This document shows positions 1 through 40,239 of a stretch of DNA of 40,239 nt, in pieces. The stretch is from Microthrixaceae bacterium. GTDB taxonomy: Bacteria; Actinomycetota; Acidimicrobiia; Acidimicrobiales; Microtrichaceae. The notes under the pieces are model-generated. The model saw only the letters and a list, made by a program, of their open reading frames with translations. It was not told where the DNA came from and did not search any database. The number at the start of each line of letters is the position of its first letter. The first letter of the stretch is position 1. The stretch is from NCBI GenBank assembly GCA_020439285.1, contig JAGQSZ010000003.1, positions 10,021 to 50,259 on the forward strand, read 5' to 3'. The position numbers and the translations under genes are program-made.

Positions 1-58
1 TCTCCACAATTCCAAGGGATGCCGAGAGCGAAGTCCTGCATCCGAAGGAGTCATGCCA

Positions 59-910
59 ATGACCGAGATCACAAGGCTTGCGGCCACAGACGCTCAAAGT
101 CTTCCTGAAGTCCTGAATCGCGATGGTGTCGTGATCGTCGAAGGACTGCTGGATGAGGATCTGTTGGCACGGTTCAACGCAGAACTGGACGGATTGTTGG
201 ACCAGGCTGCGCTCGGAAAGGACCAGAAGTTCATCAACGATGGCGTTGCATGGTTCTTCGGGGACAAGACGCGACACGTGACCGGCTTGGCCAGCAAGTC
301 ACGGATCTTCGCTGAAGAAATCCGGACGCTGCCGCCGTACATGGCAGCGTGCGACGCAATCCTGGGCCCGAACTGTTCCGACTACTCGTTGAACTTGGCC
401 CACGTCCTAGACCGTGGGCCCGGTGGTGACCAGCAGATGATCCACCGTGATGAGGATGTATGGATCCACTTTCCCCAGCCCCATCCCGAGATCGAACTCG
501 CATCGGTGATCGCTCTGATCGACTTCACCGCCGAGAACGGGGCGACCAGGGTCGTCCCGGGTAGCCATCTTTGGGATCGGGACCGTCAGGCGACCGATGA
601 CGACCTGGTACCAGCAGTGATGGACGCCGGTTCAGCCGTGGTGTACCTGGGCTCCACATTGCATGCCGGTGGCGGCAACACAACCGACATTTGGCGGCGA
701 GCGATGCACGTCAGCTACTGCCTTGGTTGGCTTCGAGCGGAGGAGAACCCGTTCCTGACCACACCCATGGACATGGTCCGCAGTCTCCCCCGCCGCAACC
801 AGCAGCTGTTGGGTTTCGGAGCCCACGACGCCATCGACGTCGGCGGCGGCTATCTGGGGGTCATCGAGTTGCAAGACCCCGTGGAACTTCTGGCGAACGG
901 CGTCCTGTAG
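59..910 (+). CDS. Phytanoyl-CoA dioxygenase (PhyH) family protein
   Basis: Predicted non-haem Fe(II)/2-oxoglutarate-dependent oxygenase. Counting from the upstream ATG at 53, the iron ligands are visible as HRD (H131, D133) and a distal His (H204) in the STLHAGG segment. R215/R216 is placed to bind the 2-oxoglutarate carboxylate, and the NGATRVVPGSH motif (162-172) is typical of PhyH proteins. Length (283 aa) fits the family. I prefer the ATG at 59 over that at 53, because the GAAGGAG ribosome site at 44-50 is 8 nt from the former and only 2 nt from the latter. The substrate cannot be read from sequence: members hydroxylate phytanoyl-CoA, ectoine and many secondary metabolites. It stands alone; the next gene is convergent. 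Confidence 0.9.
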   Translation: MTEITRLAATDAQSLPEVLNRDGVVIVEGLLDEDLLARFNAELDGLLDQAALGKDQKFINDGVAWFFGDKTRHVTGLASKSRIFAEEIRTLPPYMAACDAILGPNCSDYSLNLAHVLDRGPGGDQQMIHRDEDVWIHFPQPHPEIELASVIALIDFTAENGATRVVPGSHLWDRDRQATDDDLVPAVMDAGSAVVYLGSTLHAGGGNTTDIWRRAMHVSYCLGWLRAEENPFLTTPMDMVRSLPRRNQQLLGFGAHDAIDVGGGYLGVIELQDPVELLANGVL

Positions 911-1034
911 ACAAGCGAACGGCTGCTTTGTGCGTGCAAGCAGGTCTGATGGCCTGGACCGAAATGCTCACTTATTCAAGGTGGACATCCTCGAATGCAC
1001 CGGCGGCACCGTCCGAGCGGCGGCATGTCCCTGC

Positions 1035-1925
1035 CTAGATGAGGTGCCGCAGAGCGACCAGAGCCGCGCCCAACAGTGGTCCATCAGCACCGAGACCCAC
1101 CGGCACCACGCGGGCACCCTTGGCGAAAGGGATGGTCGCTACGCGAGCCAGCTCTGCGTTCGCTGCATCGATCAAGGTAGCGCCGTAGCCAAGTCCGACC
1201 GACCCGCCCACGCACGCCAGGCGCAGATCGCAGAGCACCACCGCGGATGCCACGGCTCTTCCCACCAACGTACCCACACGCCGACGTTCAGCCTCGTCGG
1301 CCTCTGCCGCGGGCCGACCTGTACGGGCAGCGATCGCCGATCCCGACGCCTCGGCCTCCAGGCACCCCCGTGACCCGCACGCGCACGGTCGACCGTCGGG
1401 CACCACCACCACGTGACCAAGGTGCCCGGCATTGTCTGTGCTCCCGTCGAGCAGGCGGCCGTCGACGACTATTCCTGCGCCCACGCCGGTCGACACCACC
1501 ATCGCCATGTAGTTGGGCTCGCCTCGCGCCGCGCCCATTCGGCCCTCAGCCAGCGCCAAGGCCTTGGCGTCGTTGTCGACCCAGGTGGGCAGGCCGGTAT
1601 GGGTGGCCAAGCGGTTACGCAATGGGAACTCCTGCCACTGGGTGATGTTCAGCGGTGTGACCGTGACTCCACCCGCGGCCATCGGCCCGCCACAGCCCAC
1701 GCCCACTGCCACCGGCTCGTCGCCGCCTGTGGAGCGATGGTTGGCCAAGACCTCGTCGATCAGGCCGGTGAGCTGGGAGAACAACGCCTCACCATCGGCT
1801 CCAACCGTGGGGCGTTGGGCGATACAACCGAGGTGGCCGGAGGCGTCAACCACCCCAGCGGCGAGCTTGGTGCCCCCGATGTCGATCGCCAACAGCGGGC
1901 CCGGTCCAAACGGGGGCTTGTCCAT
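1035..1925 (-). CDS. ROK family sugar kinase (glucokinase-like)
   Basis: Predicted cytoplasmic ATP-dependent hexose or amino-sugar kinase of the ROK family. Seen: the phosphate-binding DIGGTK motif near the N-terminus, the catalytic Asp in the WVDNDAKA segment, and the HLGH...CACGSRGCLE zinc/ROK signature followed by EASGSA. No N-terminal winged helix is present, so it is a kinase and not a ROK repressor. The open frame extends to 2060. The ATG at 1925 gives 296 aa with DIGGTK close to the start, as usual; the ATG at 1994 is an alternative. No strong ribosome site marks either. The preceding gene converges on it, so no operon context helps. Glucose is the commonest substrate of such proteins, but fructose, N-acetylglucosamine and N-acetylmannosamine are equally possible. 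Confidence 0.85.
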   Translation of the reverse strand: MDKPPFGPGPLLAIDIGGTKLAAGVVDASGHLGCIAQRPTVGADGEALFSQLTGLIDEVLANHRSTGGDEPVAVGVGCGGPMAAGGVTVTPLNITQWQEFPLRNRLATHTGLPTWVDNDAKALALAEGRMGAARGEPNYMAMVVSTGVGAGIVVDGRLLDGSTDNAGHLGHVVVVPDGRPCACGSRGCLEAEASGSAIAARTGRPAAEADEAERRRVGTLVGRAVASAVVLCDLRLACVGGSVGLGYGATLIDAANAELARVATIPFAKGARVVPVGLGADGPLLGAALVALRHLI

Positions 1926-2227
1926 CCCAGCACAGTAGGCGCTGGCTGACGGTGAGGCGCCTGTGACACCGAGCAGTTCCGCCCTCGATTTCATTAGAGC
2001 CCTGCGCACAATTGGATGATTGGTCCGAACGGGCTGCTGTTCAGCGACGGCGCCACCCACGGGGCCCAGGGGTATGGATCGGACCCGTGTTACATGGTCT
2101 GCAGCGCTCGGGAAACGGTGTTCTCTGTGCTCGGGACGGGGTGCATGTAGTCATCGACAACGGCCTGCTGATCACGGCGGTCGCCGTCACACCGGTCCAT
2201 AGAATGAGGGGTAAGAAGGGGGCAGCT

Positions 2228-2368
2228 ATGGCGAAGAAGCCGATACTTATCACCAGGTCATCCAAGAAGAGATGGGCTGATCTGACCGACGAAGAGGTCA
2301 AGGAGCTAGCCGCCAAGATCCACGAGAAGATGGTCAAGCAGATCCCGAGGGAACCGAAGACCGACTGA
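2228..2368 (+). CDS. Small conserved-looking hypothetical protein, 46 aa
   Basis: A short basic protein starting MAKKPILITR and rich in Lys/Glu, probably mostly helical after residue 16 (WADLTDEEVKELAAK). A G-rich stretch (AAGGGGGC) lies just before the ATG and can serve as ribosome site. The frame is open further upstream to 2012, but that extension has no protein-like composition. I do not recognise a family. It stands between the ROK kinase (divergent) and a broken nuclease gene, so it may belong to the accessory patch. Confidence 0.45.
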   Translation: MAKKPILITRSSKKRWADLTDEEVKELAAKIHEKMVKQIPREPKTD

Positions 2369-2478
2369 CATCGGGTAGCTGGTGCACCCATACGTGGGCG
2401 GGCTTCCACGGGAAGGTCGACGCTCGCGACCAGCCAGGTAGGACTGGGAAAATGGTCGCTGCTGTAGTCGAACCGTAA

Positions 2479-2865
2479 ATATGCAGATCACCCTCCGAGG
2501 CGCAGGTTGCTCTGAGCGAACACATCGACGAGGGTCGTCTATTCGAGGTGTTCCATGAGGCATTCTTCCGGGTTGATCCGTCTTCGGCGGAGAACTTCGA
2601 GGCAGTGTGAATGTGGGCAAACTGGCCTCGCCATCGTGGCCGGCCGGACACGGGTGTGGATCTTGTGGCGCTGGAACGGGGCACCGGGGAGACGATCAGG
2701 ATCCAATGCAAGTTCTATTCCACGGATCCGACTCTGTCGTGGTTACAGCATCTGGGGACCTTCATCGGCATGTTGGCCCGGGACGATTTCGACGAGAAAC
2801 TGATCGTCTCCACTCGGCAAGAGCATCTACAGCGGCTTGAATTGGGTCGAGATCCTCGTCCGTGA
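2479..2865 (+). pseudogene. Broken restriction-nuclease/helicase N-terminal fragment
   Basis: One reading frame from the TAA at 2476 to the TGA at 2863 encodes a fragment resembling the N-terminal Mrr/PD-(D/E)xK nuclease domain of large DEAD/DEAH helicases and type ISP-like restriction enzymes. Seen: FEVFHEAFFRVD, then DTGVDLVA followed by IQCKFY (the D...QxK nuclease core), then LIVST. An in-frame TGA at 2608-2610 interrupts it between NFEAV and MWANWP, where relatives tend to have Trp, so TGG-to-TGA is likely. No start codon with a ribosome site precedes it, and the frame loses similarity and stops after residue RDPRP. Helicase motifs are absent. I read it as a decayed defence-gene remnant. 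The family match is from memory of motif spacing. Confidence 0.6.
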
Positions 2866-3192
2866 TTGTTCAGCCAGTCCACGCAACCCCACGAATCCCC
2901 GAGTTCTAAGGACCGAATTCTGGATGGTTGCAGCGGCAGAAGTCTGATTCTGAACAGGTTGCAACCGCCCCAGGAAGTCAGGAGACTGGACCAACCGTCG
3001 CTCCCCACATGACCGATCAGGGCACAAACGCGCGTAGCGGTGTGCCATATATGCGCAACGCGACCATCCCTCCCACTCACCGCTGATGTCGCCGCACCCT
3101 GACATCTTCCTTGTAAGAGAAGCGCCCACTTGCTGGACTGACGATCGGGCCGTTGAACTTCAATGGTTCTGTGCAGGTGCGGCCGATCGCGA
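2866..3192. other. Gene-free stretch with tRNA-Val-derived repeat
   Basis: No protein-like frame is visible on either strand. The open frames that cross it are antisense shadows or have random composition. It contains the tRNA-Val anticodon-arm copy at 3101-3125, described separately. Confidence 0.5.
3101..3125. repeat. att-like copy of tRNA-Val anticodon arm
   Basis: Twenty-five bases that match 5137-5161, inside the intact tRNA-Val gene, at 24 positions and in the same orientation. The single difference is A for G at 3118, in the anticodon stem. Similarity falls off abruptly at both ends: the T arm and acceptor stem are not recognisable. Tyrosine-recombinase attachment cores often coincide with a tRNA anticodon arm, so this is a candidate att site remnant, with the partner inside the tRNA gene. 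Confidence 0.55.
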
Positions 3193-3513
3193 TCAGGCGA
3201 CTTGGACAGCATCCTTGAGCTTGGCCGGCACCTTCTCCGGGAACGAAACCACCAAGTGCCGATCGAGCGCAGTAGCAACCCGTGCGAGGGTATCAATCCG
3301 GTTCCGCGCTCCACCACCTTCTTCAAGACGGGAGATCACAGATTGAGTCGTGCCCATACGTTCGGCGAGCTCACGCTGACTGAGACCAGCCTCGGTGCGC
3401 AGGTCATAGATAAGTTGGCCAAGAGCTAGGTCCTGCTCCACCCCGGCCCGAATGCTTGAGTCGGGACCAGGCCGCCTCTTCTTGATGTCGTCCCAACGGG
3501 AATAGTTGGCCAT
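3193..3513 (-). CDS. HigA-like XRE antitoxin
   Basis: DNA-binding antitoxin of the XRE/HigA type, 106 aa. The helix-turn-helix is seen as LSQRELAERMGTTQSVISRLEEGG in the middle of the protein, and the tail (HLVVSFPEK) is typical of antitoxins paired with RelE/HigB-like toxins. The AAAGGAG ribosome site abuts the first ATG at 3519 but is 6 nt from the ATG at 3513, so I chose 3513. The toxin gene lies immediately upstream with only a few bases between, giving the toxin-first order of HigBA systems. It probably represses its own operon by binding the palindromes at 3860-3897. Confidence 0.85.
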   Translation of the reverse strand: MANYSRWDDIKKRRPGPDSSIRAGVEQDLALGQLIYDLRTEAGLSQRELAERMGTTQSVISRLEEGGGARNRIDTLARVATALDRHLVVSFPEKVPAKLKDAVQVA

Positions 3514-3524
3514 CGCCATCTCCT

Positions 3525-3848
3525 TTAGGGGTACCGCTCGGCACAGACTTCAGCAGCCTGACGAGCTCGGGCAATCTCGTGACGTTCGTTGTTGCGCTGT
3601 TTACGGAACGTCGTCAACAAAATGATCCGGCCATCTCTCGTGAACCGATAGGTAATCCTCCGAGCCGTATCACCAAGTGTGAACCGCAACTCAAACAACC
3701 CATCGCCCAAGCTCCTCGACAGTGGCATTCGAGCCGACGAACCCAAGGTGAGCAAACGATCAATCACCACAACGATCCGGCCCCACTCAGAATCATCCAA
3801 TGAATCCATCCACTCGACGATCTCGTCATGGAGTTCCACCTCGACCAC
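3525..3848 (-). CDS. HigB/RelE-like toxin (Gp49 family)
   Basis: Predicted ribosome-dependent mRNA interferase of the RelE superfamily, 107 aa. Seen: the LSRSLGDGLFELRF and ARRITYRFTRDGRIILLTTFRKQR segments, which are diagnostic of phage-derived Gp49/HigB-like proteins, with the basic FRKQRN run near the C-terminus. It is first in the operon, ahead of its XRE antitoxin. The start is GTG at 3848 with no clear ribosome site, so the mRNA may be leaderless, or the in-frame GTG at 3839 may be used. Two nested inverted repeats lie just upstream. It sits inside the tRNA-Val-flanked segment, as accessory toxin-antitoxin modules often do. Confidence 0.85.
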   Translation of the reverse strand: MVEVELHDEIVEWMDSLDDSEWGRIVVVIDRLLTLGSSARMPLSRSLGDGLFELRFTLGDTARRITYRFTRDGRIILLTTFRKQRNNERHEIARARQAAEVCAERYP

Positions 3849-3859
3849 ACTATTACACT

Positions 3860-3897
3860 ATCGCATTAATGCGATGATCGCACAAGAGCGATCATCG
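3860..3897 (-). promoter_or_regulatory. Nested operator palindromes of HigBA operon
   Basis: Two perfect inverted repeats overlap directly upstream of the toxin start. One is the 16-nt palindrome ATCGCATTAATGCGAT at 3860-3875. The other is CGATGATCGC (3872-3881) paired with GCGATCATCG (3888-3897) around a 6-nt spacer. They share the GCGAT half-site. Placement 11-49 bases ahead of the toxin gene fits autoregulation by the HigA-like antitoxin; binding is inferred. Confidence 0.6.
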
Positions 3898-4018
3898 TCT
3901 ACGGACGGCCGAGCATCACGACACGAACCCATTCCCACATGGGATCTGTGCCCGAAACGGTTCCACACCAACTGTCAGTCACCGGAAATGCCGAAACCTC
4001 CGGTATCTCGGGGTCTCC

Positions 4019-4438
4019 GTGGTGGAGGTACTCGCGCTAGTAGCGAAGCACGAACTGCAAGCTGCCCTCGGGCAAGTCGGCGGCCGCGCCGCTGAGGACA
4101 AGCACATCCCGACCGTTCAGCGCCCACGCCATCAGCAGCGCGGGTTGGTGCCCGATCAGGTCGGCGAGGCCGTGGCCCAGTACCTCGATAGCGAGTCCAT
4201 CGATGCTCTCGCCCGGGTGTACGGAATCAGCCGCACGACGGTCATCAGCCACTTCGAACGCAATGGCGTCGAACGCCGGCGCAACCCGCGCAAGATGACC
4301 GCGGCCAAGGTAAAGGCGGCGACAGTTCGATACGCGACGGGCACCTCGCTGGCAGTCGTCGCGTCCGAGTTCGATATGTGTGACCGAACGCTCCGGAGCG
4401 AGTTGAAGAGCGCCAGCGTCGGTGTTCGCCAGCGATGA
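4019..4438 (+). CDS. Tandem helix-turn-helix protein, possible recombinase C-terminus remnant
   Basis: The C-terminal two-thirds holds two consecutive HTH units: residues about 44-90 (VAQYLDSESIDALARVYGISRT...) and 92-139 (TAAKVKAATVRYATG...MCDRTLRSEL). Such tandem Hin-like HTH tails are common at the C-terminus of actinobacterial serine recombinases, but also occur in short stand-alone DNA-binding proteins. No catalytic domain is present. The first 43 residues have no protein-like pattern, so the true start may be the GTG at 4148 (V44) and the gene may be a remnant. Its position within the tRNA-Val-bracketed segment fits either a mobile-element relic or cargo regulator. Confidence 0.5.
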   Translation: MVEVLALVAKHELQAALGQVGGRAAEDKHIPTVQRPRHQQRGLVPDQVGEAVAQYLDSESIDALARVYGISRTTVISHFERNGVERRRNPRKMTAAKVKAATVRYATGTSLAVVASEFDMCDRTLRSELKSASVGVRQR

Positions 4439-4507
4439 AGACACCCTGTCGGCGGGGTACGTCACCACTCCGAGCAGCAGGGACGCCACGCAGAATAGAG
4501 TCCTCAC

Positions 4508-4948
4508 ATGAAGATCCAACTGCAGGACCTCTATCACGGGGCGGCTCTCATGCAGGTCGTAGAGGACCCCAACTTCAAGGCGTTGAACAAGGCCTCGGAC
4601 GGCAAGTACGGGCATTACGTGCTCAACAGCGACACGCGACTCTTCGTGAAGTACACGACCGGAAGCGGGCCGGAGTTCAAGTTCAACCTCTCGCCCGACG
4701 ACCTCGACTCCATCAGGGCCGACGAGGACAAGGGCCACGCCGTCTTCCTGGTGCTGGTCTGTGGTGAGGAGTCGATCTGTCCGGTGCCAGCGAGTGAGCT
4801 GTGGAACGTGGTGGATCGCACCACGACCGCCCCGAAGCAGGTGTGGGTGACCTGGCCGAACGGTGGGTCAATGCGGTTCGGGTGTGGTTCCCATGAGATG
4901 ACGAAGACGATCCCGCACAACAGTTTCCCGAAGCAGGTCCTTAGCTAA
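4508..4948 (+). CDS. Conserved hypothetical protein, 146 aa
   Basis: Soluble protein starting MKIQLQDLYHGAALMQVVE, with no signal peptide or membrane segment. Visible blocks are a KYGHYVLNSDTRLFVKY strand-rich region, a VFLVLVCGEESICPVP block and a C-terminal IPHNSFPKQV end. The pattern looks like a real folded family that recurs in accessory regions, but I cannot assign a name or function. It follows the HTH ORF by about 70 nt and precedes the tRNA-Val terminator, so it is the last gene of the putative integrated segment. The ribosome site is weak. Confidence 0.6.
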   Translation: MKIQLQDLYHGAALMQVVEDPNFKALNKASDGKYGHYVLNSDTRLFVKYTTGSGPEFKFNLSPDDLDSIRADEDKGHAVFLVLVCGEESICPVPASELWNVVDRTTTAPKQVWVTWPNGGSMRFGCGSHEMTKTIPHNSFPKQVLS

Positions 4949-5072
4949 TCCCGGCTCAGGGCTGTGAGGTGCTCGTCCGACGCAGCAGCTTCAGAAGGAA
5001 CAACAGAGATTGAACCCAGGGAGGATCACTCTGGGCGTTCGGGAAGACTAGGGTCCCCGAACTCGCCTGCCA

Positions 5073-5107
5073 GAAAAAGGCAACCCCCCCGGTATTCCGG
5101 GGGTTGC
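5073..5107 (-). terminator. Rho-independent terminator of tRNA-Val
   Basis: Read on the minus strand, GCAACCCCCGG and its complement CCGGGGGTTGC form a GC-rich hairpin around a short loop, followed by CC and TTTTT. It begins 5 nt after the tRNA-Val 3' end. Confidence 0.85.
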
Positions 5108-5111
5108 GTGG

Positions 5112-5185
5112 TGGGCGCGGAGGGACTCGAACCCCCGACATCTTCCTTGTAAGGGAAGCGCTCTAGCCAACTGAGCTACGCGCCC
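5112..5185 (-). tRNA. tRNA-Val (anticodon TAC)
   Basis: A complete cloverleaf can be drawn. The acceptor is GGGCGCG/CGCGCCC plus discriminator A, the D stem GCTC/GAGC, the anticodon stem CTTCC/GGAAG with loop CTTACAA (anticodon TAC), and the T loop TTCGAGT. It is 74 nt and CCA is not encoded. Its anticodon arm (5137-5161) is repeated at 3101-3125, which suggests use as an integration site. A terminator follows directly. Confidence 0.95.
5137..5161. repeat. att-like core inside tRNA-Val (partner of 3101-3125)
   Basis: Anticodon arm of the intact tRNA-Val, present a second time at 3101-3125 with one mismatch and in direct orientation. The stem gives the inverted symmetry expected of a tyrosine-integrase core site. 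The distance between the two copies is about 2.0 kb. Confidence 0.55.
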
Positions 5186-5296
5186 GGAGCCGATGATGAT
5201 AGCGGGCCGCGCTCCCATGCTCACAAGACGGCAATATCGCCCTGAACAAATCTGAACATTGCTCACAGCCCCCTGTCGTCTGCCGACAGGAACTCC

Positions 5297-6700
5297 ATGA
5301 CCGACGAGATCACAGCGTCGCAGCACCTTCCGCGCAATCCACTCCCCCGTATCACCCGCAAAGTGTTCCGAGACCTGGCCATCTGGATGATGAGCTTCGG
5401 CCTCGTCATGGGCGTGATATTCCCATTCTTCGTCATCGCCTTGGGCGTGCCCTCTCACTACGTACTGTCCCCGCTGTTCTTCGCCGCGACAATCGGTGCA
5501 GGACTAGTTGTCGGGCTCAGCAACCAGTTCCTGTCGAGAGCAGTCGTTGGTTCCAGGCTCAGGTTCATGCGGGCACGCATGAACAAGGTCGAACAGAACC
5601 TCCGCGACGCGATCTACTCGGGCGAGGCATCGGCATGCACCCCGGAGTCGTGTTCGATCACTGTCGACTCCGACGACGAGATCGGGGCCGCTGCCGCATC
5701 GTTCAACCGCCTGGTTGAAGCACTCGCCGCCAGCCATCAGGTCACAGAACTCTCGAGGCGATTCGCAACGACGCTCTCGTCACACATCGAGTTGGGGCCA
5801 CTTACCGATGCTGTCCTTCGCGACCTTCAGAGCACGGGCGGATTCTCCGCTGCTGCGCTGTGCATCGTCCGCGACGGAAAGATGATGACGACCGCCTCCA
5901 ACGGGTTCACCGACTCGGCCCACCTTGCAGAATCCGAACCGGTGCTCCGCGCCTACAAGACGCTCGAATCCGTGCGTTTGGACATTCCGGATGACCTGAT
6001 GATCGACGGCGGTGTCGTTCCCTTCCGGCCTCGCACGGTGCTGGCCCTTCCCCTGCAACTGAGGCTGGTGCCGATCGGTGTGCTCGTCGTGGCCTCCACC
6101 GACGTGGTGACCGATGAGATGGAGAACCTCATCAATTTGTTGTTGCCGAATTTCACGGTCGCGCTCAACAACGCGCTCAGCCACGAACGGCTCCAGCGGG
6201 TGGCCGCCATGGACATGCTCACCGGCCTCTACAACCGCAGATTCGGCCTCGAGCGGCTAGGCGAGGACTTCGCAAGAGCAGTTCGTTCGCATGAACCCTT
6301 GGGGTTGGTTCTCTTTGACATCGATCACTTCAAGTCGATCAACGACACCTATGGCCACCAGGCTGGCGACCGGGTGATCAAGGGTGTCGCTGACGCAGCC
6401 CGGTCTGTCCTTCGAGAGGGCGACACCTTGATGCGCTACGGCGGTGAGGAGTTCTTGGCGGTCCTTCCGGGTGCCGGGCCTGACGACCTGACCGATCTCG
6501 GTGAACGGATTCGTCGAGCGGTCCAAGAGAACGCCATCACCCATGGCCACGACGAGTTGCAAGCGACGATCAGCCTGGGAGCGGTTTCGTTCCCGTCAAC
6601 AGAGGTCACCGACACCGAAGACCTGGTCCGCCACGCTGATGCTGCGATGTACGTAGCCAAATCCGCCGGTCGGAACCGACTCAACATGGCCGGCGTCTGA
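5297..6700 (+). CDS. Membrane diguanylate cyclase (HAMP-GAF-GGDEF)
   Basis: Makes cyclic di-GMP from two GTP at the inner face of the membrane. Two membrane segments (about 28-50 and 58-78) are followed by a HAMP-like linker (80-148, with SDDEIGAAAASFNRL). Then comes a GAF-like sensory region (about 150-295) and a GGDEF domain (300-467) opened by DMLTGLYNRR. The active loop is GGEEF (382-386), catalytically competent, and the RxxD inhibitory site is present as REGD (373-376), five residues before it, so product feedback is expected. A BldD-like protein with a c-di-GMP signature lies at the other end of the window. The start is supported by AGGA upstream. It is monocistronic, divergent from tRNA-Val. 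Confidence 0.93.
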   Translation: MTDEITASQHLPRNPLPRITRKVFRDLAIWMMSFGLVMGVIFPFFVIALGVPSHYVLSPLFFAATIGAGLVVGLSNQFLSRAVVGSRLRFMRARMNKVEQNLRDAIYSGEASACTPESCSITVDSDDEIGAAAASFNRLVEALAASHQVTELSRRFATTLSSHIELGPLTDAVLRDLQSTGGFSAAALCIVRDGKMMTTASNGFTDSAHLAESEPVLRAYKTLESVRLDIPDDLMIDGGVVPFRPRTVLALPLQLRLVPIGVLVVASTDVVTDEMENLINLLLPNFTVALNNALSHERLQRVAAMDMLTGLYNRRFGLERLGEDFARAVRSHEPLGLVLFDIDHFKSINDTYGHQAGDRVIKGVADAARSVLREGDTLMRYGGEEFLAVLPGAGPDDLTDLGERIRRAVQENAITHGHDELQATISLGAVSFPSTEVTDTEDLVRHADAAMYVAKSAGRNRLNMAGV

Positions 6701-6740
6701 CACAGGCGAACGAAACGCTGGGCCGCTAGCGGTCAGCTAC

Positions 6741-7160
6741 TCAATCAGCGGATGGTTCGATCAGTTCGAGCACACGATCTGGGGGTCGGGCTATAACGGC
6801 CTTGTCCCCCACTACGACGATCGGCCGCTCGATAAGGCTCGGGTTGGCCGCCAAGGCTTCGAGCACCTCTTCATCGGTCGCATCGTCGAGTTCGAGTTCG
6901 CCCCAGAGCACCTCACCGGTTCGGGCCATCACCCGCGGGTTCGTGGCACCGAGCATCGCCTGAACCCGCTGTAGGTCCGCCACACTCGGCGGTTCGAGTT
7001 GATAGTCGACATAGCTCGCATCGACACCACGCTCAGCCAGGATTGACTGCGTCGTCCGACACTTGGAACACGCAGGATTGAACCACACCACGGGCTCGAT
7101 TCCGCCCGCCATCTTTGCGTTCAGCTCGTCGTCGATGTTGAAGCGATCAGAATTCGTCAT
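6741..7160 (-). CDS. ArsC/YfgD-like arsenate reductase family protein
   Basis: Thioredoxin-fold protein of the glutaredoxin-dependent ArsC family. The catalytic Cys lies in NPACSKCRTT, and the later NPSLIERPIVV segment carries the conserved Arg-Pro that shapes the oxyanion site. Length is 139 aa from the first ATG; an in-frame ATG at 7112 (MAGGIEP) would give 123 aa, closer to the core family. No arsenite pump or ArsR lies near, so a true arsenic role is unproven, and YfgD-like relatives have unknown substrates. It is followed after 47 nt on the upstream side by an inositol-monophosphatase-like gene on the same strand, possibly co-transcribed. Confidence 0.8.
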   Translation of the reverse strand: MTNSDRFNIDDELNAKMAGGIEPVVWFNPACSKCRTTQSILAERGVDASYVDYQLEPPSVADLQRVQAMLGATNPRVMARTGEVLWGELELDDATDEEVLEALAANPSLIERPIVVVGDKAVIARPPDRVLELIEPSAD

Positions 7161-7207
7161 CGACCAATCCTCGAAGCTCGACCGGAAATTTGCAAGGCAC
7201 CCGGTTT

Positions 7208-7969
7208 CTATAGCTGGCCTTGTTGCAGCTCGGCGCGGATCTGATCCAGTAAGTCGTGGTTGCCAGCCGATAGCGGTTTGCGTCGCACGTCGTGGCCGAT
7301 CTCGAGCAGATCGCGTCCGTCACGGTCCTCGACAACCGCGCCTGATTCACGAAGCACCAGCCATGCTCCCAGGTAGTCCCAAGGGCCGAGCGCTCCGCTG
7401 AAATCGATTGATGCGTCAACGGTTCCATCCGCGACGCTGCACAGGTCGAGCGCTGTTGCGCCGAGTGACCGGTATTGCAGCCAGGACGTGAACGTCGGGT
7501 CGAATCCGTTGAGGACGAGCATCGCCTCGCGCAGATTCGAACGCTTCGACGGTGCGATACCCACTCCATCGCATGTCGCCCCGGAACCCCGTCGGGCCTG
7601 GTAGCGCCTACCGGTCTCCAAGTTGACGATCAGCGCCACCCGTGGCCCTGCATCGTCGAGAACGCAGAGACTCGTCGCGTACCAAGGAATCCCCCGGGAT
7701 GCGTTTGTAGATCCGTCCACGGGGTCCATCACGACGATCAACTCGCCTCCCCTGTCGATCAGACCGACCTCTTCGGACAACACGCTCAGCCCGGCTGTTT
7801 CGAACAGCGGAAGCGCCGCCGACTCTGCAACGAGGTCCAACCTGAACTGGCCTTCCCTGGTTCCGGGTTCACGCGGGTCAGCGATCTTGGCTGCTAGGTC
7901 TTGTCGCAACGCGAGCCGGATAGCCTGTGACGTTTCATCGAGCAGGCGAGCTATTGAATCGTCGTCCAC
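7208..7969 (-). CDS. Inositol monophosphatase family protein
   Basis: Mg2+-dependent, Li+-sensitive phosphatase superfamily, 253 aa, starting at GTG. Metal ligands are visible: the EE pair at 66-67, D82 and D85 in DPVDGSTN, and the late Asp in GPWDYLGAWLVL. Substrates of relatives include myo-inositol-1-phosphate (needed for phosphatidylinositol and mycothiol), histidinol phosphate and 3'-phosphoadenosine 5'-phosphate. Sequence alone does not decide. The ArsC-like gene follows 47 nt downstream on the same strand, and the next gene upstream is divergent. Confidence 0.88.
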   Translation of the reverse strand: MDDDSIARLLDETSQAIRLALRQDLAAKIADPREPGTREGQFRLDLVAESAALPLFETAGLSVLSEEVGLIDRGGELIVVMDPVDGSTNASRGIPWYATSLCVLDDAGPRVALIVNLETGRRYQARRGSGATCDGVGIAPSKRSNLREAMLVLNGFDPTFTSWLQYRSLGATALDLCSVADGTVDASIDFSGALGPWDYLGAWLVLRESGAVVEDRDGRDLLEIGHDVRRKPLSAGNHDLLDQIRAELQQGQL

Positions 7970-8058
7970 CGGCAGAGGCTATAACGCCTGCTATCCAAGG
8001 TCAGGGACAATTACCGGCTGGCTAGCCCATCGGGGCTGAAACTGGCACTCTTGAGGGC

Positions 8059-8628
8059 GTGGCACTGCTTGATGTGGCCGGATTCGTTTCCGAACTGAAG
8101 AACCACGCTGCGGATCATGGATTCCACATCCATGACGAGAGGCACTTCGTCGAGACCTACTCCATGCGCCAGGCATGGGAGGTGGATCTGCACCCCGAGG
8201 AGGCCTGCGGCGGACCCGTGGAGTTCCATCTCGCTCTTGAGATCGATCCCCGCACCATGTTCGCATTCGAGGACCAGGTGATGGCCCTCCCCGAGAACGA
8301 GTTCCCCGACGAAGCCCATTTCCTGCCGCTCACTTTCAACTGGTCACTGCCGCCGCTTCCGAGATGCCCGGACTTGCTGGTGCTGGCAACCGATATCGCC
8401 GGGATCGGCGGGCCCGAGTTGCCCCTTGAGGTCTCAGCTGTTGACTCGTTCCCGTCGGCAACGGACCCATCCGAACGGTCACTCATGGTCGTCGCACGGG
8501 TGATGGTGAGCCTGTCGCAGATCTTCAAGGGTGAGGACAACCTGTGCTCGATCCTGGATCGATGCTTGGACGTCAGCAGCTACCTGCTCGAATCTGCCCC
8601 GAGTTGGCTTGACGACCACGACTTCTGA
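8059..8628 (+). CDS. Hypothetical protein, 189 aa
   Basis: Soluble acidic protein starting at GTG. No signal peptide, membrane segment or known motif was recognised. The regular alternation of hydrophobic strands in the first half (HIHDERHFVETY, WEVDLHPEEACGGPVEFHLALEID) and a helical C-terminal third (VARVMVSLSQIFKGEDNLCSILDRCLDVSSYLL) suggest a genuine folded protein. GAGGG lies very close to the GTG, so the exact start is uncertain. It is divergent from the phosphatase gene and about 120 nt ahead of the DUF2510 gene on the same strand. No function assigned. Confidence 0.6.
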   Translation: MALLDVAGFVSELKNHAADHGFHIHDERHFVETYSMRQAWEVDLHPEEACGGPVEFHLALEIDPRTMFAFEDQVMALPENEFPDEAHFLPLTFNWSLPPLPRCPDLLVLATDIAGIGGPELPLEVSAVDSFPSATDPSERSLMVVARVMVSLSQIFKGEDNLCSILDRCLDVSSYLLESAPSWLDDHDF

Positions 8629-8749
8629 GCCGATAGGTACGGTAGCGGGTGACGAGTTCGTCGCCGCTGCCAGCTAAGTGCAGCGCACCAACCCGTCGCA
8701 TCCAAAACGCGTCCACCGACAAGTACAACCGACCCAACAAGGAACGAAC

Positions 8750-9613
8750 ATGTCTGTTCAGTCGAGCCCTCCCAACTGGTACCCGGACCCAACTGGTCGC
8801 CACGAGTTGCGCTATTGGGACGGAACCAACTGGACCGAACACGTTTCTGACTCGGGTCGCCAGTCGGCCGATCCGCTGCAGTCCACCTTCGGGGACTCGG
8901 TCGACCGGGTCACGTCCATGGGATCCCAACCCTCCACCCATGAAGTCCGTGAAATGGTCACAGGTCAGGGAAGAACGGGCGCTGGGATCAACACCCCGCT
9001 CGGATCCGGTAACGGCACGATCTGGGGTGAGCCGGTCCTCGTGGTGAGCCAGAAGGTCAAACTGATCGAGGTCAACAATCAATACGGGGTCTTCGACCAG
9101 CACGGCAACCAGATCGCTTTCGTGAATCAAGTGGGACAGTCCGCTGCGAAGAAAGTGATCCGAGTGCTCACGAGCATGGATCAGTACATGACCCACAAGT
9201 TGGAGATCACCGACAATCACGGCCAGGTGCAGATGAGGCTGACCCGACCGGCGAAGTTCATCAAGTCAACGGTGATCGTCGAAGCACCCGACGGATCAGA
9301 AATCGGCAAGATCGTCCAACAGAACGCGATCGGCAAGATTCGTTTCGCCCTGGAAGCCGGCGGGCAGACCCTTGGCGCGATCAACGCCGAGAACTGGCGG
9401 GCGTGGAACTTCTCGATCCGAGACGCCTCCGAGAACGAGATCGCGCGAATTACCAAGACCTGGGAAGGTCTGGCCAAGACGCTGTTCACCACTGCCGACA
9501 ACTACGTCGTGCAGATCCACCAGAGCATTCCCCAGCCGCTGCTCGCGTTGGTCGTGGCGTCTGCATTGACCGTGGACACGGCGTTGAAACAGGATTCCCG
9601 CGGGTTTAGCTGA
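8750..9613 (+). CDS. DUF2510 plus scramblase/LURP-one-like protein
   Basis: The N-terminal DUF2510 module is recognisable from NWYPDPTGRHELRYWDGTNWTEHV (residues 9-32), a short actinobacterial Trp-Tyr-Pro motif often found ahead of membrane or envelope domains. After a linker to about residue 85, the rest (287 aa in total) resembles the Tubby-like scramblase/LURP-one fold. Seen: LIEVNNQYGVFDQHG, repeated strand pairs such as GKIRFAL and FSIRDASENEIARITK, then TADNYVVQIHQ, and a hydrophobic C-terminal helix (LLALVVASALTVD). The ATG at 8750 is chosen because AAGGAAC precedes it; the frame is open back to 8678. Lipid scrambling is not shown for bacterial members. The tRNA gene follows on the other strand. 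Confidence 0.8.
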   Translation: MSVQSSPPNWYPDPTGRHELRYWDGTNWTEHVSDSGRQSADPLQSTFGDSVDRVTSMGSQPSTHEVREMVTGQGRTGAGINTPLGSGNGTIWGEPVLVVSQKVKLIEVNNQYGVFDQHGNQIAFVNQVGQSAAKKVIRVLTSMDQYMTHKLEITDNHGQVQMRLTRPAKFIKSTVIVEAPDGSEIGKIVQQNAIGKIRFALEAGGQTLGAINAENWRAWNFSIRDASENEIARITKTWEGLAKTLFTTADNYVVQIHQSIPQPLLALVVASALTVDTALKQDSRGFS

Positions 9614-9639
9614 ACCAGCACTTCACGGCATTGATTTTG

Positions 9640-9713
9640 TGGGCCGGGCGGGGCTCGAACCCGCGACCGGACGATTATGAGTCGTCTGCTCTAACCAACT
9701 GAGCTACCGGCCC
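9640..9713 (-). tRNA. tRNA with CAT anticodon (Met elongator or Ile2)
   Basis: Cloverleaf seen: acceptor GGGCCGG/CCGGCCC with discriminator A, D stem GCTC/GAGC, anticodon stem GACGA/TCGTC with loop CTCATAA, and T loop TTCGAGC. Length is 74 nt. The acceptor starts with a paired G, so it is not the initiator. Elongator Met and lysidine-modified Ile2 tRNAs share this anticodon and cannot be separated by eye. CCA is not encoded. Confidence 0.9.
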
Positions 9714-9771
9714 CAGCGCAGGCAGCGTAGCCGAGCCAGCAACGACACGATTACTCCACCCGCAGTGAATG

Positions 9772-9806
9772 AAACGGCGAGGCCACGATTGTGGACCTCG
9801 CCGTTT
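9772..9806 (-). terminator. Hairpin terminator, probably for the 109-aa gene
   Basis: AACGGCGAGG-CCAC and GTGG-A-CCTCGCCGTT form a long stem with one bulged base and a GATT loop. T/A runs on both flanks mean it could act in either direction. It lies 3' of the minus-strand gene 9876-10199 and upstream of the CAT tRNA. Confidence 0.65.
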
Positions 9807-9875
9807 TGAGCCGTTGAACGGCTCCTAGATCAGATTGATACCTACGAACGCGCCGACATGCGTCCTAAAGAGGGC

Positions 9876-10199
9876 TCAGTCGACCTCTTCTGGGGTGAGC
9901 CCGCCTGAGCGCACCGAATCGACACGTGCGTTGAGAACCTCTGTCAGGGCGGCAACAGTGTTGAGCCACCACGCCGGCTCCACCACGGTCTGGCCGGGAA
10001 CAGCGGAGAGCTGCTCGTCGATCTCGATCTTCAACAGCGGCTCGTCGCCCAACTCGGCACGGAGGTCCAAGAGACGATCAATTACCAACGACTTACGGAT
10101 CAGACCTTCGGGAACCTCGGCGGCCCAGCCAGTGAGCATCAGGCGCGCTGCATCGAATCGTGCCTCGTCGGTTGAAAGTGAACAGGTCTGGTCGACCAT
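9876..10199 (-). CDS. Hypothetical protein, 107 aa
   Basis: Acidic, helix-rich soluble protein with no recognised motif. Phrases such as LIRKSLVIDRLLDLRAELGDEP and WWLNTVAALTEVLNARVD suggest two helical blocks. The ATG at 10199 has AAGGAAGG 8 nt upstream; a GTG two codons earlier is the alternative. A bulged terminator hairpin follows, which supports an independent small transcription unit. Function unknown. Confidence 0.6.
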   Translation of the reverse strand: MVDQTCSLSTDEARFDAARLMLTGWAAEVPEGLIRKSLVIDRLLDLRAELGDEPLLKIEIDEQLSAVPGQTVVEPAWWLNTVAALTEVLNARVDSVRSGGLTPEEVD

Positions 10200-10205
10200 T
10201 TGCAC

Positions 10206-10469
10206 AGCCTTCCTTTTGTTTGGACTTCAGGAGCCGGTAGTAAACCCTACCGTCAGAATGTAAACACCGTTACCTATCGTAGAAGTCCACAGTGACAGTT
10301 GGGCATCGCTTTTGGAAGTTGTTCTGAGAACGGGCAGTTTCGCCCATGGCAGAGCGGAGTGTTTTCCGTGCCAGCAACACCGGCCATACCGTGACCAAGG
10401 GCCGCGTGACGTTCCCGGGACTCTCGTGGGATTTTCTTGGGATGGCGTGTCGGCGTTTCTGGCCCAGAT
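10206..10469. other. Gene-free stretch between 107-aa gene and tRNA-Asn relic
   Basis: Apart from the short leader of the 107-aa gene, no protein-like frame, hairpin with T-run or repeat was found in this part. The frames open here on both strands have no protein-like composition. Confidence 0.4.
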
Positions 10470-10549
10470 GCGAAGAACCCCCCGCAACTGCGGGGGGGTT
10501 TCCGGTGCTCCGGGGGTGAGGCTTGAACTCACGACCCGCTGATTAATAG
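10470..10549 (-). repeat. tRNA-Asn 3'-half plus terminator duplicate (pseudo-tRNA)
   Basis: About 80 bases that align with 11500-11577, covering the tRNA-Asn terminator, acceptor 3' strand, T arm, variable loop and anticodon stem-loop. There are a handful of substitutions and two extra G residues in the terminator stem. Identity ends at the anticodon loop (GATTAATAG against GATTAACAG); the 5' half of the tRNA is missing. Both copies have the same orientation. This is what one att end of an element integrated into tRNA-Asn would leave, though an old tandem duplication is possible. Confidence 0.7.
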
Positions 10550-10649
10550 GGAGCTAAATCGGGTGGCAGGCCCGCTAACACGCGGGTTTCGTCACCAAAT
10601 TGGCCCGGTTCCCCCTCTACCATGCTCGTTGCTGGGCAACGTGCGATGG

Positions 10650-11234
10650 TCACTCGCAGAAACCGGCACTGCGAATCACGACGAGGATCGCAGCCGCTTG
10701 CCGCTCTGTCGGGTCCGGTCGATTCCCTCCAGCGAACCGGATCACGATCCCTTGCACTAGCGATTCATCCGGTTGCCCTTCCCGCATATCGGCGCATGTT
10801 GAGATCGCCCAATCGGCCGCTTTCCCGTCGGGTACTCCCGGGTAGATCGCAGCAACTACCGCCTCGATGACACGCGCCTCTGTGAGTGTCGGTCTCGGAG
10901 TACACCCTGCAGGAAGATCATGGCACTCAGCGTCGGCGGGTACGTCTCCGTCGAGGTAACTGGACCCTCCGACAGCGTTCGTAGTGGCTGAAGGCGATGC
11001 CACCGTGTTGTCTCGGTCGCGCATCCCGGCGATCGTTACCACAACGATGGTCACGGCCACCACACCGAGCAAAGCCAACCACCAACGGTTCCGCGTGCGG
11101 AGTTCCTCCTTCGAGTACTTCGGTATTGGCGCGGCACTCGTCGTCGCTGGCGCCGGTCCTGGGTGAAGGTGTGGCGGATACCAGTGCCCGTCGCTCGCCT
11201 GCCAGTAACCGTTCTCAGGGGTCGGTTCGGTCAC
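10650..11234 (-). CDS. Membrane-anchored protein with WYPP motif, DUF732-like tail
   Basis: 194 aa, GTG start with a strong AAGGAGG ribosome site. The first 40 residues hold a DUF2510-like GYWQASDGHWYPP motif and a Pro/Ala stretch. One membrane helix spans about 51-69 (WLALLGVVAVTIVVVTIAG), leaving an outside domain of about 120 aa. That domain has four Cys (CHDLPAGC, STCADM and the terminal FCE) and helical segments like those of the mycobacterial DUF732 family (G..A......C.......L, T..QA, terminal C). No catalytic motif is seen. It is the only full gene between the two tRNA-Asn repeats, so it may be element cargo or simply a trapped host gene. Confidence 0.65.
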   Translation of the reverse strand: MTEPTPENGYWQASDGHWYPPHLHPGPAPATTSAAPIPKYSKEELRTRNRWWLALLGVVAVTIVVVTIAGMRDRDNTVASPSATTNAVGGSSYLDGDVPADAECHDLPAGCTPRPTLTEARVIEAVVAAIYPGVPDGKAADWAISTCADMREGQPDESLVQGIVIRFAGGNRPDPTERQAAAILVVIRSAGFCE

Positions 11235-11311
11235 AGCGCCTCCTTACCTTTCATATTCTGGACGGCGACCTGTCTGGTCTGTCGGTCTACACCGAAATGG
11301 TCGCAGATCTC

Positions 11312-11422
11312 CTACTTGGTCCATGGCACGCCCGTCACCGAGAGCGATTTGAGTTCGTCTGGTGTCACCAAATCAACCCGTATCTCCCAAATCCCCGGTC
11401 GGTGCTCCACCATCGATCCCAT
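11312..11422 (-). pseudogene. Possible integrase N-terminal relic (36-aa ORF)
   Basis: A short frame reads MGSMVEHRPGIWEIRVDL and then loses any pattern before a TAG. The RPGxWExRV phrase resembles the start of actinobacterial tyrosine integrases (arm-binding domain). It lies about 80 nt from the tRNA-Asn terminator, where an integrase gene would be expected. No ribosome site and no catalytic domain are present, so the match may be chance. Confidence 0.22.
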
Positions 11423-11504
11423 AATCCACCGAGACTACCGAAACGGACTCGGCGGCCAGATGAAGGACGGGATGCCTTGTCACGAGTTTGTCCCGCGACG
11501 CGAA

Positions 11505-11530
11505 GAAACCCCCGCAGTTGCGGGGGTTTC
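11505..11530 (-). terminator. Rho-independent terminator of tRNA-Asn
   Basis: Near-perfect hairpin GAAACCCCCGCA / TGCGGGGGTTTC just 3' of the tRNA on the minus strand, ending in TTTC. It is duplicated with small changes at about 10475-10502. Confidence 0.8.
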
Positions 11531-11535
11531 CGGTG

Positions 11536-11608
11536 CTCCGGGGGTGAGGCTCGAACTCACGACCCGCTGATTAACAGTCAGCTGCTCTGCCAACTGAGCT
11601 ACCCCGGA
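11536..11608 (-). tRNA. tRNA-Asn (anticodon GTT)
   Basis: Cloverleaf of 73 nt: acceptor TCCGGGG/CCCCGGA with discriminator G, D stem GCTC/GAGC, anticodon stem GCTGA/TCAGC with loop CTGTTAA, and T arm GTGAG-TTCGAGC-CTCAC. CCA is not encoded. Its 3' half and terminator are repeated about 1 kb away, suggesting past use as an integration site. Confidence 0.95.
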
Positions 11609-11729
11609 ACGAAGCGGCTCCGAATCAACTTCGGAGCACTGCAACGATAGCAGTCTCTGAAGGGGTTCCGACAAAGCGATAAACGCGTTGTCAGTCACTG
11701 GCCCGTCTCAAGGGTTGATCCGGCGGCTT

Positions 11730-13037
11730 CTAGTCGGCGCGCAGGTAATCCTCTAGCAGTTGGCGCCGCTGCGGGTGGCGCAACTTGGCGAGCGTCTTGG
11801 ATTCGATCTGTCGAATTCGCTCACGCGTGACGCCGAATTCGAGGCCTACTTCTTCCAGAGTTCGAGGTCGGGCGCCGTCGAGACCGAAGCGCATGCGGAC
11901 AACCTGCTTCTCCCGATCCGACAATTCGTCGAGAGCGAACATGATCTGTTCGGACAGAGAGTTCGCTGTCGCCACATCGGCTGGCATGATCGCCTTTTTG
12001 TCCTCGATGAAATCGGACAAGTAGCTGTCGTCCTCGTCACCGACAGGCGAATCGAGCGAAAGTGGATCCTGGGAAATACGCAGGATCTCACGCACCCGTG
12101 ACGGGGTGAGATCCGTCTTCGCTGCGATCTCTTCGACCGTTGGTTCACGTTCGAGTTCCTGAACGAGAGCACGCTGATGACGATGGACCTTGTTGATCGT
12201 CTCGACCATGTGCACGGGGATCCGGATAGTCCTGGCCTGATCTGCAATCGCCCGTGTTATCGACTGGCGAATCCACCAGGTCGCGTACGTCGAGAACTTG
12301 AAACCCTTTGTGTAATCAAACTTCTCAACCGCACGCATCAGACCAAGGTTGCCCTCTTGGATCAGATCCAAGATGTGCATGCCACGGCCCAGGTATCGCT
12401 TGGCAATCGATACCACCAGACGCAGGTTGGCCTGGGTCAATTCGCTCTTGGCTCGCTCGCCATCGCGGGCCTTTCGCCGGATCTGGGCACGCTCGGTGGG
12501 ATCGAGCGCATCGAGTTCGCCCATGGCGGACAGTTCAGCGAGACGTTCCTCGGCCTCTAGTCCGGCCTCGATACGTTTGGCCAGACTCACTTCCTCCGCT
12601 GAGGACAACAGCGGAACCTGGCCGATCTCACGCAGGTACATCCGGACGGGATCGGCAGCGCTCGAGGTCGTTACCCGCCCAGCACTGGATGAGTTTGATC
12701 CTTGGTTGAGGTGCGCTCGGCGGGCACGACGTTCAGCCGAACTCAGTTTGTCCTCTGAATCGTCGGAATCATCCGACCCGTCCTTGGGAGCTGATTCCTC
12801 AGCCTGGTCCTCGGCTTGTGACAGGTCGCCGTCAAGGTCGAGTTCATCGACCACTTCCATCTGGACCTCGACGCCTCGGGCCGACCAGAAGCTCTTGGTC
12901 TCCTCGACGACCTGATCTGTCATCTCCAAACGCAGGAAGCTCAAAGCGTCATCGATTGACAGAACGCCCGAGTTGGCGTCCGCCACAGCCTGCAGCTGCG
13001 CCAACTCGTTGTCCGGAACTTTCTGCCAGATGGTCAC
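11730..13037 (-). CDS. rpoD: Principal RNA polymerase sigma-70 factor
   Basis: Housekeeping sigma factor, 435 aa, GTG start. An acidic, Ser/Asp-rich N-terminus (to about 110) leads to region 1.2 ([16 protein letters not shown], 129-144). Region 2 follows (ANLRLVVS...[11 protein letters not shown], 203-264), then region 3, and region 4.2 ([21 protein letters not shown], 402-422). The region 2.4 and 4.2 residues that read -10 and -35 elements are of the primary-sigma type. It starts only 7 nt after dnaG ends, so the two are co-transcribed as in the macromolecular-synthesis operon. tRNA-Asn follows on the same strand. Confidence 0.97.
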
Positions 13038-13044
13038 CGACCCG

Positions 13045-15033
13045 TTACCCCCGATCCGACTCCCGCCGTTGGTCTCTCAGCCAGACTAGCAACTGATCCA
13101 GTTTTTCAACCTCGACTTTTGACCGCCTTAGATCATCCACCTCGAGCTTCAGCCATGTGATGACCTCAACGAACGCGAGCGGGTCGGCAGAACTGCGTGC
13201 TCGCGCCTCTAGGTCAGCAAGAACTGACCTTCCCACCTCGGTGGCGAGCCGGATGAGCACATCGTTGACCTCGGCCTCGGATGGATCAACGGCTAGCCGC
13301 GCCAGCAACTCCGCTTCCTCGGGCGTTCCACGATCCCGTGCCGAGACCACGTCAGCATTGGATTCCAACAACTCGAAGGTCGAACGAACCAGCGCGTCAT
13401 CGAACATCTCGGGCACCAGATATCCCTCGATGGAGGGCCTGTTGACGAGGAACAGACGCAGTGCTTCGAGTTCAACCGCGAGGCTCGGGGACCGTTCGTT
13501 CACTCGCTTGGATGAGCGACCACCGCCGGGCGCCACACGCTGAGATCGACGGCGGCCACCAGAAGACTGTCCACCTGAATAGCCATAGTCGCCGGGTGGT
13601 TCATAGCTACCCGAGTCGTCATAACCACCGGGGTCGCCATATGACCCGTTGTCCACGCTCCACGGGCCCGGGTCGCCATCGTCAGACGCGTAGCCAGGGC
13701 TGCTGCCACCACGTCGGTCGGGGCTCCCCTTTCGATCCGCGTTCTGCTTGGTACGCCTTGACGAATCAGCCAGACGGGAACGGAGCAGCTCGACGTCAAT
13801 TCGACAGAGGTCTGCCAACTGCATGACGTACTGGTCGCGGACGAATGGTTCGGGATGTTCCGCTATCACCTCGAGCGCACGCTCAGCGGTCTTGGAGCGA
13901 CCTTCGGCACTCGAGAGATTGGAATCAGCCAGCACCCGATCGACCCGGAATCGCAGGAAGGGGCGAGCGTTCTCGACAGCCTCGTTGAGCGCATCGGGAT
14001 CTGATGAGGCGAGTTCATCGGGATCGAGTCCGTCTGGCAGTTGCACGACAGCGACCTCGATGTCGTGTGCACGTTCCCACGCGTAGACGCGTTCGGCGGC
14101 GCTCTGACCCGCTTCATCGGCGTCATATGCCAAGACGAGCCGGTTTGCGAAGCGTTTGATCAGCTTCACGTGATCCTCAGTCAAGGCTGTTCCACATGTC
14201 GCGACTGCTCGTGTGATATCCGCTCGGTTGAAGCCGATCACGTCGGTGTAGCCCTCGCACACGATCATCTCGTTGCGTTCAACGGCCTGGGTCTTGGCCC
14301 AGTTCAGCCCATACAAGGCGCGGGACTTGTGGTACACGTCGTTGTCTCGCGAGTTCTTGTACTTCGCGCCTTCGGCGTCTGGCAGTTTGCGACCACCGAA
14401 GCCGATCACGCGGGAACGGTCATCGAGAATCGGGAACAGGATCCTGGCCCTGAAGAAGTCCTGCATCCGCCCAGCCCTGTTGACGAATCCCAGACCGCTG
14501 GCGACCGCGTCAGCTTCGGAGATCCGCAGGTGGCGCATGAGTTGATCCCAATCATCGGGCGCCCACCCGACCTTGAAGTGCTCGACCTCTTCTTTGGTGA
14601 ACCCTCGACTGCGTAGGTACTTACGGGCGGCCGCCGCGTCCACCCCGGACTTCAAACGCTCGTGATACCAATCGGCGGCCCGTTCGAGTTCGCCGTAGAG
14701 CTTCGCCTGGCGCTTGCGTGACTCGCCCTCGTTGGCATCGGTGTAACGCAGCGTGATCCCGACACGGTTGGCTAAGAACTCGATCGCGCCAACGAAATCG
14801 GTCTGTTCCTTTTCCCGAACGAAGGTGATCGCATCACCTGACGCCTTGCACCCGAAACAGTGATACAGCCCCGAGGTGGCATCCACGGAGAAACTGGGGG
14901 TCTTTTCGTTGTGGAAGGGGCACAGGCCGGTCCAACGCTGACCGACGCGCCTCAGCGGAACGTACTGGGAGATCAACGCGACGATGTCAGTTGATTCCCT
15001 GACCCTGACTATGTCCTCGTCGACGATGCCCAC
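13045..15033 (-). CDS. dnaG: DNA primase
   Basis: Synthesises RNA primers at the replication fork, 662 aa from a GTG start. The CHC2 zinc finger has C38, H41, C59 and C62. The RNA-polymerase/TOPRIM core shows the acidic motifs EGYTDVIGF and AYDADEAG. A long Gly/Ser/Asp/Tyr/Pro-rich low-complexity linker (about 430-510) separates the catalytic core from the C-terminal helical domain that contacts the replicative helicase. The linker is unusually long and repetitive ([26 protein letters not shown] split into similar short units). rpoD follows after 7 nt. No clear ribosome site precedes the GTG. Confidence 0.97.
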
Positions 15034-15088
15034 AGCGGGACAATTCTACTTGGCGTCGATGGTCGCCTGAGCGGGGACCAGTCCCTGG

Positions 15089-16432
15089 TCAGCTCATACG
15101 CTCCGATAGGTACGCTGGTACCTCGTCTATAGCTATGCGGACCTGGTCCATCGAGTCACGCTCGCGGATGGTCACGGCCCGATCCTCGAGGCTGTCGAAG
15201 TCGAAGGTGACGCAGTACGGGGTGCCGATCTCGTCCTGGCGACGATAACGACGACCGATCGCTTGAGTCTCGTCATAGTCGGTCATGAACCGGTCCCGCA
15301 GAGTGCGGGCCAACTGCTGAGCAGGTTCGGTCAACTCCGGTTTCTTCGACAATGGGAGTACCGCGACCTTGTATGGAGCGATCCGGTGATGCAACCGCAA
15401 CACCACGCGCTTCTCACCGCGGACCTCTTCCTCGTCATATGCCGCCATGAGGAACGCCATCGCGGTGCGGGTCGCTCCCGCGGCGGGTTCGATGACATGT
15501 GGGACCCAGCGCTCGTTTGCGGCCTGGTCGTACCATTCGAGGCGTTCACCGGAGTGATTGCCGTGTTGGGTCAGGTCGTAGTTGCCACGATTGGCGATGC
15601 CTTCGAGTTCGTCCCAACCCCATGGGAACATGAACTCCACATCGGAGGTGCCGGACGAATAGTGGGACAGTTCGTCCTCATCGTGTGGCCGCAGCCGCAG
15701 TTTGTCGGCCGGGATTCCGTGGTCGAGATACCACTGGAATCGTTCGGCACACCAGTACTCGTACCACTTGGTCGCTTCTGATGGGTGGACGAAGTACTCC
15801 ATTTCCATCTGTTCGAACTCACGGGTCCGGAACACGAAGTTGCCCGGTGTGATCTCGTTGCGGAATGACTTGCCGACCTGTGCGATACCGAAGGGCGGCT
15901 TGGCACGTGTCGTGTCGATCACGTTCTTGAAGTTGATGAACATGCCTTGGGCAGTCTCGGGACGCAGATACGCGACCGCTCCGGCGTCCTCAACGGGACC
16001 AGCGTGTGTCTTGAACATGAGGTTGAACGCACGCGGTTCGGTGAAGGTCCCCCGCTTGCCACAAGTGGGGCACTGATCGGGATCTTCGAGCTTGTCGAGC
16101 CGATGACGGGTCTTACATTCAGTGCAATCCACTAGTGGATCGGTGAAGTTGGCCAAGTGTCCCGAGGCCTCCCAGATCTGGGGCGGCGACAGAATCGAGG
16201 CGTCCAGGCCGAACACGTCGCCACGCAACTGCACCATCGACCGCCACCAGGCGTCCTTGACGTTGCGGAGCAACAACACACCGACCGGACCGTAGTCATA
16301 GGTGGACCGGAACCCGCCGTAGATCTCTGCTGATGGGTAGACGAACCCCCGCCGCTTGGTCAGATTGACCACCTTGTCGAAGAGTTCGGGGGAAGATGAT
16401 TTGGAACCTTGAGCGTCTTTTGACCCGGACAT
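15089..16432 (-). CDS. glyS: Glycine-tRNA ligase (single-chain alpha2 type)
   Basis: Charges tRNA-Gly. This is the class II alpha2 enzyme found in actinobacteria, archaea and eukaryotes, not the alpha2beta2 type. Seen: YDYGPVGVLLLRN near the N-terminus, a four-Cys zinc insertion (CTECKTRH...CPTCGKRG), RPETAQGMFINFKNV, motif 2 (GKSFRNEITPGNFVFRTREF) and a C-terminal anticodon-binding domain (KVAVLPLSKK..). I chose the ATG at 16432 (MSGSKDAQ, 447 aa) because the 22 residues encoded upstream of it are not family-like. No strong ribosome site is visible at either start. It lies upstream of dnaG on the same strand, with about 55 nt between. Confidence 0.95.
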   Translation of the reverse strand: MSGSKDAQGSKSSSPELFDKVVNLTKRRGFVYPSAEIYGGFRSTYDYGPVGVLLLRNVKDAWWRSMVQLRGDVFGLDASILSPPQIWEASGHLANFTDPLVDCTECKTRHRLDKLEDPDQCPTCGKRGTFTEPRAFNLMFKTHAGPVEDAGAVAYLRPETAQGMFINFKNVIDTTRAKPPFGIAQVGKSFRNEITPGNFVFRTREFEQMEMEYFVHPSEATKWYEYWCAERFQWYLDHGIPADKLRLRPHDEDELSHYSSGTSDVEFMFPWGWDELEGIANRGNYDLTQHGNHSGERLEWYDQAANERWVPHVIEPAAGATRTAMAFLMAAYDEEEVRGEKRVVLRLHHRIAPYKVAVLPLSKKPELTEPAQQLARTLRDRFMTDYDETQAIGRRYRRQDEIGTPYCVTFDFDSLEDRAVTIRERDSMDQVRIAIDEVPAYLSERMS

Positions 16433-16499
16433 AGCCACACACGCTAGCGGGGGCACTGCGACACCAAAGCAACGGCCCTTACCGTCGGCATCACTCATA

Positions 16500-16577
16500 A
16501 GGCAATAGACGCCTCACCACGGCGCCATCAGGGTCAAAATATCCGCGACAAAAGCCAATTCAGGCAATAGGGTGCCT
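16500..16577. repeat. Two AGGCAATAG short hairpins between glyS and proline-rich gene
   Basis: AGGCAATAGACGCCT (16500-16514) and AGGCAATAGGGTGCCT (16562-16577) share the 9-nt word AGGCAATAG, and each closes a small AGGC/GCCT hairpin. They sit in the divergent promoter region of glyS and the proline-rich membrane protein. Function unknown; possibly operator half-sites or chance. Confidence 0.35.
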
Positions 16578-16614
16578 GTCTAGTCATCCACCTCGTCAGG
16601 CCATGGAGGTCTCA

Positions 16615-17532
16615 ATGAGCGATCCGAATTTCCCGCCCCCTCCGGGTGGGACACCGCCCCCTCCGGGTAATCCCGGCGAGCCGGCGTGGGGTACTCCTCC
16701 GCCTGCAGCGCCACCACCAAGTGGCCCGCCTCCAGGCAATTTCGGTGCTCCCCCTCCGGGTAGCCCGCCCCCTCCAGGTGGATTCGGCAGCCCGCCCCCT
16801 CCGGGTGGCTTTGGTGGACCGCCCCCTCCAGGTGGATTCGGTGGCGACGGCGGATTCACGCCTCCTCCTGCTCAGCCTTACGGTGGCGGTGGCGAGATGC
16901 CACAACTCGATGTCGGCTCAGCAATCAGCTACGGATGGAAGAAGTTCAGCGAGAACATCGGCCCGTTCGTGATTCTGATGGTCGCTGTGTTCATCGTGAG
17001 CGTCGTGTTGTCGATCCTGCAGAACCTGCTGTCACCTGACAGCGGCGGCCTGTCATCGTTCATCATCTCGATGGTCCTCGTTGGCATCACCTGGATCGTG
17101 ACCTCCATCGTCCAAGCAGGCGTATGGCGGGCAGGTCTTGGCGTGACAAAGGGAACGACTCCGTCGATCGAACAGTTGACCAACACCGACAATCTGGTCC
17201 CTTACATCCTGACAAACGTCGTCATCGGTATCGGGTTCGTTATCGGCTTGGTGCTCTGTGTCCTGCCAGGTATCGCTTGGCTGATCTTCACTGCATTCGC
17301 ACCGCTGATTGCTCTCGAAAAGGGAGTCGGTCCGGGTGAAGCGATCAGCCAGAGCATCTCGTGGGTGAAGGACAACTTTGGTCAGGTCTTCGTGATCCTG
17401 TTGGTGTCCTACATCGTCTACATCGTGGGTGCCTGCCTGTGCGGTATCGGACTTCTCGCAACGGTGCCGATCGCTCTGGTGGCGATCACCTACACCTATA
17501 GGGCGCTGAACAACGAGTTGGTTGTCCCCTAG
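16615..17532 (+). CDS. Proline/glycine-rich N-terminus membrane protein
   Basis: 305 aa. Residues 1-85 are built from near-repeats of PPPPGGFG/PPPPGG. The remainder carries four to six hydrophobic helices (starting at about GPFVILMVAVFIVSVVLSIL, then SFIISMVLVGITWIVTSI, VVIGIGFVIGLVLCVLPGIAWLIF and VFVILLVSYIVYIVGACLC). The membrane part resembles DUF975/GDPD-membrane-type proteins. The ATG at 16615 is preceded by GGAGGT 4 nt upstream, which decides it over the ATG at 16603. Proline-rich cytosolic tails of this kind occur in many actinobacterial membrane proteins. Function unknown. A strong terminator follows. Confidence 0.8.
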   Translation: MSDPNFPPPPGGTPPPPGNPGEPAWGTPPPAAPPPSGPPPGNFGAPPPGSPPPPGGFGSPPPPGGFGGPPPPGGFGGDGGFTPPPAQPYGGGGEMPQLDVGSAISYGWKKFSENIGPFVILMVAVFIVSVVLSILQNLLSPDSGGLSSFIISMVLVGITWIVTSIVQAGVWRAGLGVTKGTTPSIEQLTNTDNLVPYILTNVVIGIGFVIGLVLCVLPGIAWLIFTAFAPLIALEKGVGPGEAISQSISWVKDNFGQVFVILLVSYIVYIVGACLCGIGLLATVPIALVAITYTYRALNNELVVP

Positions 17533-17586
17533 GGCCAACGACCCGAAGCACCCGGTAACCCCGGGCGCATCAGAAACAAACAAGTC

Positions 17587-17627
17587 AGTGGTGCGGAGTC
17601 GATTCGGCTCCGCACCACTCGTTTTTT
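17587..17627 (+). terminator. Strong rho-independent terminator
   Basis: Perfect 12-bp stem AGTGGTGCGGAG / CTCCGCACCACT with a 9-nt loop, followed by CG and six T. It ends the proline-rich membrane-protein gene. Confidence 0.92.
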
Positions 17628-17659
17628 CATGGTCGTATGACAACACCCGCTAGACGTGG

Positions 17660-17702
17660 CCGGGCCCCCGTGTGATTCCGTAGGGATTTAGCTGGGGCCC
17701 GG
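17660..17702. repeat. 9-bp inverted repeat ahead of transposase-like gene
   Basis: CCGGGCCCC (17660-17668) pairs perfectly with GGGGCCCGG (17694-17702) across a 25-nt spacer. It lies 18 nt before the transposase-like start. It could be a subterminal element site, an mRNA hairpin that blocks translation, or an operator. No matching terminal repeat was found on the far side of the gene. Confidence 0.45.
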
Positions 17703-17720
17703 AGAAGCCGATGGGATGGT

Positions 17721-18848
17721 GTGGGACGTGGACGACCAGTTGGCAGCGGGGCGGTAGTTCGAGAGGAGTGCCCGAGACACCCTGATGGTCGCGTCGTACT
17801 GAACCGCCACTACGGGAAGGCCTCCGAGCGGCGGCAGCTCTACCGGTGCTTGCCATCCGACGGGTCAGCGCCGCACAGCTTCGCCGGTGTCGCAGCCAGA
17901 CTCGTTGGTGACGGCTCGTTGTGTTCGCACTGCGAGAACCCGGTCGCCGGGCACGAGGGCCCGAGGGTTCCTCGGCGCTACGAGTTCCCCGTGACCGAGG
18001 CCGCCGAAGCCCTCGTCGCTATCGGCCGGGGGCTCTCCTACACCGAGGCCGCCGACCGGGCACGAGTCCACCGGCGACGTGACCGGTTCGATACCGGGGC
18101 GCAACTCGTCGGTAACTGGATCGAGGTCCTCGGCCCGGTCGTGACCGGCCCGTCGTCGGAACCGGCGTGGCCCGAGACCATCGTATTGGACTCGGCCTGG
18201 TTCATGGTGAGGAACTCGTGGACCGGTGAGACGACCCGGGCGTTCTGTGTGCTCGGCGCCTACGGCTACCCGGACGTCGGCCCCGGTCGAGCGTGGGCGT
18301 TGCACGCCACGCCGCGGTTCCAAGCATCGGACTGGGTCCGGTTCCTCCGCTCGAAATCCAGGCAGCCCAAGATGGTGGTCTGCGACAACGACCGGTCGAT
18401 CGTCGCTGCGGTTAAGAAGGCGTGGCCCGACACCTTCATCAAGTCCTGTGAGTATCACCTGCGGGCATTGGTGCTGAAAGCAATGACCCCCTACGGACTC
18501 GACACCTACGGGAACCCTGCAATGGCAGGGCTCAACGCTGCTTTTCAGAACGTGACCTCGTGGCGGCGCTTCGCCCGGTCCGTCCAGGGCAAGGGTGTCG
18601 GCATCGAAGACTGGGTGGACCGGCACGCCGACCAGGTCATCGCACAAGCCCGCCGGCGGCGCTGGCTTCCACAGCATCACTCGACCGGCGCAATCGAAGA
18701 GACACTCGCCGCGCTCCGAGAGTTCATGGCGCCCCGGGCGTTCTGCTACCGCAACGCCGAACGAACGAACCGGATGCTTGAACTCGTCCGGGCACGACTC
18801 AACCGGGCTGATGACCCCGAGCTCTACGCCGCCGCCATCCGAGCCTGA
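17721..18848 (+). CDS. Transposase-like protein (DDE, MULE/IS256-type)
   Basis: 375 aa from GTG. An N-terminal Cys/His cluster (CPRH...CSHCENPV) suggests a zinc-binding DNA-recognition part. The catalytic-core pattern looks DDE: Asp in TIVLDSAWF, Asp in VVCDNDRSIV followed by the CEYHLR signature, and Glu in TGAIEETL. No terminal inverted repeats or target-site duplication could be found. The stop codon lies 2 nt from the stop of the convergent VOC gene, leaving no room for a right end. The protein may be C-terminally shortened by a few tens of residues (inference). It could therefore be a truncated insertion-sequence relic or a domesticated transposase. Confidence 0.7.
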   Translation: MGRGRPVGSGAVVREECPRHPDGRVVLNRHYGKASERRQLYRCLPSDGSAPHSFAGVAARLVGDGSLCSHCENPVAGHEGPRVPRRYEFPVTEAAEALVAIGRGLSYTEAADRARVHRRRDRFDTGAQLVGNWIEVLGPVVTGPSSEPAWPETIVLDSAWFMVRNSWTGETTRAFCVLGAYGYPDVGPGRAWALHATPRFQASDWVRFLRSKSRQPKMVVCDNDRSIVAAVKKAWPDTFIKSCEYHLRALVLKAMTPYGLDTYGNPAMAGLNAAFQNVTSWRRFARSVQGKGVGIEDWVDRHADQVIAQARRRRWLPQHHSTGAIEETLAALREFMAPRAFCYRNAERTNRMLELVRARLNRADDPELYAAAIRA

Positions 18849-18850
18849 GT

Positions 18851-19213
18851 TCAGGCCGGTTCCATCAGCTCGATTCGGTTACCGAACGGGTCATCGACGT
18901 AGCACCGGTCGAACCCATCGAGTGGCTGGTCCCGGTAGACGTCGGCTCCGCCCGCTTGCAAAGTTGTTTCGAGAGCTGGCAGGTCATCGACCAGCAGGGC
19001 CGGGTGCGCCTTGCGGGCCGGCCGGAAGTCGGCCTCGACCCCGAGGTGGAGCGCCACGTCACCGTTGGAGAACCAGCAGCCGCCACGAACCTCGAGATGG
19101 GGTGGTTTTGGAACACGAGGGAGACCGAGCAGTCCCTCGTAGAAGGCGGTGGCAGTCTCTTCTCCGCCTGGAGGCATAGCCAACTGGACATGCTCGAACT
19201 GGTAGATCCTCAT
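18851..19213 (-). CDS. VOC/glyoxalase-family protein
   Basis: Small metal-dependent vicinal-oxygen-chelate protein of about 120 aa. Seen: the first ligand His in FEHVQLAMP, FYEGLLGLPR typical of the first beta-alpha-beta unit, the second-half His in AHPALLVDD, and the C-terminal FGNRIELMEP with its Glu ligand. The frame is open to 19276, but MRIYQFEHV at 19213 places the first strand correctly at the N-terminus. Substrate unknown: the family includes glyoxalase I, dioxygenases and fosfomycin-resistance enzymes. It is followed head-on by the transposase-like gene, with only 2 nt between the stops. Confidence 0.85.
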   Translation of the reverse strand: MRIYQFEHVQLAMPPGGEETATAFYEGLLGLPRVPKPPHLEVRGGCWFSNGDVALHLGVEADFRPARKAHPALLVDDLPALETTLQAGGADVYRDQPLDGFDRCYVDDPFGNRIELMEPA

Positions 19214-19308
19214 ACGCACCACAGTGCCACATGCTCGCTGAGCGGCAACCGAAGCACCGACTAAATCCCTGCTCAATCACACGGGGGGGCCGGGCTGGCG
19301 TCCCGGGA

Positions 19309-20028
19309 TCAGGCTTCGGCGATCAGATGTAGTGAACGCAATTTGCGCTCGATGTGGGCTTCTAGTGACCGTGCAGCGAGGTCCTCGACCTCATGGACCA
19401 AGGAACTGTCAGGCAGGTCGAGCGCTGACTTGAGTCCGCCGCCGAGCACTGCACGAGACACCGTCAGAGCTTCGTCAGACACCGCTCGTCCGCTGCCACA
19501 CGCCCTGCATCGGAGGCCTCCAGCGTCAACCGCCCAGACGAATGGACCATCGACAGAGTTGCACTCGATACAGGCGCCCAACTCTGGCTCCACGCCCTCA
19601 GCAGCAAGCAGCTTCAAAAAGAACGCCCCGACCACGAGCGGCGGATTGTCCTGTTCGATAGTTCGAACCCCTCCGACGAGCATGTCGAAGAGCCGCGGAC
19701 TCGGTTCACGCTCGAGCGCCAACTGGTCGACTGCTTCGAGCAATGCAGCGGACCGCGACAGCCGTGTCAGGTCCTCGCGGGTCCGTCGGAAGTGTTCGAG
19801 GGTTTCGGCCTGGTTGACGATGTCGAGCTCGCCCCGACCTTCATAGAGTTGCACGTCGATATAGGACCCGGGTTCCAAACGAGAACCGAACTTGGAACGT
19901 GTTCGCCGCACGCCCTTGGCCACCGCTCTGACCTTTCCGCCGCGGCGGGTCAACAGGACGACTATTCGATCGGCTTCACCGAGTTTGTAGGTGCGCAGTA
20001 CGACTGCGGCGTCACGATAATGGCCCAC
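19309..20028 (-). CDS. recO: DNA repair protein RecO
   Basis: Loads RecA with RecR in recombinational repair, 239 aa, GTG start. The N-terminal OB fold is visible (YRDAAVVLRTYKLGEADRIVVLLTRRGGKVRAVAKGVRR), and the central helical domain carries a four-Cys zinc site (CIEC...CRAC). It ends the conserved phoH-ybeY-corC-era-uppS-recO series. About 40 nt separate it from uppS, in the same direction. Confidence 0.93.
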   Translation of the reverse strand: MGHYRDAAVVLRTYKLGEADRIVVLLTRRGGKVRAVAKGVRRTRSKFGSRLEPGSYIDVQLYEGRGELDIVNQAETLEHFRRTREDLTRLSRSAALLEAVDQLALEREPSPRLFDMLVGGVRTIEQDNPPLVVGAFFLKLLAAEGVEPELGACIECNSVDGPFVWAVDAGGLRCRACGSGRAVSDEALTVSRAVLGGGLKSALDLPDSSLVHEVEDLAARSLEAHIERKLRSLHLIAEA

Positions 20029-20067
20029 GGCAACATTCTCTCACCTGTGGGCTTGCCCCGGACCGAT

Positions 20068-20781
20068 CTACAGGCCGCCGAAGCGACGCTCACGCATTTG
20101 ATACTCGTGGATCGCGTCATAGAGGTTCTCGCGACGGAAATCAGGCCAGAGCACGTCGGTGAACACCAGCTCCGAGTACGCCAACTCCCACATCAGAAAG
20201 TTGGAGGTGCGGTACTCGCCAGAGGTTCGCACCATCAGCTCCGGCTCAGGCATCGACGGATCGTAGAGATGCTTCGCTATTAGCTTCTCGTCGATCTTTT
20301 CGGCCTTGACACCAGAGGCAACAATCGCCCTCACGGCGTCGATGATTTCGGCCCGGCCTCCGTAGTTGAACGCGACGCTAACTGTCATCGCGGTGTTGGC
20401 TCCGGTGAGCGCCTCGGTCTCTTCGATTCTTCGGATGAGGCGACGGGGAACTCGCCAGTCCCGTCGTCCGATGAACTGCAACTTGACGTTCCGCTCGTTC
20501 ATTTCGTCGCGACGGTTCAACAGGATGCGCTCATTGAAGTTCATCAAGTAGCGAACCTCGTCAACGGGACGACGCCAGTTCTCGGTGGAGAACGCATAGA
20601 CGGTCAACCATTTGACTCCCGCGTCGAGAGCGCCCCAGATCGTGTCCATAAGGGCTTCTTCGCCTGCGGAGTGGCCCTCGGTTCGGGGCAGGCCCCGGAG
20701 TTGTGCCCAGCGACCATTGCCGTCCATCACGACGGCTACGTGTTGAGGAATGCGACTCTTGTCCAACGCGGATAGTTCCAC
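20068..20781 (-). CDS. uppS: Isoprenyl (undecaprenyl) diphosphate synthase
   Basis: Cis-prenyltransferase that makes the lipid carrier for cell-wall synthesis. Seen: the catalytic MDGNGRWA motif, GH in EGHSAG, YAFSTENWRRP, and the diphosphate-binding MVRTSGEYRTSNFLMWELAY-type C-terminal motif. The frame extends to 20820 only with a TTG start; the GTG at 20781 gives 237 aa and puts MDGNGRWA at about residue 20, as usual. The main product chain length cannot be read: actinobacteria also have decaprenyl and short-chain paralogues. It lies between era and recO. Confidence 0.93.
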   Translation of the reverse strand: MELSALDKSRIPQHVAVVMDGNGRWAQLRGLPRTEGHSAGEEALMDTIWGALDAGVKWLTVYAFSTENWRRPVDEVRYLMNFNERILLNRRDEMNERNVKLQFIGRRDWRVPRRLIRRIEETEALTGANTAMTVSVAFNYGGRAEIIDAVRAIVASGVKAEKIDEKLIAKHLYDPSMPEPELMVRTSGEYRTSNFLMWELAYSELVFTDVLWPDFRRENLYDAIHEYQMRERRFGGL

Positions 20782-20893
20782 GCAGTGAACGGTACCGGAG
20801 ACTGAACCCAATGCAGACAATCGGTGCCGCTCCGCTTCCAGACTCGACTACTAGTCCCCCCAAACGGCGCCGGCGGAGTGCGACGTGCGGGAC

Positions 20894-21820
20894 TCAGTAA
20901 CCGAACTGTTCGAGTGACTTGGCCTTGGACTGCCAGTCCTTCGCGACCGTGACATGCAGTTCCAGATATGTGCCCTCGGGAAGCTGTTTGCGTGCACGCG
21001 TACCGACTTCTTTCAGCACGCTGCCGCCCTTGCCGATCACGATTCCCTTCTGCGATTCGCGTTCGACAGCTATCTCGACACGCACCAAAGGCGGTTCGTA
21101 TTCGGTCACCCGAGTGGCAATCGAGTGTGGGAGTTCCTCCCGTGCCACAGCAAGCAGTTGTTCCCGAACCAGTTCAGCTATCCAGAACTGGTCAGAGAAG
21201 TCCCGCACTGTGCCCTCGGGATACCAGCGTGGTCCGGTCGGCATGCGGTCGATCAGGTAGTCGACGAGCGCTTCGACGCCCTTGCCGGTCCGTGCCGATA
21301 CCGGGAAGTACTCAGCGAAGCCGAATTCCGACGCTTTGGTCAGCTGTTTGAGGATGTGTTCCTCTTTGGTCACGTCGACCTTGTTTAGGACCAGCACCGA
21401 GTTCTTGGGCATCCGAGACGCCACGTACCGATCGCCGGAGCCGATGGCTGCTGTTGCGTCCACAACCATGCACGCGACATCGATATCACCCAATGACGAA
21501 GTTGCGGTCTCGTTGAGTCGCTCACCCATGAGCGAACGAGGCTTGTGAATCCCGGGGGTGTCGACGAACACGATCTGGGCACCTTGACGGTCAAGAATCC
21601 CACGTACCTGATGCCTGGTGGTCTGAGGTTTGTCCGAAACGATCGAAACCTTCTGACCCAAGATCCTGTTGAGAAGGGTGGACTTGCCGACGTTGGGCCT
21701 TCCGACGAAGGTAACGAACCCGCTTCTGATCAGTTCGTCATCGGCGTTGCTGTGAAGGCCTACCGCGGCGAGCACCTCTTCGAGTCGGTCACCGCCCGAG
21801 GAGGCTTCTTCATCATTCAT
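20894..21820 (-). CDS. era: GTPase Era
   Basis: Essential GTPase that assists 30S ribosome maturation by binding 16S rRNA. G1 GRPNVGKST, G3 DTPGIHKPRS and G4 NKVD are present in order, and the C-terminal KH domain has IVIGKGGSVLKEVGTRAR. 308 aa, with an N-terminal extension of about 30 residues. It overlaps the end of the CorC-like gene by 8 nt, indicating translational coupling. Confidence 0.96.
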   Translation of the reverse strand: MNDEEASSGGDRLEEVLAAVGLHSNADDELIRSGFVTFVGRPNVGKSTLLNRILGQKVSIVSDKPQTTRHQVRGILDRQGAQIVFVDTPGIHKPRSLMGERLNETATSSLGDIDVACMVVDATAAIGSGDRYVASRMPKNSVLVLNKVDVTKEEHILKQLTKASEFGFAEYFPVSARTGKGVEALVDYLIDRMPTGPRWYPEGTVRDFSDQFWIAELVREQLLAVAREELPHSIATRVTEYEPPLVRVEIAVERESQKGIVIGKGGSVLKEVGTRARKQLPEGTYLELHVTVAKDWQSKAKSLEQFGY

Positions 21821-23090
21821 TCGAGTCCTCCGAAGTGGTTGCGAGCGGGTCTTCGAGCACCAGACGCACGCGCTTGACCCGATGACCGTCCATCTGTTCG
21901 ACGATTATCCGCGTGGTCCCATGGGTTACAGAATCGCCGGGTTCGGGGACTCGGCCCAAGAGCCCGAACACGAGGCCCCCAAGGGAGTCCCACTGGCCCT
22001 CGGGAAGGTCGGTGTCGAGTTCGTCGTTGATGTCACCGACGTTGGTCGAGGCGTCAACGAGAATGTCGCCGTTGGAGAGACGTTGGATCGTCGGAAGGTC
22101 CTCGTCGAATTCGTCGTGGATCTCGCCAACTAGCTCCTCGAGCATGTCCTCGAGGGTCACCAGCCCAGCCGTCCCACCGTATTCATCGACCACGATCGCC
22201 ATGTGATTGTGGCTCGCCTGCATCTCGGCGAGCAGGTCGGACACGAGTTTTGTTTCGGGCACGAATAGAGCCGGTTTGAGGATCTTGTCGACTGTTAGTG
22301 ATCCGTCGCCCTGGCGCTCGGCACGCATCGCGTCCTTGGCGTAGACGATGCCTTCGATGTCGTCGTTGCTCGCCCCTATGACCGGGAATCTCGAAAGCCC
22401 CTTGCTGATGGCCATGTCGATTACTTGTTCAACGGTGGCATCGCCTCCCACGGTGACCATGTCGGTACGGGGCTTCATGATTTCTCGCGCCACGGTGTCA
22501 CCGAAGTTGATGATGGACTCGATCAGGTCTCGTTCGGACTCCTCGATGATTGCGTGCTCGGCAGCTTCTTCGGCCAACGCGAGTAGCTCTTCTTCGGTGA
22601 CGAAGGGTCCCTTCTTCAACCCCTTGCCCGGCAAGATGATGTTGGCGACGCCGATGAGGCCGCGTGCGGGTAGGCGCAGGATCCGGCCAACAAGTTCGAC
22701 GATAGGTGCGGTCAACAGAGCCGCTCGTTCTGAATCCTGCAGAGCCCACGTCTTGGGTGCAGCTTCCGCGATCACGAAGAGCACGACGACGTTCAAGATG
22801 ATGCCAACGACGACTCCGAACGGGCCGAACAACTTGGCGGACAGGACACCTACGAGTGAAGCCTGGACCGTCTGAACGATGTTGACCGACAGGTAGACCG
22901 AGTTGAGATCGCGTTCGAGGTTCTCGACGATCCGCAGAACGCGGCCCCCCGAACGGGGATCCTTCTGGGCCAGCGCTGCAGCACGCGACCGGCTCATACG
23001 CGTGATCGAGGTCTCGGCCACAGCGAGGATCGCTGCGAAGATCGTCAGGATCACCACCACCACGGCCAGGATCAGGTCGACACCGGTCAT
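21813..23090 (-). CDS. CNNM/CorC (HlyC) family membrane protein
   Basis: 425 aa with the usual three-part plan. It has an N-terminal DUF21/CNNM membrane domain (about 1-180, several helices starting LILAVVVVILTIFAAILAVAE), a CBS-domain pair (about 210-330, with EIMKPRTDMVTVGGDATVEQV and IVVDEYGGTAGLVTLEDMLEELVGEI), and a C-terminal CorC/HlyC transporter-associated domain. Such proteins take part in Mg2+/Co2+ homeostasis; haemolytic activity is not implied. It overlaps ybeY by 4 nt upstream and era by 8 nt downstream. Confidence 0.93.
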   Translation of the reverse strand: MTGVDLILAVVVVILTIFAAILAVAETSITRMSRSRAAALAQKDPRSGGRVLRIVENLERDLNSVYLSVNIVQTVQASLVGVLSAKLFGPFGVVVGIILNVVVLFVIAEAAPKTWALQDSERAALLTAPIVELVGRILRLPARGLIGVANIILPGKGLKKGPFVTEEELLALAEEAAEHAIIEESERDLIESIINFGDTVAREIMKPRTDMVTVGGDATVEQVIDMAISKGLSRFPVIGASNDDIEGIVYAKDAMRAERQGDGSLTVDKILKPALFVPETKLVSDLLAEMQASHNHMAIVVDEYGGTAGLVTLEDMLEELVGEIHDEFDEDLPTIQRLSNGDILVDASTNVGDINDELDTDLPEGQWDSLGGLVFGLLGRVPEPGDSVTHGTTRIIVEQMDGHRVKRVRLVLEDPLATTSEDSNE

Positions 23091-23635
23091 GACCGTTCAC
23101 CGTCATCTGTTGCGGGAGCTGAACCCGAGCCGTTGCCGTCGAACCCCCATGGGTCCCGGGCAGGCTGTCCGTGCAGTTCGATCATCAGTTCCTTTTCTCG
23201 GGACCACATCTTGGCTTGTTCTTCTGGCTCGGCATGATCCCACCCCGTCAGGTGTAGCGATCCGTGTATGACCAACAGTGCCAATTCGTCCTGGGTCGAT
23301 CCAGCGTGCTCGCCGGCTTGGTTCTCGGCAACCGATGGGCACACGACAATGTCGCCGACGAGTATCACGCCGGTCTCATCTGAGTCACCCTCGATTCCAT
23401 CGATGGGAAAGCTGAGCACATCAGTTGGTGAGCCATCACCGTCGAGATGTTCGGCTTTCAACTCTGCGATTCGAGCCGGGTCCACCAAGGTGAGGCTGGC
23501 CTCCCCGGTGCTAGCGATTCCTTCTCGGTTCAACACGCCCGCCATGAGTGTGGCCAGGTTGTCGAGTTCGACAACCGTGGTGTCTTCAGAACGCTCATCG
23601 AAGGTCTCCACCGTGGGGAGTTCGTGGTTGTCCAT
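23087..23635 (-). CDS. ybeY: Endoribonuclease YbeY
   Basis: Zinc-dependent RNase for 16S rRNA 3'-end maturation and ribosome quality control. The metal motif HGSLHLTGWDH (H-x3-H-x5-H) is intact. The frame is open to 23743, but MDNHELPT at 23635 (182 aa) starts just after phoH ends, while the upstream start at 23701 would overlap phoH by 47 nt. It has a somewhat acidic N-terminus and a Gly/Asp-rich tail. Start confidence is moderate. It overlaps the corC-like gene by 4 nt. Confidence 0.93.
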   Translation of the reverse strand: MDNHELPTVETFDERSEDTTVVELDNLATLMAGVLNREGIASTGEASLTLVDPARIAELKAEHLDGDGSPTDVLSFPIDGIEGDSDETGVILVGDIVVCPSVAENQAGEHAGSTQDELALLVIHGSLHLTGWDHAEPEEQAKMWSREKELMIELHGQPARDPWGFDGNGSGSAPATDDGERS

Positions 23636-23654
23636 GACAGCGTCCGATTCCGAG

Positions 23655-24650
23655 TCAGTCCTGTTTGGATTGTCGGGACTGTTTGGACTCGTGGCGGTCA
23701 TATGCGTTGACGATCTCCGCAACGATCCTGTGGCGAACGACATCGGAACCGGTCAGCTTCGCGAAACCCACCCCGTCAATATGTCCGAGCATCGCCTCCA
23801 GACCATTGAGTCCCGAGCGACCACCGGGCATGTCGACCTGGGTGGCGTCGCCGGTGATGACCGCCTTGGATCCGAAACCGATTCGGGTGAGGAACATTTT
23901 CATCTGTTCGGGCGTCGTGTTCTGTGCCTCATCCAAAATGATGAAAGAACTGTTGAGGGTGCGTCCACGCATGAACGCGAGCGGAGCGACCTCCACCACT
24001 CCCCTCTCAATGAGCCTCTGAGCTCCCTCGCTACCCACCATGTCGTTGAGTGCGTCGTAGAGCGGCCGAAGGTAGGGATCGATCTTGGCCATCAGGTCAC
24101 CCGGCAAGAACCCGAGTCTCTCCCCTGCTTCGACAGCGGGCCGGGTCAGTACGATTCGTTCAACCTCTTTGGCCTGAAGAGCCTGAACGGCCATCGCGAC
24201 GGCCAACCAGGACTTACCGGTGCCCGCTGGGCCAATACCGAAAGTGACCGTGTTCTTGGCGATCGCGTCGATGTAGTGCTTCTGACCGGCGGTCTTCGGG
24301 CGAACATGTGCCCCGCGTGACGTCCGCAGGATCTGAGCGGTGAGAACTTCCGACGGTTTCTCGTCGGCACGGATCATCTCGATCGTTCTGGTGACCACTG
24401 GACCCTCGAGGGGATGTCCTCGCTCTATGAGCAGGATCAACTCCTCAAGCAGTCGACCGACCAGCGGCGCGTCTTCGCCTGTTATCGAGATCTCGTTGCC
24501 CCGCGCAACAATTGCCGAATCGGGGAATGCTTCCTCGATCACATCGAGCAACTCATCACGTGTGCCGAGCAGGTCGGTCATCATGTGATTGCCCGGTACC
24601 CTCACAAGTGTCCGAACCTGTCCTCGGGCGGGAGCTTCCGATGAATCCAT
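23655..24650 (-). CDS. phoH: PhoH-like ATPase
   Basis: PhoH/YbeZ-family P-loop ATPase, 331 aa, predicted to act on RNA together with YbeY. A KH-like N-terminal part (about 30-75) precedes Walker A GPAGTGKS (140-147), and Walker B is FIILDEAQN. The frame is open to 24926, but the ATG at 24650 gives the usual family length and avoids overlap with the divergent gene. It begins the phoH-ybeY-corC-era-uppS-recO series. No clear ribosome site precedes the ATG, so a leaderless mRNA is possible. Confidence 0.93.
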   Translation of the reverse strand: MDSSEAPARGQVRTLVRVPGNHMMTDLLGTRDELLDVIEEAFPDSAIVARGNEISITGEDAPLVGRLLEELILLIERGHPLEGPVVTRTIEMIRADEKPSEVLTAQILRTSRGAHVRPKTAGQKHYIDAIAKNTVTFGIGPAGTGKSWLAVAMAVQALQAKEVERIVLTRPAVEAGERLGFLPGDLMAKIDPYLRPLYDALNDMVGSEGAQRLIERGVVEVAPLAFMRGRTLNSSFIILDEAQNTTPEQMKMFLTRIGFGSKAVITGDATQVDMPGGRSGLNGLEAMLGHIDGVGFAKLTGSDVVRHRIVAEIVNAYDRHESKQSRQSKQD

Positions 24651-24666
24651 TGCGAGCGAGAGTTTA

Positions 24667-25260
24667 GTGGTCGACGACCCCAACGACGATGTGAGCGGTT
24701 CGAGCAACGCTTCCGATGGATCGCGACACAGCGATCCATCAGTCACTGCCGATGCCGATCTGGCTCTGGCTGACCTGCGAGCTGAGATGTCCGCCGAGCG
24801 CATTCGTCGGGATCGAGCAGCCGTCGAGCGCTCACGATCAGAGGCGTGTCCAGCAGAACTACTGGCGCACTGTTCTGGTGCGCCGGTCACCGTTCGACTC
24901 CTCGGGAGCGCCAGTTGCACCGGCACGGTGACTGAGGTCGGACGCGACTATGTGTGCATTGACACTTCCGTTGGTCCGCAGTGGATCACGCTTGAAGCAG
25001 TCCTCGGGGTGACCAGCCAGGTCGATCCAGGTTTTGCCATAGGCGCTGGCCACACCATCGACAGCAGTATCGTCGACGTCCTAGAAGACCTGATGTTCGC
25101 CGAGTCAGAGGTCACCGTGGGACTGGTCAACGGCGAAAGGACATCCGGCAGGATCGTCGGTGTTGGAGCGTCGGTGACCCTGAACGATGACAGCGGTTTC
25201 ACTCTCATCTCCATGAGCGCCATCGCCAAGTTCAACTGCCCCAAGGCACGCTTCCGCTAA
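24667..25260 (+). CDS. Hypothetical protein with Sm/PRC-like strand repeats
   Basis: About 197 aa from a GTG at 24667; the frame is open further to 24589. The N-terminal 60 residues are acidic and charged (DLRAEMSAERIRRDRAAVERS). The rest has two similar beta-rich units: VTVRLLGSASCTGTVTEVGRDYVCIDT and VTVGLVNGERTSGRIVGVGASVTLND, each followed by a hydrophobic strand-helix. The pattern recalls small barrel (Sm-like or PRC) folds, but I do not recognise a named family. It diverges from phoH with only 16 bp between the chosen starts, so one start may lie further inside. Confidence 0.6.
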   Translation: MVDDPNDDVSGSSNASDGSRHSDPSVTADADLALADLRAEMSAERIRRDRAAVERSRSEACPAELLAHCSGAPVTVRLLGSASCTGTVTEVGRDYVCIDTSVGPQWITLEAVLGVTSQVDPGFAIGAGHTIDSSIVDVLEDLMFAESEVTVGLVNGERTSGRIVGVGASVTLNDDSGFTLISMSAIAKFNCPKARFR

Positions 25261-25294
25261 CGACGCTGGTTCACCTGGGGCATTGCGCCACGGT

Positions 25295-25552
25295 CTAGAC
25301 GGTGGAATCGTCCTCGACGTCCGCAGGCTCAACCTCGGTTTCGAGGATTCCCAAGCTTCCGGGTTCGATCCTGCATTGATCGATGAACTTCACGACCTCG
25401 TCCGCCCGCAGTCGGATGACACGCCCGAACCTGTAAGCCGGCAGCTTTCCCTCATCGATGAAGCGATAGAGAGTTCTGGGAGTTACGCCCAGCATCGAGG
25501 CGGTTTCTGAGGTATTCAGCCAATCGAACTCTTGTGTAGCCACGTGGTGCAT
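25295..25552 (-). CDS. BldC-like MerR-type DNA-binding protein
   Basis: 85 aa, single winged-HTH domain: WLNTSETASMLGVTPRTLYRFIDEGKLPAYRFGRVIRLRADEVVKFI. This is the compact, dimerisation-free MerR/excisionase-like form of actinobacterial BldC, which binds direct repeats cooperatively. An acidic tail (ETEVEPADVEDD) follows. It diverges from the Tad pilus operon across an AT-rich intergenic region with inverted repeats, so control of the pilus genes is plausible (inference). A phage excisionase is the other possibility, but no phage genes are near. Confidence 0.85.
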   Translation of the reverse strand: MHHVATQEFDWLNTSETASMLGVTPRTLYRFIDEGKLPAYRFGRVIRLRADEVVKFIDQCRIEPGSLGILETEVEPADVEDDSTV

Positions 25553-25611
25553 CCTAGCGGACGATTGGGACAGTCACGCTCATTCAAGCGAGTTGACCTT
25601 TTTACAAGTAC

Positions 25612-25658
25612 TTCAAAGTTATTCTGAGTTTTCACGTCTTTGAATGCATCTTGCATTC
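25612..25658. promoter_or_regulatory. AT-rich regulatory region with two inverted repeats, bldC-like/tad
   Basis: TTCAAAG (25612-25618) pairs with CTTTGAA (25638-25644), and GAATGCA (25642-25648) with TGCATTC (25652-25658), both perfectly. A TTGACC resembling a -35 element is at 25593-25598 on the plus strand, though no well-spaced -10 was found. The region is markedly more AT-rich than its flanks and serves both divergent genes. Confidence 0.5.
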
Positions 25659-25703
25659 TTTCATGCTCATCGTTACTCTCGCGATTCAGCGCTGAGGAGG
25701 GCC

Positions 25704-26357
25704 ATGAAGAAAGAGCAGACGGGCGAGCGAACAAGGCGTCTGGTCATGCCTCCCAAGCGGGCGCTCGTTGGGGGTGCCCTCATCGCTCTAGCGGCGCTCG
25801 GAGTGTTCGGGGCTCACCGCAACGCCAATTCTGATCACGGCGAACGGTTCGTCGTCGCCACCAGGGACATTGCGCCAGGGACAGTCATCAAGCGAAGCGA
25901 TCTGGGCGCGGTGAAGCTGGATCTACCCGACGGCATCAGCGCTATCGGCGTCGGAGATGCAACTGACCTGATCGGCAGAGTCGTATCCGGTCCTATAGCG
26001 GAGCTCGAGTTGATCAGCGCCGATGACTTCTTGTCCGCCGATCATTTCGTCCAGCCAGATGGCGTCGACTTGGCCATTAACCTACCTGCAGCACGTGCGA
26101 TGGAGGGCGTAGTCACCGCTGGCAGCATCGTGACAGTACTGAGCACCGATCCCGAGGGAGCCGGCACAACTGTGCTCACCGATGCGGCATTGGTGTCGTC
26201 GATACAGGCTCCCTCGCGCGACTCGATCAGCTCGGCGGGAGCGGTCAGAGTTGTACTGAGCGTTCAGGGCCAAGAACTCGCATCGTCAATCGTTGATGCG
26301 TCAATACGTAGCGACTTGAGCCTGGTCCTGCCATCGTCCAACGGAGGACAGCGATGA
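25704..26357 (+). CDS. CpaB/RcpC-like Tad pilus assembly protein (SAF domain)
   Basis: 217 aa. One N-terminal membrane helix (about 19-36, ALVGGALIALAALGVFG) is followed by a SAF domain: RFVVATRDIAPGTVIKRSDL, then LIGRVVSGPIAELELISADDF. This is the periplasmic/extracytoplasmic CpaB/RcpC type that aids Flp pilus assembly. The ATG at 25704 has AGGAGG 3 nt upstream; the frame is open to 25644. It is the first gene of the Tad operon and overlaps the next by 4 nt. Confidence 0.85.
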   Translation: MKKEQTGERTRRLVMPPKRALVGGALIALAALGVFGAHRNANSDHGERFVVATRDIAPGTVIKRSDLGAVKLDLPDGISAIGVGDATDLIGRVVSGPIAELELISADDFLSADHFVQPDGVDLAINLPAARAMEGVVTAGSIVTVLSTDPEGAGTTVLTDAALVSSIQAPSRDSISSAGAVRVVLSVQGQELASSIVDASIRSDLSLVLPSSNGGQR

Positions 26358-27631
26358 CGGGCAGGTTCGTCATCGTTGGTCTCGGTGGGGCGCGGTCACC
26401 GTGGTTCTCCAATCTGACGCGCTGGTCGACCACTGGACTTGTAGGGGCCGAGTACACGAAGGCCCTTTCGGCTGACGAGGTACTCGCGATCCTGGGTGCC
26501 GGTCGCAAGGTCTCGGCGCTGATCGTCAGCGGTTCAACCCCGGGGCTCGACAGGGACTTCGTGTCCGTCGTCAACTCATTTGGCGTGGCGGTTCTCGTGG
26601 TTGACGATGGCCACACTCAACGAGATTGGGAATCGCTCGGGGCGGCTTCAGTGCTGCCCATGTCGTTCGGACCCGACGAGTTGGCAGAGGACCTTGAGCG
26701 CAACGCCCAGCGGATCGATCCGACCTCGCGTCGCAGCTCCCGGGTATCGGTGTCGTTCACTTCGCAAGACGACATTGGTGCATTGATTGCGGTTACCGGT
26801 GCTGGCGGCGCAGGTGTTTCGACAATTTCAATGGCCCTGTCCCAAGGATTGGCGGCGCTCAGCGGCGCGCGAACTGTTGCGCTTGCCGATCTGACCCGAC
26901 GCTGCGATTTGGCCATGTACCACGACGTGGGCGACGTAATTCCGGGGCTTCCCGAACTCGTCGAGGCCCACCGCGGCGACACCCCAGATCCTGACCGAGT
27001 CCGCGAGTTCCTCTTCGATATCGACAGCCGTAACTACGACCTGTTGTTGGGCCAGCGTCGAAGCCGTGACTCGGCTGCGATGGCACCACTGTCGACTGCT
27101 GCAGCGATAGATGGTCTGCGGCGCAGCTACGACATCGTTGTGGCCGACTCGGATCCGACCGTGGACGGGGAGTCAGATACAGGTTCGGTCGACATCGAGT
27201 TGTTCAACTCCGCACAGCGTCACGCCTTCTCCGTCGCGTCCGTGGTGATAGTCGTCGTCCAGCCGGGGATCCGTGGGCTTCGCCGGTTGGCCGGGCTGGT
27301 GTCGACACTCGGCAACTTCGGAGTGCCAGCTGCCCGACTGGTGCCGGTCATCAATCAGGCACCGCGAAGCGCTCCAGCGAAAGCGTCACTGACGCGTCTG
27401 ATAGCTGACCTCAACCCGCTCGACGATTCGATCCATCCAGCGGTGTTCGTCAAGTCGATCAAGCTGCTCGAGGACATTCATCATCAAGCGGATGCGCTGC
27501 CCAGGTCTGTGTCCATGCCTCTGGCTGTCGCGGTTGATTCGCTGCTGTCACGCGAGGGCAAGCGAAATGGTGTCTCGGCAACCAAGGTCGCTGCCACGGT
27601 CACCCCACGCGAACGTTCCCGGGTTGCCTGA
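26354..27631 (+). CDS. TadZ/CpaE-like localisation ATPase
   Basis: 425 aa. An N-terminal receiver-like part (1-120) precedes a ParA/MinD-type domain (from about 142) that positions the Tad machinery. The P-loop is GAGGAGVST (149-157): both the signature Lys and the second Lys of KGGxGKST are missing, so ATP binding may be weak or absent. Atypical P-loops are known in TadZ proteins. Later MinD-like blocks (DIVVADSDPTVDG, SVVIVVVQPG) are present. It is coupled to its neighbours by overlaps of 4 nt upstream and 1 nt downstream. Confidence 0.85.
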   Translation: MTGRFVIVGLGGARSPWFSNLTRWSTTGLVGAEYTKALSADEVLAILGAGRKVSALIVSGSTPGLDRDFVSVVNSFGVAVLVVDDGHTQRDWESLGAASVLPMSFGPDELAEDLERNAQRIDPTSRRSSRVSVSFTSQDDIGALIAVTGAGGAGVSTISMALSQGLAALSGARTVALADLTRRCDLAMYHDVGDVIPGLPELVEAHRGDTPDPDRVREFLFDIDSRNYDLLLGQRRSRDSAAMAPLSTAAAIDGLRRSYDIVVADSDPTVDGESDTGSVDIELFNSAQRHAFSVASVVIVVVQPGIRGLRRLAGLVSTLGNFGVPAARLVPVINQAPRSAPAKASLTRLIADLNPLDDSIHPAVFVKSIKLLEDIHHQADALPRSVSMPLAVAVDSLLSREGKRNGVSATKVAATVTPRERSRVA

Positions 27632-28953
27632 TGGCCCAGACAACAGAACCATCAGCAACCGGTTTCCAGAGTGTCCAGTCCCCGTTGGAACAGATCGAAA
27701 CGATCGTCCAAGCACGGGCAAAGGCTGCGTCGATCGACGTCGACAGCGCCACAGGCGCGAAGCTCCTGCGCAGCCTCATCGAAGAAGCCGTCAGGGAATG
27801 GACCGAGGACAATTCACGTGGCGGAACCAACCGCGAGATCTCTGATCCTGAGGGCCTGATCGAGCGGGCATTCAAGAACTTGGCGCTCTACGGGCCACTA
27901 ACCGAACTACTCGACGACGATGACGTCTGGGAGGTCATGGTCAATGCCCCCGATCTGATCTTCGTGCGTCGCCACTCCGTGGGGAGCGGTTTTCATAGCG
28001 AGGTGTTCCACGACAACGACCACGTGGTTCGCACGATCACCAAACTTCTAGACGATTCGGGAACGTCTCACCGCAAGCTCGATCCGTCCGAAGGTCTCCA
28101 GGACGCCCAGTTGCACACCGGAGCAAGAGTCCACATCGTCCACGGCGACATCGCGCGCGGCGGGAACCTGATGATCAATATCCGGAAGTTCTCCGGCGTG
28201 TCGATCAACCGCTTGGAAGAACTCGTGAGCCGAGGGTCGATGTCGGCTCAGGCAGCCGAGTTCCTCAGGGCCGCGGTTCGGTCTCGGCTCAGCATCGTTT
28301 TCGCTGGCGCTCCCGGTGCGGGCAAGACCACGTTGTTGTCGTGTTGCGCAGCCGAACTCGACCCGACGCTGAGGGCAGTGATCGCCGAGGAAGTCTTCGA
28401 ATGCGACGTACCCCTGATGAACGTCGCGAGTATGCAGACTCGCCCGCCGCGTTCGGAACGTGACGAGGTAGATCTTCGTCGCTTGGTGGCCGGGTTCCTT
28501 CGCATGGCTCCTGATGTTGCGATCGTCGGCGAGGTCCGCGACAAAGAGGCGCTCCCGTTGTTGTTGACCCTGTCATCGGGCGTGACCGGCTACACGACCA
28601 TCCACTCGGCATCTGCCCGAGCGGCTCTCACCCGACTGCGATTCCTCGCTCAACTCTCAGACCAACGAGACCTCTCGGTTGCAGCTATCAACAGCCTTGT
28701 TTCCGAAGCGGTCGATCTGGTGGTCCATACCGAACGCGGGCCTGATGGCCCAAGGGTCAGCGAGATCATCGCCGTTGAGGACCTGGTCGCCGGCCCCGAC
28801 TCCGTCGCATTCACCACGACTGGCCTGTTTGCTCGTGACTCCTCTGGCGATCTTGTCGCAACCGGTGAGGTACCGCTTCGTTCAGCGAACAAGTTGGCCA
28901 GATTCGGCTACGACATACGTACGCTCATCTCCGAACCGGCACGGTCAAGATGA
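27631..28953 (+). CDS. tadA: TadA/CpaF-type secretion ATPase
   Basis: 440 aa, hexameric ATPase that powers Flp pilus assembly at the inner membrane face. Walker A is AGAPGAGKTT, followed by the Asp-box and Walker B region (VAIVGEVRDKEALPLLLTL) and His box (GYTTIHSASARAAL). The N-terminal domain has NLALYGPLTELLDDDDVWEVMVN, typical of CpaF. The start overlaps the TadZ-like stop by one base, and the end overlaps tadB by four. Confidence 0.95.
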   Translation: MAQTTEPSATGFQSVQSPLEQIETIVQARAKAASIDVDSATGAKLLRSLIEEAVREWTEDNSRGGTNREISDPEGLIERAFKNLALYGPLTELLDDDDVWEVMVNAPDLIFVRRHSVGSGFHSEVFHDNDHVVRTITKLLDDSGTSHRKLDPSEGLQDAQLHTGARVHIVHGDIARGGNLMINIRKFSGVSINRLEELVSRGSMSAQAAEFLRAAVRSRLSIVFAGAPGAGKTTLLSCCAAELDPTLRAVIAEEVFECDVPLMNVASMQTRPPRSERDEVDLRRLVAGFLRMAPDVAIVGEVRDKEALPLLLTLSSGVTGYTTIHSASARAALTRLRFLAQLSDQRDLSVAAINSLVSEAVDLVVHTERGPDGPRVSEIIAVEDLVAGPDSVAFTTTGLFARDSSGDLVATGEVPLRSANKLARFGYDIRTLISEPARSR

Positions 28954-29825
28954 CTTCGTTCGTTCTGGCGGCGCTGGCCGCGATCGGAACCTACCTGCTA
29001 CTCACCGGCAGTTCCCGGAATCACACAGGGCACTCCACCTTTGATTCCCAGTTGCGTCGATTCGTTGACCTTCCTCAGAAGTTGATGACCGAAGCAGGAA
29101 TCGAAGGCGTCTCCCCTGTGCAGTTCCTCGGGTCTTCGATGCTCGTTGGGCTGATCGCTGCGATATCCGGAGCGGTCATCTTCGGATTCGGAATCTCATC
29201 GGTCCTCATCGGCTGCATCGCTGCAGTCATACCGGCGTTCACGTGGCGGAACCGACGAGCCAAACGCCACGAGGTCGCACGGGAGGCTTGGCCGCGCATG
29301 CTCGATGAACTGCGGGTGCTCACCGGTGCAGCAGGTCGACCCATCCCACAGGCCCTACTCGAAGTTGGGTTGAGGGGGCCGGTCGAACTCAGACCTGCTT
29401 TTCTCGCAGCCCAACGTGAATGGGCGTTGACTACGGACTTCGACAAGACCGCGAGCGTGCTCAAGGAGCGGCTAGCTGACCCGACCGCCGATGTCGTCAT
29501 GGAAACTCTGCTGGTCGCCATGGATGTCGGCGGCGACCTGGAACCCCGACTCGCTGCGCTGGCCGAGGACCGACGCCAGGACGAGGCCGACCGAAAGGAT
29601 GCCCGTGCCAAACAATCAGGCGCCCGGTTCGCCCGACTGTTCGTGATCATCGTGCCAGCAGGCATGGCCTTGGCGGGGCTCAATGTCGGCGATGGCGCCG
29701 ACGCGTACAGATCAACCGGTGGCCAAGCGTTGGTGTGCGCCGGCATGGGTCTCGTTGCCGTGTGCTGGGTATGGGCATCACGCATCATGAGCCTTCCCGA
29801 GCCGTCAAGGGTGTTCGACAAATGA
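28950..29825 (+). CDS. tadB: TadB-like inner-membrane platform protein
   Basis: 291 aa type II secretion F-domain protein. An N-terminal helix pair lies near the start and at about 65-95 (LVGLIAAISGAVIFGFGISSVLIG). A cytosolic helical domain (ARLRVLTGAAGRPIPQ-like, seen as MLDELRVLTGAAGRPIPQAL) is followed by two C-terminal helices. It forms the pilus platform with TadC. It overlaps tadA and tadC by 4 nt each. Confidence 0.9.
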   Translation: MTSFVLAALAAIGTYLLLTGSSRNHTGHSTFDSQLRRFVDLPQKLMTEAGIEGVSPVQFLGSSMLVGLIAAISGAVIFGFGISSVLIGCIAAVIPAFTWRNRRAKRHEVAREAWPRMLDELRVLTGAAGRPIPQALLEVGLRGPVELRPAFLAAQREWALTTDFDKTASVLKERLADPTADVVMETLLVAMDVGGDLEPRLAALAEDRRQDEADRKDARAKQSGARFARLFVIIVPAGMALAGLNVGDGADAYRSTGGQALVCAGMGLVAVCWVWASRIMSLPEPSRVFDK

Positions 29826-30757
29826 GTCCGAACGGATTGTCGATCATCAACACCGCGATGGTGCTCGACACTGCGCTCGCGTTGATGATCGGCGCAGGAT
29901 TCGTAGCCGTGCTCAGCACGCTGCCGTGGTTCCGGCGTCGTTCCATGACCACACGCCTCGCTCCGTATCTGCCACACACCGCAGGTGCTGGAGTCACGAC
30001 TCGTCGAGACATCGGAATCCACGAAACGCTGGAACCGATCCTGACCTGGTCGGGCAACAAGTTGAGTTCAGTACTCGGGGTCATCACAGATCTGGAGACC
30101 AGACTGCAACGGGCGGGGCGCCCGATCGACCCGTACAGGTTCCGGTTGCAACAGACCTTGTGGACCCTTGGGGCGCTTGCAACGGGAGTCATGGCCTGGC
30201 TGGCATTTGATCTCCCAGGACTGATTTCGATGTTCACGATCATCGGCCTACCGATCCTCGCTTTGTTGTGGACCGAACAATCCCTGTCGCATGCGATCGA
30301 GTCCAGACAGCGTCAACTGGTTGATGAACTGCCTGTGACAATCGAACAACTCGGCATGCTGGTGTGCGCCGGGTTTTCGCTCACGTCAGCAATGTCACAC
30401 ATCGCCGTCAGGGGAAACGGTGTCGTGGCGACAGACCTTCAGATGGTGATCAACGACATCCGTCGCGGTACTCCACAGTCAACAGCATTCGAGTCCTGGG
30501 CCAGGCTGAGCGGATCGCCAGCAGTCGAGCGACTAGTCGCGGTTCTGGCGCTGAACTCCGAGGCCGCCGATCTGGGAAGCCTCATCTCGAGCGAGGCCAG
30601 GGCAATCCGAGCAGAAGCCCACCGAGACCTACTCGAGATGATCGAGCGTCGAGCGCAATTGGTCTGGATCCCCGTGACAGTCGCGACCCTCGTCCCGGGA
30701 CTCATCTTCTTGGCCGTCCCCTTCTACTCGGCGATGTCCAAGATCACCGGCGGGTGA
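29822..30757 (+). CDS. tadC: TadC-like inner-membrane platform protein
   Basis: 311 aa from the ATG at 29822, which overlaps the tadB stop (ATGA). The F-domain is visible as ELPVTIEQLGMLVCAGFSLTSAMSHIA and later EAADLGSLISSEARAIRAEAH. Membrane helices are near residues 12-34, about 120-150 and at the C-terminus (VPGLIFLAVPFYSAMSKI). The frame is open upstream to 29735, but the overlap start fits the rest of the operon. Confidence 0.9.
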   Translation: MSPNGLSIINTAMVLDTALALMIGAGFVAVLSTLPWFRRRSMTTRLAPYLPHTAGAGVTTRRDIGIHETLEPILTWSGNKLSSVLGVITDLETRLQRAGRPIDPYRFRLQQTLWTLGALATGVMAWLAFDLPGLISMFTIIGLPILALLWTEQSLSHAIESRQRQLVDELPVTIEQLGMLVCAGFSLTSAMSHIAVRGNGVVATDLQMVINDIRRGTPQSTAFESWARLSGSPAVERLVAVLALNSEAADLGSLISSEARAIRAEAHRDLLEMIERRAQLVWIPVTVATLVPGLIFLAVPFYSAMSKITGG

Positions 30758-30824
30758 ACCGACGTTCCTTGCCCAATCAACCATCCCGCGCCACGCCGGG
30801 AATTACCCCAACAAAGGAGTAACC

Positions 30825-31052
30825 ATGAGACCAACAGCACACGACCTTCACACCAAGTCCATCTGTATCGGAGCTCAGAGCAATCCGGTATCGCCACCCC
30901 GGCGAAACGAGCGTGCAGAAGGAGTCATCTCCACTGCGATTTCAGTTCTGATAATAGCGTTCCTCGGTATCGCTCTTTGGACCGGGTTCAACTCGATGAT
31001 GAACGGCGCGACTGAGAAGACCCGTGCTCAGGTTGAACAGATCGGCAACTAG
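30825..31052 (+). CDS. Flp-like pilin (small major subunit candidate)
   Basis: 75 aa with AAAGGAG 5 nt before the ATG. A basic 30-residue leader (RRNERAEG) is followed by one hydrophobic helix (VISTAISVLIIAFLGIALW, 34-52) and a short charged tail. Size, position right after tadC and the single helix fit a Flp pilin. The Glu-Tyr pair usual after the cleavage site is absent; the likely cleavage is near the Ala-Glu-Gly at 31-33 (inference). No prepilin peptidase gene lies in the window. Confidence 0.75.
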   Translation: MRPTAHDLHTKSICIGAQSNPVSPPRRNERAEGVISTAISVLIIAFLGIALWTGFNSMMNGATEKTRAQVEQIGN

Positions 31053-31485
31053 TTCACCGAGCCAGATTCGGCATCGTCTGCATCATTCGGAACGAGGGTC
31101 AGGACTGCTGAGCGCGGTATTCGGAGTCGGAATCGTCGTTGCGCTCGTCGGAGTGTTGGCCAATGTGGCCATCGGACTGTGGGTGCGTTCCACTGTTGAC
31201 TCGGTAGCTTTCGATGCAGCTCAGTCGGTCGCTACCGCGGACGATTCTGGGGACTCCCCAAGCGCGTTGGCCGCCAATGAACAGGAGGCAATTTCCCGCG
31301 CCCGTGAACTGCTTGGAGCATATGGAAACCGAGTCGACTTCGAGTTCATAGACAGCGGTTCGCCCACGGTTATCGCACTCCGGGTCAGAGCACCCGGCAC
31401 CTCGCTGATGCCCAGAATGTTCGCCGAGTCCATGGTCATCGGAAAGATGGACCGAACAATCCTCGTGCGAAGTGAGAACCGTTGA
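31024..31485 (+). CDS. TadE-like minor pilin/pseudopilin
   Basis: 153 aa from a GTG that overlaps the pilin gene; a TTG at 31033 is the alternative. ERGSGLLSAVFGVGIVVALVGVLANVAIG (24-52) is the membrane/pilin-like helix, preceded by the Arg-Gly typical of TadE proteins. The outside domain of about 100 aa is small and beta-rich. It is coupled to the next gene by a 4-nt overlap (TTGA). Confidence 0.7.
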   Translation: MLRLNRSATSSPSQIRHRLHHSERGSGLLSAVFGVGIVVALVGVLANVAIGLWVRSTVDSVAFDAAQSVATADDSGDSPSALAANEQEAISRARELLGAYGNRVDFEFIDSGSPTVIALRVRAPGTSLMPRMFAESMVIGKMDRTILVRSENR

Positions 31486-32018
31486 AAGCGCTGTCCTCCC
31501 CTACCGGTCAAAGGCGTGCAACGAAGATGCCTGGGACCGTCCGTACGCGTGCCAACGAACGCTCAGAACGCGGAGCGGTCGCGGGTCTAGAGGGTCTGCT
31601 GTTCGCTGTCCTCATCCTTGTGGGCGGGATGGTCCTGATCGTCAATGCGTGGTCAGTGATCGACTCTCGTACGGCTCTAGATGCGGCTGCTCGCGAGTTC
31701 GTGCGCACCTACACAAATCAGTCCGATCCGACATCGGCCAGATCTCAGGGAGATCGAGCGGCACGCTCTGTCTTGGCAGCGCGTGGCTCTCAATTGGCGA
31801 AGCTCGAAATAGCCGTTGACGAACCCAATGGGTTCGGGCCGTGTTCTCTGGTTTCGGTGCGCATCAGTGCCGTAGTGCCAGCCCTGAAAGCACCATTCAT
31901 CGACATGTTCACATCGATGGAAATCACCGCTACAGCTTCTGAGCTGGTGGACGCCCATCGAGAGATGACTGCAGACACCAGTTATGACCCCGAGGTGACC
32001 GAGTGTTTCGGACCATGA
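31482..32018 (+). CDS. TadE/TadF-like protein
   Basis: 178 aa from a TTG overlapping the previous stop; an ATG at 31527 would give 163 aa. ERGAVAGLEGLLFAVLILVGGMVLIVNAW is the TadE-type N-terminal helix, and DSRTALDAAAREFVRTY follows as in TadE/F proteins. The two Cys in GPCSLV and TECFGP could form a disulfide outside the cell. It overlaps the next gene by 4 nt. Confidence 0.75.
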   Translation: MKALSSPTGQRRATKMPGTVRTRANERSERGAVAGLEGLLFAVLILVGGMVLIVNAWSVIDSRTALDAAAREFVRTYTNQSDPTSARSQGDRAARSVLAARGSQLAKLEIAVDEPNGFGPCSLVSVRISAVVPALKAPFIDMFTSMEITATASELVDAHREMTADTSYDPEVTECFGP

Positions 32019-32485
32019 CGACTGCTCGTGACTTCTTGACTGGGGCGGCAATGCTGTTGCGGCGACAAACGACTCTTCAACGGGCATCTACTCTGATCCT
32101 CGTTCCAGCAATGACAGTCGTATTTATCGTTCTGGCTGGGATCGCTGTGGATCTGAGCGCGATGCACCTGGCTCAACGACGCACCCACACGATCATCTCG
32201 GTCGCTGCTGATGACGCTGCCGGAATGATCGATGATCGGGCCTTACAACTCGAGGGCGAAGTTGCCATCGATCCCGAGGCGTCCAGACGTGTGGCGCTAG
32301 CTCACATCAATGCTGCGCATCTGCCTGCCGAACTGATTGGCGACCCACAGATCACAATTGATTCAGATCGCCGTGTTTTGACCGTCGAAGTCAAGGTTCA
32401 GACTGATCACATCTTCTTGAAGTCGGTCCCGGGCATGGGACCAGAGATCATCACAGTCAGGTCATCTGCCCGGCTCAGGGGATGA
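32015..32485 (+). CDS. TadG-like pilus-associated protein
   Basis: 156 aa from the ATG overlapping the previous stop; the frame is open to 32003. The N-terminal membrane helix is ILVPAMTVVFIVLAGIAVDLSA, followed by HLAQRRTHTIISVAADDAAGMID, the pattern of TadG/Flp-assembly proteins where many substitute for secretin-linked parts. It is the last gene of the coupled Tad operon; the next 229 nt hold no gene. Confidence 0.75.
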   Translation: MTTARDFLTGAAMLLRRQTTLQRASTLILVPAMTVVFIVLAGIAVDLSAMHLAQRRTHTIISVAADDAAGMIDDRALQLEGEVAIDPEASRRVALAHINAAHLPAELIGDPQITIDSDRRVLTVEVKVQTDHIFLKSVPGMGPEIITVRSSARLRG

Positions 32486-32658
32486 ACCTTGTGACGAAGC
32501 GCTCGTGCTCCCCGCCAACAACTGCATCGGCAGAAGGGGTCGCCACGAGACCCGAGGGCGGGGCGGGATTACCGTTCGCGCGAACTATCAGGTTTCAGAG
32601 TCGACAGTGCACCTCTCGCCAGAATCGCATCCAACGAATGCCAACGTAGAACAAATAC

Positions 32659-32706
32659 CGGTAGTATTCTAGGAAGTTATACCGGAAGTACAACAGGAAG
32701 CATAAA
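32659..32706 (+). promoter_or_regulatory. Four 12-bp repeats, operator of RES-Xre module
   Basis: Four consecutive 12-nt units start at 32659, 32671, 32683 and 32695: CGGTAGTATTCT, AGGAAGTTATAC, CGGAAGTACAAC and AGGAAGCATAAA. The GGAAG core (GGTAG in the first) repeats with exact 12-nt period. The array ends 8 nt before the antitoxin start and contains its probable ribosome site (AAAGG). A -10-like TATTCT lies at 32665-32670. The layout fits cooperative autorepression by the antitoxin. Confidence 0.6.
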
Positions 32707-32714
32707 GGTACGTC

Positions 32715-33062
32715 ATGGCTCTCACTCTTGATCGGGCGGTCGAAGCAAGCGAGATCGTCGATGCGCTCAAGCCCTTTGGTGTAACCCAAGTTGACATAGC
32801 CGCGGTAACCCACGTTTCAGATCGAGCCGTGCGCGGTTGGCGGGTCAGCGACATACACCCCGACCGCTACGACCGGCTCGCACATCTCCGCGACCTAGTT
32901 CTGTTGTTATCGGACTCTCTCAGTGCCCGTGGGGTCGGTCAGTGGTTGCACGCCAAGAACCGCCTGCTCCACGACCAACGCCCGGTCGACCTTCTAGTAG
33001 ACGACCGATACGACGAGGTGCGCCAAGCTGCTGAGGCCTTCATCGACGGCGCATACGTGTGA
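32715..33062 (+). CDS. MbcA/ParS-Xre antitoxin
   Basis: 115 aa antitoxin of the RES-Xre (COG5654-5642) class. An Xre-like N-terminal DNA-binding part (VTQVDIAAVTHVSDRAVRGWRVSD) is followed by the MbcA/ParS toxin-binding motif GVGQWLHAKNRLLHDQRPVDLLVDDRYDEV. AAAGG precedes the ATG by 6 nt. The stop overlaps the toxin start by 4 nt. The protein is expected to neutralise the RES toxin by blocking its active site. Confidence 0.9.
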   Translation: MALTLDRAVEASEIVDALKPFGVTQVDIAAVTHVSDRAVRGWRVSDIHPDRYDRLAHLRDLVLLLSDSLSARGVGQWLHAKNRLLHDQRPVDLLVDDRYDEVRQAAEAFIDGAYV

Positions 33063-33682
33063 ACTTAGCTGTCGCGGTGGCGGCCGCACCGCGACGTCGG
33101 ATCATCGGTAGCTGGTGGCACCAAGGCCCCACCCGTCATCCGCTGACCTCCTGTGCCAACCCTGCCCGAGGATCAGGCCGCTACCACCGCCAAGATGAGC
33201 CCGGTGTTTGGTACGCATCAAATCAGGAACAAGCCGCTTGGGCTGAACTATTTAGACACTTCACAGAAGGCGGAATCGATCCCTTTGAGCTCCGCCGCCG
33301 TGTCGGCCGCGTGTCCGTGGACGTTGAGGTACTCGACCTCACTAGCTCAACAGTCCAGAAAAGTATCGGCATCAACGCTGGCGACCTGCTCAGCGATGAT
33401 TATGCCGTCACTCAAGACGTAGCGGCAGCTGCCAGGGACGCAGGCTTTGACGCGGTCCTAGCCCCGGCAGCAGCCTTACCGGACCGCGAGACCCTGGCCG
33501 TGTTCGCCCACGCTCTCGCCAAGGTCCATCCGGAACGATCCGCTATCAGGCAGCCACCGCCCCGGCTAGCGGACCTCCTGCCACTCATACGGCCACACGA
33601 ACGGGTACCAGACGTCGTCCGGCGTGCCTATTTCACAATCGCAGGAACCGGAGCGGAAGCAATCCGCCGCCGACGTAAATAG
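33059..33682 (+). CDS. RES-domain toxin (MbcT-type NAD-degrading)
   Basis: 207 aa, GTG start overlapping the antitoxin stop. The RES fold shows a GSGRYHRQ Arg, VWYASNQEQAAWAELFRHF with its Glu, and a later Ser/Asp region (SDDYAVTQDVAAAARDAGFDAVLAPAA). RES toxins such as MbcT degrade NAD+ by phosphorolysis or hydrolysis, causing stasis or death unless neutralised. The N-terminal start is uncertain. The module separates the Tad operon from the pseudokinase-LysM genes. Confidence 0.88.
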   Translation: MNLAVAVAAAPRRRIIGSWWHQGPTRHPLTSCANPARGSGRYHRQDEPGVWYASNQEQAAWAELFRHFTEGGIDPFELRRRVGRVSVDVEVLDLTSSTVQKSIGINAGDLLSDDYAVTQDVAAAARDAGFDAVLAPAAALPDRETLAVFAHALAKVHPERSAIRQPPPRLADLLPLIRPHERVPDVVRRAYFTIAGTGAEAIRRRRK

Positions 33683-33838
33683 CGATGAGATCCCACATCC
33701 AACGGTCCGGAACCAGGCTTCCAGACATTATTTTGAGAACGCCGCGCTGCCGAGGACAACCGGGGACCGCTCCCCATTGGCTGACGCCGCTCAGATTGCG
33801 ATTCTGAGATCTGACCTCACCTACGACGTCAGGCGTGC

Positions 33839-35128
33839 ATGATGACAACTACAGACTCGACAGGTACGACTATCCACGATCATCGCTTCGAGACTCATCC
33901 AACTGTTCTCGACGGGGACCGGGTCGTGGAGAAAACAGCATCAGGAACGAATCGGTCTGAGCTGCGCCGTGAAGCTTCTGTTCTCACCCAGATGGACTCC
34001 CGTTTTGCGATCAAGTTCATCGAGCTACGCGAACGCAACGACGAGACGGTCATGGTCACCCACGACGCGGGAGCCAGAACTCTGGCCAACTGTTCGAAGC
34101 TGTCCGAGTCGGAACTTCGCTTGGCGCTAGTCGACTGCGTCAACGCCGTGTTCGAGTTACGGAGACTCGGATGGGAGCACTCCTCGTTACTCCCTGAGCA
34201 TGTGATCGTCGGTGCTCGAGGACGGGTGAAGATCTGCTCATTCGGAGCGGCCAAACACGTATCGAGCATCTCGGCAGGAGACAAACGACCGCAGATAAGC
34301 GCGGACGTGTCCGCATTGATCGATCTGGTCGTATCAGTTGCGCATCAGGACCTGTCTGATGCGAACTGGCTTGAGCGGCGACGTCGATCGCGTTTCAACA
34401 AACAGATCGAGGCCGCAGCGGCCAACGCTCGAACGACTCTCGAGTTGGGCGGAAACGTCGAACGTAGCCTCAAGACCATGGCCCGCTCGATCGCGACGCC
34501 AGAGGCCGAGGTCAACAGTTCTCCTGCCCCGAGCCACGCTTCCAATCTGGCTCAGTTGAGGGAGCGAGCAAAGCGGCCCGAGCGAGAGCCGATTCCACCA
34601 CTCGTAGGACGAGTCGCACAGATCACAGGAATCTCTCTCGCCATCTTCGCTATCGCTGCAGCTATACCCGCGCTGCGGAACAACTCCTCGGAAGCTGTCG
34701 CGTCCGCTGGCCTCGAAACAGGCGCGTCGATGGCGACTCGAACCAAGAAGACGTCAGCGTCTGAAGCCAAAGCAGCCCACGTCGAGACACCGAAACCCAA
34801 ACCCGGCAACATCATCGCCCATGGAACAACGCTGTATTCGATCGGTGCTGATGACGACGTCACGCTCACGGGCGACTGGTTCTGTTCTGGCACTGAGCAG
34901 TTGATTCTTCTGCGTCCGAGCACTGGCGAATTGTTCGTGTTCGACACTTGGGCCACTGAACAGAGCCCGACAACAGGTCGCCTCGCCACGACCATGACCG
35001 GCGCTACTGCGTTGACCAAAGCGGACAAGGAGTGTGGACCACCGTCCGTTACGACCTCCGACGGCAATTCTGTTGTTCTGGATAGCAACACGCTCTTGGA
35101 TGACGCACTCGTCGGGACCCGCCGATGA
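33839..35128 (+). CDS. Membrane pseudokinase (Ser/Thr kinase fold)
   Basis: 429 aa. The N-terminal ~220 residues keep a protein-kinase outline: VVEK (K32), helix-C Glu (E41/E45), a GWEHSSLLPEHVIV catalytic loop and ICSFGAAK in place of DFG. The loop Asp, Lys and Asn of the HRDxKPxN motif and the DFG Asp are all replaced (S116, L118, H121, S134), so catalysis is not expected. One membrane helix spans about 259-279, leaving a C-terminal outside domain of 150 aa with two Cys. It overlaps the LysM gene by 4 nt. Its placement after the Tad operon suggests a regulatory or scaffold role in the envelope (inference). Confidence 0.8.
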   Translation: MMTTTDSTGTTIHDHRFETHPTVLDGDRVVEKTASGTNRSELRREASVLTQMDSRFAIKFIELRERNDETVMVTHDAGARTLANCSKLSESELRLALVDCVNAVFELRRLGWEHSSLLPEHVIVGARGRVKICSFGAAKHVSSISAGDKRPQISADVSALIDLVVSVAHQDLSDANWLERRRRSRFNKQIEAAAANARTTLELGGNVERSLKTMARSIATPEAEVNSSPAPSHASNLAQLRERAKRPEREPIPPLVGRVAQITGISLAIFAIAAAIPALRNNSSEAVASAGLETGASMATRTKKTSASEAKAAHVETPKPKPGNIIAHGTTLYSIGADDDVTLTGDWFCSGTEQLILLRPSTGELFVFDTWATEQSPTTGRLATTMTGATALTKADKECGPPSVTTSDGNSVVLDSNTLLDDALVGTRR

Positions 35129-35883
35129 ACGCCACGATTCTGTTCGATTCCGCGGACCTCGACAGGGTTGCTGCGATCAGCACACGGGCATTCGTCGTCA
35201 TCGGTTGCTATATAGGCGCCGTTGTCGTGTTGAACATCTGGGCCCAGCGTTCCCGCAACAAGCGCCTTCGTGGCCTTGTGGCAAAGATGACCCCTCGCTT
35301 CATGGGTTTGATATTCGCCGGGCTCGTTGCCACAGCATCGCCCGTGTCTGCCCAGACGAGCTCTACTGACTCGACAACGGATCTCCCGGTCATGACTGTC
35401 GTTACGACCACGCCGCCCACGACGCAGCCGTCGCCGTCGCCATCACAGCCATCGACTTCTGCTCCCACCATGAAAGTGGTCTCCGCCCCGGTCGGCCCAC
35501 TCACATGGATGCCTTGGATGCAGTCAGGCTCGACCGCCACCCATCAGACGTCTGATCGCGTCGTTTCAACAGATCAAACGACTCAGCCATCGGTTCCCAC
35601 GTTTGAATCTGAAGCACTACCGGAACCGGCACCAGATGCCCGTGTCGAGGAGACTTCCGTCGCGCCAACCGCGAGTGCTGTCCATGTGGTCGCGCCGGGT
35701 GAACACTTCTGGTCCATCGCAAGGACCGTTCTGGAGTCCGGCGGTGTGACCGATCCGAGTGAGCCCGAGGTGACCCGGTACTGGGCACAGTTGGTTGAGG
35801 CCAACCGCCACCGGCTCATCGACCCTCACAACACTGACCTGATCATGCCCGGTCAAGAACTCGTTTTACCGCCGATCGGTTGA
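35125..35883 (+). CDS. Membrane-anchored LysM-domain protein
   Basis: 252 aa. Hydrophobic segments lie at about 23-40 and 59-77; the second ends in Ala-rich residues (ATASPVSAQ) that look like a signal-peptide end. A long Thr/Ser/Pro-rich linker (about 78-185) leads to a C-terminal LysM domain (HVVAPGEHFWSIARTVLESGG...PGQELVLPP, about 187-250), predicted to bind peptidoglycan. It overlaps the pseudokinase gene by 4 nt and so is made with it. The pair could tether or sense the wall near the pilus. Confidence 0.85.
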   Translation: MNATILFDSADLDRVAAISTRAFVVIGCYIGAVVVLNIWAQRSRNKRLRGLVAKMTPRFMGLIFAGLVATASPVSAQTSSTDSTTDLPVMTVVTTTPPTTQPSPSPSQPSTSAPTMKVVSAPVGPLTWMPWMQSGSTATHQTSDRVVSTDQTTQPSVPTFESEALPEPAPDARVEETSVAPTASAVHVVAPGEHFWSIARTVLESGGVTDPSEPEVTRYWAQLVEANRHRLIDPHNTDLIMPGQELVLPPIG

Positions 35884-35933
35884 GCACATACCGCCAGCTT
35901 CAAAGCTCGCGGAGCTATCCAAACAGAGACGGA

Positions 35934-36674
35934 TTAGCTGACGATGGTCGCGATAAGGACGAAGTGGCAGGCTCCAGCAGCGATGGTCATGGCATGCCAG
36001 ACCTCGTGATAGCCGAACTTCTCGGGTGACAGGATCGGACGGTGGAGCCCGAAAGCGATTGCACCAAGGGTGTAGAGAAGCCCACCGATGCCGAGCAGAG
36101 CGAGTTGCACCCCATTGAGATTGTCGACCAGTACCGGCAGGGTCAGCACAGCACCCCATCCCAGGACGATGTAGAGCCACGAACCGCTCTTGAGTCCGGA
36201 ACTCTTCCCCGGTTCGATGTCATCCAGGCGCTCACCGAGGTTGACGATCTTGAGCACCACCCCGGCGAGAGCGGTGACCCACGCCACGACCAGCATCGGA
36301 ATTCCCCAAACCCGTGGAAGCGCCACGAGGCACAGCGGGGTGTAGGTACCGGCGATCAACATGAAGATCATCGAGTGGTCCGCTCGGCGGAACCACATGA
36401 CTGATTTCTGGGACCGGGCACGCAGATGATACGTAGCACTGGTGCCGAAGAGTCCGGCCAGCGACGCCCAGTACACCGCCACAGCAACACGAGCACCTGT
36501 TGTTTCAACAGCGCTCAGCAGATAAAGACCGGCGGGCATGACCACAGCGAAAGCAAGGGCATGCAGCTTTCCTCTCCAACGTGGTCGCAGGCCATACCAA
36601 TCGGTGATCGTCTCCTGATCGGAGCCTGTTGTTGTTTCGAGGTTGGTATTCGAAATCGAATCGTCGATAGCCAT
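35934..36674 (-). CDS. Hemolysin III / YqfA-like PAQR membrane protein
   Basis: 246 aa with seven predicted membrane helices. The conserved PAQR/HlyIII residues are seen as LFGTSATYHL, RADHSMIFMLIAGTYTP and HEVWHAMTIAAGACHF, whose His residues bind metal. The ATG at 36674 (GGGGGAAC upstream) is preferred to the frame start at 36806, which overlaps the BldD-like gene. It lies 26 nt after that gene on the same strand, so the two are probably co-transcribed. Role in bacteria is unclear; ceramidase-like hydrolase activity has been proposed for the superfamily. Confidence 0.88.
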   Translation of the reverse strand: MAIDDSISNTNLETTTGSDQETITDWYGLRPRWRGKLHALAFAVVMPAGLYLLSAVETTGARVAVAVYWASLAGLFGTSATYHLRARSQKSVMWFRRADHSMIFMLIAGTYTPLCLVALPRVWGIPMLVVAWVTALAGVVLKIVNLGERLDDIEPGKSSGLKSGSWLYIVLGWGAVLTLPVLVDNLNGVQLALLGIGGLLYTLGAIAFGLHRPILSPEKFGYHEVWHAMTIAAGACHFVLIATIVS

Positions 36675-36700
36675 CGTCGTTCCCCCGCCGATTGTGTTTG

Positions 36701-37282
36701 TCAGTTGGGCGCTTCCGCCTCTTCTTCTCTGTAGGGGCCGCTCATCTGCAGGCCCATTTCTTCCAGACGTCCCCACGCCAAGTCGTCTGAGAGACCAAGT
36801 ATGCACGCGATCAGACGCAGGTCGTCACGCCGAATGCTGAGTACGCGCCCGTTGAAGTCCTGTCGTTGGACCTGGATCTTCCGCACGTAACGAGAAATCA
36901 TCTGCGCCTCTGCCCCACCCATCGAAGCGAGTTGGGTCAGATCTAGTCGAAGCTTCGCCTCATGGCTGGACCGGTCACCGCCGCTGCCATCACCTTGGGA
37001 TGTGGAGCCCTCGGGCAGTAGCTGGTCGACGGGAACACGGTAGATACCGGCGAGCCGCGCCAGCCGCGGAACTGATATTGACCGCTCTCCGCGTTCGTAG
37101 GCACCGAGCACGCTCGCCTTGAATTCCTGATCGGACAGTGCCTCAACATCTTGGAGCGACATCCGCTTCTGGCGCCGAATCTGGCGCAGCCGTTCGCCCA
37201 CAGCGAGTCCATAGGAAGCATCGCGGTCCCCCATGAGGTCCGGTTCCTGTGTACTCCGCTCGCTTGGGTTTAGATCTGTCAT
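36701..37282 (-). CDS. BldD-like transcription regulator
   Basis: 193 aa. An N-terminal XRE-type HTH (GERLRQIRRQKRMSLQDVEAL..., about 25-90) is followed by a C-terminal domain with RYVRKIQVQRQDFNG and the signature R140-Q-D142-x8-R151-R-D-D154. In Streptomyces BldD the corresponding RxD-x8-RxDD motif binds c-di-GMP, so this protein probably reads that signal. Two BldD-box matches lie upstream of the gene, suggesting autoregulation. Start 37282 or 37234. It is followed by the HlyIII-like gene. Confidence 0.88.
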   Translation of the reverse strand: MTDLNPSERSTQEPDLMGDRDASYGLAVGERLRQIRRQKRMSLQDVEALSDQEFKASVLGAYERGERSISVPRLARLAGIYRVPVDQLLPEGSTSQGDGSGGDRSSHEAKLRLDLTQLASMGGAEAQMISRYVRKIQVQRQDFNGRVLSIRRDDLRLIACILGLSDDLAWGRLEEMGLQMSGPYREEEAEAPN

Positions 37283-37351
37283 TCGGGTTACTCATTTCCG
37301 CCGAGGGGCATCGGCCTCACGTCAACAACGTGAGTCCTCCCTTTCCGCACT

Positions 37352-37366
37352 ATCACTCTGAGTCAC
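37352..37366 (-). promoter_or_regulatory. BldD-type box 1
   Basis: ATCACTCTGAGTCAC fits the Streptomyces BldD operator outline nTnAC-n5-GTnAn. It lies 70 bp upstream of the BldD-like gene start, a natural place for autoregulation. Function is inferred. Confidence 0.5.
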
Positions 37367-37404
37367 ACTGATACCGCAAAGCCATAGGTGGAGATGCCTA
37401 AGGA

Positions 37405-37419
37405 CTCACTCTAAGTGAC
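37405..37419 (-). promoter_or_regulatory. BldD-type box 2
   Basis: CTCACTCTAAGTGAC is a second match to nTnAC-n5-GTnAn, 53 bp from box 1 centre to centre, about five helical turns. It may also affect the rest of the intergenic region, which has no other plus-strand gene. Confidence 0.5.
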
Positions 37420-37532
37420 CAGACGAGAGTGGAGTAATCCAGACATAGTGACGGACCTCACATAGCCTGAAATGAGTCCAACATCGCTGTGGTTATTGTT
37501 GGGTCACGTCGACCATCGCGACGGGCCTCCGG

Positions 37533-38249
37533 TCAGTCGACCCGACTGGTCCTGAGCGCACACATTCGTGCGGCCACGGCGATTGATGCTGTTTCTGCTC
37601 GCAAGACGCTGGGACCGAGATCGATGAGGGGTGCATCCCCGTACTCGCCGGGTTCCCAACCCCCTTCAGGACCAATGAGCACCAGGTCGTCGCCGGCACC
37701 GAGTTCACGTCCGCCGAAGTCGGCAACCGCCGCTCCCATCGAAACCAGGTGCTCGACATCGGAGATCTCGATACTGGGAACGGTCAGTCGACGGCTCTGA
37801 CACGAAGCGCTGAGAGCAATCCGGTTCAGGCGTTCCAGGTTTCGCTCGACCTTGTCCTCGCGCCAGCGCGCAACCGAACGACGGGCATGGAAGAACACGA
37901 TCCGGTCGATTCCCAACTCGGTGAGCTTCTGCACGACGAGCTCGGGCTTGTCCCCTTTGACGATTGCGATACCGACCGACAACGGAGTTCCAAGCTCAGG
38001 TGAATCGCCGTGGCTCTCGGTTGCCTCGATCCCGTTCGGAGCGACGAATTTGCACATCCGCCAGTGACCGACGCCGTCAGTGACACACACCTCGTCGCCG
38101 GGCCTCAATCGCAATACCCGGCCAAGGTGATGGGCATCCGGGTCGCTCAGACGGGGCACGTCGACATCGTCAACGAACACGAGCGCGTCAGCTGTCAACC
38201 AAGGCTGGGGTTCGGGCCGCATGCGGGGATCAGGTAGCGATGTCGACAT
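37533..38249 (-). CDS. rsmE: 16S rRNA m3U1498 methyltransferase RsmE
   Basis: 238 aa SPOUT-class enzyme that methylates U1498 in 16S rRNA using S-adenosylmethionine. An N-terminal PUA-like part (HHLGRVLRLRPGDEVCVTDG) is followed by the SPOUT core with KLTELGIDRIVFFHARRSV. The knot signature is LIGPEGGWEPGEY, with the cofactor-binding LGPSVLRAETA. It follows dnaJ by 29 nt in the hrcA-dnaJ-rsmE operon. Confidence 0.94.
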   Translation of the reverse strand: MSTSLPDPRMRPEPQPWLTADALVFVDDVDVPRLSDPDAHHLGRVLRLRPGDEVCVTDGVGHWRMCKFVAPNGIEATESHGDSPELGTPLSVGIAIVKGDKPELVVQKLTELGIDRIVFFHARRSVARWREDKVERNLERLNRIALSASCQSRRLTVPSIEISDVEHLVSMGAAVADFGGRELGAGDDLVLIGPEGGWEPGEYGDAPLIDLGPSVLRAETASIAVAARMCALRTSRVD

Positions 38250-38278
38250 CTGGTTGTCAGGTGCTCATCCGAGCTGGG

Positions 38279-39403
38279 TCAATTCTTGAACGCCGTCTTC
38301 ACCCGAGAGAAGAAACCTTCGTCGACCGGTGTGACCTTGTCGCCACGAACCTCGGCCAAGCGCCTGAGCAGGTCCTCTTCTTCGAATTCCAACTTGGAGG
38401 GGATGTCGATACCGATCACAGTTAGGAGATCGCCGCGCCCTCGCCCATCGAGATGAGGTACACCCTTGCCCTTCAATCGGAACACCTTGCCGTGTTCGGT
38501 ACCGCGGGGGATCTTCAGTTCCTCAGTCCCATCAAGTGTTTCCAGTTCGATCGTCGTACCGAGGACCGCTTGGGTCAGTTCGATCCGCAGCTCTCGAACG
38601 AGGTCGTCCTTTCGACGTTCGAAGACCTTGTGGGGTTTGACCCGCAGTCGCACATAGAGGTCTCCGGCCGGACCGCCACGCCCCCCGACTGCTCCCCTGC
38701 CGGCGAGCTTCAAGGTGGAACCGTCGTCCACACCCGCAGGCACGTCGACGGTGTAGGTCCGTTCCTCGATCAGGCGACCTGCTCCTGAACAAGTGGGACA
38801 CGGATCGGCAATGATCTGGCCCTGCCCACCACACGCACTGCATGTACCGCTGCGGACGATCTGGCCCAACACCGTCTGGGCAACGGTCCGAACGTGCCCG
38901 CTGCCCTGGCACTGTGGACAGGTCTCCGGGGCCGAACCCGATCGCGCTCCTGTGGATTCACAGTCATCGCAGCGCACGGCTGTCCGCACATCCACATCGC
39001 ACTGACAGCCGAACACCGCGTCGGTGAATTCGAGAACTGCCTGTGTGTCGAGGTCCTCGCCTCGGGGTGGTCCGCTAGGTCCGCGTTGACGTCCGCCTCC
39101 GCCGAATGGATTGTTCATCCCGAAGAAGGAATCGAATAGGTCTCCAAGTCCGCCGGCACCGCTACCGAAGGGATCGGACATATCAAAGCCATTGGTGCTG
39201 CCGAAACGGTCATAACGTTCCCGCTTGGCAGGATCAGACAAGACCTCATATGCGGCAGAGATCTCCTTGAAGCGCGATTCTGCTTCGGGATTGTCAGGAT
39301 TCGCGTCCGGGTGACAATCCCTGGCTATACGCCGATATGACTTCTTGATCTCGTCTGCCGAGGCGTCTCGCTCGACTTCCAACAGTTCGTAAAGGTCGGT
39401 CAC
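38279..39403 (-). CDS. dnaJ: Chaperone DnaJ
   Basis: 374 aa type-I Hsp40 (the HrcA-linked copy, often called DnaJ2 in actinobacteria). A J domain with HPD ([10 protein letters not shown]) precedes a Gly/Phe-rich region. Four zinc motifs follow ([24 protein letters not shown] and CPTCSGAG; the first deviates from CxxCxGxG), then the substrate-binding C-terminal domain. The start is GTG with GAAGG upstream. It partners DnaK, whose gene is not in the window. It lies 18 nt after hrcA. Confidence 0.96.
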
Positions 39404-39421
39404 TTTCAGCCTTCATTCAGG

Positions 39422-40239
39422 TCAGCCCTCGCTGAGCAAGTTGCTCAGACGTCGGCTGACCACCGCCACAGCGGAGAGAGTTTCTGGATAATTCATTCGA
39501 GTTGGCCCGACCACTGCGATCGCACCAGCGGACTCATCACCTAATCGGTATGGAGCGACCACGAGTGAACATTCTGATAGGCGCGCCACCCCCGATTCGG
39601 ATCCGATCGACACCGCAATTCCGGAGTCCACGAGTTCTTTGAGCAACGAAACAACGACCAGTTGCTGTTCGAGAATTCCGAGTACTGCTTCGACGGTCTC
39701 GCGTGCGTCGAAGGATCCTGCAATGTGAGCTCGACCGTCGACGAACACCTGTCGTGCTTCAACCTCGATCGCGCTTCGCAGTTCATCGAGTGCAGCGTTG
39801 GCGACGACGGACGCTGGGGACTGACCATCGATTGCCACTTTGGACAGGTCTTCGATCGACTGATCGACAACCTTGGTGAGCACCATGGTCTGGGCATCGT
39901 GGAGAACCTCGGCACCAACCGGGTCGGTTAGATCCAGAGTCCTCTTGAGCACCGCTCCGTTGGAGAGCACGACAACAACCAGGACAAGGTTCTGGGATAG
40001 TTCGACGAGTTGAACCGATCGCACGGTTGTCACATTGGTGGCCTCACCGACGACAACCGCGGCCGTGCCGGTGATCGACGAGAGCAACGATGTGGTGTCC
40101 GAGAGCATTCGCTCGATTTCGCCATGCGCACTGTTGAAGAACTCAGCGACCAGGCGCACATTCGCAGGGCTGAGCGGCTCGTCACCACTCAGGTTGTCGA
40201 CGAAATGCCTGTAGCCCTTCTCGGTGGGAATACGCCCGG
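39422..40239 (-). CDS. hrcA: Heat-inducible repressor HrcA, N-terminus beyond window edge
   Basis: Negative regulator that binds CIRCE elements ahead of heat-shock operons. The visible C-terminal about 270 residues include GRIPTEKGYRHFVDNL at the end of the DNA-binding domain, GAAVLKRTL-like signatures (SNGAVLKRTLDLTDP) and a C-terminal VGPTRMNYPETLSAV block that is diagnostic of HrcA. The winged-helix start lies outside the window. It is the first gene of the hrcA-dnaJ-rsmE operon. Any CIRCE site would be further upstream, out of sight. Confidence 0.93.
   Translation of the reverse strand, partial: GRIPTEKGYRHFVDNLSGDEPLSPANVRLVAEFFNSAHGEIERMLSDTTSLLSSITGTAAVVVGEATNVTTVRSVQLVELSQNLVLVVVVLSNGAVLKRTLDLTDPVGAEVLHDAQTMVLTKVVDQSIEDLSKVAIDGQSPASVVANAALDELRSAIEVEARQVFVDGRAHIAGSFDARETVEAVLGILEQQLVVVSLLKELVDSGIAVSIGSESGVARLSECSLVVAPYRLGDESAGAIAVVGPTRMNYPETLSAVAVVSRRLSNLLSEG

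Follow-up and report, generated by a model that had tools for sequence, protein, structure and literature searches.

Gene content of the tRNA-Val locus

We analysed a stretch of 40,239 nucleotides (the window: contig JAGQSZ010000003.1, positions 10,021 to 50,259 of the forward strand) from a Microthrixaceae bacterium whose draft genome is 76% complete and consists of 519 contigs. An intact tRNA-Val (UAC) gene lies on the minus strand at 5109-5185 (ARAGORN; Rfam RF00005, 72.9 bits) and is 99% identical to positions 8676-8753 of contig C153 in genome G001, which is of the same genus and the nearest relative on hand. The initial annotation had reported a 25-nt direct repeat with one mismatch that links this gene to a site about 2 kb away. 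Our repeat search of the window gave the same pair (24/25 identity, 3101-3125 against 5137-5161) and extended it without gaps to 29 nt in direct orientation, with 27/29 positions identical between a proximal core inside tRNA-Val (5133-5161), which places the putative proximal attachment site in the anticodon arm, and a distal core (3097-3125), which would be a displaced or attP-derived copy of that arm. The tRNA parts spanned by the repeat are the anticodon stem-loop, the variable region and the first bases of the T stem. On the tRNA strand, the one difference within the 25-nt core is a stem C to U change that keeps a G-U pair. Shuffles of the window gave 0.00 expected matches even when 3 mismatches were allowed, and a random sequence the size of a 3.2-Mb genome would contain about 4e-7 matches with at most one mismatch in 25. 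The family was represented by 33 genomes, 14 of which contain the motif (at most 3 mismatches), as one copy in 13 of them and as two copies only in the genome of the window; where their surroundings were read, the copies in the other genomes all lie within tRNA-Val. The match is therefore not one that occurs widely by chance, which was a concern of the initial annotation.

The distal copy stops before the tRNA 3′ end, leaving an anticodon-arm core with no recognisable 3′ half, and in this most of the parallels described below differ from it. Its flanks resemble tRNA at chance level only and have no Rfam match. A weak local alignment had suggested a second, decayed tRNA gene at 3097-3160; this candidate was rejected, as extension to either side was no better than in shuffles and Rfam was empty. 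Also, a scan of viral contigs for the core in viral attP sites returned 10 matches, all 10 being complete viral tRNA-Val genes, which we treat as neutral evidence. The GC content across the interval is 54-65% and marks no sharp island boundary by composition.

Next to the distal core, on the minus strand, lie a higB toxin gene (3525-3848, 107 aa, Gp49/RelE-like, PF05973) and a higA antitoxin gene (3193-3519, 108 aa, HTH_3). The toxin gene comes first and the antitoxin gene follows after a 5-bp gap, and the Pfam matches (1.6e-13 and 1.5e-11, respectively) bear out the HigBA-type module named in the initial annotation. Upstream, homolog alignments show a conserved promoter/operator at 3849-3897 with repeated GATCGCA/TGCGAT sites, which is also the edge of the conserved HigBA block. 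By gene order, domains and operator, the pair is thus classed as a predicted HigBA-type type II toxin-antitoxin module.

Two further genes lie on the plus strand. The first (4019-4438) encodes a tandem-HTH DNA-binding protein of 139 aa (HTH_28 3e-6; phrog_664 1e-9). Among 148 genomes of the order, 21 encode relatives of it, which are mostly free-standing. Pfam found no recombinase or resolvase catalytic domain either in this ORF or in its longest relative (L071), and the suggestion that the ORF is the tail of a recombinase stays unconfirmed. A reading of the long frame of L071 as a serine recombinase fused to an HTH was withdrawn, as Pfam did not support it. The closest members of this small family (L068-L092) begin VEVxALxAKxE. 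The second gene (4508-4948) encodes a 146-aa protein of the phage/plasmid family phrog_28860, and the match spans its full length (E 2e-38). Samples of 298 genomes from the order and 396 from the phylum showed it in the genome of the window only, and viral contigs, genome contigs and phages contained no relatives. Plasmids of Nostoc and Calothrix carry two distant homologs (L174, L175), each immediately followed by a Z1-domain protein and with SNF2/DEAD helicases in the vicinity, and the protein may originate from a Z1-type cluster for restriction or defence. Its single-sequence AlphaFold model is of low confidence (mean pLDDT 63; 31-48 for four other models). Within the interval, neither Pfam nor tblastn found an integrase, an excisionase, a transfer gene or a convincing remnant of one, in agreement with the initial annotation that no full integrase is left. 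The genome has five tyrosine recombinases (PF00589), all on other contigs.

Outside the unit, at 2611-2865 on the plus strand, is a fragment of an Mrr-type nuclease gene (PF13156, 6e-17; PADLOC REase_MTase_IIG, 5e-14). The 84-aa product covers positions 15-86 of the 127 in the Mrr_cat_2 profile. This gene was already described as broken, and the fragment makes repeated turnover at the site plausible.

Orthologous tRNA-Val loci

Orthologs of the tRNA-Val gene were assigned by synteny with the genes at window positions 7208-8628, which gave four loci (G001:C153, G002:C4, G017:C49 and G024:C5). None of the four carries the HigBA segment, and this includes the locus of the same-genus relative G001. 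Relatives having the same genes in place with no repeat, the finding that the initial annotation took as contrary to its proposal, were thus not seen among them. The DNA past the 3′ end of tRNA-Val is unlike in every relative. As a result, the tRNA-Val gene is a variable site, and a clean empty site is not demonstrable: the downstream DNA is unrelated at all four loci and none has an empty site with matching flanks. At the G002 locus the 3′ end of the orthologous tRNA-Val is followed directly by genes for a complete tyrosine integrase (PF00589 7e-22) and an HTH_17 excisionase, so this tRNA serves as an integration site in the family. On the other side of the gene, GGDEF and ArsC-family genes (window 5297-7160) separate tRNA-Val from the gene at 7208; in G001 the GGDEF gene is on a different contig, away from tRNA-Val, which shows that the tRNA 5′ side varies too.

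HigBA loci in other genomes

A HigB scan of the genome collection gave 41 loci, mostly in Acidimicrobiia-type metagenome assemblies. The DNA common to the HigBA homologs is a block of about 705 bp from the higA stop to the operator (window ~3193-3897), in contexts that are otherwise unrelated, and in nearly all full-length homologs the alignment ends at 3892-3900. In 6 of 30 loci (L103, L105, L114, L119, L123 and L127) a core matching the anticodon arm of tRNA-Met is present less than 300 bp past the higA stop, and L143 has a decayed tRNA-Met core after higA. Cores are 23 times as dense within 300 bp after higA as elsewhere in the 30 loci (p 2e-6, a value that overstates independence since the loci are related). 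Judged by their end sequences, the loci with HigBA and a tRNA-Met core belong to at least 4 lineages (L103/L105/C201, L114/L127, L119/L123 and L143). All 14 of the 14 tRNA-Met cores in the 30 loci are co-directional with HigBA, as is the case in the window. The distance from the higA stop to the core in the six loci is about 160-210 bp, and by analogy the 67 bp between the distal core and the higA stop of the window (3126-3192) would represent the element end. L105, L114 and L127 have an intact tRNA 3′ half behind the core. Behind the cores retained by L119 and L123 this half is decayed, which is the state of the distal copy in the window. Many HigBA loci have no tRNA signal nearby. In two loci (L113, L118) tRNA-Arg and tRNA-Ser genes lie upstream of HigBA, and no distal copies of them were found.

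Related sequences also occur elsewhere in the genome of the window. Contig C201 opens with a tRNA-Met core, and a truncated higA lies about 170 bp away. Near contig ends, L043 (G000:C201, 186-330) and L044 (G000:C341, 1-150) carry the final ~110 bp of higA, in both cases fused to the tail of an excisionase-like HTH gene, with an identical fusion point.

Comparison of tRNA-bracketed units

Several members of the HigBA family lie in units bracketed by tRNA repeats. The unit of L114 has 46/46-nt repeats of tRNA-Met 5.7 kb apart; an intact integrase (PF00589 1e-24) adjoins its proximal core and HigBA adjoins its distal core. In L121 (Actinomycetales bacterium MAG BWSM_131) a 100-bp repeat of tRNA-Ala (CGC), 97% identical, recurs 2.4 kb apart and encloses a truncated integrase (PF00589 2e-6) followed by a HigBA that groups with the HigBA of the window in the tree (support 0.94). 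This unit is like ours in its small size and in having a co-directional HigBA between the tRNA and the distal copy. It is unlike ours in the tRNA used, in a distal repeat that runs through the tRNA 3′ end and in the integrase fragment that remains. The unit of L123 has a 105-bp repeat (97%) 3.1 kb apart with HigBA inside and no integrase ORF seen, and in L119, which is apparently the same element, the integrase is decaying. tRNA-Met repeats also bracket L131 and L141. A unit with a different module is present at G692:C360:23699-25241 (L146, L158), where 1.5 kb extends from an intact tRNA-Met to its displaced 3′ half; its sole genes encode an HTH_17 and a PIN-domain protein, with no integrase, and it may be described as a putative minimal toxin-antitoxin islet.

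Two classes of known elements are close to the unit of the window. Islander defines islands by a tDNA-fragment signature and includes an anticodon-centred class of attP (PMC4383910). Its islands with tyrosine integrases and an anticodon sub-site have, like our unit, an intact tRNA gene at one end; the direct tDNA fragment at their other end and the crossover region in the anticodon arm would have their counterparts in the distal copy and the repeat of our unit. Our unit is unlike them in being very small, in the fragment having no 3′ half and in lacking a tyrosine integrase between its ends, because of which it would fail the Islander filter. A CIME is a decayed ICE or IME that has lost its integration and transfer genes and kept attL and attR (PMC5704250). 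Our unit shares with these the absence of integration and transfer genes, the att-type repeats at a tRNA gene and a content of cargo plus a toxin-antitoxin module; its proximal site is intact and its distal core is retained at 27/29, whereas the distal arm is lost, leaving a 29-bp core with no tRNA 3′ half. With a core as its sole distal remnant, the unit is best termed a putative CIME-like islet in decay, and we stop short of assigning it to the CIMEs in full.

Origin of the unit

We conclude that window positions 3097-5161 are, with high probability, a strongly decayed, integrase-less, CIME-like remnant of an element that was integrated at tRNA-Val (UAC) by a tyrosine recombinase. The decisive point for this reading is comparative, namely that the HigBA family recurs in tRNA-bracketed units. 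It is further favoured by the integrase and excisionase at the orthologous tRNA-Val of G002, by the lack of the segment at the G001 ortholog and by phrog_28860 being confined to this genome among those sampled from the order and phylum. Against it weigh an interval devoid of integrase, excisionase and transfer genes, a distal copy that stops short of the tRNA 3′ end, the lack of an empty site with matching flanks among the relatives, the incomplete draft state of the genome and the many HigBA loci with no tRNA signal close by. The initial annotation had proposed placement by a tRNA-targeting recombinase, which gains from finding the same HigBA family bracketed together with an intact (L114), a truncated (L121) or a missing (L123) tyrosine integrase. 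Its view of the unit as very small or decayed, with the integrase lost, is likewise consistent with an interval of about 2 kb devoid of integrase and with the parallels in L121 and L123.

In the mechanism that we propose, a tyrosine recombinase would have inserted the element at the anticodon loop of tRNA-Val (UAC). The attP of the element would have provided a tRNA 3′ half, leaving the tRNA intact, and the original 3′ half would have been displaced some 2 kb downstream. Later deletions would have removed the integrase and whatever transfer genes were present, and the displaced copy would have eroded to the core alone. The remainder would be the cargo (the tandem-HTH gene and the phage/plasmid-type gene) and HigBA at the distal end, pointing to the distal core. 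This module probably acts by addiction, such that a cell losing the unit would be left with stable toxin and no fresh antitoxin; the distal end may have persisted because addiction would punish its loss. Stabilization of integrated elements by toxin-antitoxin modules has been tested experimentally for the type II module of SXT (PMC2654960) and for HipAB on CGI48 at tRNA-Trp (PMC8978831). These elements are similar to our unit in carrying a type II module with a proposed stabilizing role. They differ in being large islands with tested function, the role in the window being drawn by analogy. With no integrase of its own, the unit would be mobile only through a same-core integrase acting in trans or through tandem insertion of another element, as in a CIME.

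The sharp edges of the ~705-bp block at the higA stop and the operator, being all that the HigBA homologs share, would also fit a fusion of two unrelated events, in which HigBA was inserted beside a separate phage remnant at a place where the attachment-site scar of an older element was already present. The DNA past the tRNA and the Mrr fragment, which suggest serial insertions and deletions, agree with such a history. Yet the recurrent layout is itself HigBA beside a distal core and co-directional with the tRNA, and we regard this fusion as unlikely.

The unit might instead be an active, minimal non-autonomous islet, with att cores maintained by selection and with integrases from other elements mobilizing it in trans. 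Against this, no pair of near-identical copies at different sites was found, and the distal core carries substitutions. The decay of the integrase in L119 also favours passive decay. Such an activity is improbable in our judgement, even though integrase-less units recur (L123 and G692:C360), cores are kept as the adjoining 3′ halves decay, and the genome has five tyrosine recombinases elsewhere. The broader proposal that small integrase-less tRNA-bracketed islets with HigBA or PIN/HTH form a recurrent class of non-autonomous passengers of att systems, spreading to different tRNA genes by integrases acting in trans, is held to be of similarly low probability. Least probable is a distal copy that is no attachment site but a piece of some other tRNA-Val gene, from a phage tRNA array or a duplicate, with ordinary accessory DNA as the interval, for although large-virus tRNA-Val genes share a near-identical anticodon arm and L094 matches the 23-nt core of the distal copy exactly, its A included, the flanks of the copy are not tRNA-like, a lone anticodon arm is the expected look of an attachment core, and HigBA repeatedly adjoins such cores at other tRNAs in constant orientation.

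Under the decayed-element reading, a 29-bp anticodon-arm repeat sufficed to detect an integrase-less islet that integrase-based island finders miss. It also exposed a recurrent layout, in which one HigBA family lies co-directionally near the distal core at tRNA-Met, tRNA-Ala and tRNA-Val. If addiction modules preferentially survive at the distal end, this would explain, in a way open to testing, the shrinkage of integrated elements to toxin-antitoxin remnants.

Other observations

Two genomes each have a contig with three co-directional tRNA-Met cores (G694:C162 at 38065, 44595 and 50731; G687:C8 at 168255, 238625 and 244282), suggesting tandem arrays of integrated elements at tRNA-Met. Window positions 1-78 (G000:C330:10021-10098) are repeated with 97% identity at C330:9935-10011 and with 100% identity at the end of contig C89, and unresolved bases directly precede the start of the window; this is probably an assembly gap or duplicate within the start of a PhyH gene.
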